Notes under the pieces: generated by a model
Seen by the model: only the letters and a program-made list of their open reading frames with translations
The model's database searches: none
Told to the model about the DNA's origin: nothing
Position numbers and translations under genes: made by a program
Part shown: piece by piece, positions 1-44,962 of the stretch
Position numbering within the stretch: position 1 is the first letter of the stretch
Layout: each line of letters opens with the position of its first letter
Assembly (NCBI GenBank): GCA_018333955.1
Contig: JAGXSD010000013.1
Location: forward strand, 1 to 44,962
Origin: Erysipelotrichia bacterium
GTDB taxonomy: Bacteria > Bacillota_I > Bacilli_A > Erysipelotrichales > Erysipelotrichaceae
DNA: 44,962 nucleotides
Reading direction: 5' to 3'

Positions 1-185
1 ATCATCTCTGGGTTGTACTCGTTCCTTCCTTTGGTAGAAGATTGAATAAACTGAGAAAGTTTAAGTCCACCTACGACTTCCTTAAAACTGATAACAGGAT
101 CGTTTTCATCAATTTTATGTTCTAAATTGACTGGTAAAATGAGTTGAGTTGGTTTATACTCTAATTGTAATTTAAGGTTTTGCAT
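1..185 (-). CDS. IS1182-family transposase, N-terminal part (cut by window edge)
   Basis: This is the first 61 codons of a minus-strand gene that runs out of the window at base 1. The product begins MQNLKLQLEYKPTQLILP and continues through a region ending KGRNEYNPEM. This matches the start of IS1182-type transposases as I know them: a 'LP.NLE..I...' segment, then a helix with VV(G/D).L, then a GR..Y(N/D)P motif before the first long helix. The family is a DDE transposase; the catalytic part lies outside the window. There is no Shine-Dalgarno sequence before the ATG; a perfect TATAAT lies six bases upstream. Family assignment is from motif recall on a short fragment, so it is moderately sure. 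Confidence 0.7.
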   Translation of the reverse strand, partial: MQNLKLQLEYKPTQLILPVNLEHKIDENDPVISFKEVVGGLKLSQFIQSSTKGRNEYNPEM

Positions 186-191
186 ATCTTA

Positions 192-200
192 ATTATATCA
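192..200 (-). promoter_or_regulatory. Extended -10 promoter of the IS1182-type transposase
   Basis: Read on the minus strand the site is TGATATAAT, an extended -10 (TGn) joined to a perfect TATAAT. It is followed by six bases and then the ATG at 185. The expected transcription start coincides with the start codon. The box abuts the terminator hairpin of the upstream opu operon. Confidence 0.5.
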
Positions 201-237
201 AAAAGCCGAGGTTCCTCTTTGAGGATTCTCGGCTTTT
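201..237 (-). terminator. Intrinsic terminator after the opu operon
   Basis: The arms 201-217 and 221-237 form a stem of about 17 pairs with one G-T pair and one mismatch, and a three-base loop. On the minus strand it is followed by a T-rich run (TTTTTGATAT). It lies 35 bases beyond the last gene of the opu operon and separates it from the transposase. It could also include the end of the insertion sequence; the other end is not in the window. Confidence 0.7.
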
Positions 238-272
238 GATTTATCTTTGTGGCTGTTTATTCGTTACAGCCC

Positions 273-1466
273 CTAGTTATTGTCTTCTACTCCAGGCTCT
301 GAAGCAAGTAGTGTTAGAACACTTGCTTTAGAGACGATACCCACGAGTTTATTATCTTCCACCACGGCAAGTGGAACTCGAGTTTGTGAAGCGAGGGGTA
401 AGATCTCAGATACACTTTGATCGGGTGAAATCGTTTGAACCTCATCCACCACATCCATGAGTGTAGACACCTTATCTTTAAGTCTTAGCGCATTCTCTAA
501 ACTTACGACCCCTAATAGAGCCATATCATCATCCACAACATAGGCACTTGAGACATTGTTATTACGCATCTCACGAATGACCTTATTAAATCCATCATCC
601 TTAAACACTATGGTTGTTGGGGTAATCATGACATGTCTCACACTCATGATGGCTGTTTTATCGGCCCCTTCAATAAAGCGTGTGACATACTCATCCGCAG
701 GATTTGACATCATGGCTTCTGGTGTGTCCACTTGTATGACTCGACCATCTTTCATAATCGCAACACGATCTCCAAGCTTAAATGCTTCATTAATGTCATG
801 AGTAATAAAGATAATGGTTTTCTTCATTTTCTGTTGAATCTTAAGAAGTTCAAATTGCATATCTTTCTTGACAAGTGGATCTAACGCAGAAAAAGGTTCA
901 TCCATGAGTAATACTTCCGGATCATTGGCTAAAGCACGAGCTAAACCAACCCGTTGTTTCATACCCCCTGATAACTGATCGATACGTTGATTCTCAAATC
1001 CTTTGAGACCCACTAACTCAATCATTTCCATGGCTTTATCTGATTTGAGTTGTGGACCCACACCACGAATCTCTAAACCATACTCAACATTCTTTAACAC
1101 ACTTCGATGAGACATTAAACCAAAGTGTTGAAAGACCATAGCGATCTTCTCACGACGATAATGACGCAATTGCTCGTTATTCAGTTGAGCTAAATCTTGG
1201 TTTTTAAAGAATATCTTACCTTGAGTAGGGTCATTAAGACGATTAAACATACGTACTAGCGTAGATTTGCCTGATCCTGATAATCCAATAATCACAAAGG
1301 TTTCTCCTTTGTTGATTTCAAGATTGACATCAAGTAAAGCACAGGTTACACCGGTTTTCTTTAGTATCTCTTCTTTAGAATGACCTTTCTGAGCCATCTT
1401 TAAGGCGTCATCTTTATGTTTTCCATAAAGTTTATTAACACCTTCAACTTTTAAAATCATGCTCAT
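273..1466 (-). CDS. opuAA: Glycine betaine/proline ABC transporter ATPase with CBS domains (OpuAA/ProV type)
   Basis: This is the cytoplasmic ATPase that powers uptake of glycine betaine or a similar compatible solute. The ABC domain has Walker A GLSGSGKST (about residues 61-69), Q-loop VFQ (113), signature LSGGMKQR (165) and Walker B LLMDEP (186). Two CBS repeats fill about residues 278-390. In this family the CBS pair senses ionic strength and gates transport. The length of 397 residues is normal for OpuAA. The ATG at 1466 has GAGGAGG seven bases upstream and overlaps the permease stop as ATGA, so translation is probably coupled. A second ATG lies two codons later. It is the last gene of a three-gene operon, the reverse of the ATPase-first order in Bacillus subtilis opuA. 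Confidence 0.93.
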   Translation of the reverse strand: MSMILKVEGVNKLYGKHKDDALKMAQKGHSKEEILKKTGVTCALLDVNLEINKGETFVIIGLSGSGKSTLVRMFNRLNDPTQGKIFFKNQDLAQLNNEQLRHYRREKIAMVFQHFGLMSHRSVLKNVEYGLEIRGVGPQLKSDKAMEMIELVGLKGFENQRIDQLSGGMKQRVGLARALANDPEVLLMDEPFSALDPLVKKDMQFELLKIQQKMKKTIIFITHDINEAFKLGDRVAIMKDGRVIQVDTPEAMMSNPADEYVTRFIEGADKTAIMSVRHVMITPTTIVFKDDGFNKVIREMRNNNVSSAYVVDDDMALLGVVSLENALRLKDKVSTLMDVVDEVQTISPDQSVSEILPLASQTRVPLAVVEDNKLVGIVSKASVLTLLASEPGVEDNN

Positions 1467-2329
1467 ACTCCATCCTCCTCACTCGTTGGTTTCACCCAAC
1501 CTTGAGACAATCGATCTAAAATAATCGCTAGAATAACCACAGTACTTCCTGATACTAGACCACGACCAATCTCAATTCGATTGACCGCAATGAGAACTTC
1601 TGCTCCAAGACCAGGTGCCCCAATCATTGAAGCGGTCACGACCATTGCCATCGCCATCATGAGGGTTTGATTCAAACCTGCCATAATGGTTGTGAAAGCT
1701 TGAGGAATTTGGACCTTAATGAGAGTTTGTAATGTGGTTGCTCCAAAAGATTTAGATGCTTCCACAATCTCAGGATTAACCTGACGTATCCCTAAATTAG
1801 TTAAGCGAATAATCGGGACAATCGCATATATGACGGTGGCCATGACTGCAGGGACCCGACCTAAACCAAACAATATCATCGCCGGAATAAGGTATACAAA
1901 CACCGGCATCGTCTGCATGGTATCTAAAACAGGTCTCATAATCATATTGGCACGCTCACTTAAACTTAATAAAAGTCCAAGAGGGAAACCAAGGATGACA
2001 CTTAAAATGACCGCCGTAATCACAATGGATAAGGTGCTAATCATCAGTGGCCAAAAACCAATGAAGCCAATAAGAGATAATAACCCCCCATAAATCAACG
2101 ACATCCAAATCCGTTTTGATTGTTTAAAATACAATCCAATAACCAGTAATACTAAGACCCACCAAGGGATGAGTGTTAGTAAATCGGATATCAATACTAA
2201 AATACTTGTTAAGCCTTGCCTGATAACTCTCAATACAGCATCAAAGGTGAGCGCAAACGAGCGCACACCTTTGTCAATAGCTGAAGTATCAATCGTTAAC
2301 TGGAAAGGAAATTCATAAATCCAGTTCAT
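1463..2329 (-). CDS. opuAB: Glycine betaine ABC transporter permease (OpuAB/ProW type)
   Basis: This is the membrane channel subunit of the compatible-solute importer. The 288 residues hold several hydrophobic segments, for example about 55-66, 75-95, 98-120, 140-170 and 210-275. The BPD_transp_1-type EAA loop lies in the stretch EASKSFGATTLQTLIKVQIP, where the ATPase docks. The N-terminal extension before the first membrane segments is typical of ProW/OpuAB. The gene lies 18 bases after the binding-protein gene, with AAGGAGAAC just before its ATG, and its stop overlaps the ATPase start. Confidence 0.93.
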   Translation of the reverse strand: MNWIYEFPFQLTIDTSAIDKGVRSFALTFDAVLRVIRQGLTSILVLISDLLTLIPWWVLVLLVIGLYFKQSKRIWMSLIYGGLLSLIGFIGFWPLMISTLSIVITAVILSVILGFPLGLLLSLSERANMIMRPVLDTMQTMPVFVYLIPAMILFGLGRVPAVMATVIYAIVPIIRLTNLGIRQVNPEIVEASKSFGATTLQTLIKVQIPQAFTTIMAGLNQTLMMAMAMVVTASMIGAPGLGAEVLIAVNRIEIGRGLVSGSTVVILAIILDRLSQGWVKPTSEEDGV

Positions 2330-2347
2330 AATGTTCTCCTTTAGTTT

Positions 2348-3328
2348 TTAAGAATTGAGTGCATTCATCAGTGTTTCAAACTGATCGGCACTTAACCATG
2401 AAGCAACTAATTCTTGATTATTAAGAATAAACCATTTGGCGGTTTCCACATACGTTGAACCGGTTTGTTCAATATATGATAAAGCTTCAGAAGTTAATGT
2501 GGAAGAGGTACGATATCGAGATAAGAAAGCTGCTACTTCAGGATACTCAGCTGAGAATCCACGACGAACTCCAATCGTGACATCAGAACTCTTAAATTCA
2601 CCAACTCCATCCATAAATCGTTCTTCATTAAATGGTTCATCTTCTAATAAGACAAAGTCATATAGACCCATAAGCCAAGTTGGTTCCCAATAGTAACCGA
2701 CGATCGCTTCTCCACGAGTATAAGCAGATGATAAAGCTGCAGATAATGCGGCATCACTTCCTGGTGAGAAGTAATTAAATGTCGCATCAAGTCCTAAATG
2801 AGTAAATTTGTTTCTTAAAATACTATCAACTGCCCATCCAGGAATTCCTCCATATAGACGTCCTTTACTTGGATCTTCTTCATCTTTAAAGAGTTCCCAA
2901 TACTGTGGTAAATCAGATACATAACGTAAGTTTGGTGCCATAGGGGCAATACCACGCTCTGCATCGCCTTCAATAACATATCGAGGGACGTACAGTCCTT
3001 GTCGATTATCATCGAAATTCATTCCTAGTAGTTCAAATCGACCGCTCGCAACATCTTGTTCATAAGATGCTAAGTTATCAGTCCAAATTTCACTATAGAT
3101 ATCAATCTCTCCACTCATGAGGGCCTCATAAGTAATCGGGGTTGAACCCGTCATTTCTTCCCATTCGAAACCAAAAACAGTTTCGATAATGGTTCCCATG
3201 ACTGCGTTATGGAACATAATCGAGTCCCAACCGGCATTCGCAAATTTCAGTTTAGGAGTGCTTGAAGTCGGTGCACACCCCGCAAAAACTAAAATTGACA
3301 ATACAAAAAGTAAGAATAGTTTTTTCAT
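2348..3328 (-). CDS. opuAC: Glycine betaine-binding lipoprotein (OpuAC type)
   Basis: This is the extracellular substrate-binding lipoprotein of the betaine importer. The N-terminus MKKLFLLFVLSILVFAGC is a lipoprotein signal; the lipobox VFAGC places the lipidated Cys at residue 18. The mature part has the OpuAC fold pattern, with FANAGWDSIMFHNAV near the start and an ITYEALMSGEIDIYSEIW segment, then several Trp and Tyr residues (such as YYWEPTWLMGLY) of the kind that build the aromatic cage for quaternary amines. The exact substrate (betaine, proline, carnitine) cannot be read. It is the first gene of the operon, with AGGAGG before its ATG. Confidence 0.9.
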   Translation of the reverse strand: MKKLFLLFVLSILVFAGCAPTSSTPKLKFANAGWDSIMFHNAVMGTIIETVFGFEWEEMTGSTPITYEALMSGEIDIYSEIWTDNLASYEQDVASGRFELLGMNFDDNRQGLYVPRYVIEGDAERGIAPMAPNLRYVSDLPQYWELFKDEEDPSKGRLYGGIPGWAVDSILRNKFTHLGLDATFNYFSPGSDAALSAALSSAYTRGEAIVGYYWEPTWLMGLYDFVLLEDEPFNEERFMDGVGEFKSSDVTIGVRRGFSAEYPEVAAFLSRYRTSSTLTSEALSYIEQTGSTYVETAKWFILNNQELVASWLSADQFETLMNALNS

Positions 3329-3374
3329 TGTTTAATCCTCCTATTCATGATGTAAATCAAAACTAACAACTCTA

Positions 3375-3403
3375 AATATACATAAAAATTGTCAGTTTGT
3401 CAA
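3375..3403 (-). promoter_or_regulatory. Promoter of the opu operon
   Basis: On the minus strand a perfect TTGACA (3398-3403) and TATATT (3375-3380) are separated by 17 bases. It is followed by a leader of about 40 bases with AGGAGG. This is a strong housekeeping-type promoter. Confidence 0.8.
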
Positions 3404-3413
3404 ATGATGACCC

Positions 3414-3442
3414 TTAACCTGGTTCATTAATTCTGATATAAT
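3414..3442 (+). promoter_or_regulatory. Extended -10 promoter of yitT-like gene
   Basis: TGATATAAT at 3434-3442 is an extended -10 with perfect TATAAT at 3437-3442. A weak -35 TTAACC sits 17 bases upstream at 3414-3419. The ATG follows six bases after the -10, so the predicted start of transcription is the A of the ATG. Its -35 and that of the divergent opu promoter lie only ten bases apart. Confidence 0.65.
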
Positions 3443-3448
3443 ACAATC

Positions 3449-4303
3449 ATGAAAAACATCTCCTTCCAAGATATCAAGCGTATTATTCTTATTGTCATTG
3501 GCAACTATTTATTAGCTGTTGGTGTAGGAGCCTTTATCTTACCTTATGATATTCTTTCAGGGGGTGTTGCAGGGTTAGCCATTGCACTAAAACCAATCAT
3601 TCCTCTTGATCCTAAAGTCATTATTGATTCCTTAGTGATTGGGATGTTTGTTTTAGGAGCATTAATATTAGGTAAACGTTTTGCCATGACCACGGCATTA
3701 TCGTCGATTCTTTACCCAATATTTCTAACCTTCACTCGGACGATGCCCGCAGTTGGAGTTGATCCATTACTTGCGAGTTTATATGGTGGCATTATCGCAG
3801 GTCTTGGAGTAGGGATTACCATTAAACAAGGGGCTAGTACAGGAGGTATGGATGTACCCCCGCTAGTGCTTAATAAGTTCACAGGCATTGAAATTGCAAC
3901 ATGGGTATTTATTATTGATGGCATTACTGTAGGTCTTGGTTTCTTTAATTATGGTCTTCAGGCCGTACTTCAAGGATTCATATCAGTGGTTGCGGCTTCC
4001 TATGTGATTGATCGTGTTCTAGTCTTTGGTGAAACCCAAGCGAAGATGGTTTATATCATTTCTGAACACTATGAACAAATTTTAGATGTCATTCATAAAA
4101 AGATAGACCGTGGAACGACGGTGCTACAAGCTACCGGGGGTTATACCGGAAGCGCAAAACCTGTTATTATGACTGTTGTGCTTAAAAATCAATATCCTGA
4201 ACTCAATGCACTCATCACAAGTATTGATCCTAATGCCTTTTTGATTGTAACAGATTCCACTGAGGTTAAAGGATATGGTTTTAGTTTTCAATATAAAGTA
4301 TAA
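3449..4303 (+). CDS. YitT/DUF161-family membrane protein with DUF2179 tail
   Basis: This is a 284-residue integral membrane protein of unknown function in the YitT family. The first 170 residues or so carry about five hydrophobic segments and the family pattern LPYDILSGGVAGLA and KQGASTGGMDVPPLVLNK. The last 85 residues form the soluble DUF2179 domain (residues about 195-284, with RGTTVLQATGGYTG). No substrate is firmly known for the family, though a transport role is suspected. There is no Shine-Dalgarno sequence; a -10 box lies six bases before the ATG. The next gene, ftsE, begins 48 bases later with its own promoter and no terminator intervenes, so some readthrough is likely. Confidence 0.85.
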   Translation: MKNISFQDIKRIILIVIGNYLLAVGVGAFILPYDILSGGVAGLAIALKPIIPLDPKVIIDSLVIGMFVLGALILGKRFAMTTALSSILYPIFLTFTRTMPAVGVDPLLASLYGGIIAGLGVGITIKQGASTGGMDVPPLVLNKFTGIEIATWVFIIDGITVGLGFFNYGLQAVLQGFISVVAASYVIDRVLVFGETQAKMVYIISEHYEQILDVIHKKIDRGTTVLQATGGYTGSAKPVIMTVVLKNQYPELNALITSIDPNAFLIVTDSTEVKGYGFSFQYKV

Positions 4304-4325
4304 TCAATACAATTTCGGGGGGAGT

Positions 4326-4334
4326 TGTTATAAT
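4326..4334 (+). promoter_or_regulatory. Extended -10 promoter of ftsEX operon
   Basis: TGTTATAAT at 4326-4334 is an extended -10 with a perfect TATAAT at 4329-4334. The -35 region is weak (AATACA at 4306-4311). The predicted transcript would have a leader of about ten bases containing AAGGA at 4340-4344, seven bases before the ftsE ATG. Confidence 0.5.
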
Positions 4335-4351
4335 TAGATAAGGACAATCCA

Positions 4352-5035
4352 ATGATTATTCTCAAGCAAGTATATAAAACATACCCCAATGGAACCCATG
4401 CATTAAATGGGATCAATTTAACTATAGAACAAGGTGAATTTGTTTATATCATCGGACCGACAGGTTCAGGCAAATCCACCATTATTCGACTTCTTAATGG
4501 TGAAGAAATTCCAACCAAAGGCACTGTGGAAGTGGCTGGAGTCAATGTTGGGAAACTAAAACATCGTAAAGTTCCAATCTATCGCAGAAACCTTGGAGTG
4601 GTCTTTCAAGACTTCAAATTACTAGAAAAAAAGACAGTCTTTGAAAATGTCTTATTTGCGCTTGAAGTTGTGAATTATCCCATGGTGGCTGCTCGTAAAC
4701 GAGCACGTGAAGTATGTGCACTTGTTGGGATATCTGATAAATTAAATGTTTTTCCTCATCAACTCTCTGGAGGGCAAGCACAACGTACTGCCATTGCGAG
4801 AGCTATTGCCAATCAACCCAAAGTTCTAATTTGTGATGAACCTACCGGAAATCTTGATCCTGCGAAATCTAAAGAAATCATCGATATTCTAGAGAAAATT
4901 AATCGTGATGAAAATACCACAATTTTAATGGTGACTCATGATCAAAACCTTGTCAATAATCATCGTCGCCGTACCATTGCCTTACAAGATGGATACCTCG
5001 TATCTGATCTAGTGGCAGGGGGGTATAAAGAATAA
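4352..5035 (+). CDS. ftsE: Cell division ABC transporter ATPase FtsE
   Basis: FtsE binds ATP and pairs with the membrane protein FtsX to switch on a peptidoglycan hydrolase outside the cell. The 227 residues carry Walker A GPTGSGKST (35-43), signature LSGGQAQR (about 139) and Walker B VLICDEPTGNLDP. Length is normal. The stop and the ftsX ATG overlap by one base, and the third gene encodes a secreted LytM hydrolase, so the partner of this FtsEX is probably that protein. Confidence 0.95.
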   Translation: MIILKQVYKTYPNGTHALNGINLTIEQGEFVYIIGPTGSGKSTIIRLLNGEEIPTKGTVEVAGVNVGKLKHRKVPIYRRNLGVVFQDFKLLEKKTVFENVLFALEVVNYPMVAARKRAREVCALVGISDKLNVFPHQLSGGQAQRTAIARAIANQPKVLICDEPTGNLDPAKSKEIIDILEKINRDENTTILMVTHDQNLVNNHRRRTIALQDGYLVSDLVAGGYKE

Positions 5036-5931
5036 TGAGAATTATCCGACACCTAAAAGAAGCATTTATTGGACTATTCCGTCACATGGCGATGACTCTA
5101 TCAAGCATGTCGACGATTACCATCACACTATTATTTGTAGGGTTGTTTTTACTGATCACACTCAATATTGAACAATTCACTTATGCGGTTGAAGGCAGTG
5201 TTAACATTCATGTCAAGATTGATCCTAACTATGAAGATGATACTAGTGTCAATTCTATAGGCATTAGTATAAGAACCTTAACAGGAGTAAAAGCTGCAAC
5301 GTATTCTTCAAAAGATAATGAATTGGATGCCATGATTGCCTCTTTTGGTGAGAATGGATCCATCTTTGAATCATACCGTGGACCCGACAATCCACTTCGT
5401 ATGGCCTACCTTGTTGAGATTGAAGATGGAGCCGATATTGAAGCTGTAGCCACCTCAATTCGAGCCGTTGAAGGGGTTGAAGCTGTCGCATATGGTGGTG
5501 TAAGAGTGGTTGAGTTATTAGCATTACTTGAAAATACCCGTCAATTCGTTTATATTTTAGTTGCAGGGCTAGGTTTGATTGCGATTTTCCTTATTGCGAA
5601 CACAATCAAGCTTTCGATTGCATCCAGAGCTTTAGAAATTCAAATTATGAGAACCGTTGGCGCAACCAATGGCTTTATTCGTATTCCGTTTTTATTTGAA
5701 GGATTGCTTATTGGATTCTTTGGATCAATCTTACCAATCATTATGGTGGGCGCAGGGTATATTTGGATGTATGACTCGATGGGTGGCCAATTCATCACAC
5801 CGATGTTTACTCTTGTGGAGCCATTTCCATTCATCTACTTTGTAGCATCAATTATGCTTATTATTGCGGTGTGTGTAGGTTTATTTGGTAGCGGAATCTC
5901 GGTAGGAAAACACTTGAGGTGGAAGCGATGA
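5035..5931 (+). CDS. ftsX: Cell division protein FtsX
   Basis: This is the 298-residue membrane partner of FtsE. The topology fits the family: a first membrane segment at about residues 20-42, an extracellular domain of about 125 residues (43-170) that in other Bacillota binds the hydrolase coiled coil, then three membrane segments (about 172-192, 222-244 and 262-285). The FtsX-type motif NTIKLSIASRALEIQIMRTVGAT follows the second segment. It overlaps ftsE by one base and the LytM gene by four bases (ATGA), implying a tightly coupled three-gene unit. Confidence 0.94.
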   Translation: MRIIRHLKEAFIGLFRHMAMTLSSMSTITITLLFVGLFLLITLNIEQFTYAVEGSVNIHVKIDPNYEDDTSVNSIGISIRTLTGVKAATYSSKDNELDAMIASFGENGSIFESYRGPDNPLRMAYLVEIEDGADIEAVATSIRAVEGVEAVAYGGVRVVELLALLENTRQFVYILVAGLGLIAIFLIANTIKLSIASRALEIQIMRTVGATNGFIRIPFLFEGLLIGFFGSILPIIMVGAGYIWMYDSMGGQFITPMFTLVEPFPFIYFVASIMLIIAVCVGLFGSGISVGKHLRWKR

Positions 5932-7325
5932 AAAAAATCATCCTATTATTTTTAATCTTCTTATTGGCAGTAGATTTTGGAACTACTGTTTCTAATGCGA
6001 ATATTGATTTCTCAAAAAATGAAGCGTATTATGAAGCGCTTTGTTTAGGGACGACCGTTAAAGATAATGTGGCGACATGTAAAGCGTTTCAAGACTACCT
6101 CAATAAGAAAGCTGCCGATGCGAAGAAAGATTTAGAGCGACTCAGAGCCGACATTAATAACATACGAAAAGATATTACATCATATACTGCTCAAATCAGT
6201 AAATATGAAGAGGATATTAAATCCTTAGAACGTCAAATCAGCACACTTAATCGTTCCATCGTTTCAATGGAAAAAAGTATTGTGGAAATTGAAGCTAACA
6301 TTAATCGACTTGAGGAAAGTGTTGAAGCTCGCAACAATACGATTAAAGAACGAATGCTTGCCTTGCAAGGCTTTATCAATGTGAATGGATACATTGAAAT
6401 CATTATGGGGTCAAGTTCAATGGCTGATCTTGTTCGACGCTTAGAAGGCATTAAAGATATTACGGATTCTGATAAGGCAATCATCTTACAAATCAAAGCC
6501 GAATTAGAGATTATTGAAAATGAGAAAATTGAACTTGATCGCCAAAAAGAAGCCTTACTTGCGAATCGAGAAAATATAAAAACCAATCAAGAAACCCTCG
6601 CAGGAATTAAAGAACAAATAGAAATTATAGTGGCAGAATATCGCAAGCAAGAAGCAGAGCTTGTTGCTAAAGAGCGTGAAGCAGTCGAAGACTTAACAGA
6701 ATTTAATGAACAAATCAAAGCCATTGGGAATGCATTAAATTTAATCGCAGCATCACCAGGTTGGATTAGACCCATGGACCCAGGATTTAGAATCTCTGCA
6801 GGCGCATGGTACTATCCTTCAGGAGGTATCCACATTGGAGTTGACTTTGCGGCTCCAGTAGGAAAACCTGTGAAAGCTGTAGGAAATGGTTATGTCTTGT
6901 TTAGTTCTAATGCATGTGCAACTTATGGGTATCTTGGAAATAACTGTGGTGCTCCTGGAATCAATCGAGGAGGTAATCAAGTTTATTTAATCACCAATGT
7001 TGCAGGTAAATCCTATTTAGTCATTTATATGCATCTTCAAAAAGATACTCCAATAAAAGCTGGGCAAATTGTGAATCAAGGAGACGTCGTGGGGTTAAAT
7101 GGTTCTAGTGGATCTTCAACAGGACCTCACTTACATATTGAAGTGATTTACTTAGGAACAAACACTGTTGACCATTATGTTAGAAGTTGGAATGGATCAT
7201 TATCTTATGGTGCTGGATTTGGAACGACGGGGATGAATACACGTTGTTCAGTTACAGGGAACAAACCACCATGTCGTTTAAATCCACTGGATGTATTTAA
7301 TGTTCGATATGGAGTGTCATATTAA
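5928..7325 (+). CDS. Secreted coiled-coil M23 (LytM) peptidoglycan hydrolase, FtsEX partner
   Basis: A signal peptide (about 1-24) is followed by a long coiled coil (about 55-265) and a C-terminal LytM peptidase domain (about 280-415). All zinc and catalytic residues are present: His302 and Asp306 (HIGVD), His369 (MHL), and His401 and His403 (HLH). The domain should be active, unlike E. coli EnvC, which is a degenerate activator. The coiled coil resembles CwlO/PcsB/EnvC, which FtsX controls. Four Cys residues lie in the exported domain (330, 340, 440, 449), perhaps as disulfides. I chose the ATG at 5928, with GAGGTGG upstream and an ATGA overlap with ftsX, over an in-frame GTG at 5919. A shared terminator follows. 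Confidence 0.88.
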   Translation: MKKIILLFLIFLLAVDFGTTVSNANIDFSKNEAYYEALCLGTTVKDNVATCKAFQDYLNKKAADAKKDLERLRADINNIRKDITSYTAQISKYEEDIKSLERQISTLNRSIVSMEKSIVEIEANINRLEESVEARNNTIKERMLALQGFINVNGYIEIIMGSSSMADLVRRLEGIKDITDSDKAIILQIKAELEIIENEKIELDRQKEALLANRENIKTNQETLAGIKEQIEIIVAEYRKQEAELVAKEREAVEDLTEFNEQIKAIGNALNLIAASPGWIRPMDPGFRISAGAWYYPSGGIHIGVDFAAPVGKPVKAVGNGYVLFSSNACATYGYLGNNCGAPGINRGGNQVYLITNVAGKSYLVIYMHLQKDTPIKAGQIVNQGDVVGLNGSSGSSTGPHLHIEVIYLGTNTVDHYVRSWNGSLSYGAGFGTTGMNTRCSVTGNKPPCRLNPLDVFNVRYGVSY

Positions 7326-7333
7326 TCAAGAAA

Positions 7334-7357
7334 AAGGAGAGTCGCAAGACTCTCCTT
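7334..7357. terminator. Bidirectional terminator between the LytM gene and pepT
   Basis: A perfect ten-pair stem (7334-7343 with 7348-7357) closes a GCAA tetraloop. On the minus strand it runs into CTTTTTCTTGATT, a good tail for pepT; on the plus strand the tail AGTATTTT is weaker. The right arm includes the first two bases of the pepT stop codon read on the plus strand. Confidence 0.85.
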
Positions 7358-8588
7358 AGTATTTTAATGCATGAAGTTCAATAATCTTCACAATGGTTTT
7401 AACACATTCTAATCCATCATCAACACTTAGAAACTCATATTTACCATGGAAATTCTCACCACCTGTAAATAAGTTAGGAGTATTAATCCCCATAAAGGTA
7501 ATCTTAGAACCATCAGTTCCACCACGAATTGGTTCCACAATAGGAGTAATACCAAGTGAATCCATGGCTTCCTTCGCAAGATCCACACTTCGCATATCTT
7601 CTTTGATGCGATCAGCCATGTTGTAGTAGGAGTCCTTTAAAGTAACCTCAATCTTAGCATTCGGGTATTTCGCTTGTAAGTAGTTTTTAATGTGAATCAT
7701 CTTCTCTTTTTTATCTAAGAAAAGTTGCTTATCATGATCGCGAATAATATAATCCATCGTTGCTTCTTCAATCGTAGACTTCATTTCAGTGCATAAGAAG
7801 AAACCTTCTCGACCTGACGTTTTTTCAGGAACTTCATCTTCAGGAAGTAAACGATCAAACTCCATTGCAAGTTTAAAAGCATTGATCATTTTATCCTTAG
7901 CTGTGCCAGGATGGACAGAAATGCCTGTAATTTTTACCTTTGCGGAAGCCGCATTGAAACACTCATATTCAATTTGCCCCTTATAGGAACCATCCACCGT
8001 ATAAGCAAAATCAGTATTAAAGGCTTTCGCATCAAAGCGATTTGCGCCAACCCCAATTTCTTCATCAGGTCCAAAGGCTACACGAATGTCACCATGTTCA
8101 ATCTCAGGATGATTGAGTAGATATCGACATGCTTCAATAATCGCAGTGACTCCCGCTTTATCATCCGCCCCAAGAAGTGTCGTGCCATCCGTCGTAATCA
8201 ACGTATGTCCTATATAATTTTTAAGATTTGGAAATACTTTTGGATCAAGTGAAGTCTTTGTGGCGTCATCAAGAACAATCACTTCCCCATCATAGTTCTC
8301 CACTAATCGAGGTTGAATATTTTCAGCATTAAAATCAGCTGTATCCACATGGGATATAAACCCAAGTGGGGTTACAGGTTTTAAAGTATTGCCTTTTAAT
8401 GTTCCCATGACAAACCCATTTTCAGGATTGGTAAACACGTCCACTAAACCAAGCTCAATAAGCTCATCCTTAAGCATATTCACAAAATCCCATTGTGAAG
8501 GAGTCGATGGAATCGTGTGACTCTCTGAATCCGAACGGGTGTTGATTTTTGCATATCGAATAAATCGGTCAATATAATTTTGTCTCAT
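7356..8588 (-). CDS. pepT: Peptidase T (tripeptidase)
   Basis: This is a cytoplasmic dizinc aminopeptidase of family M20B that releases the N-terminal residue from tripeptides. The metal and catalytic residues are visible: HVDT (His80, Asp82), GADDKAG (Asp142), PDEEIG (Glu176-Glu177), TVDG (Asp199) and the C-terminal GGENFHGKYEF His. The 410 residues match the family length. The ATG at 8588 has GGAGG six bases upstream. It is a single-gene unit transcribed against its neighbours. Confidence 0.95.
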   Translation of the reverse strand: MRQNYIDRFIRYAKINTRSDSESHTIPSTPSQWDFVNMLKDELIELGLVDVFTNPENGFVMGTLKGNTLKPVTPLGFISHVDTADFNAENIQPRLVENYDGEVIVLDDATKTSLDPKVFPNLKNYIGHTLITTDGTTLLGADDKAGVTAIIEACRYLLNHPEIEHGDIRVAFGPDEEIGVGANRFDAKAFNTDFAYTVDGSYKGQIEYECFNAASAKVKITGISVHPGTAKDKMINAFKLAMEFDRLLPEDEVPEKTSGREGFFLCTEMKSTIEEATMDYIIRDHDKQLFLDKKEKMIHIKNYLQAKYPNAKIEVTLKDSYYNMADRIKEDMRSVDLAKEAMDSLGITPIVEPIRGGTDGSKITFMGINTPNLFTGGENFHGKYEFLSVDDGLECVKTIVKIIELHALKY

Positions 8589-8612
8589 AGGACCTCCAAG
8601 AATTTAACACTA

Positions 8613-8618
8613 ATTATA
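8613..8618 (-). promoter_or_regulatory. Probable -10 box of pepT
   Basis: TATAAT is read on the minus strand 24 bases before the pepT ATG. No good -35 is visible at the normal distance; the spacer region is A-rich. A second TATAAT lies further upstream, near 8651-8656. The choice between them is uncertain. Confidence 0.4.
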
Positions 8619-8692
8619 CTCTTTTTTGTGTGAATTAACATATTTAGGAGTATAATTATAAGATGACATATTGATTATTAACCATTTAGGCA

Positions 8693-8715
8693 TCATCAAG
8701 TGACCAACTTGATGA
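8693..8715. repeat. Inverted repeat in the ctp promoter region
   Basis: TCATCAAG (8693-8700) and CTTGATGA (8708-8715) form a perfect eight-base inverted repeat with a seven-base spacer. It ends four bases before the extended -10 of the S41 protease operon and covers the -35 and spacer, so it could be an operator. No regulator is assigned. Confidence 0.5.
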
Positions 8716-8718
8716 CTA

Positions 8719-8727
8719 TGTTACAAT
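8719..8727 (+). promoter_or_regulatory. Extended -10 promoter of the ctp-uvrBA-hprK-lgt-trxB operon
   Basis: TGTTACAAT is an extended -10 with TACAAT at 8722-8727. The -35 position is occupied by the inverted repeat rather than a TTGACA. The leader of about 24 bases holds AAGGAG before the ATG at 8758. Confidence 0.5.
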
Positions 8728-8757
8728 AAGTCAACAAGACCTTAAGGAGTCACACCT

Positions 8758-10242
8758 ATGGAAGAAGAAAAAGTTGTTATACACCTTGAAAAACATCGCT
8801 GGCCAGATGAAGTCAGTGCATTAACTCGTCAACGTTGGACCAATCGTTTACTCATTGTGATGGTCGTTGTGGCGTTTTTAAGTGGCTGGTTAATCTCTGC
8901 ACAACTCAATGTGACCACCATTACCCCAGTCGATAGTTCAAAATACGCACGCCTAGATGCCATTATCAATACCTTGTCATCCACATGGTTTTATGGCAAA
9001 GATATTGAGAATATCGATCAAACACTTATTGAACGTGCCATTAAAGGCATGATTGAACAAAACGGTGATCCATATACTGAATATTTTAGTCCTGAAGAAT
9101 ATTTACAATTCTCAAATTCAATTACCACAAATTTTGTGGGAATTGGAGTTCAGATTTATAATCTTGATGGTATTACCGTCGTCGAGAAAGTGTTTAGAAA
9201 CTCGCCAGCGGAAAGCTTTGGGGTGTTGCCTGGTGACATTATCTACAAAGTTGATGGCGTGGATGTGACGGGAATGGCAGTCAGTGAGATCGCAAGTATG
9301 GTTCGAGGAGAGCGCAATACCGTGGTTTCAATTGAATTTATTCGTGGTAACACCAACATTGTCAAGGATATCGTCCGTGATCAAATTCGCTCTTCAGCTT
9401 TTGGAGAGATGTTAAATCAAGACACTGCAATCCTAGAGATTTATCAATTTGGCGCAGATACTGCGGATCAAGTGAAAGTGTATCTAGATTTCTTTAAAGA
9501 CTCCAATGCGAAAAAACTGATTATCGATTTACGTGATAATGGAGGTGGATTCTTAGATACGTTATTGAAAATCTCGGCCTTCTTCTTAGATAAAGACACG
9601 CTTGTCATCCAACAACAACTCCGTGATGGCCGCATTGAACAAGGTTTCGTCGCCACTCAACAACGTTACACAAACTTTGAAAATATTGTCGTATTAGTGA
9701 ATCAAAACTCCGCCAGTGCTTCAGAAGTCTTAGCGGCAGCCTTATCAGAACGAGGCAATATGAAGATTGTGGGAGTGACTTCCTTTGGTAAAGGCACAGT
9801 CCAAATTACACGTCCATTCTCAGATGGATCTGCTCTTAAAGTCACCACCGCTCAATGGTTAAGTCCAGATGGAAATTCGATACAAGGCACAGGCATTACC
9901 CCTGATGTCGAGGTTTTCCTACATCCTTTCTTTACCACTGAGCGCAAAATTATGAATGAAGAGGAAGTGGTCTTAGTGGATAGTGTTTCTGATTATGTCA
10001 TGATTGCACAAATGGCACTTGACTTCCTTAACTATAATCCTGGTCGAATGGATGGCTATTTTTCACTTCAAACCCTTGAAGCACTGAATGCTTTTGCGGC
10101 CACAACTTCTTTAGGTTCAGTGGAATCATTAACTCCAGAAGTTTACCGTGCACTTTACACGCAAGTGTATCGTGAATGGTATACAAATCGACGTCTTTTA
10201 GATCCACAACTCTTGAAAGCATTAGAACTCTTAAAACCATGA
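8758..10242 (+). CDS. S41 carboxyl-terminal processing protease with PDZ and peptidoglycan-binding domains
   Basis: This is a membrane-anchored serine protease of the CtpA/CtpB family that trims or degrades exported proteins. Order of parts: short cytoplasmic tail (1-29), one membrane segment (about 30-48), PDZ domain (about 120-205), S41 catalytic core, and a C-terminal peptidoglycan-binding repeat (about 408-470, with PGRMDGYFSLQTLEALNAF). The catalytic pair is Ser320 (in NSASASEV) and Lys345 (SFGKGTVQ), with Gln349, 25 residues apart as in CtpB. The length of 494 fits. It heads an operon of DNA repair and regulatory genes; its last codons overlap uvrB as ATGA. Confidence 0.92.
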   Translation: MEEEKVVIHLEKHRWPDEVSALTRQRWTNRLLIVMVVVAFLSGWLISAQLNVTTITPVDSSKYARLDAIINTLSSTWFYGKDIENIDQTLIERAIKGMIEQNGDPYTEYFSPEEYLQFSNSITTNFVGIGVQIYNLDGITVVEKVFRNSPAESFGVLPGDIIYKVDGVDVTGMAVSEIASMVRGERNTVVSIEFIRGNTNIVKDIVRDQIRSSAFGEMLNQDTAILEIYQFGADTADQVKVYLDFFKDSNAKKLIIDLRDNGGGFLDTLLKISAFFLDKDTLVIQQQLRDGRIEQGFVATQQRYTNFENIVVLVNQNSASASEVLAAALSERGNMKIVGVTSFGKGTVQITRPFSDGSALKVTTAQWLSPDGNSIQGTGITPDVEVFLHPFFTTERKIMNEEEVVLVDSVSDYVMIAQMALDFLNYNPGRMDGYFSLQTLEALNAFAATTSLGSVESLTPEVYRALYTQVYREWYTNRRLLDPQLLKALELLKP

Positions 10243-12218
10243 TGAATGAACAATTTCGCTTAGTTGCACCGTATTCAAGCGCAGGAGATCAAACCAAAGC
10301 GATTGAAGAACTCACCCAAGGACTCATTGAAGGGCAACCTTTTCAAGTACTTCTAGGGGCAACTGGAACGGGAAAAACTTTCACAATCTCATCAGTCATT
10401 GCCAAGGTGAATAAACCCACCTTGGTTTTGGTGCATAATAAAACCTTAGCAGGACAACTGTATAATGAGTTTAAATCCTTTTTTCCCCATAATCGGGTGG
10501 AATATTTTGTGTCTAACTTCGATTACTATCAACCCGAAGCCTACATGCCACGTACAGACACATATATTGAAAAAACCGCAACGATTAACCAAGAATTGGA
10601 TATGCTGCGCCTATCCGCAATTAACTCAATACTAACGCGAAGAGATACGATTGTAGTCGCTTCAGTCGCATGCATTTATGCTTCAAGTGATCCTAATAAT
10701 TATCGAGATATGTTTTTCACCATCAAAGTCAATGAAACATTAGATCGTGATGAGTTGATTAGTATGCTTGTTCTTCGTCAATATGTTCGAAATGATACTG
10801 AACTATCCAAAGGAACCTTTCGAGTAAAAGGGGATGTGATTGATATCGCGTTAGGATACACCGATGAGTTTATCCTTCGTGTTGAGTTTTTTGACAATGT
10901 GATTGAGCGTATCGTTGAGCTAGATCCCATCACATTCAAAGTCAATCAAGGGTACATGTTATACAACATCTTCCCAGCGACTGAATATGCACGCTTTAAA
11001 CCACAAATTTTAGAAGCTGCCAAAGCGATTGAAATCGAACTTGAATCACGCCTAAGTGTCTTTAAAGAACAAAACAAACTCTTAGAAGCTCAACGTTTAG
11101 AACAACGTACACGCTATGATATTGAAGCACTTCGTGAGTTTGGCTATTGTTCAGGCATAGAAAACTATTCAATGCATATTGATGCACGTTCTCCTGGCCA
11201 AAGACCTTATACTATCTTTGACTTCTTCCCTGATGATTTCCTATTTGTGGTGGATGAAAGTCATGCAAGTTTACCGCAAGTGCGAGGCATGTTTAATGGC
11301 GACCAAGCTCGTAAAAGTGTTCTAGTCGAATATGGATTTAGATTACCTTCTGCACTCCATAATCGACCACTACGATTTGAAGAGTTTTTAAGTCTACCGA
11401 AACAAACCATCTATGTCTCTGCAACCCCTGGAGACTTTGAACTTGAAAAAGTGAATCATAAGGTTGTGGAACAAATCATTCGTCCTACAGGACTTGTGGA
11501 CCCACAGATTAGCGTGAGACCAACATATGGTCAAATTGATGATTTGATTGAAGAAATCATGATTCGCAAAACTAAGAATCAACGTGTTTTAGTGACAACG
11601 CTCACAGTGAAAATGGCTGAAGAACTCACAAGTTATTTCTTAACTCATGAGATTAATGCCGTGTATCTCCATCATGAAACGAAGACACTCGAGCGCATTG
11701 AAATCATTCGCCAACTTCGCCGTGGGAAATATGATTGTATTGTGGGGATAAACTTACTCCGTGAAGGCTTAGACCTTCCAGAAGTCTCCCTCATTGCGAT
11801 ACTCGATGCGGATAAGGAAGGTTTCTTACGTTCTTCACGCTCACTCATTCAGATCATAGGCCGTGCTGCGCGTAATGATGAAGGCACAGTGATAATGTAT
11901 GCGGATAAGATGACTGATTCCATGAAAAAAGCGATTGATGAAACTAATCGACGTCGAAGCATTCAAGAAGCTCATAATCAAAAATATGGCATTATTCCTA
12001 AAACGATTATTAAGGATATTGCGCAAAGTGTCGCAGGTAAAGAAAATGAAGAATTGACACGTCGCTTACTCACAAAACAAGGACGAGTCAGTGTTGAAGA
12101 AAAACAAAAAGTGATTATGCAACTCGAAAAGGATATGTTAGAGGCTGCGAAAGTCTTAGACTTTGAGCGTGCCGCATTACTACGAGATGCATTGTTTGAA
12201 TTAAAAGGTGAACTATGA
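10239..12218 (+). CDS. uvrB: Excinuclease ABC subunit B
   Basis: UvrB is the damage-verifying helicase-like subunit of nucleotide excision repair and works with UvrA and UvrC. The 659 residues include Walker A GATGTGKTFT, the beta-hairpin region around NFDYYQPEAYMPRTDTYIEK, a VVDESHAS helicase motif and the C-terminal UVR motif (LEKDMLEAAKVLDFERAA) that contacts UvrC. An upstream in-frame ATG at 10176 would overlap ctp by 67 bases; the tandem ATG at 10239 and 10242, overlapping the ctp stop, fits the family start (MNEQFRLVAPYSSAGDQ). No clear ribosome site is present, so translation is probably coupled to ctp. Confidence 0.96.
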   Translation: MMNEQFRLVAPYSSAGDQTKAIEELTQGLIEGQPFQVLLGATGTGKTFTISSVIAKVNKPTLVLVHNKTLAGQLYNEFKSFFPHNRVEYFVSNFDYYQPEAYMPRTDTYIEKTATINQELDMLRLSAINSILTRRDTIVVASVACIYASSDPNNYRDMFFTIKVNETLDRDELISMLVLRQYVRNDTELSKGTFRVKGDVIDIALGYTDEFILRVEFFDNVIERIVELDPITFKVNQGYMLYNIFPATEYARFKPQILEAAKAIEIELESRLSVFKEQNKLLEAQRLEQRTRYDIEALREFGYCSGIENYSMHIDARSPGQRPYTIFDFFPDDFLFVVDESHASLPQVRGMFNGDQARKSVLVEYGFRLPSALHNRPLRFEEFLSLPKQTIYVSATPGDFELEKVNHKVVEQIIRPTGLVDPQISVRPTYGQIDDLIEEIMIRKTKNQRVLVTTLTVKMAEELTSYFLTHEINAVYLHHETKTLERIEIIRQLRRGKYDCIVGINLLREGLDLPEVSLIAILDADKEGFLRSSRSLIQIIGRAARNDEGTVIMYADKMTDSMKKAIDETNRRRSIQEAHNQKYGIIPKTIIKDIAQSVAGKENEELTRRLLTKQGRVSVEEKQKVIMQLEKDMLEAAKVLDFERAALLRDALFELKGEL

Positions 12219-15034
12219 AGAATGATCACATTGTAATTAAAGGGGCACGAGTTAATAACCTTAAAAATATTAACTTAACCTTACCCCGTAATCAGTTTAT
12301 TATCATGACAGGCTTATCCGGAAGTGGTAAGACATCGTTGGCCTTTGATACCATCTATGCAGAAGGACAACGACGCTATGTTGAGTCATTATCTGCGTAT
12401 GCTCGACAATTTTTAGGAAACATGGAAAAACCAGATGTGGATTCCATTGAGGGGCTTTCTCCAGCCATCGCGATTGATCAAAAAACAACCTCGAATAACC
12501 CACGTTCCACGGTAGGTACAGTCACAGAAATCTATGATTATCTACGTTTACTGTATGCTCGTGTGGGCACACCCACATGTCCGATTCATCATCATCCCAT
12601 TGTAGGGATGTCGATTAAGACGATGATTGATCATGTGATGAGTGCTCCCTCTGGAGCAAAAGTCGAACTCTTAGCCCCAGTAGTGAGAAATCAAAAGGGA
12701 AGTCATAAAGATCTGATGAATGATCTTCTCAAACAAGGATTTGTGCGTGTTCGAGTGAATGGAGAGATGAAACTGCTTGAAGATGATATCCAACTCAATA
12801 AAAATAATAAACATACCATTGAAGTGATGGTGGATCGCTTAATCCTTTCAGATCAAGCTCAATCACGTTTGTTCGATTCCATTGAGACTTCATTAAAACT
12901 ATCTTCGGGATTAGTGCTTGTCCTAATTGATGGGGTAGAAACGTTAATGTCTTCGAATTATGCCTGCGCTGAATGTGGTTTCTCATTACCGCATTTAGAA
13001 CCTCGCCTATTTTCATTTAACTCACCGTTAGGGGCATGTGACACATGTAAAGGATTAGGAGTTATCCAACAAGTTGATATTGACCTTCTTATTCCTGATG
13101 AGCGCTTAAGCATTGCGCAAGGAGGGATACGATATTATCGCAATATCGTCGATTCTGAAAACATTGAGTGGCAAAACTTTAAAACCTTATGTGATCATTA
13201 TCATATTCCCATGAATGAACCGATTGCTTCACTTACCCCTGAACAAAAAGAGATTATTCTTTATGGTTCAAAAGGACAAATCAAGTATGCGATTCATTCT
13301 CGAAGTGGAAATACTTACTTACGAAATGAACGTATTGAAGGCGTCGTTTCACTCATCTCACGTCGTTTCTTTGAAACAACATCCAACATGGCTAAAGATT
13401 GGTATGGCTCATTCATGAGTGAAAGCACATGCCCAACATGCAGTGGCCAACGCCTGAATGAAATGGCATTATGCGTTAAATTAAACAAACTTTCCATTCA
13501 TGATTTCACAAAATTCTCAATTTCTCAAGGCCTAAACTTTATTAGACATTTAAAGTTAAGTGACCATGATTTGGAAATCGCACGCTTAGTTCTTAAAGAA
13601 GTGAGTGAGCGACTACAATTTCTTGATAATGTAGGGTTATCCTACCTTACCTTAGATCGCGTTGCGGGATCACTTTCTGGAGGAGAGGCCCAACGCATTC
13701 GCTTAGCCACCCAGATCGGTTCACGACTTAGTGGTGTGCTTTATGTACTTGATGAGCCTTCAATTGGGCTTCATCAACGAGATAATGCGAAACTGATTCA
13801 AACCCTTCTTGATATGCGTGATTTAGGGAATACCCTCATCGTGGTTGAACATGATGAAGAAACGATGGAAGCGTCGGACTGGATCGTGGATGTAGGCCCA
13901 GGGGCAGGAACTCATGGGGGTGAAATCATTTTTAATGGTCCAACTCATGACATTTTTTCGTGTGAGACCTCTATCACTGGACAATATCTTAATAAGACAC
14001 TCTCAATTCCAACTCCACAAACGTTAAGGCCTGGAAATGGACATTTCTTAAAGGTTATTGAAGCCAGTGAAAATAATCTTCAAAACATCAATGTGGATAT
14101 TCCACTGAATCAATTTGTGGTCGTGACAGGGGTCAGTGGAAGTGGTAAATCATCGCTTGTGAATGAAGTCATTGTGAAGACCTTGCAACACCAATTATCC
14201 CGTGTTAAGGTTAAACCAGGGGCTGTCAAAGCCATCGAAGGGCTTGAACATATTGATAAAGTCATTGCGGTTGACCAAGATCCTATTGGAAGAACACCTC
14301 GTTCTAACCCAGTCACTTATACAGGTATTTTTGATGATATTCGTGATTTGTTTGCGATGACACCAGAAGCGAAGAAACGTGGATATCTAAAGGGACGATT
14401 CTCCTTTAACGTCAAAGGCGGACGATGTGAAACATGTCAGGGGGATGGAGTGAAACGTATTTCGATGTTGTTTCTTCCGGATGTCTTTGTATCGTGTGAG
14501 GATTGTGAAGGAAAGCGATACAATCAAGAAACATTACAAGTGACCTATAAAGGAAAAACAATCTTTGATGTTTTAAACATGAGTGTGGACGAAGGGGTTA
14601 TCTTCTTTGAAAACATTCATAAGATTTCATCAAAACTCAAAATACTTCAAGATGTGGGGTTAGGATATATTAAACTCGGTCAATCCGCCACCACACTCTC
14701 TGGTGGGGAAGCACAACGGGTTAAGCTTGCGAGTGAACTGCAACGAAAAGCTACTGGTAAAACACTCTTTGTGCTTGATGAACCGACCACTGGACTCCAT
14801 ACGCATGATGTGGCGAAACTATTAACGGTCCTTCATCGCATTGTGGATCAAGGCGATAGTGTCCTAATTATTGAACATAATCTTGATATCATTAAGAATG
14901 CAGATACGATTATAGATTTAGGTCCTGAAGGGGGCGATGGAGGTGGACAAGTGATTGCGGTAGGCCCACCTTCACTCATTGCTTCTCACCCAACTAGTTA
15001 TACCGGTGTGTATCTTAAGAAAGTACACCCTTAG
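12215..15034 (+). CDS. uvrA: Excinuclease ABC subunit A
   Basis: UvrA is the damage-sensing ABC ATPase dimer that loads UvrB on DNA. The 939 residues have two ABC modules: Walker A GLSGSGKTS (about 32-40) and GVSGSGKSS (about 636-644), each with an LSGGEAQR signature. Three CxxC zinc modules are visible: CAECG...CDTC, CPTC and CETC...CEDC. The start overlaps the uvrB stop (ATGA) with AAAGGTG upstream. HPr kinase follows nine bases later, the same order as in Bacillus. Confidence 0.97.
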   Translation: MKNDHIVIKGARVNNLKNINLTLPRNQFIIMTGLSGSGKTSLAFDTIYAEGQRRYVESLSAYARQFLGNMEKPDVDSIEGLSPAIAIDQKTTSNNPRSTVGTVTEIYDYLRLLYARVGTPTCPIHHHPIVGMSIKTMIDHVMSAPSGAKVELLAPVVRNQKGSHKDLMNDLLKQGFVRVRVNGEMKLLEDDIQLNKNNKHTIEVMVDRLILSDQAQSRLFDSIETSLKLSSGLVLVLIDGVETLMSSNYACAECGFSLPHLEPRLFSFNSPLGACDTCKGLGVIQQVDIDLLIPDERLSIAQGGIRYYRNIVDSENIEWQNFKTLCDHYHIPMNEPIASLTPEQKEIILYGSKGQIKYAIHSRSGNTYLRNERIEGVVSLISRRFFETTSNMAKDWYGSFMSESTCPTCSGQRLNEMALCVKLNKLSIHDFTKFSISQGLNFIRHLKLSDHDLEIARLVLKEVSERLQFLDNVGLSYLTLDRVAGSLSGGEAQRIRLATQIGSRLSGVLYVLDEPSIGLHQRDNAKLIQTLLDMRDLGNTLIVVEHDEETMEASDWIVDVGPGAGTHGGEIIFNGPTHDIFSCETSITGQYLNKTLSIPTPQTLRPGNGHFLKVIEASENNLQNINVDIPLNQFVVVTGVSGSGKSSLVNEVIVKTLQHQLSRVKVKPGAVKAIEGLEHIDKVIAVDQDPIGRTPRSNPVTYTGIFDDIRDLFAMTPEAKKRGYLKGRFSFNVKGGRCETCQGDGVKRISMLFLPDVFVSCEDCEGKRYNQETLQVTYKGKTIFDVLNMSVDEGVIFFENIHKISSKLKILQDVGLGYIKLGQSATTLSGGEAQRVKLASELQRKATGKTLFVLDEPTTGLHTHDVAKLLTVLHRIVDQGDSVLIIEHNLDIIKNADTIIDLGPEGGDGGGQVIAVGPPSLIASHPTSYTGVYLKKVHP

Positions 15035-15043
15035 GAGGAAACC

Positions 15044-15997
15044 ATGGAATATTCAAATCGATGTACGATGAGGAAACTAACAGAATACTTTAAGTTTGAA
15101 CAACTTTGTGGAAACAATCAAGCCCTTGATCGTTGGGTTGTGGTGCCTGATTTAAACCGTCCAGGGCTTGAACTCTCAGGATTTTTTGAACATACTGAGC
15201 CACGACGTATCGTCGTGCTTGGGGACAAAGAAATGGCGTATATTCAAACCATGGGGGCAGAACATCAACGCTATGTGTTTGAAAAACTCACTGATGGATG
15301 GACACCCTCCATTATCATCACACGCTCTCATGAGTGTCCGCCCATTCTTATGGAAGTAGCCCAAGCCAAAAACTTTCCTATCTTTAGAACAACTCTTAAA
15401 ACCTATCAACTCATGGTGGATGTCATCTCATACCTCGATGAACAACTCTCAGAGTCTGATACGATCCATGGAGTTTTGATGAGTGTTTATGGTAAAGGAG
15501 TGCTAATTACTGGGGAATCAGGCATGGGGAAATCGGAATTAGGACTAGAACTCATTCGTAAAGGTCATGTCTTAATTGCGGATGATCGTGTTGATGTGCG
15601 ACGAATTCATAATACGATTTATGGTTCTGCTCCAGAATTGCTAAAAGGATACTTAGAATTACGAGGGATTGGTATTATTGATATTGAGCGCATGTTTGGC
15701 GCGAGTTCAATGCTAGATACCATGAGAATTGACTTTGTGGTGTACCTAGAGAAATGGCAAGATGGTAAAGCCTATAAACGGGTATCCATGGATTCTCAGT
15801 TTAGTATGCCTATTCTTGGGATTGACATTCCTAAGATGGTTTTTCCAGTCAAAGAAGGTCGTAACTTATCCGTACTCATTGAAGCAGCGGTCACTGACTT
15901 TACACTTAAAGAAAAAGGCATCGATGCCGCGAAATCATTTGATGATCGTGTTTATGATTATATAGTCCAACAAAACCAAGAACAAGGAAGGGAGTAA
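15044..15997 (+). CDS. hprK: HPr kinase/phosphorylase
   Basis: HprK phosphorylates Ser46 of HPr using ATP or pyrophosphate and reverses this by phosphorolysis, which releases pyrophosphate; this drives carbon catabolite control in Bacillota. The C-terminal catalytic domain has Walker A GESGMGKSE (about 157-165), the conserved His142 before it, the ADDRVDV segment, and the HprK signature LELRGIGIIDI (about 204-214). The 317 residues are normal. AGGAGG precedes the ATG. The next gene carries a fused phosphatase that probably removes the pyrophosphate made here. Confidence 0.96.
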   Translation: MEYSNRCTMRKLTEYFKFEQLCGNNQALDRWVVVPDLNRPGLELSGFFEHTEPRRIVVLGDKEMAYIQTMGAEHQRYVFEKLTDGWTPSIIITRSHECPPILMEVAQAKNFPIFRTTLKTYQLMVDVISYLDEQLSESDTIHGVLMSVYGKGVLITGESGMGKSELGLELIRKGHVLIADDRVDVRRIHNTIYGSAPELLKGYLELRGIGIIDIERMFGASSMLDTMRIDFVVYLEKWQDGKAYKRVSMDSQFSMPILGIDIPKMVFPVKEGRNLSVLIEAAVTDFTLKEKGIDAAKSFDDRVYDYIVQQNQEQGRE

Positions 15998-16001
15998 GAA
16001 T

Positions 16002-17459
16002 ATGCAGTTATTTCCAAATCCATCCACTATTATTGAAATCGGCGGTTTCGCAATTCGATGGTATGCGGTGTTGATATTATCAGGAGCGTTTATTGCCTAT
16101 GCGCTCACACTTAAAGAAGCTAAGAAAATGGGGTATGATGCGACCTTACTGGATGATTTATTCTTTGGCGCATTAATCTCTGGGGTTATTGGATCTCGTT
16201 TATGGTATGTCGCTTTTTCAGATGACTTAGCAGGTTATCTTGCGAATCCTATCCGTATTGTGGCTACCTGGGAAGGTGGCTTAGCCATCCAAGGTGGTTT
16301 ACTGCTTGGAGTACTTTATGGTTACTTCTGGGTTAAAAAGCGAAAAATCGACTTCTTACGTCTGGCGGACGCGGCTGTACCAACCATCATGATTGCGCAA
16401 GCCTTAGGTCGTTGGGGAAACTTTGCGAATCAAGAAGCCTTTGGACGTATTGTGGATCCTTCCTTTTACAACGGCTGGCCAACATGGTTTGCGAATCATA
16501 TGCTTATTGGAGGATCCTATCGTGAACCCACATTCCTTTATGAGTCCATGGGAAATATCTTAGGCTATATAATCATCATTTATCTTTACAAACGATTCAC
16601 ACAAGTAAAACGTGGGGATATGGTGTATGCATACTTAATGTGGTATGGTGTACTACGTTTCTTTGTGGAAGGTTTACGTAGTGATAGTTTAATGTTTATG
16701 GGATTAAGAAGTGCTCAATTGGTGTCGATTGCTTTTGTGATCATTGGAGTTTTAGGAACATTAGGCGTATTTAGAAAACTATTTCCAAAACAAAAACCGG
16801 TTATTCTATTTGATTTTGATGGGACTGTGATGGATACAGAACCTGCGGTTATCGCGACCTATGAGAAACTCTATGAGAATCATAAGTTAAGTCATATGAT
16901 GACACCTGAATTTAAGAAAACACTCATGGGTCCACCATTAAAAGAAATCTTTGCCTTGCATTTTGATCAAGCCATGATTGATGATCTTGTTCATGAATAT
17001 CGTGCCATTAACTTAGAACTACATAAAACACATGTGAAGCCATTTGAAGGGGTTAAAGAAGTCTTAACATCATTAAAGAATCAAGGATATCGTCTTGGGG
17101 TAGTCTCTTCAAAACATTCTGATTCGATTGAGTACGCCCTTTCGATGTATGAGATGAATGATTTATTTGAAGTCATCATTGGATTAAATCATGTGACTCA
17201 TCATAAACCTCATAAAGAAGCAATTGAGAAAGCATGTAAAGCTCTAGGTGTAGGGCATGATTCACTTATTTATGTGGGCGATACAGTAGTGGATATCAAT
17301 ACCGCCACCAATATTGGGGCTTATGCGGTAGCCTATATCTCGAATGAAGATCGCTTAGAAGCAATTAAAGCACTTAAACCTAATGCGATGATATCTCATT
17401 GGAGTGAGTTTGAAACTATTTTGAAGGAGGATGTTGAATGGACGCGCAGTACGATTTAA
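16002..17459 (+). CDS. lgt: Fusion: prolipoprotein diacylglyceryl transferase (Lgt) + HAD phosphatase (PpaX-like)
   Basis: Residues 1-260 are Lgt, the membrane enzyme that puts diacylglycerol on lipobox Cys residues. The Lgt signature GRWGNFANQEAFG (136-148) is intact; the GG(x)4GG loop reads GGLAIQGG, with Gln97 where E. coli has His103. After about eight linker residues, 267-485 form a HAD hydrolase: DFDGTVMDT (Asp271, Asp273), VVSS (about 367-370), Lys402 and YVGDTVVDIN (Asp427, Asp431). Bacillus has separate hprK, lgt and ppaX genes in this order, and PpaX is a pyrophosphatase, so the fused half is probably PpaX. No stop or frameshift lies at the junction, near 16775-16800. The phosphatase should face the cytoplasm. 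Confidence 0.88.
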   Translation: MQLFPNPSTIIEIGGFAIRWYAVLILSGAFIAYALTLKEAKKMGYDATLLDDLFFGALISGVIGSRLWYVAFSDDLAGYLANPIRIVATWEGGLAIQGGLLLGVLYGYFWVKKRKIDFLRLADAAVPTIMIAQALGRWGNFANQEAFGRIVDPSFYNGWPTWFANHMLIGGSYREPTFLYESMGNILGYIIIIYLYKRFTQVKRGDMVYAYLMWYGVLRFFVEGLRSDSLMFMGLRSAQLVSIAFVIIGVLGTLGVFRKLFPKQKPVILFDFDGTVMDTEPAVIATYEKLYENHKLSHMMTPEFKKTLMGPPLKEIFALHFDQAMIDDLVHEYRAINLELHKTHVKPFEGVKEVLTSLKNQGYRLGVVSSKHSDSIEYALSMYEMNDLFEVIIGLNHVTHHKPHKEAIEKACKALGVGHDSLIYVGDTVVDINTATNIGAYAVAYISNEDRLEAIKALKPNAMISHWSEFETILKEDVEWTRSTI

Positions 17460-18364
17460 TCATCGTGGGAGCAGGCCCTGCAGGCCTCACAGCGGGCGTA
17501 TATGGGCCAAGAGCTGGCCTTAAAACCGCCATCTTAGAACCTGATGCTCCAGGGGGAAAACTTGTTAAGACCTATGAAATCGCAAATTGGCCAGGTCAAA
17601 AGTTAATCACTGGATATCAACTCGCCCTAGATATGTATGAACACGCCACTGAAACAGGAGTTGAATACTTGTATGGTCGTGTCAGCAAAATTGATAAAGT
17701 TGAGGACGTGTTTCATGTATTGTGTGAAGATGGATCACTCTATACATCAAAGACAGTGATGATTGCAAGTGGAACACTGGAGAAACAATTAGGTTTAGAG
17801 GGGGATGATACCCTTATTGGAAAAGGATTATCCTTTTGTGCTGTATGTGATGGCGCATTCTATCGACATCAACCTGTGAGTGTCATAGGTGGGGGAAACT
17901 CAGCATGTGAAGAATCCTTGTATCTAACAAAGTTTGCTTCTCAAGTTAATCTCATTGTGCGTCGTGATGTCTTTAGAGCTGAACCTCATATTCAAGATCA
18001 AGTCTTATCCAATCCCAAGATTAATGTGATTTGGCTTCATTCCCCAGTGGCGTATGTGGTGGAGAATGGACTGGTGACAGGACTAGAGATCAAATCCAAT
18101 GTGAATGGAGAAACCCAAGTTGTGCCCACTAAAGCCGTCTTTCCTTACATTGGTTCCACGCCAAATACCGCCTTTGTATCCCACTTAGGCATTACAAATA
18201 GTGATGGATACCTTATTGTGGATGAGAATATGAAAACCGCCATCCCAGGACTTTTTGGAGCAGGGGATGTATGTGCTAAGTTTTTAAGACAAATTGTCAC
18301 CGCCGCCAATGATGGGGCGGTTGCGGCTCAACAAGCTTTCCATTACATTAATTCAAAACACTAA
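17438..18364 (+). CDS. trxB: Thioredoxin-disulfide reductase
   Basis: TrxB is the flavoenzyme that passes electrons from NADPH to thioredoxin. The 308 residues contain the FAD motif GAGPAG (11-16), the redox pair CAVC (Cys134, Cys137), the NADPH motif GGGNSA (151-156) with RRDVFRA, and the C-terminal GAGDV FAD motif. The start overlaps the end of the Lgt fusion by 22 bases and has GGAGG upstream. It is the last gene of the ctp operon; a strong terminator follows. Confidence 0.95.
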   Translation: MDAQYDLIIVGAGPAGLTAGVYGPRAGLKTAILEPDAPGGKLVKTYEIANWPGQKLITGYQLALDMYEHATETGVEYLYGRVSKIDKVEDVFHVLCEDGSLYTSKTVMIASGTLEKQLGLEGDDTLIGKGLSFCAVCDGAFYRHQPVSVIGGGNSACEESLYLTKFASQVNLIVRRDVFRAEPHIQDQVLSNPKINVIWLHSPVAYVVENGLVTGLEIKSNVNGETQVVPTKAVFPYIGSTPNTAFVSHLGITNSDGYLIVDENMKTAIPGLFGAGDVCAKFLRQIVTAANDGAVAAQQAFHYINSKH

Positions 18365-18389
18365 ACTTTAGGACTCTCCTAAAGTTTTT
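18363..18389 (+). terminator. Intrinsic terminator after trxB
   Basis: A perfect eleven-pair stem (18363-18373 with 18377-18387) closes a CTC loop and runs into TTTTTC. The left arm overlaps the last two bases of the trxB stop codon. Confidence 0.88.
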
Positions 18390-18405
18390 CTTATCTTTGG
18401 CTTGC

Positions 18406-18434
18406 TTGTGAAACACGTGGGAATGTTGTAGAAT
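18406..18434 (+). promoter_or_regulatory. Promoter of rapZ-yvcK-whiA
   Basis: TTGTGA (18406-18411) and TAGAAT (18429-18434) are separated by 17 bases. The rapZ ATG begins seven bases after the end of the -10, where transcription should start, so the mRNA would have no leader. Confidence 0.6.
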
Positions 18435-18440
18435 GAAATC

Positions 18441-19301
18441 ATGAAACACACCAATAAACGTAAGCGAATAGTCGTAGTTAGTGGATACTCTGGAGCTGGA
18501 AAAACGGTGGCGATGGGTATCTTAGAAGACATGGGATATACGGTTATGGACCAGATTCCTTTTGAGTTGTTTGAAGAAGTATTAAAACTCATTTTATCCA
18601 ATGATGATCCTCGATTTGATTTTGTGGCAATCTCAACGGAATCATTGTATATGAAGAAGTTAATCCAACGACTCTCAAATTCTGAAGCTGATGTGAGGGT
18701 GCTATTTTTAGAAGCGGATGAAGATGTATTGCTCGCACGATATAAAGCCACACGACGTACCCATCCATTTTTACTACGTAATCTAGCATCATCTTTGATT
18801 GAAGCGATTAGTGTTGAAATCGAAATGTTAAGCCCGCTTAAAGAACAATCCACATGCATTAATACCACACAACTAAGTAATCAAGACTTAACTCAACGAC
18901 TACAATCTCTTTATGGTGTAGACGCTATGCCGACCTTTAGTATTAGTTTTGTTTCATTTGGATTTAAACATGGAATTCCTAAAGATGCGGATTGTGTTTT
19001 TGATGTGCGTTTTATTAAAAATCCATACTGGGTTGAGACATTAAGACCCCTTAGTGGTAAAGATCAAGCGGTTGTTGATTATGTGATGAGTCAAGAGCAT
19101 GCTCAACATTATTTCAATGAATTATCTCATTTCTTATCATTTTCATTTCCATTGTATATTCAAGAAGGTAAAAACCACGTTACAGTTGCGATTGGATGCA
19201 CCGGTGGACGACATCGCTCAGTAACGCTGGTGAATGCTTTAGCAAGAACATTCTCAAAACAATATAAAGTGTATACGAAACATCGTGATTTGGGGGAATA
19301 G
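18441..19301 (+). CDS. rapZ: RNase adapter protein RapZ / YvcJ nucleotide-binding protein
   Basis: This is a cytoplasmic P-loop protein of the RapZ family (286 residues) with Walker A GYSGAGKT (15-22) and the C-terminal signature TVAIGCTGGRHRSV. In E. coli RapZ guides RNase E to small RNAs; in Bacillus the homologue YvcJ hydrolyses nucleotides and its role is less clear. It begins the conserved rapZ-yvcK-whiA trio. No Shine-Dalgarno sequence is visible; the next in-frame ATG would lose the Walker A, so the start is fairly sure. Confidence 0.93.
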   Translation: MKHTNKRKRIVVVSGYSGAGKTVAMGILEDMGYTVMDQIPFELFEEVLKLILSNDDPRFDFVAISTESLYMKKLIQRLSNSEADVRVLFLEADEDVLLARYKATRRTHPFLLRNLASSLIEAISVEIEMLSPLKEQSTCINTTQLSNQDLTQRLQSLYGVDAMPTFSISFVSFGFKHGIPKDADCVFDVRFIKNPYWVETLRPLSGKDQAVVDYVMSQEHAQHYFNELSHFLSFSFPLYIQEGKNHVTVAIGCTGGRHRSVTLVNALARTFSKQYKVYTKHRDLGE

Positions 19302-19302
19302 T

Positions 19303-20259
19303 ATGAAACGTGTTGTGGTGATTGGTGGAGGCAAAGGTCAAGCTGCACTCTTAAGAGGTTTAAAACGAATATCAGATATTCATCTGACATCACTCGTCAC
19401 TGTGGCTGATGATGGAGGATCTACGGGGCGTTTACGCTCCATTTTTGACATTCCTGCTATGGGAGATATCCGTAATGTCATGGTGGCGATGGCTCCTGAA
19501 GAAACGATTCTCTCGCAAATTATGTCGTATCGCTTTAAAGAAAATGCGAAAGATTTAAGTGGCCATAGTTTAGGAAACTTAATCCTTAGTGCTCTTACTG
19601 AAAGCAGTGGTGATTTCTTGCTTTCGATTTCAAATATTTCAAAAGTACTCAATATAAACGGTGATATTATTCCAAGTACCACCCAAACCGTGACATTAAA
19701 GGCTGTGTGTGAAGATGGAACCACCATTATAGGGGAACATCGCATTGGAAAAGAAGCAACGTCAAGAATTCAATCATTAACATATGTAAGTGAAGTGCAT
19801 GCCTCACCACAAGCGATTGAAGCCATTGCGCAAGCAGATTTTATCTTTTTTGGGGTAGGGTCACTGTATACAAGCATTCTTCCTAACTTAATCATTCCAG
19901 AACTTGGTGAAGCGCTCATTAAATCAAAAGCTCGTAAGATTTTTGTGGCGAATGCGATGACTCAAAAAGGGGAAACTAAAGGATATGATCTCAATGATCA
20001 TCTTCAAGCCATTTTTGATCATTGTCCCATTACCCTTGATTTGGCGATTGTGGCTAATACCCCACTTCCTGAGCATATTCTTGATCACTATGCTCTTGAT
20101 GGATGTGAGCCTCTCACGATTCGTTTTCCTTCACTCACAAAAGTGTTATCCTATGATTTATTAACGACATCAGGAAACACCGTGATTCATGATGATATGA
20201 AAGTACAACGTTGTTTAGAGGAGGTGATGAGTTTTGCCATCCTACACTTCGGAGATTAA
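19303..20259 (+). CDS. yvcK: YvcK-type gluconeogenesis factor (CofD-like)
   Basis: YvcK/GlmR proteins bind UDP-sugars and adjust carbon flow into cell-wall precursors in Bacillota. The sequence begins MKRVVVIGGGKGQAALLRGL, with the family nucleotide motif, and carries VADDGGSTGRLR and GHSLGNLIL, both typical of the CofD-like fold. The ATG at 19303 has GGGGGAA upstream and follows the rapZ stop by one base; a longer frame from 19285 lacks a ribosome site. The length of 318 is normal. Its end overlaps whiA by 26 bases. Confidence 0.93.
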   Translation: MKRVVVIGGGKGQAALLRGLKRISDIHLTSLVTVADDGGSTGRLRSIFDIPAMGDIRNVMVAMAPEETILSQIMSYRFKENAKDLSGHSLGNLILSALTESSGDFLLSISNISKVLNINGDIIPSTTQTVTLKAVCEDGTTIIGEHRIGKEATSRIQSLTYVSEVHASPQAIEAIAQADFIFFGVGSLYTSILPNLIIPELGEALIKSKARKIFVANAMTQKGETKGYDLNDHLQAIFDHCPITLDLAIVANTPLPEHILDHYALDGCEPLTIRFPSLTKVLSYDLLTTSGNTVIHDDMKVQRCLEEVMSFAILHFGD

Positions 20260-21196
20260 GGCTGAAATTGTGATGAATGAGTTGAAGCCATGTTGTGCCC
20301 GTGCTCAGCTTGCTGCGCTTGTTCAAACAGATGCAACCTTAAGCATTTCCAATCAAACCTTAAAACTAAATTTTCAAAGTGATAACCCAACGACCGCAAA
20401 AAGATTTTGGGTGTTACTCAAACAGACGTACCAAGCATCCCCATCACTGAAGATTTATAAGCGCATCAAACTTAAAAAGAATCATTCTTATGTGGTGAGT
20501 GTGGATCAAAATGTCAAGTCCATCCTAGAAGATATGCACCTCTATACCGCTAAAGGATTCTCTGAAACCGTAGCTCGTAGTGTAGTGTCTAAAGAGTGTT
20601 GTGCACGAGCTTATATTGCAGGGGCATTTTTAGCAAGTGGATCCATTAATTCGCCTGTGAATGCGAATTATCATTGTGAGATTGCGCTTTCTCAAGAAAA
20701 GCTAGCCCAGTTTGTGTTAAAGTTATGTCATCGTTTTGATTTAAAAGCTAAAATTATTGTGCGACGCCATCATCATGTGGTGTATATCAAGGCTGCGGAT
20801 CATATATCAGATTTCTTACGCATGATTGGAGCATTCCAATCGCTCATGAAGTTTGAAGATATTCGCATTCAACGAGACTTTACCAATTCATTAACGCGAC
20901 TTGATAACTGTGAAGTTGCGAATGAAATGAAGGTGATTGCCTCAAGCAATGAACATATCCAAGCGATAGAACTTTTGATTAAGTATGATAAGTTTGAAAA
21001 ACTGGATAGCAAACTTAAAGAGGTTGCGATATTAAGACAGCTTCATCCCGAAGCATCGCTTAATGAACTAGCTCAACTGTATTCAGGGCAATCCGGGACT
21101 CTCATGAGTAAGTCGGGAATGAAGCATCGCTTTAATAAACTCATCGAATTAGCAAAACCTTTGATGGAAAAAGAGAATATTCACACTTCTGAGTAG
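20234..21196 (+). CDS. whiA: WhiA sporulation/division regulator (TTG start)
   Basis: WhiA is a DNA-binding protein with an N-terminal LAGLIDADG-like domain and a C-terminal helix-turn-helix. The first domain shows RAYIAGAFLASGSIN (about 130-144), related to homing endonucleases but without nuclease activity in this family; the C-terminus has the family SLNELAQLYSG and SKSGMKHRF segments. The start is a TTG at 20234 preceded by AGGAGGTGAT, a nearly perfect ribosome site lying inside yvcK. In non-sporulating Bacillota WhiA affects cell division and chromosome segregation. In Bacillus crh follows; here it does not. Confidence 0.93.
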   Translation: MPSYTSEIKAEIVMNELKPCCARAQLAALVQTDATLSISNQTLKLNFQSDNPTTAKRFWVLLKQTYQASPSLKIYKRIKLKKNHSYVVSVDQNVKSILEDMHLYTAKGFSETVARSVVSKECCARAYIAGAFLASGSINSPVNANYHCEIALSQEKLAQFVLKLCHRFDLKAKIIVRRHHHVVYIKAADHISDFLRMIGAFQSLMKFEDIRIQRDFTNSLTRLDNCEVANEMKVIASSNEHIQAIELLIKYDKFEKLDSKLKEVAILRQLHPEASLNELAQLYSGQSGTLMSKSGMKHRFNKLIELAKPLMEKENIHTSE

Positions 21197-21234
21197 GTTA
21201 AATTTCAGGTTAAATTATTTCTTAGGTTATAATT
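21195..21234. repeat. Three AGGTTAAATT-type direct repeats before the XRE gene
   Basis: AGGTTAAATT occurs at 21195-21204 and 21207-21216, and AGGTTATAATT at 21224-21234. The third copy contains a TATAAT (21228-21233). The first overlaps the whiA stop codon. The placement fits binding sites of the XRE regulator that follows, but this is an inference. Confidence 0.5.
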
Positions 21235-21249
21235 GAGTTTACATATAAT
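21228..21249 (+). promoter_or_regulatory. Candidate -10 boxes for the XRE cassette
   Basis: Two perfect TATAAT boxes lie at 21228-21233 and 21244-21249, both upstream of the XRE ATG at 21268. Neither has a convincing -35. The leader holds AGGGGGAA as the ribosome site. Confidence 0.45.
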
Positions 21250-21267
21250 CCAAATAGGGGGAATCGT

Positions 21268-21474
21268 ATGTCAAACTCAGTATTAGAACATTTTGGTCGA
21301 CGTCTACGTCAATTCCGCACACAACAAGGACTTACTCAAGAAGCACTTGCGAAGAAGGTGGGAATTCATCCAAATTATATATCGGACGTTGAAAACGGCC
21401 GCCGTAATATTTCATTGCGTTTAGTCGCAAAATTATCGTTGGGATTGGGGGTTGCGATTAAAGAATTTTTCTAG
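21268..21474 (+). CDS. XRE-family HTH transcriptional regulator (68 aa)
   Basis: This is a single-domain repressor-like protein. Residues about 8-66 are an HTH_3 fold, with the helix-turn-helix in QEALAKKVGIHPNYISDVENG and the typical YISDVENGRRN recognition-helix end. It has no sensor domain. It probably regulates its own cassette, since direct repeats and -10 boxes lie just upstream. AGGGGGAA lies six bases before the ATG. The next gene starts eight bases after the stop. Confidence 0.85.
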   Translation: MSNSVLEHFGRRLRQFRTQQGLTQEALAKKVGIHPNYISDVENGRRNISLRLVAKLSLGLGVAIKEFF

Positions 21475-21482
21475 GAGGAACT

Positions 21483-21707
21483 ATGCGTTCAATTGTGTGG
21501 ATTGTGGTTTCAATCATTATTCTTATCGTTTTTTGGCCTCTATTTCTTTTTCTGATTGTATTAGCGATAGGAATGTGGCTTTTCGCACCAAAACGTGTGA
21601 TGGTGTTTCGTCCACAATCAACAAACACGCAATCTCAACCTCACAATGATCAGATTATTGATGTCGAGGCAGAAGTCACAATTCTTGAGGAAGGTGACAA
21701 GGAATGA
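21483..21707 (+). CDS. Small membrane protein of unknown function (74 aa)
   Basis: I do not recognise this gene. Residues about 4-39 are almost wholly hydrophobic, enough for one long or two closely spaced membrane segments; the rest is a polar tail with Gln/Asn (about 46-58) and an acidic end (EAEVTILEEGDKE). AGGAGG precedes the ATG by five bases, strong evidence that it is translated. It sits between the XRE regulator and the Eis-like gene and overlaps the latter as ATGA, so the three are probably one operon. Confidence 0.65.
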   Translation: MRSIVWIVVSIIILIVFWPLFLFLIVLAIGMWLFAPKRVMVFRPQSTNTQSQPHNDQIIDVEAEVTILEEGDKE

Positions 21708-22597
21708 TTATCTTTGGTGATCATCAAATTAGAAAGCAAGCTTTAGCGTTGTGGAAACAGCAAGCCACTTCATTTGAGGTTGCGACACTTGATCTTCGTT
21801 TTCATCATGACTGGTTAGAAAGTGATGTGGTGGCTTTTATGAAAGAGTCCTCCATCAGTGCTTTTATCATGGAACAAAAACGCACTGTGAAACTAGGTTC
21901 ACATCATGTGAATGTCATGCTTGTGCCATGGTGTGTGCAAGATGATGTCCAAGATTTAACAGCTTTACTTAAAGAGCGATTAAGTATGCATGCTCATCAA
22001 GTTATAGCCTCAATCATCATTAGTGATGATGAGGTTTTAATGCGCTCTCTTAAGGCAAAACCTTGGATTGTCACCCAAAGTGTGAACCTATCAAAGAGTA
22101 TGATAGAACCTCTTTCATTTTCCATGGTGACATTTGAACTACCATTAGAGCTTGTGGCTCAAGCGTATCATAAGTTTATGAATCGATTTGATTCGACCCT
22201 CATTCGAAACATAGAGGACTTTAATCTACCGACTCATTCCCATACCTTTAAGCGTAAGCGAGCAGGTATCCTTCATGAAGGTCGCGTGCTTGGATATATG
22301 GATTATGAGTTGACACCATATGGCGTTGATATTCGTGAAATGGTGTATGAGGATATCGATACCCTCATACGGTGTTTAAGTTTTGCATCATCACTTCATC
22401 ATCATATTTTATTACATACTTCATCGGCTGAACGATTAGAAAAATTATTCCCACAAGCCAATATTTCGAAAAAAGTGGAGAGTTGGATGGTCTTACATCA
22501 TCCTTCATTATGCAGTGAATTATTCAAACAAAGTATTAGTGAAAGTGATGATTTAGCGCGTGTTTTGCAGAAACCTTTGATGATGCATACCCGTTGA
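21704..22597 (+). CDS. Hypothetical protein, possible Eis-like (GNAT-related) fold
   Basis: The 297 residues match no family I can name with certainty. The C-terminal half (about 150-265), with the pattern GRVLGYMDYELT, then VDIREMVYEDIDTLIRCLSF, resembles the second GNAT domain of Eis-type acetyltransferases, where a 'GY..Y' strand is followed by an 'E.v..d..al..L' helix. The N-terminal start (IRKQALALWKQ) also fits a first GNAT helix, but I see no RxxGxG/A acetyl-CoA loop, so activity is doubtful. The start overlaps the membrane-protein stop (ATGA). It ends the cassette before gap. Confidence 0.45.
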   Translation: MIIFGDHQIRKQALALWKQQATSFEVATLDLRFHHDWLESDVVAFMKESSISAFIMEQKRTVKLGSHHVNVMLVPWCVQDDVQDLTALLKERLSMHAHQVIASIIISDDEVLMRSLKAKPWIVTQSVNLSKSMIEPLSFSMVTFELPLELVAQAYHKFMNRFDSTLIRNIEDFNLPTHSHTFKRKRAGILHEGRVLGYMDYELTPYGVDIREMVYEDIDTLIRCLSFASSLHHHILLHTSSAERLEKLFPQANISKKVESWMVLHHPSLCSELFKQSISESDDLARVLQKPLMMHTR

Positions 22598-22613
22598 AAG
22601 GTTAGTGAAAAAA

Positions 22614-23673
<1,060 letters not shown>

Positions 23674-23679
23674 TCATAT

Positions 23680-23705
23680 GACCGAGTTTCCTCGGTCTTT
23701 TTTTT
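23680..23705 (+). terminator. Intrinsic terminator after gap
   Basis: A seven-pair stem GACCGAG/CTCGGTC (23680-23686 and 23691-23697) with a TTTC loop is followed by eight Ts. Confidence 0.9.
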
Positions 23706-23726
23706 ATGTTTTCACTTAATTGGGTA

Positions 23727-23735
23727 TGGTATACT
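23727..23735 (+). promoter_or_regulatory. Extended -10 promoter of cysS operon
   Basis: TGGTATACT is an extended -10 (TATACT at 23730-23735). The -35 is poor (TGTTTT at 23707-23712). Only 22 bases separate the box from the cysS ATG, leaving no room for a T-box leader. Confidence 0.5.
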
Positions 23736-23757
23736 TGTGAGTGAATAGGAGAGAATT

Positions 23758-25083
23758 ATGCGCCTTTACAACTCTTACACTGGACGTGTTGAACCATTTA
23801 AATCAATTAAAGAAAATGAAGTAAGTATGTATGTTTGTGGACCTACGGTTTATAATCATGCTCATATTGGGAATGCTCGTCCCATTGTGGTCTTTGATAC
23901 ATTAAAAAATATTCTTGAAGCGTGTGGTTATCGCGTTCATTTTGTTTCTAATTATACGGATGTCGATGACAAAATTATCCAACGAGCCATTGAAACACAT
24001 CAAAGTGAAGAAGAAGTGACGTCCACGTATATTGAGTCGTATGAGCACGTTAGAGAAGCCTTGAATGCCCAAAAGCCTTATACGATTAAAGTCACTGATA
24101 CCATGGATAAGATTATTGAGTATATTGAAACGATGGTAAAAGAAGATGTCGCCTATGTGAATGAGCAGGATGTTTATTTTAGTGTGTCTTCAATTCAAGA
24201 TTATGGACAACTTTCAAATCAAAAAATAGAAGACTTATTGAGTGGAGCTCGCATTGAAAAAAACGAAAAGAAGCAGAATCCACTCGATTTCACCTTGTGG
24301 AAAGCCACCGATCAGGGCATTAAATGGAAGTCATCTTTTGGGGAAGGTCGTCCTGGTTGGCATACCGAATGTGTGGTCATGATTTTAGATCATTTTAAAG
24401 GTAAAATTGATATTCATGGTGGAGGGATGGATTTAAAGTTTCCACATCATGAAAATGAAATTGCTCAATGCTTAGGAACTCATCATCATCATCTCGCAAA
24501 CTATTGGATTCATAATGGGATGTTGAATATTGATGGAGAGAAAATGAGTAAAAGCTTAGGGAATGTCATTTGGGCCAAAGATTACATTCAAGAACTTGGG
24601 GGCAATGTTGTACGTTGGTTACTGATGCTTGCGCATTATCGTGCCCCACTTAATATTTCTGAAATGACAATCACTCAAGCAAAATCAGAAGTTGAAAAAA
24701 TTATGACTGTTCTTAAACAAGCTCGTTTAAACTTACTTGATTTAGAACGACCTACGGCCGAATTAACCCCTTTATACACCTCGTTTTTAGAAGCATGTAT
24801 GGATGATATGAATATCAATCTTGCCATGAGTATTGTCCTAGAAGAGGTTAAACAACTCAATCAACTCTTAAGACAAAGAGATTTGAATATCAGTGATGTG
24901 GTCAATCATGATCATACGTTAAGAACGATGATGAGTATCTTAGGAATTGCATGTCCTTTTCCACATCTTTCCACAGAGGAAGTTGAGCTTGTAAAGGCTT
25001 GGCATAATGCAAAAGCACACAAAGATTTTGAAAAGGCAGATGGGTTTAGAACTCAACTCATTGAACGCGGGGTTCTTACATGA
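23758..25083 (+). CDS. cysS: Cysteinyl-tRNA synthetase
   Basis: This is the class I synthetase that charges tRNA-Cys. The HIGH motif appears as HAHIGN (about 38-43) and the KMSKS motif as KMSKSLGN (about 262-269). The zinc ligands are visible: Cys in YVCGPTVYN, Cys in HTECVVM and the HGGGMDLKFPHHENE His/Glu cluster. At 441 residues it is a little shorter than the usual 460-470, with a reduced C-terminal domain. The stop overlaps mrnC as ATGA. It leads the conserved cysS-mrnC-rlmB string. Confidence 0.96.
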   Translation: MRLYNSYTGRVEPFKSIKENEVSMYVCGPTVYNHAHIGNARPIVVFDTLKNILEACGYRVHFVSNYTDVDDKIIQRAIETHQSEEEVTSTYIESYEHVREALNAQKPYTIKVTDTMDKIIEYIETMVKEDVAYVNEQDVYFSVSSIQDYGQLSNQKIEDLLSGARIEKNEKKQNPLDFTLWKATDQGIKWKSSFGEGRPGWHTECVVMILDHFKGKIDIHGGGMDLKFPHHENEIAQCLGTHHHHLANYWIHNGMLNIDGEKMSKSLGNVIWAKDYIQELGGNVVRWLLMLAHYRAPLNISEMTITQAKSEVEKIMTVLKQARLNLLDLERPTAELTPLYTSFLEACMDDMNINLAMSIVLEEVKQLNQLLRQRDLNISDVVNHDHTLRTMMSILGIACPFPHLSTEEVELVKAWHNAKAHKDFEKADGFRTQLIERGVLT

Positions 25084-25478
25084 ATTTACCGATTAATGCC
25101 TATGCATATTTAGGAGATGCATACTTAGCGCTGGTCGCAAAGACGTATTTGGTGTCACAAGGGGTTGTGAAAAGTAAGGACTTGTCACAACAATCAATAC
25201 GATACCTAAGTGCTCAAGCACAAGCTGATTTTATCGTTTTTGCCCAGACACAACCATGGTTTGATGAAACAATGAAGAAGTATTTTCTTAAAGGAAGAAA
25301 TTATAAAAGTGATACCATTCCTAAAAATGCGAGTGTCATTACTTATCGATTGTCTACAGGATGTGAAGCAGTTTTTGGCTATTATTATTCAATTCAAGAT
25401 CAAGAGACCTTAAATCAATTGTGGGACTATTTTAAGACCTTCGTACAGGAGAAATATGAAACAATATCTCTACGGTAG
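25080..25478 (+). CDS. mrnC: Mini-ribonuclease III
   Basis: MrnC matures 23S rRNA ends in Bacillota. It is an RNase III catalytic domain without a double-strand RNA-binding domain; the 132 residues fit. The acidic catalytic residues are seen as YLGDAYL (Asp13) and STGCEAVFG (Glu96). It overlaps cysS by four bases and rlmB by 23 bases, so translation of all three is probably coupled. Confidence 0.92.
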   Translation: MNLPINAYAYLGDAYLALVAKTYLVSQGVVKSKDLSQQSIRYLSAQAQADFIVFAQTQPWFDETMKKYFLKGRNYKSDTIPKNASVITYRLSTGCEAVFGYYYSIQDQETLNQLWDYFKTFVQEKYETISLR

Positions 25479-26175
25479 AAATCCAATTAAAGAGCGTATT
25501 CATGCGAAAAAAGTGATTCATACCTTATACCTTCAAAAAGGAACTGACACTCAAGACATTGAAGCATTAGCAAAAGAACATCGTATTCCAGTTGTTATGG
25601 TGGATAAAGGGCAAATCAAAGGATTTGTGGGGGACAGTAATCATCAAGGGGTGGTCGCTCATATTCCAGATTATTCGTTCACCACACTTGAAAAAGTATT
25701 AGGTTCAACCAAAGATCAAGAACATAGCTGCATTATTGTGACGGATGGACTGGAAGATCCACATAATCTTGGCGCAATACTTAGAATTGCGGATGGGGCA
25801 GGAGTGGATGGTGTCATCATTGGAAAACATCGCTCAGTCAGCCTAACTTCGACGGTTGCGAAAGTAAGTGCTGGTGCGATTGAATCCGTCAATATCGTCG
25901 AGGTCGTGAATATCTCGCAAACACTCAAGACACTCAAGGAAGCGGGATACTGGATTTTTGGAAGTGATGTCAATGATGCTGTGGTATATCATAAGGCCTC
26001 TTTAAAAGGTAAAGTGGTCATCATTGTCGGATCAGAAGGTAAAGGGATGTCTTCACTTGTGAAGAAGCAGTGTGATGTGTTGTTGACAATTCCAATGCAT
26101 GGACAAGTTGACTCACTTAATGTTGCGGTCGCAACAGGTATTCTTGTGTATGAGGTACTACGACAACGCTCTTAA
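25456..26175 (+). CDS. rlmB: 23S rRNA 2'-O-methyltransferase RlmB/TrmH family
   Basis: This is a SpoU-type knotted methyltransferase of 239 residues. An N-terminal substrate-binding part (1-70) precedes the catalytic domain, with the three family motifs: DPHNLGAILRIADGAG, IIVGSEGKGMS and IPMHGQVDSLNVAVATGIL. By position and homology it should methylate a guanosine in 23S rRNA. The ATG at 25456 has AGGAG seven bases upstream, within mrnC. Bacillus has yacP next; here a sigma factor follows directly. Confidence 0.92.
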   Translation: MKQYLYGRNPIKERIHAKKVIHTLYLQKGTDTQDIEALAKEHRIPVVMVDKGQIKGFVGDSNHQGVVAHIPDYSFTTLEKVLGSTKDQEHSCIIVTDGLEDPHNLGAILRIADGAGVDGVIIGKHRSVSLTSTVAKVSAGAIESVNIVEVVNISQTLKTLKEAGYWIFGSDVNDAVVYHKASLKGKVVIIVGSEGKGMSSLVKKQCDVLLTIPMHGQVDSLNVAVATGILVYEVLRQRS

Positions 26176-26195
26176 GGACACCATTAGGAGAAATA

Positions 26196-26801
26196 ATGAG
26201 TCAACACTTAAGTGATAATGAATTGATGTCACGTCTTCAATATCATGATGATGAAGCGTGGAATGTATTGTTGAAACGGTATGAGCGGTTAATATATATG
26301 CTTATACATAAACACATGCATGTGATTAAAACGTTGCGTTTAGATCATGATGATGTGTTTCAAGAGGGGAATCTTGGACTAGTGGATGCGATACTTAGTT
26401 TTGAAAAGGAGCGATGTATGCCACTGTATCCATTTGCGAAAGTATGTATTGAGCGAAGGATACAAACCTATTTTCGAAAATATAGTTCACAAGCTCATAC
26501 GATCTTTAGAAGTGCATTATCATTAGATCAATCCATTAGTGAAGATGAACAAATGTACTTACATGATGTGGTAGCATCCCCTTGTTTTAATAGTAATCCA
26601 TATGAGGTCTTTAAGAAGAAAGAACTTCAAGCTAAGATTGATGAAGTGCTATTAAACTGTACTCCACTTGAACAACAAATCTTTAAGTATCGTCTTGAAG
26701 GTTATACCTATCATTGGATTGCAAAGCAGTGTGGTATTAAGAGTAAAATGATTGATAATACCATGTGTAAAATTAAGAAAGCCCTAAGGAAGGTTATTTG
26801 A
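26196..26801 (+). CDS. RNA polymerase sigma factor, SigH-like
   Basis: This is an alternative sigma-70-type factor of 201 residues. Region 2 shows the core-binding pattern [20 protein letters not shown] (about 50-69) and region 4 a helix-turn-helix in [19 protein letters not shown] (near the end). Its place between rlmB and rpmG-secE-nusG is that of sigH in Bacillus, where SigH governs early sporulation and competence. Nothing here shows sporulation, so the regulon is open. AGGAG precedes the ATG. The stop codon TGA lies within the -35 box of the next promoter. Confidence 0.85.
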
Positions 26802-26826
26802 CACTGATAGGGGTTTGTGATAAAGT
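26798..26826 (+). promoter_or_regulatory. Promoter of rpmG-secE-nusG
   Basis: A perfect TTGACA (26798-26803) overlaps the sigma-factor stop. It lies 17 bases from TAAAGT (26821-26826), which has an extended TGa before it. The leader is about 22 bases with AGAGGG. Confidence 0.75.
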
Positions 26827-26854
26827 AAATGAGCAATTAGAGAGGGTTTTTAAC

Positions 26855-27013
26855 ATGCCTGAGAAAAATGATAAGGTTATCTTAACTTGCAGTGTGTGTT
26901 TAAGTCGTAACTATACGACAACCCGCAATAAGACAACGCAACCACAACGATTATCGCTTAACAAGTTCTGCAAGACGTGTGGCAAACATACTGAACACAA
27001 AGAAACAAAATAA
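26855..27013 (+). CDS. rpmG: Large ribosomal subunit protein bL33
   Basis: This is a 52-residue ribosomal protein beginning [15 protein letters not shown]. The four Cys residues in two CxxC pairs (CSVC and CKTC) mark the zinc-binding form of bL33. Many Bacillota also carry a Cys-free paralogue elsewhere. A longer open frame begins at 26798, but that triplet is the TTG of the -35 box; the ATG at 26855 has AGAGGG eight bases upstream and gives the normal length. SecE follows after 12 bases, as is usual. Confidence 0.93.
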
Positions 27014-27025
27014 GGAGACAAGCAC

Positions 27026-27205
27026 ATGCTAAAATGGTTTTCAATTAGTGGCATTATGACGGAAGTAAAACGTGTCCGTTGGCCAAAACAAAAAGAATTG
27101 TTTAAAGATACGTCTACTGTTGTTGCAGTAGTGACATTATTTGGTGTGTTCTTCGTTTTAGCTCAAGTCCTTATCACATTCTTTGTCACAGCTATTGGAG
27201 TTTAA
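27026..27205 (+). CDS. secE: Preprotein translocase subunit SecE
   Basis: SecE is the small clamp of the SecYEG membrane channel. The 59 residues show the family layout: a short amphipathic part with the conserved motif EVKRVRWPKQKEL (13-25), then one membrane segment (about 31-56). AAGGAG precedes the ATG by nine bases. It is the one-segment form common in Gram-positive bacteria. NusG begins two bases after the stop. Confidence 0.93.
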   Translation: MLKWFSISGIMTEVKRVRWPKQKELFKDTSTVVAVVTLFGVFFVLAQVLITFFVTAIGV

Positions 27206-27206
27206 T

Positions 27207-27749
27207 ATGAGTGATATCGAAAAACAATGGTATGTGGTCAACACGTATGCTGGCCATGAAAACCGTGTTAAAGAAAACTTAGAAAAACGTGTCGAGTCCA
27301 TGGGACTTGAAGATAACTTATTTCGTATCTTAGTGGCTGAAGTTCTTGAAGTTGAAGTCAAACCTAACGGTAAAGAAGTCGAGAAGATGAAAAATCTTTT
27401 CCCGGGTTATTTATTCGTAGAAATGATTATGACTGATGAAGCTTGGTACATTGTACGTAATACCCCAGGTGTTACAGGATTTATTGGATCATCAGGGGGT
27501 GGAGCAAAACCGTTCCCAGTCTCTGATATTGAAATGGATGCGATCTTAAGTCGTATTGGTGAGCGTAAACGTGTGATTGACTTCAAAGTTGGCGATATGG
27601 TTCGTATTACAAATGGTCCATTCGCAAACAGTGAAGGTAAAGTGGTTGAACTTCGTGAAAGCGAAGAAGTCGCAGTCATCTACACGACAATGTTCAATCA
27701 ACCAATTAAAACCGAAGTCTCGTATTCTGACTGCCTTAAGGTAAACTAA
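27207..27749 (+). CDS. nusG: Transcription termination/antitermination protein NusG
   Basis: NusG binds RNA polymerase and modulates pausing and termination. The 180 residues start with the NGN domain (QWYVVNTYAGHENRV, 7-21; LFPGYLFVEM) and end in a KOW domain (VGDMVRITNGPFANSEGKV, about 126-144). The ATG at 27207 has GGAG six bases upstream; an earlier in-frame start at 27183 lies inside secE. A terminator follows, separating it from rplK. Confidence 0.95.
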   Translation: MSDIEKQWYVVNTYAGHENRVKENLEKRVESMGLEDNLFRILVAEVLEVEVKPNGKEVEKMKNLFPGYLFVEMIMTDEAWYIVRNTPGVTGFIGSSGGGAKPFPVSDIEMDAILSRIGERKRVIDFKVGDMVRITNGPFANSEGKVVELRESEEVAVIYTTMFNQPIKTEVSYSDCLKVN

Positions 27750-27751
27750 AC

Positions 27752-27774
27752 ACTGTGGGAAACCACAGTTTTTT
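27752..27774 (+). terminator. Intrinsic terminator after nusG
   Basis: ACTGTGG/CCACAGT stem (27752-27758 and 27763-27769) with a GAAA tetraloop and six Ts. The same arms recur after rplA. Confidence 0.88.
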
Positions 27775-27775
27775 A

Positions 27776-27804
27776 TTGACAAAAGGCATGAAAAGCCGTA
27801 AACT
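27776..27804 (+). promoter_or_regulatory. Promoter of rplK-rplA
   Basis: A perfect TTGACA (27776-27781) starts two bases after the nusG terminator T-run. It is 17 bases from TAAACT (27799-27804). Confidence 0.8.
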
Positions 27805-27810
27805 TTAATG

Positions 27811-27870
27811 GCCTATGTCGTATAGGCTGAAACGTGGGTGAGCGCGCAACCGCTCGTTAAACCACTGCAC
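27811..27870 (+). promoter_or_regulatory. Structured rplKA mRNA leader, candidate L1-binding site
   Basis: Transcription should begin near 27811. A hairpin GCCTAT/ATAGGC (27811-27816 and 27822-27827) is followed by a two-part stem: GTGG/CCAC (27834-27837 and 27862-27865) enclosing GAGCG/CGCTC (27840-27844 and 27851-27855) across an asymmetric internal loop. This stem-loop-stem shape is what ribosomal protein L1 recognises in rRNA and in its own mRNA leader. The rplK GTG start lies at 27893, after AGAGGAAA. Confidence 0.6.
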
Positions 27871-27892
27871 ATGAAAGAAAAGAGGAAAAAGT

Positions 27893-28315
27893 GTGAGTAA
27901 AAAAGTTGTAAAAATCGTTAAGCTCCAATTCCCAGCGGGTGGAGCCCGTCCAGGTCCTGCATTAGCAGGGGTTGGTGTCAACATGCCACAGTTCTGTAGC
28001 GCATTTAATGATGCGACACGTGATCGTGCTGGCGATGTTGTTCCAGTAGTGATTACTGCGTTTGAAGATAAATCATTTACCTTCGAACTCAAGACTTCTC
28101 CAGCATCTGTATTATTAAAGAAATATGCAGGCGTTAAGAGTGGTTCAGACAAGGCTCATGTCAACAAAGTTGGCAAAATCACCGTTGATCAACTTCGTGA
28201 AATCGCAACCTACAAGTTGCCAGATTTAAATGCGAATGATGTTGAAGGTGCTATGAAAATTATTGCGGGAACCGCAAAAAACATGGGTATTGTAATTGAA
28301 GGGTTCGGTGAATAA
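27893..28315 (+). CDS. rplK: Large ribosomal subunit protein uL11 (GTG start)
   Basis: L11 binds the GTPase-associated region of 23S rRNA. The 140 residues carry the conserved N-terminal stretch [21 protein letters not shown] and the C-terminal rRNA-binding domain; in many strains a change here gives the relaxed or thiostrepton-resistant trait, but nothing unusual is seen. The start is GTG, with AGAGGAAAAA upstream. It is followed two bases later by rplA. Confidence 0.96.
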
Positions 28316-28317
28316 TC

Positions 28318-28998
28318 ATGGCAAAATCAGGAAAAAAATACTTAACAGCTGCTTCTAAGATTGTACCTTTAAAACCGTATCCAGTTGCAGAAGCGATTGC
28401 GTTAGCAAAAGAAGTTTCTTATGTAAAATTTGATGAAACAGTGGAAGTTGCGTTCCGCTTAAATGTTGACCCACGTCATGCGGATCAACAAATCCGTGGA
28501 GCGATGGTTCTTCCTCATGGAACAGGCCGTACTCAACGTGTCTTAGTTGTTACCCAAGGTGCTAAAGAAAAAGAAGCTCTTGATGCTGGTGCAGACTTTG
28601 TTGGAGGAAAAGAAATCCTTGAGAAAGTCAAAGGCGGATGGTTTGACTTTGATGTCATCGTTGCTACTCCAGACATGATGGCTGAACTTGGTAAATTAGG
28701 TAAACTCTTAGGTCCTAAAGGACTTATGCCAAACCCTAAAACTGGAACTGTTACGATGGATGTGACTAATGCAGTCAATGAAATCAAAAAAGGGAAAGTG
28801 ACCTACCGTGTTGACAAAGAAGGAAACGTTCATGTCATCATTGGTAAGAAATCATTCAAAGATGAAGCATTATTAGAAAACTTTAAAGCGATCTATGATG
28901 TTCTTCTAAAAGCTCGTCCAGCTGTAGTTAAAGGAAACTATGTAAAAAATATTACATTGTCCACAACTATGGGTCCTGGGATTAGAGTTGCTGAATAA
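28318..28998 (+). CDS. rplA: Large ribosomal subunit protein uL1
   Basis: L1 forms the mobile stalk at the tRNA exit site and in many bacteria represses its own operon. The 226 residues include the signature [20 protein letters not shown]. The two-base gap to rplK and a weak ribosome site (GGTGAA) suggest coupled translation. The leader before rplK could be its target. A terminator follows. Confidence 0.96.
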
Positions 28999-29005
28999 TT
29001 AAACA

Positions 29006-29031
29006 AAACTGTGGTCTTCCACAGTTTTTTT
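29006..29031 (+). terminator. Intrinsic terminator after rplA
   Basis: AAACTGTGG/CCACAGTTT stem (29006-29014 and 29019-29027) with a TCTT loop; the T-run continues to 29031. Seven stem pairs are the same as in the terminator after nusG. Confidence 0.88.
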
Positions 29032-29062
29032 ATGCATTCAGTAATAATTTAATATTAATGTA

Positions 29063-29092
29063 TTGACAATAGTGTATGACACACACTATAAT
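29063..29092 (+). promoter_or_regulatory. padR promoter with nested palindromic operator
   Basis: A perfect TTGACA (29063-29068) and TATAAT (29087-29092) are 18 bases apart. The spacer holds ATAGTGT (29069-29075) and ACACTAT (29083-29089), a perfect seven-base inverted repeat, and inside it GTGT (29072-29075) and ACAC (29079-29082). A repressor bound here would block polymerase directly. The adjacent PadR regulator is the obvious candidate. Confidence 0.7.
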
Positions 29093-29114
29093 GTGATTAA
29101 CAGGTGGTGATGCT

Positions 29115-29450
29115 ATGAAAGAATTACTTGATGGATTGGTATTAGAACTACGACGAGGGGTACTTATTCTTGGGGTACTAAGTCAACTTAATGAAAAAGA
29201 ATATGGTTACTCCTTAATTCAAAAACTTCAAGATCATCAATTTGAAATTGAAGCTGGAACACTTTATCCACTTCTAAGACGACTCGAGAAACAAGGATTG
29301 TTGGAAAGTTCATGGGAACTGATCGATAATCGACCACGACGCTATTATCAAATCAGTGATGAAGGAAGAAAACTATACAATTCATTAAAACAAGAGTACC
29401 AATCACTTAACACGATGATGAACCAACTTATTCAAGGAGAAAAACAATGA
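29115..29450 (+). CDS. PadR-family transcriptional regulator
   Basis: This is a 111-residue winged-helix repressor of the PadR type. The pattern RRGVLILGVLSQLNEKEYGYSL (about 14-35) followed by EAGTLYPLLRRLEKQGLLESSW (about 53-74) and RPRRYYQISDEGRK is the standard PadR wing and recognition helix. The C-terminal dimer helix is short. GGTGGTGATG precedes the ATG. The stop overlaps the next gene as ATGA, and PadR-HAAS pairs are a common regulator-membrane partner unit in Bacillota. It probably represses its own promoter through the palindrome upstream. Confidence 0.9.
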   Translation: MKELLDGLVLELRRGVLILGVLSQLNEKEYGYSLIQKLQDHQFEIEAGTLYPLLRRLEKQGLLESSWELIDNRPRRYYQISDEGRKLYNSLKQEYQSLNTMMNQLIQGEKQ

Positions 29451-30424
29451 ACTTAATTCAAATTTATGTCAGTGAAGTTATCAAGTATCTCCCGCGTCAA
29501 CTGAAGGATGAAGTTAAAAAAGAACTCACATCTTTAATCATGGATATGGTTGAAGAAAGTGAAGGAGATGAAAAGGCTATCCAATCAATATTAGAGAATA
29601 TGGGATCGCCCAAGGACTTGGCCGATCGCTATCTCAATAAAGAAAAAAGTCTCATTGGTCCAAAATATTATGATACGTATATCATGATTGTTAAGATAGT
29701 GATGTTTGCGCTAGCTCTAGCATTCACTGTTACTTTCGCAATGAAACTCATCTTCTCACAAGAGTTTACAGGCTGGACAATTTTAGAATATCCATTATCC
29801 CTCTTTAATGCTGCCATCATGGGATTTGCCTATGTGACCATTATATTTGCACTGATCGAGCGTAATCAAGTCAAGATTGAGGATGAAGATTTAGTTGCGA
29901 AAAGTTGGAGTGTTAAAGATCTTCCTAAAGAAAGTGTCGACTTACCTTCACATCGTCTTGAAAACATCTTTGAAATCGGGTTTGTCAGTATCTTGATGTT
30001 TATTATTAATTTTCAACCTCAGCTGATCGGCATTTATAGTTCAATGACTCAAGGTGGTCAAACTACATGGACTATAACCCCATTACTTAATGATGCAACA
30101 CGTAGTCTTTGGATTATCTGGGTGAATATTTGGTTGATCTTGATGCTTATCAGTGGGGTCATCAAATCAATTTATCGCCTAGAAGCAAAATATCGTATCC
30201 TGCTTTCAACCTTCTTCGATTTTCTTGCCTTAGTGATGTTTGTCTTTATAGTGGCAACACAGAATATTTTCGTGAATAACATAGCTGGATTAATCGCCCC
30301 AGGAAACGAAGCTTTTGAACTTTTAGTGAATCGTGGATCCTTTACCTTACTTGTGGTGATTCTTACCTTATCAATGTTCGATATCTTGCGAAAACTCATC
30401 AAAGTACTTAAGCAATCAACGTGA
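29447..30424 (+). CDS. HAAS (DUF1700-like) domain membrane protein paired with PadR
   Basis: The 325 residues begin with a soluble HAAS-type helix bundle (1-65, with IKYLPRQLKDEVKKELTSLI and ENMGSPKDLADRYL), followed by about six membrane segments (near 79-101, 112-135, 172-195, 220-243, 247-270 and 295-318). HAAS proteins are found next to PadR regulators and are thought to be sensors or effectors at the membrane; the signal here is unknown. It overlaps padR by four bases and ends at a good terminator, so the pair is a closed unit placed between rplA and rplJ. Confidence 0.75.
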   Translation: MNLIQIYVSEVIKYLPRQLKDEVKKELTSLIMDMVEESEGDEKAIQSILENMGSPKDLADRYLNKEKSLIGPKYYDTYIMIVKIVMFALALAFTVTFAMKLIFSQEFTGWTILEYPLSLFNAAIMGFAYVTIIFALIERNQVKIEDEDLVAKSWSVKDLPKESVDLPSHRLENIFEIGFVSILMFIINFQPQLIGIYSSMTQGGQTTWTITPLLNDATRSLWIIWVNIWLILMLISGVIKSIYRLEAKYRILLSTFFDFLALVMFVFIVATQNIFVNNIAGLIAPGNEAFELLVNRGSFTLLVVILTLSMFDILRKLIKVLKQST

Positions 30425-30447
30425 TGAACATTCATCACGTCTTTTTT
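30419..30447 (+). terminator. Intrinsic terminator after the HAAS gene
   Basis: ACGTGATGA/TCATCACGT stem (30419-30427 and 30432-30440) with an ACAT loop, then CTTTTTT. The left arm begins in the last codons of the gene. Confidence 0.88.
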
Positions 30448-30468
30448 ATTATAGATTACCTTTTAAGG

Positions 30469-30496
30469 TTGACATATCACTGATTTATGATACACT
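30469..30496 (+). promoter_or_regulatory. Promoter of rplJ-rplL
   Basis: A perfect TTGACA (30469-30474) is 16 bases from TACACT (30491-30496), which has an extended TGa in front. Confidence 0.7.
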
Positions 30497-30502
30497 TATA
30501 AC

Positions 30503-30606
30503 GCTATCAAAGCCTAAGACAGCAACGGCCAAATCGGGCTTAATTATGTTGCCGAGGAAAAAGATCAACTTTTTGCTCGTGTCACAAGATACGAGTTTAT
30601 TAATTT
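30503..30606 (+). promoter_or_regulatory. Ribosomal L10 leader with possible attenuator
   Basis: The leader contains CCTAAGACAGCAACGG (30513-30528) and GTTGCCGAGG (30548-30557), the hallmarks of the L10 leader known upstream of rplJ in Bacillota. GCAAC pairs with GTTGC, and a small hairpin lies between them. Downstream CTCGTGTC (30576-30583) pairs with GATACGAG (30588-30595), followed by TTTATTAATTT, a possible weak terminator. L10, alone or with L12, binds this RNA to repress the operon. Confidence 0.8.
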
Positions 30607-30645
30607 GTAGGGTTTGATACAAACAAAGAAGGAGGACATACCCCA

Positions 30646-31137
30646 ATGAATCAATCGGTCATTGATGCGAAAAAAGTCGTCGTTGAAGAGATTCAATCGA
30701 AGATCGCTTCAAGTTCATCTACAGTTGTAGTTGAATATCGTGGTTTATCTGTGGCACAACTCACCACCCTTCGTCGTAAGCTTCGCGCTGAAAACATTGA
30801 ATTCAAAGTCTACAAGAACTCAATGTCACAACGTGCTGCTGAGGCTGTAGGATATGGTGATTTAGTACCAAGTTTAACCGGACCTAACGCCATGGCATTC
30901 TCAAATGATGCTGTCGCACCAGCTCGTGTTTTAGCTGAATTCGCAAAGAAAAATAAAGCACTTATTATGAAGAGCGGGATTGTTGAAGGAAAAGTCGTTG
31001 ACGCTGCTGGTTTAAGCACTATCGCAACACTACCTAACCGCGATGGAATGATTTCCATGTTACTTGGAATGTTCCAATCACCAGTACGCAACTTTGCGTA
31101 TGCCATCAGTCAAATCGCTGAAAAGAAAGAACAATAG
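30646..31137 (+). CDS. rplJ: Large ribosomal subunit protein uL10
   Basis: L10 anchors the L7/L12 stalk to the ribosome. The 163 residues show the family pattern VVVEYRGLSVAQLTTLRRKLR (about 27-47) and KVYKNSMSQRA, then the C-terminal helix that holds L12 dimers. GGAGG lies ten bases before the ATG. It is the autoregulator of this operon by analogy with other bacteria. rplL follows after 14 bases. Confidence 0.96.
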   Translation: MNQSVIDAKKVVVEEIQSKIASSSSTVVVEYRGLSVAQLTTLRRKLRAENIEFKVYKNSMSQRAAEAVGYGDLVPSLTGPNAMAFSNDAVAPARVLAEFAKKNKALIMKSGIVEGKVVDAAGLSTIATLPNRDGMISMLLGMFQSPVRNFAYAISQIAEKKEQ

Positions 31138-31151
31138 GAGGATAAATTATC

Positions 31152-31523
31152 ATGGCAAAATTAACTGCAACTCAAGTCATTGAATCCTTAAAGGAAATGA
31201 CAATCTTAGAATTAAACGACCTCGTTAAAGCAATCGAAGAAGAATTCGGTGTTACTGCTGCTGCTCCAGCTGCTGCTGCTGCGGTTGCTGCTGCACCAGT
31301 TGAAGAAGAAGTTAAAGACGTATCTGTAATCCTTAAAGATGTTGGAGCATCCAAAGTTGGTGTTATCAAAGTCGTACGTGAATTAACAGGATTAGGACTT
31401 GTTGAAGCTAAAGGTTTAGTTGATAAAGCTCCAGTAGCAATCAAAGAAAACATCAAACCAGAAGCTGCAGAAGAAATCAAAGCTAAGCTTGTTGAAGCTG
31501 GCGCAACTGTAGAAATCAAGTAA
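31152..31523 (+). CDS. rplL: Large ribosomal subunit protein bL12 (L7/L12)
   Basis: This is the flexible stalk protein that recruits translation factors. The 123 residues consist of an N-terminal dimer domain (1-33), an Ala/Pro hinge (about 36-48) and the C-terminal factor-binding domain with [26 protein letters not shown] precedes the ATG. No ordinary terminator lies directly after it; a terminator-like hairpin is found inside the next gene instead. Confidence 0.97.
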
Positions 31524-31537
31524 TTTTTGCCTCGCAA

Positions 31538-31563
31538 ACGTTTCGCAACCTTGTGTTGCACGT
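31538..31563 (+). repeat. Hairpin between rplL and rsmC
   Basis: ACGT (31538-31541) and GCAAC (31545-31549) pair with GTTGC (31555-31559) and ACGT (31560-31563), with a three-base bulge and a CTTGT loop. There is no T-run, so it is not a terminator. It ends exactly where the GGAGG ribosome site of rsmC begins (31564). Confidence 0.5.
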
Positions 31564-31574
31564 GGAGGTGAACC

Positions 31575-32168
31575 TTGAATCATTACTTTAAATCAAACAA
31601 ACACAACCCTTTAAACCGGAAAAGGATTCCTTTCCGGTTTTTGGGCGTTGATGTAGAATTTGAAACCCACGAGAATATATTCTCAAAAGATCATGTGGAT
31701 GAAGGATCACAACTGTTATTAAGTTCGCTCCCTTTGCTTGATCAACCTCTCAGTGTACTTGATCTTGGATGTGGTTATGGAGTGGTGGGGATTACCTTGA
31801 AGAAGGTTTATCCACAACTTAAAATCACATGCAGTGATGTCAATGAAGATGCTATCGCATTAAGTCGAATTAATGCTTCACTAAATCAAGTTGATGTAGA
31901 TTTTGTCCATAGTGATGGTTTTAAGAATATTGACTCTAGTTTTGATTGGATTGTTTTCAATCCACCAATTCGTGTGGGCAAAGACATCTTATATACTATC
32001 TATGCCCAGGCTATCCACCATTTAAATCCTCAAGGAACATTATGGATGGTCATCCGCAAAGATAAAGGTGCAGAAAGCACAATGAAGTATTTAAAATCAA
32101 TTGGAGTACAAGTTGAAAAAATCACCCAACATCGCGGGTTTTGGATTTTGTCTTGTAAATCACATTGA
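31575..32168 (+). CDS. RsmC/YbxB-type class I SAM-dependent methyltransferase (TTG start)
   Basis: This is a 197-residue methyltransferase that probably modifies a guanine in rRNA. It has the SAM-binding loop LDLGCGYGVVG (about 63-73) and the catalytic NPPIR motif typical of N2-guanine methyltransferases. The homologue YbxB also sits between rplL and rpoB in Bacillus. The start is a TTG with GGAGGTGA upstream. Its codons 13-23 hold a strong terminator-like hairpin. The stop codon lies inside the -35 box of the rpoB promoter. Confidence 0.85.
   Translation: MNHYFKSNKHNPLNRKRIPFRFLGVDVEFETHENIFSKDHVDEGSQLLLSSLPLLDQPLSVLDLGCGYGVVGITLKKVYPQLKITCSDVNEDAIALSRINASLNQVDVDFVHSDGFKNIDSSFDWIVFNPPIRVGKDILYTIYAQAIHHLNPQGTLWMVIRKDKGAESTMKYLKSIGVQVEKITQHRGFWILSCKSH
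31613..31642 (+). terminator. Terminator-like hairpin inside the start of rsmC
   Basis: AAACCGGAAA (31613-31622) pairs perfectly with TTTCCGGTTT (31631-31640); two further G-C pairs extend it past a one-base bulge. The run TTTTT (31638-31642) follows the GC core. It has the shape of an intrinsic terminator 90 bases after rplL, but lies in the rsmC reading frame. It may end most rplJL transcripts. Confidence 0.55.
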
Positions 32169-32193
32169 CTTTAGCTTGACAATTTGTTAGAAT
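32165..32193 (+). promoter_or_regulatory. Promoter of rpoB-rpoC
   Basis: TTGACT (32165-32170) is 17 bases from TAGAAT (32188-32193), which has an extended TGt in front. A second, perfect TTGACA at 32176-32181 has no -10 at the right distance. The leader is about 75 bases. Confidence 0.7.
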
Positions 32194-32274
32194 AATAAAT
32201 TGCTTAATCTAAAATTATAATAGGGAATTTATACCCTTTTATGATTTTGATTGATTTGGGAAAGGAAGGCTTGC

Positions 32275-35200
32275 ATGAGTATTAAACAGTCATATCGCCT
32301 GACAAAATTTGGGAGTAAAGCACAAAGACGAGACTATTCTAAAGTTTCTGGAGAACATGATTTACCCAATCTAGTAGAAATCCAAACCGATTCCTTCGAA
32401 TGGTTTAAAAAGGTAGGGATTAAAGAAGTTTTCGATGAAATCTATCCAATCGAAAACTACAATAAAAACATCAAACTTGAGTTCTTAGATTATTGGTTTG
32501 AAAAACCAAAATATGATGTTCTTGAATGCAAAATAAGAGAGGCAAACTATGCCGCTCCTTTACGTGCGAAAATGAAACTAACTATTTTGGATTCACAAAC
32601 CAAAGAACTTATTGAAAAAGTGGAAGAGATCTTCTTAGGAGATTTCCCACTGATGACCGAAGCTGGTACCTTCATTGTGAATGGTGCGGAACGTGTCATC
32701 GTATCACAAATTGTTCGCTCTCCTGGAGCGTACTATGAACTCACTACAGAGGATAAAACCAATAAAGAAATCTTTATGGCAGAAGTTATTCCTTCTCGTG
32801 GGACGTGGTTAGAATTCTTAACTGATGCACGTAAACAAGCTTTAGGTCGCATCGTCAATATGCGTGTTGATCGCAAGCGTAAAATATTATCAACCATTCT
32901 TCTAAAAGCTATTGGTTTATCCTTAGATTTAGAAAAGGGTGAAGATGGTCTTGAAACCCAAAACTTCAAGCAGTTTTTACATTCCCTAAATTTACCAGTT
33001 CATGAAGATCTAGAAGTACTTTCTGAACAACGTGAATTCTTAAATCAATATATTCTTCTATACGCCGCATACTTTGGCCATTATGAGGAAATCGCGAATA
33101 CATTAGTGAGTGATAAAATCAAAACAACTCAAGAAGCCATGCTTTCACTTTATGAAAACCAACGCTCTGATGAAGTTGCGACTCTTGATGGAGCTATCAA
33201 CTTACTTAATGCGAAATTCTTTGATTATCGTCGTTATGACTTAACCAAAGCAGGACGTTATAAATTAAATAAAAAATTAGCTGCTGCAAATCGTGCTGAA
33301 GGTCATGTGCTTAATCAAGATGTGGTGGATCACAATGGAGTCGTTGTCCTTGAAAAAGGCACACGTGTGACTCGTAATGTGCGCAATCAACTTCGTGAGA
33401 TTTTAAGTGCTGGGCATTACATGAATGCATTCCCTTTAAATCACTTATTCTCTCATCCAGATAATGTGAGTGTATCACCATCGCTTAACATTGCATTACG
33501 CAATCGTGTTGTGGCTAGTGATATTATCCTTCCTACTGGAGAGATTATTGAGCGTGGTACAGTCTTAACAGATCGTGAAATAGCTCAAGTTCAAGGCTTA
33601 GAATCCATTGAAGTTTTAGGTGGAATCATTGCGAATGAAGTGAGTGTCAATGCGAATAACCTTCGCTCTGTATTAAACTATGGACAACGTTTATTTGTCT
33701 TAAACCGTGTCTTAGTGGATGGTGTTGATTTCAGCTTTGATGACAAATTAGTCGTTAAGCCATATCCATTCTTATCTGAATCAAAAGATAAAATCGCTAC
33801 CATGTCTACAAAACATGTGGATGCGTTATTAAAACTTGCGTTAGAAGGTCATGAAATTACATTCTACCTAGTTGGTGCTGCGGTACAAGAATTGCGTGTC
33901 AATGTTGAAGATTCAAACCATGAAGTTAAAATTTGTGGTATTGATCCAATTTCAAATGCGAAGACAGTCACTGTTTCCGACATGATAGTTTCGTTCTCTT
34001 ACCTCTTCAACATGTTTGACGGCGTAGGGGATGTGGATGATATTGATCAACTTGGTAATCGTCGTATTCGTACTGTGGGTGAACTGATTCAAAACCAATT
34101 CCGTATCGGATTATCCCGTATGGAGCGTGTTGTGAAGGAAAGAATGTCCATTACTGAAGTTGCGGCATTAACTCCAAAAAACCTTACTAACATTCGTCCA
34201 TTAACGGCTTCGATTAAAGAGTTCTTCTCATCGTCTCAGTTATCTCAGTTCATGGATCAAACTAACCCATTAGCTGAACTCACAAATAAACGTCGTATTT
34301 CAGCTTTAGGACCTGGTGGACTCACTCGTGAGCGCGCAGGGTATGAAGTGCGTGACGTTCACTCCTCTCACTATGGACGTATTTGTCCAATTGAGACTCC
34401 AGAAGGACCAAACATTGGTCTAATCTCAAACTTAACAACCTATGGTCGTGTGAATGAATATGGATTCATTCAAACCCCATATCGTAAGGTAAATCCAGAC
34501 TTCAGCGTTTCTGATGAAGTCATGTATCTTTCTTCTGATGATGAATTTGACTATGTCATTGCGCAAGCTAACGAGGTGGTCAATGGTCGTTTAGTCAATG
34601 ATCGTGTTGTTGTGCGTCATAAAGGCGAAAACGTCATTATGGAAAAGGAACTTGTCGAACTTGCGGACGTCTCACCAAAGCAAATCGTATCGGTGGCGAC
34701 TGCAGCGATTCCATTCTTAGAAAATGATGATGCGTCACGTGCCCTCATGGGAGCAAACATGCAACGTCAAGCAATTCCTCTTATTAAACCTGATTCCCCA
34801 TTTGTCGGAACTGGAATTGAATACCGTGTTGCGAAAGACTCTGGTAGTGCTCTTATCTCTAAAGTAGATGGGGTTGTTACTTATGTTGATGGCAAAAAGA
34901 TTTTAGTTCAAACAGAGGATGATCAAGAAGTTGTTCATACACTGCAAAAATTCCGTCGTTCAAACCAAGGAACTTCAATCAACCAAAAACCAATTGTGGT
35001 TAAGGGAGATCGTGTTGTGAAAGGTGAAATCCTAGCGGATGGACCGGCCATGCAAAATGGAGAACTTGCTTTAGGACAAAACGTGACCATTGCCTTTATG
35101 ACATGGTATGGATACAACTATGAAGATGCGGTCATCATGAGTGAGCGCTTAGTTAAAGAAGATGTATATACTTCAATTCATATTGAAGAATATGATATTG

Positions 35201-36411
35201 AAATTCGTGATACTAAACTAGGACCTGAAGAAATCACTCGTGATATTCCAAACGTCTCAGAAAATGCATGTCGTCACCTTACTGCTGAGGGGATTGTCAT
35301 GATTGGTTCAGAAGTAAAAGAAGGTGATGTTTTAGTGGGTAAAGTTACTCCTAAAGGTCAATCTGAAATTACTCCTGAAGAAAAACTTCTTTTAGCCATC
35401 TTCGGTGAAAAATCACGTGAAGTTCGTGATAACTCACTTAAAGTTCCTCATGGTGGAAATGGTATTGTCCAAGATGTTAAGCGTTTCACACGTAAAGATG
35501 GACATGACTTACCTCCAGGAGTGAATGAGATTGTTAAGGTCTTAATTGTTCAAAAACGTAAGATTTCAGAAGGGGATAAGATGGCGGGTCGTCATGGAAA
35601 TAAAGGGGTTATTTCAAAAATCCTTCCAGTCGAAGATATGCCATTCCTTCCTGATGGAACTGCGATTGATATTATGTTAAATCCATTCGGGGTTCCTTCT
35701 CGTATGAATATCGGACAAGTTCTTGAAATTCATCTAGGGATGGCTGCGAAAAAACTTGGTGTTAAGTTCGCAACCCCAGTCTTCGATGGTATTAATAATG
35801 ATGAATTAAAAGCTATTATGGCGGAAGCTGAAATGGCGAATGATGGTAAGACAATCTTGTATGATGGTCGTACCGGGGAAGCCTTTGATGAGCGTATTTC
35901 GGTGGGTGTCATGTATATGATTAAACTTGCCCACATGGTTGATGATAAACTCCATGCTCGTGCAACTGGACCTTATTCCTTAGTGACTCAACAACCTTTA
36001 GGTGGTAAGGCACAAAACGGGGGACAACGTTTCGGTGAAATGGAAGTTTGGGCCCTTGAAGCTTATGGGGCATCACGTCTACTTCAAGAAATCCTCACCA
36101 TCAAGTCCGATGATATCCTAGGACGAACTAAGACTTATGAAGCTATTATTAAAGGTAAAGACATTCCAGAAGCATCAATTCCTGAATCATTTAGAGTATT
36201 AACTCACGAACTTCAAGCTTTAGCCATTGACGTAAAACTTCTTGGCGATAGTGGAAGTGAAATTGATCTTAAGAAGATGAATGCGGAAGAAGTGGAAGTG
36301 CTTGCCGATATTGAAGCTCGTAGTGACATTGAAACACATTACAGTGTGGATGAGGACGATGTTCCTGAACCTGCTGTGGATGTTGATATTGATGTTGAAA
36401 TGGATAACTAA
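32275..36411 (+). CDS. rpoB: DNA-directed RNA polymerase subunit beta
   Basis: RpoB forms half of the catalytic cleft of RNA polymerase. The ATG at 32275 (MSIKQSYRL) has AAGGAAGG upstream; a longer frame from 32251 has no ribosome site. At 1378 residues it is about 185 longer than Bacillus subtilis RpoB. Most of the excess lies at about residues 335-570, where a D(x)nG(x)3EKGT-type module occurs twice (about 349-376 and 415-442). The rifampicin region ([21 protein letters not shown], 654-674) has Asn671 where sensitive enzymes have His. The C-terminus ends in an acidic tail. It is followed 15 bases later by rpoC. Confidence 0.97.
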
Positions 36412-36426
36412 AAAAGGAGGCTCAGT

Positions 36427-39400
36427 ATGTCAGTCAATCATTTTGCCTCGATTCAAATTGGTTTAGCTTCTCCAGAACGTATCCGTGAATGGTCGTATGG
36501 AGTTGTTACCAAACCTGAAACGATTAACTATCGCTCACAAAAGCCTGAACCAGATGGACTATTTTGTGAACGTATTTTCGGTCCTTCCAAGGACTGGGAA
36601 TGTCATTGTGGTAAATATAAGAAAGTGCGCTATAAAGGCGTCATCTGTGATAAATGTGGTGTAGAAGTGACTAAATCAAACGTTCGTCGTGAACGTATGG
36701 GAAGTATTGAACTTGCTGCTCCAGTCGCGCATATTTGGTACTTACGTGGAATTCCTTCACGCATGAGTTTACTACTCAACATTCCTCCAAAACAACTTGA
36801 AGAAGTGGTTTACTTCGTATCTTGGGTCGTGACCGATCCTAAAGGAACTAACCTTGATTACAAGCAAATCATTTCTGAGAAAGAACTACGTGACTTTAAT
36901 GACCAATATGGACGTGGAAGTTTCGTAGCACAAAGTGGAGCTGAAGCTGTTAAAACATTACTCACTCAAGTTGATCTTAGTGCCGAACATGCAAAGATCA
37001 TTAAAGACTTAGAAGGCGCTGTTAATGAGAAACGTAAGAAACTCATTAAGCGTCTTGAAACAGTTGAAGCCTTCATTAACTCTGAAAATGAACCATCATG
37101 GATGGTTCTCGATGTACTTCCTGTGATTCCACCGGACTTACGTCCAATGCTTCAACTTGATGGAGGACGTTTTGCATCAAGTGATCTCAACGATTTATAT
37201 CGTCGTGTCATCACACGAAATAATCGTCTTCGCAAACTCCTCGATCTTGGAACGCCTGCAATTATCGTACAAAACGAAAAACGTATGCTTCAAGAAGCGG
37301 TGGATGCTTTAATTGATAATGGACGTCGTGCTAAACCTATTACAGGTGCCGGTGGTCGTGCATTAAAATCACTTTCTCACTCACTTAAAGGTAAACAAGG
37401 ACGTTTCCGTCAAAACTTATTAGGAAAACGTGTCGACTTCTCAGGTCGTTCCGTTATTGCGGTTGGACCAGATCTTAAGATGTATGAATGTGGTATTCCT
37501 CGTGAAATGGCGATTCAATTATTCAAACCATTTGTTATCAATCAAATTGTGGCGGATGGCATTGCGAACAATCCAAAAACTGCGGAAAAACTCATTGATC
37601 GTCAAGATGCACGTGCTTGGGATATTGTGGAACGTGTTATTGAACACCACCCTGTCTTACTCAACCGTGCCCCTACACTTCACCGTTTAGGGATACAAGC
37701 CTTCTTCCCTAAACTTGTGGATGGACGTGCAATTCGACTTCACCCACTTGTGACACCTGCCTTTAACGCCGACTTTGATGGTGACCAAATGGCGGTTCAC
37801 GTACCTTTATCTGAAGAAGCTCGTGCTGAAGCTGAAATCCTCATGCTTGGTTCCAATAACATCCTAGGTCCAAAAGATGGTAAACCTATCGTTACCCCAT
37901 CTCAAGACATGGTGCTTGGTAACTTCTTCCTTAACATGGAAGAAAAAGCAAGTGAATTCTTAGAAAAAGCAACTTACTTACGCTCTATTGGCGATGAGGA
38001 AGGTGCCCTACTTCATGAGCGCTATGCTGCGAATGAAGGAAAGGTCTTTAAAGACTATAATGAAGCGATTATTGCCTATGAGAATAAGCAAATTCACCTT
38101 CATACCCAAATTGCATTAAAAGCCTCTTCTTTAAATAAGGAAGGGTTCACTCCAACTCAAAACCGCTCTTACTTAGTCACGACTGTGGGTAAACTAATCT
38201 TTAATGAAATGTTCCCTAGTGACTTCCCATACATCAATGAAGTTTCAAAAGCAAACTTTAATGCGACTCCAGACAAATACTTCATTAAACCTGGATCGGA
38301 TGTGAAATCGATTGTGAATGCGATGGGTGTTGCCCCTGAATTTAAGAAAAAAGATTTAGGACTCATCATTGCGGAAGTCTTCTCTCGCTATGAAACTAAG
38401 AAAACATCTGAAATTCTTGATAATATCAAAGACTTAGGATTTAAGTATTCAACCTTTGCGGGAATGACCGTATCCCTTGCGGACATTAACGTAGCCCCTT
38501 CAAAAGCTAAGTTCGTTGAACAAGGTAAGAAGAGTGCTGACGAACTTGTTCGCTTACTCAAACGTGGTCGACTCACGGCGTGGGAGTATGAGCGTCATCT
38601 GACATCATTATGGGACCGTGTGAAAGCGGATATCGGGGATGAACTCATGAGAGAACTCCCTCGTAAAAACCCTATTAACATGATGGCAGTCTCAGGAGCG
38701 CGTGGTAACCGTTCACACTTTACTCAGCTAGCTGGTATGCGTGGACTTATGGCGAAACCAACGCAATCCAAATCTAAAAAAGAATATCAATCCTCAATTA
38801 TTGAAGTTCCTATTTACAGTTCATTCCGTGAAGGTCTAAACGTAAGTGAGTTCTTTATCTCGACTCACGGGGTTCGTAAAGGATTAACAGATACCGCCCT
38901 TAAAACGGCGGAATCAGGATATCTAACGCGTCGTCTTGTGGATGTCGCGCAAGATGTGGTCATTGGAGAAGAAGATTGCTTCACTGATCGTGGTTATCTT
39001 GTGGCTGAGATTGTGGATCGTAAGACCAACTCAATCATTGAACCACTCTATGATCGTCTTGTGGGACGATTTGCGAAGGAATCAATTATTCATCCTAAAA
39101 CAGGAGAAGTGCTTGTGGAAGAAGATGAATACATGGATGATGTGAAAGCACGTAAAGTGCAAGAGTCTGGTGTCAAAGAAGTTTATATCCGTAACGTATT
39201 CACTTGTGATTCCACTTATGGAATTTGTAAGAAATGTTATGGACGTAATATGGCGACAGGTCGTCTAGTGGAAATTGGTGAAGCGGTCGGTATCGTTGCG
39301 GCACAATCCATTGGGGAACCAGGAACTCAGTTAACCATGCGTACCTTCCACACAGGTGGGGTTGCGGCGGCTGAAGGGCAAGATATCACACAAGGTTTAC

Positions 39401-40233
39401 CTCGTGTTGAAGAACTCTTTGAAGCACGTGCTCCAAAAGTATCAGCCGTACTATCTAAAATTGATGGCGTCATCTCTGAAATCATTCTTCCTGATTCTGT
39501 CGGTGGAAAAGTTAAAGTGGTGGTCTCCAATGATAACGAATCCATTGAACATGATGTCGAGGCTAACCAAAACATCCGTTCATGGTTAAAAGTTGGATCA
39601 GAACTTGTGGCTGGAGATAAGATTACTGAAGGTCAAGTCAATCCAAAAGAACTACTTGAAGTTGCAGGGGTGAACGAAGTTCAAAACTACATTCTGAAAG
39701 AAGTTAAGAAAGTTTATGCGAGCCAAGGGATTGAAATCTCTGATAAACACGTCGAAGTTATGATTCGTCAAATGCTTCGTAAAGTCATCATCATTGATGG
39801 TCAAGATTCATCATTAAGCCCAGGGATGCAATTATCACTACCAGTGATTACCAATATCAACCGTAAAGCTCTGATTGAAGGCAAACGCCCAGCGATCTTC
39901 AAACCAGCACTTCTTGGGATCTCCAAAGCATCTGTAGAAACTGATTCATTCTTATCCGCGGCATCATTCCAAGAAACCACTAAAGTGTTAACGGATGCGG
40001 CTATTAAAGGCAAGATTGATCCACTACAAGGGCTAAAAGAGAATGTCATTATTGGTAAACGTATCCCAGCGGGTACGGGTTCCACAGCATATCGTACAAG
40101 TTCAGAAGACATTAAAGAATTAATGAGTTATCTCATCGAAGAACGACTTGAGCGTAATCGCCAAAGTGAAGAGTTTATCCCTCTTCCTGAAGAGATGACA
40201 CGTGAAAATGACGTTGATTTCGATAACGACTAG
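36427..40233 (+). CDS. rpoC: DNA-directed RNA polymerase subunit beta'
   Basis: RpoC carries the catalytic magnesium site. [12 protein letters not shown] places the three aspartates at 449, 451 and 453. The N-terminal zinc site is Cys59, Cys61, Cys74 and Cys77; the second is formed by the [11 protein letters not shown] cluster and an upstream Cys in GEEDCFTD. The 1268 residues are within the Bacillota range. AAGGAGG lies six bases before the ATG. The rpsL promoter begins three bases after the stop, and no terminator is visible between them. Confidence 0.97.
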
Positions 40234-40235
40234 TC

Positions 40236-40264
40236 TTGACAATTGTTGGAAAAGACTATAAAAT
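40236..40264 (+). promoter_or_regulatory. Promoter of the str operon (rpsL-rpsG-fusA)
   Basis: A perfect TTGACA (40236-40241) is 17 bases from TAAAAT (40259-40264), set in TATAAAAT. The tuf promoter has the same TATAAAAT arrangement. Transcription should start near 40271. Confidence 0.75.
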
Positions 40265-40279
40265 ACTTAAGGATATTCA

Positions 40280-40312
40280 AAGGAGGTTTCCTGTGCGCAG
40301 GAAACCATCCTT
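40280..40312 (+). promoter_or_regulatory. rpsL leader hairpin that hides a ribosome site
   Basis: GGTTTCCTG (40285-40293) pairs with CAGGAAACC (40298-40306) around a TGCG loop; AAGGA (40280-40284) pairs with TCCTT (40308-40312) past one bulged A, giving 14 pairs. The whole AAGGAGG ribosome site (40280-40286) of the upstream ORF is in the left arm. No T-run follows. A second short hairpin (CACAC/GTGTG, 40327-40331 and 40338-40342) lies downstream. Confidence 0.65.
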
Positions 40313-40358
40313 ATTGAAGAATATGGCACACCAGGAAGTGTGTGAGAAAGGAGAATAA
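40293..40358 (+). CDS. Possible 21-codon upstream ORF in the rpsL leader
   Basis: A GTG at 40293, six bases after AAGGAGG (40280-40286), opens a frame of 21 codons ([16 protein letters not shown], then CEKGE) ending in TAA at 40356. Its last codons contain the AAGGAGA ribosome site of rpsL, whose ATG is four bases past the stop. The strong ribosome site argues for translation; the peptide is basic and matches nothing I know. It may act only through the ribosome opening or closing the leader hairpin and by coupling to rpsL. Confidence 0.45.
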
Positions 40359-40362
40359 CTTC

Positions 40363-40782
40363 ATGCCTACAATGAATCAATTGGTCCGTGCTGGACGCAC
40401 AAGCAAAGTAACGAAGTCAAAGTCACCTGCATTAAACCGCGGTCTTAATACTTTGATCAAAGAACCTACTGCGATTTCATCCCCTCAAAAACGTGGGGTA
40501 TGCACTCGTGTTGGTACGATGACACCTAAGAAACCAAACTCTGCGCTTCGTAAATACGCTCGTGTTCGCTTAAGCAACCAAATGGAAGTGACTGCTTACA
40601 TCCCAGGAATCGGTCATAACCTGCAAGAACACAGTGTGGTGCTTATCCGTGGAGGTCGTGTTAAAGACTTACCAGGGGTACGTTACCATATCATTCGTGG
40701 AACATTAGACTGTGCAGGAGTCAACAACCGTAAACAAGGTCGTTCACTCTATGGTACAAAAAAACCAAAAGCCGCTAAATAA
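40363..40782 (+). CDS. rpsL: Small ribosomal subunit protein uS12
   Basis: S12 sits at the decoding centre. The 139 residues contain [11 protein letters not shown], the site of streptomycin-resistance changes (wild type here), and KDLPGVRYH. The ATG at 40363 ([11 protein letters not shown]) has AAGGAG ten bases upstream; a longer frame from 40342 begins inside the leader. The protein is followed by rpsG after 25 bases, the usual str order. Confidence 0.96.
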
Positions 40783-40807
40783 GCATTAATCTGAAAGGAG
40801 AACAATC

Positions 40808-41278
40808 ATGCCAAGAAAAGGTTTTATAGCAAAAAGAGATGTATTGGTTGATCCAATTTACAGCTCAAAATTGGTAACACGATTAATTAACAAAATCATG
40901 GTTGATGGCAAACGCGGTGTAGCACAATCGATTCTCTACAACGCATTTGAAATCATTGAAGAAAAAACAGGTCGTGAACCGATGGAAGTGTTTGAAAAAG
41001 CACTTGGAAACGTCATGCCAATGTTAGAACTAAAAGCACGTCGTGTCGGTGGTTCTAACTACCAAGTACCGATCGAAGTCAGTGCAGAGCGTAAGCTCAC
41101 ATTAGGTCTTCGTTGGATCGTAAACTATGCACGTCTTCGTAACGAAAAGACAATGGAAAGTCGTCTTGCGAACGAAATTATCGATGCAGCAAACGGAACT
41201 GGTGGATCAGTCAAAAAACGTGAAGATATTCACCGTATGGCTGAAGCAAACAAAGCATTCGCACATTACCGTTTTTAA
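40808..41278 (+). CDS. rpsG: Small ribosomal subunit protein uS7
   Basis: S7 organises the 3' domain of 16S rRNA and lies near the E site. The 156 residues match the family ([20 protein letters not shown], then [14 protein letters not shown], about 78-91). AAGGAG precedes the ATG. In E. coli S7 represses the str operon; no such site can be identified here by eye. fusA follows after 26 bases. Confidence 0.96.
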
Positions 41279-41304
41279 TCTACATTTAGAAAAGGAGGAA
41301 CATT

Positions 41305-43386
41305 ATGGCTCGCGAGTTTACCTTACAAAATACGCGCAATATTGGCATCATGGCCCACATTGACGCTGGGAAAACCACGACGACCGAACGTATCCTGTAC
41401 TATACAGGACGCGCTCATAAAATTGGTGAAACCCATGATGGTGCTTCCACGATGGACTGGATGGCGCAAGAAAAGGAACGTGGTATTACTATTACTTCCG
41501 CTGCGACGACAGCCTCATGGAATGGTCATCGTATCAATATTATTGATACACCAGGTCACGTCGACTTTACAGTCGAGGTGGAACGTTCACTTCGTGTTCT
41601 AGATGGTGCCGTTGCGGTACTGGATGCGAAAAGCGGTGTTGAACCACAAACCGAAACAGTGTGGCGTCAAGCTACCAAATATAATGTCCCACGTATTGTA
41701 TTCGTTAACAAAATGGATGCGACTGGGGCAGACTTCTACTTGTCAGTTCGTACCATTGGATCTCGTTTAGGTGCAAAAGCTGCTCCAATTCAACTTCCAA
41801 TTGGTGTCGAAGCAAATTTTGATGGTGTAATTGACCTCATCGAAATGAATGCTCGTTATTTCCAAGATGTCGCTTTAAAGGTTGACCTTATTAAAGAGAT
41901 TCCGGCTAATATGTTAGAAGCTGCACAAGAATATCGTGCAAAACTATTAGAAGCGATTGCGGATTACGATGAAGATGTCATGATGGCAGTATTAGAAGGT
42001 GAAGAACCGACTAAAGAACAAATTAAAGGAGCAATCCGTAAAGGTGTTCTTACTGGTGAATTCTTCCCAGTCTTAGCTGGTGCTGCTTATAAGAATAAAG
42101 GTGTCACAGCCATGCTTGATGCGGTTGTGGACTACTTGCCTTCTCCACTAGATATTCCTGCGATTAAGGGAGTACTTCCAAATGGTGAAGTTGCTGCTCG
42201 TGAAGCTGATGATTCAGCTCCATTCTCAGCATTAGCATTCAAAATCATGACCGACCCATTTGTAGGTCGCTTAACATACTTCAGAGTATATTCTGGTCAT
42301 TTATCATCAGGTAACTATGTCTATAACTCCACAAAAGCAAAACGTGAACGCTTTGGACGTATCATGCAAATGCATGCGAACCACCGCGAAGAAATCACTG
42401 ATGTTTATGCTGGGGATATCGCGGCAGCTATTGGTCTTAAAGATACCATTACTGGAGATACCTTATGTGATGAGAAACAAGCGATTGTCTTAGAATCCAT
42501 GGTGTTCCCTGAGCCTGTTATTAACGTGGCCATCGAACCTAAATCCAAAGGTGATCAAGACAAGATGGGCTTAGCTCTAAGCAAACTTGCAGAAGAAGAT
42601 CCTACATTTAAAACTTACACCGACCAAGAAACGGGTCAAACCATCATCGCTGGGATGGGTGAGCTTCACCTTGATATCCTAGTTGATCGTATGAAACGTG
42701 AGTTTAAAGTAGAGGCCAATATTGGTGCTCCTCAAGTTGCATACCGTGAAACTATTCGTACTATGGCCGAAGTTGAAGGAAAATTTGTTCGTCAATCTGG
42801 TGGTCGTGGTCAGTATGGACACGTTAAAGTTCGTTTTGAACCAAACGAAACAGGTAAAGGATTTGAATTCATTGATGCGGTTGTGGGTGGAACAGTACCT
42901 AAAGAGTACATCAAACCTACCATGGAAGGGATTGAAAGTTCATTAAACAATGGTTTATTGGCTGGATACCCACTCATTGACATCAAAGCTACCCTATATG
43001 ATGGTTCTTACCATGAAGTTGACTCCTCAGAAATGGCGTTTAAAGTTGCTGGTTCATTAGCCCTCAAAGAAGCAGGTAAAAAATGTAACCCAGTTCTCTT
43101 AGAACCTATTATGAATGTCGAGATCATTGCCCCTACAGACTACCTTGGTAGTGTGATGGGAGATGTATCTTCACGTCGTGGACAAATCAAAGATCAAGAA
43201 GAGCGTGGAAATGCAGTTGCTGTACAAGCGTTCATCCCACTTTCTGAAATGTTTGGTTACGCGACCGACTTACGTTCCTTTACTCAAGGACGTGGAAGCT
43301 ACTCCATGCAATTTGATCACTACGAGGAAGTTCCGCGTAGTATCGCAGAGAAAGTTGCTAAGAAAAACAACCGCGACTCTCAATAA
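41305..43386 (+). CDS. fusA: Elongation factor G
   Basis: EF-G is the GTPase that moves tRNA and mRNA through the ribosome. The G motifs are seen: AHIDAGKTT (about 17-25), DTPGHVDF (about 82-89) and NKMD (about 136-139). The 693 residues fit the usual length; domains II to V follow in order. AAGGAGG precedes the ATG. It is the third gene of the str operon; tuf has its own promoter after 72 bases. Confidence 0.97.
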
Positions 43387-43389
43387 AGA

Positions 43390-43418
43390 TTGAAAAAGTA
43401 GTGAATATCTTATAAAAT
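43390..43418 (+). promoter_or_regulatory. Promoter of tuf
   Basis: TTGAAA (43390-43395) is 17 bases from TAAAAT (43413-43418), set in TATAAAAT as at rpsL. The leader is about 35 bases with AGGAGG. Confidence 0.6.
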
Positions 43419-43458
43419 GTAAATGCATTAACAAAAATGAAACAGGAGGAATTTTGCA

Positions 43459-44643
43459 ATGGCAAAAGAAAAATTTGACCGGTCGTTAGAGCACGTCAAT
43501 ATCGGTACCATTGGTCACGTTGACCACGGTAAAACTACACTTACAGCAGCTATCACGTCTTATTTATCAAAATCAGGCGGTGCGAAGAAAAAAGCTTACG
43601 ATGAAATTGATGGCGCTCCAGAAGAAAAAGCACGTGGAATCACCATTAACACAGCTCACGTTGAATATAAGACAAAAACTCGTCACTATGCTCACGTTGA
43701 CTGCCCAGGCCACGCTGACTACATTAAGAACATGATTACTGGTGCGGCTCAAATGGATGGTGCAATTCTAGTAGTTGCAGCAACTGATGGACCAATGCCA
43801 CAAACTCGTGAACACATCCTTTTAGGACGCCAAGTTGGTATTCCTTCAATGGTTGTATTCTTAAACAAATGCGACATGGTTGATGATGAAGAACTTATCG
43901 ACTTAGTTGAAATGGAAGTTCGTGAACTTCTAACTGCTTATGGATTCGATGGCGACAACGCTCCAGTTATCCGTGGCTCTGCTCTTAAAGGTGGAGAAGG
44001 CGATCCAGTTTGGGAAGCTAAACTTGGTGAACTTATGGATGCAGTTGATTCATACATCCCAACTCCAGCTCGTGAAGTTGACAAACCATTCTTAATGTCA
44101 GTTGAAGACGTATTCACAATCACTGGTCGTGGAACTGTTGCAACTGGACGTGTTGAACGTGGTGAAGTTAAACTTTCAGAAGAAGTTGAAATCGTTGGTA
44201 TCCGTGACACTCGTAAAACAGTTGTTACTGGTATCGAAATGTTCCGTAAATTATTAGACTCAGCTCGTGCTGGTGACAATATTGGTGCATTACTTCGTGG
44301 TGTAAACCGTGATGAAGTTGAGCGTGGACAAGTTCTAGCTAAACCTGGATCTGTTAAACCTCATACAGAATTCACAGCTAACGTATACGTTCTTTCAAAA
44401 GAAGAAGGTGGACGTCATACTCCATTCGTAGCTAACTACCGCCCACAATTCTATTTCCGTACTACTGACGTAACTGGAGTCATTACTCTTCCTGAAGGTG
44501 TTGAAATGGTTATGCCAGGGGACAACGTTGTTATGACTGTTAAACTTATCGCTCCTATCGCTGTTGAGCAAGGTACTAAATTCTCCATTCGTGAAGGTGG
44601 ACGTACTGTAGGCGCTGGTAACGTAGTATCCATTATTAAATAA
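43459..44643 (+). CDS. tuf: Elongation factor Tu
   Basis: EF-Tu brings aminoacyl-tRNA to the ribosome. The G motifs GHVDHGKTT (about 18-26), DCPGHADY (about 81-88) and NKCD (about 136-139) are intact, and the 394 residues are standard. Codon choice is strongly biased, as expected of a very highly expressed gene. GGAGGAA precedes the ATG. The IS3-family element begins 21 bases after the stop, and no native terminator is left in that gap. Confidence 0.98.
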
Positions 44644-44664
44644 TCTTAAAACAAGCATTCATAC

Positions 44665-44690
44665 TGAACTGCCTCTTGTCAAGTAGACAG
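44665..44690. mobile_element. Terminal inverted repeat (one end) of an IS3-family element
   Basis: The sequence begins TGAACTGCCTCTTGTCAAGT and continues into GACAG, the kind of TGnACTG...AAGTnGACA end seen in IS3/IS150 elements. The transposase stop is 35 bases inside it. The other end and the target duplication lie outside the window, so the insertion boundary at 44665 is an estimate. Confidence 0.6.
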
Positions 44691-44699
44691 AAGAATTAA

Positions 44700-44962
44700 T
44701 TAAATTGCTGAGTAAGCTTGTCTTCGATATTCTAACGGAGACAAGCTTTTTAGTTTCTTTTGAAATCGTTCTTCATTGTAGAAATGAATATAATGTTTGA
44801 TTTTGAGGATGAGTTCATCCATAGATTCAAATTTCTTACCATAGAATATTTCTGATTTTAACGTTCCAAAGAAGGCTTCCATCGGTCCATTGTCAATACA
44901 CTTTCCCACACGTGACATGCTTTGGTTCATGCCTTGTGATTCAAGTTTGTTCTTAAACACTG
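44700..44962 (-). CDS. IS3-family (IS150 group) transposase, C-terminal part (cut by window edge)
   Basis: The last 86 or so codons of an OrfB-type DDE transposase are present; the upstream part is outside the window. SMSRVGKCIDNGPMEAFFG contains the last catalytic Glu of the DDE triad (in PMEAFF), followed by LKSE and the rve_3 tail [23 protein letters not shown]. The frame is intact within the window. Transposase and tuf are convergent. Confidence 0.88.
   Translation of the reverse strand, partial: VFKNKLESQGMNQSMSRVGKCIDNGPMEAFFGTLKSEIFYGKKFESMDELILKIKHYIHFYNEERFQKKLKSLSPLEYRRQAYSAI
44714..44751 (+). terminator. Terminator inside the IS3 element, facing tuf
   Basis: AAGCTTGTCT (44714-44723) and AGACAAGCTT (44739-44748) form a perfect ten-pair stem, and a T-run (TTTTT, 44747-44751) follows on the plus strand. 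It lies within the transposase 3' coding end. Tuf transcripts should stop here. Confidence 0.65.

Follow-up and report, generated by a model that had tools for sequence, protein, structure and literature searches.

In the window, the whole 44,962-nucleotide stretch of Erysipelotrichia DNA analysed here, one uninterrupted reading frame beside hprK joins prolipoprotein diacylglyceryl transferase (Lgt) to a HAD phosphatase. The fusion is real and old. On sequence evidence, it is best explained as a single membrane polypeptide carrying two separable enzymes, to which we assign a probability of roughly 0.6: an N-terminal half that would be a working Lgt (covered by the same joint estimate), with its active site outside the cell, and a C-terminal, cytosolic HAD phosphatase whose probable ancestor is the hprK-operon PpaX gene, a neighbour of lgt. 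The new part of the result is the reciprocal decay of the two halves.

One open frame joins Lgt and a HAD phosphatase

The first-pass annotation had described an uninterrupted frame holding a complete Lgt and a complete HAD phosphatase with all four HAD motifs, and this is borne out by the open reading frame, the Pfam matches and the catalytic residues. The window sequence contains no internal stop codon between positions 16002 and 17459, which encode 485 amino acids. The features are as follows.

15044..15997, + strand: hprK, HPr kinase/phosphorylase (TIGR00679, 351 bits; Hpr_kinase_N/C), directly upstream of the fusion
16002..17459, + strand: Lgt-HAD fusion ORF, 485 aa, uninterrupted frame, Pfam LGT and HAD_2, open in relatives
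16002..16781, + strand: Lgt domain, residues 1-260 (TIGR00544, catalytic residues, Foldseek match to E. coli Lgt 5azb)
16407..16448, + strand: Lgt signature motif GRWGNFANQEAFGR, residues 136-149, matching E. coli R143/N146/E151/G154
16644..16679, + strand: Lgt motif YGVLRFFVEGLR, residues 215-226, corresponding to E. coli Y235, R239, E243 and R246
16782..16799, + strand: linker, residues 261-266, between the Lgt and HAD domains
16800..17456, + strand: PpaX-derived HAD phosphatase domain, residues 267-485 (HAD_2; best NCBIfam model PpaX)
16812..16826, + strand: HAD motif I DFDGT, residues 271-275 (D271, D273, T275), Asp pair and Thr unchanged in every fusion examined
17106..17111, + strand: HAD motif II Ser, residues 369-370 (S369/S370), from sequence
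17205..17207, + strand: HAD motif III Lys402, invariant
17277..17294, + strand: HAD motif IV GDTVVD, residues 426-431 (GD427xxxD431), both Asp invariant
17438..18364, + strand: trxB (thioredoxin reductase-like), named by gene order and sequence motifs, the same neighbour in separate-gene relatives

The operon is tightly packed, since hprK ends 4 nt upstream of the fusion and the trxB start overlaps the final 22 nt of the fusion. Its order is uvrB-uvrA-hprK-[lgt-HAD]-trxB-rapZ-yvcK-whiA, in which hprK was identified by family scans and the remaining genes were named by sequence motifs and gene order. At three g8 loci (L088, L089 and L090), a TrxB-like ORF was not found between the fusion and rapZ, the usual place of trxB.

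A frameshift or assembly error at the junction was looked for and excluded, because congeners (79-84% identity) and most genera of the family carry the same open frame. We therefore consider it extremely improbable that the frame is a sequencing or assembly error, for which no support was found, or that the protein is cleaved into two parts in vivo: the frame recurs in about 49 genera, and the 71 fusion ORFs from the window's own family have linkers of 3-14 residues without a conserved internal start. The junction in the window is itself short (about 6-8 residues), and fusions from the other families have linkers of 14-29 residues. The window linker has no in-frame ATG, and across the family's fusions the junction shows neither a conserved start position nor a conserved ribosome site. 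A free HAD made from an internal start was rejected on these grounds.

The Lgt half retains most essential residues

The Pfam LGT match (E 9e-66) spans residues 10-251, and residues 5-256 pass the TIGR00544 equivalog cut-off (204.4 vs 118.9 bits). The window Lgt retains counterparts of E. coli R143, N146, E151, G154, Y235, R239, E243 and R246; the roles of the GRWGNFANQEAFGR residues (R143/N146/E151/G154) and the essentiality of those in YGVLRFFVEGLR are known from E. coli (PMC4728403). Canonical fusions likewise have R143, N146, G154, Y235, R239, E243 and R246, with G154 altered in one. His103, in the HGGL motif, is likewise essential in E. coli Lgt, where H103Q fails (PMC4728403), and the window has Gln at this place (residue 97, 16290-16292). 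This substitution counts against a working Lgt, but it is tempered by the finding that Gln is also common at the His103 place in the fusions studied here and in unfused f2 Lgt, so His103 appears to be neither universal nor family-defining in this branch. LspA, the next enzyme of the lipoprotein pathway, is present in the genome.

Lgt has a cytoplasmic C-terminus and an active site that faces the periplasm, or outer face (PMC8048626, PMC4728403). Accordingly, the HAD domain should lie in the cytosol, on the opposite side from the Lgt site, and channelling between the two is unlikely. An AlphaFold2 model of the fusion, built from an 8-sequence input, was of moderate confidence (pLDDT 73.5, pTM 0.59), and Foldseek matched its halves to PGP-type HAD phosphatases and E. 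coli Lgt (5azb).

The HAD half is derived from PpaX

Residues 268-444 match Pfam HAD_2 (E 4e-48), and catalytic motifs I-IV are all present. Against the PpaX equivalog NF009804 the domain scores 148-151 bits, below the cut-off of 218, and this is still its best match among HAD models. The separate operon HADs of relatives (f7, f9, f13 and f2 g68) exceed the same cut-off (230-285 vs 218 bits). Location and descent agree with a PpaX origin, as seen in the hprK operon gene order, in the separate neighbours above the cut-off and in a HAD tree that is consistent with it, its backbone being weakly resolved. Thus, of the earlier description of the C-terminal half as PpaX-like, the origin from a neighbouring hprK-operon gene stands and full PpaX identity, at about 150 vs 218 bits, is not supported; the domain is best described from its sequence as PpaX-derived. 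By descent, pyrophosphate (PPi) is the leading candidate substrate, and the HAD half may have a substrate other than that of PpaX. The genome also carries a separate, soluble CBS-type DHH/DHHA2 pyrophosphatase.

The same annotation had placed hprK, lgt and ppaX in this order as separate genes in Bacillus. The order is correct, but lgt and ppaX are not immediate neighbours in B. subtilis, where yvoD lies between them (hprK-lgt-yvoD-yvoE(ppaX)-yvoF; PMC12345273).

The fusion is widespread in its family and probably arose more than once

In a sample of 316 genomes of the order, mostly metagenome-assembled, the full fusion was found in at least 49 of the 60 sampled genera of the window's own family. 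The earlier proposal that it may mark a lineage is thereby supported. Four further families of the class also have fusions, probably of separate origin. None was found outside the class among the matches listed from a 392-genome phylum sample, all of which fall within the class, so that this says little of other classes. No description of the fusion was found in the literature searched, a partial coverage with most subscription journals outside it.

Separate neighbours in the order hprK-lgt-HAD(ppaX)-trxB are present in f7, f9, f13 and f2 g68, and families f6, f8 and f11 each include both fused and separate forms. A concatenated Lgt+HAD tree requires at least four changes between the fused and separate states, and a single origin was rejected on this tree (AU p = 1.6e-72 for grouping all fusions in one clade, with an odd long branch for row L117). 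This suggests that adjacent genes fused several times, or that they both fused and split.

Several loci depart from the usual arrangement. Two f8 fusions (L104:5481-7466 and L105:2110-4095) have an extra N-terminal extension of ~160 aa ahead of the Lgt domain, and an unfused Lgt in a relative, L111, is extended in a similar way. Three f6 PpaX-like HADs (G394:C7:203113-203742, G572:C18:111135-111764 and G424:C15:136719-137363) lie inside open frames of 544-587 aa, which are probably further fusions. In three f2 genomes, a PpaX that exceeds the curated cut-off lies on a different contig from hprK (G003:C29:39192-39815, G023:C16:34361-34993 and G029:C133:33401-34024), so ppaX in these genomes has moved rather than been lost; an initial view that f2 had mostly lost the HAD was revised, as several f2 genomes have such a distant copy. 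Absences in G180, G184 and the B. subtilis control were left out of account, since B. subtilis gave no match even for its known lgt and hprK and parts of some genomes may be missing from the searched set. At L113:6394-10163 (G001), uvrA and hprK look broken into pieces, perhaps by sequencing errors.

Either half can decay

In g8, g18 and g36 of the window's own family, the fused ORF still lies beside hprK with intact HAD motifs and a catalytically degenerate Lgt half. These dead-Lgt fusions comprise 29 distinct proteins, in which N146, N149, E151, G154, Y235, E243 and usually R246 are missing, and R143 and R239 are often kept. They still match Pfam LGT, which cautions against calling Lgt by family membership alone. 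A separate full-length Lgt was found in 28 of 28 scanned genomes having a dead-Lgt fusion. This second Lgt belongs to another subfamily, and the eight examined meet or come near the curated Lgt cut-offs, save L068, whose genome has an intact fusion. The GCC-type Lgt appears to have replaced the fused one. One contig of G148 carries both an intact fusion and, ~10 kb away, a second, GCC-type Lgt (L117:5139-5918 and 15979-17439), possibly an intermediate before loss of the fused Lgt.

Dead Lgt halves have dN/dS of 0.03-0.30, vs 0.03-0.12 for their own HAD halves and 0.02-0.09 for canonical Lgt halves (Nei-Gojobori; values with dS > 1 are saturated, and the closest pairs alone are reliable). Across many g8 species, the dead-Lgt fusions are of near-constant length, mostly 448 aa in total. 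The dead half is relaxed but constrained, and probably functions as a membrane domain. Dead-Lgt forms occupy three lineages of the HAD tree, the backbone of which is weakly resolved. We give even odds to the fuller proposal that, on three independent occasions (g8, g18 and g36/g3), the Lgt half became a catalytically dead membrane domain that would anchor or regulate a PpaX-type phosphatase, lipoprotein modification having passed beforehand to a different Lgt.

Loss has also run in the other direction. In g48 and g51, Lgt is intact and the HAD is reduced to a ~100-aa remnant without DxDGT. Steps beyond the dead-Lgt forms are seen in a 409-aa form with unrecognisable Lgt (g3 G047), in a HAD alone at the same locus (g50 G265, L139; g3 G046, L142) and in the lack of a HAD at the locus in g24 and in g33, where it is near a contig end. 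Because related genera lost either half, the halves look functionally separable and not one coupled machine, and the Lgt fold seems sometimes to serve as a membrane anchor. The supposed tie of the phosphatase to lipoprotein synthesis is not required, as the hprK locus still holds the HAD in genomes with a dead or missing Lgt half.

Possible roles of the fusion

The first-pass annotation had suggested that the fusion tethers the phosphatase next to HprK. This would make it a membrane-tethered pyrophosphatase dedicated to HprK, removing the PPi produced by P-Ser-HPr dephosphorylation, with the tether positioning the HAD. A passage of PMC2937029 that cites Mijakovic 2002 reports the proposal that B. 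subtilis YvoE drives HprK toward dephosphorylation by such PPi removal. The fusion lies in an operon with hprK in most cases, and across 296 class genomes PpaX-like HAD and HprK occur together more often than by chance (without correction for ancestry, the odds ratio ranges from 3.9 to 18 depending on the threshold). However, HprK is a soluble enzyme, to which a membrane tether gives no clear proximity, and the window's genome has the separate DHH/DHHA2 pyrophosphatase. Three genomes carry the fusion without HprK (f6 G566, f8 G448 and f8 G466), and among the 296 genomes, 30-55 have the HAD without HprK and 43-53 HprK without the HAD (thresholds 1e-27 to 1e-40). The co-occurrence is loose, and these genomes weaken the case for a HAD dedicated to HprK, which we regard as unlikely.

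Persistence of the fusion without HprK would fit a substrate supplied by Lgt, which releases glycerol-1-phosphate (G1P; PMC8048626). HAD domains of the same group include small phosphate-ester phosphatases, and the HAD is joined directly to Lgt, as expected if it handled this by-product or another phosphate released from phosphatidylglycerol. Yet Lgt frees G1P at the outer face, across the membrane from the cytosolic HAD (PMC4728403, PMC8048626), so that recycling of G1P is unlikely on topology; moreover, the HAD is kept where the fused Lgt is dead, and its ancestry is PpaX. We consider this role very unlikely. A neutral accident, in which one stop codon was lost in the operon with no functional consequence and the fusion was kept since re-splitting is rare, has a small chance of being the whole explanation. 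The fused or separate state of adjacent co-directional genes changed several times, both states occur within f6, f8 and f11, and either half decays reciprocally, all consistent with such an accident, but the g8 dead Lgt half, with its near-constant protein length and purifying selection, is unlike a purely neutral passenger.

We thus favour a polypeptide of two separable enzymes. The stop between lgt and the ppaX-type gene would have been lost in the family ancestor, as the tree suggests; substrate passage between the halves is probably absent; and the activity most likely retained by the HAD is hydrolysis of pyrophosphate or a small phosphate ester on the inner side of the membrane. In the long term, the fusion would provide a membrane anchor and hold the HAD at a constant 1:1 ratio with Lgt; this anchor was apparently retained in some cases after loss of Lgt activity and discarded in others. 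Counting against this explanation, the fact that nearly 50 genera keep the fusion could point to a coupled function that is invisible in sequence.

The fusion is both a lineage marker and a natural experiment, in which species with one dead half bear on the purpose of the membrane tether. Automatic naming would probably show Lgt only and hide the second enzyme family-wide, because, of the curated models shown, the fusion passes the NCBI one for Lgt but none of the phosphatase equivalogs.

Comparison with known systems

With Lgt (TIGR00544, PF01790; E. coli 5AZB/5AZC), the window protein shares the full domain, the signature motif and most essential residues; it differs from the E. coli enzyme in its C-terminal cytosolic HAD enzyme and in Gln97 at the His103 place. 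The GCC-type stand-alone Lgt of g8, g18, g36 and g3 (nearest NCBIfam NF000778) is also a full-length Lgt family member, but of another subfamily, with the NxxNxE region replaced, unfused and away from hprK. With PpaX/YvoE of the Bacillus hprK operon (NF009804), the window protein shares the operon, the HAD motifs and the best-matching model, whereas it differs in its sub-cut-off score and in its fusion to a membrane protein, and its pyrophosphate hydrolysis is putative.
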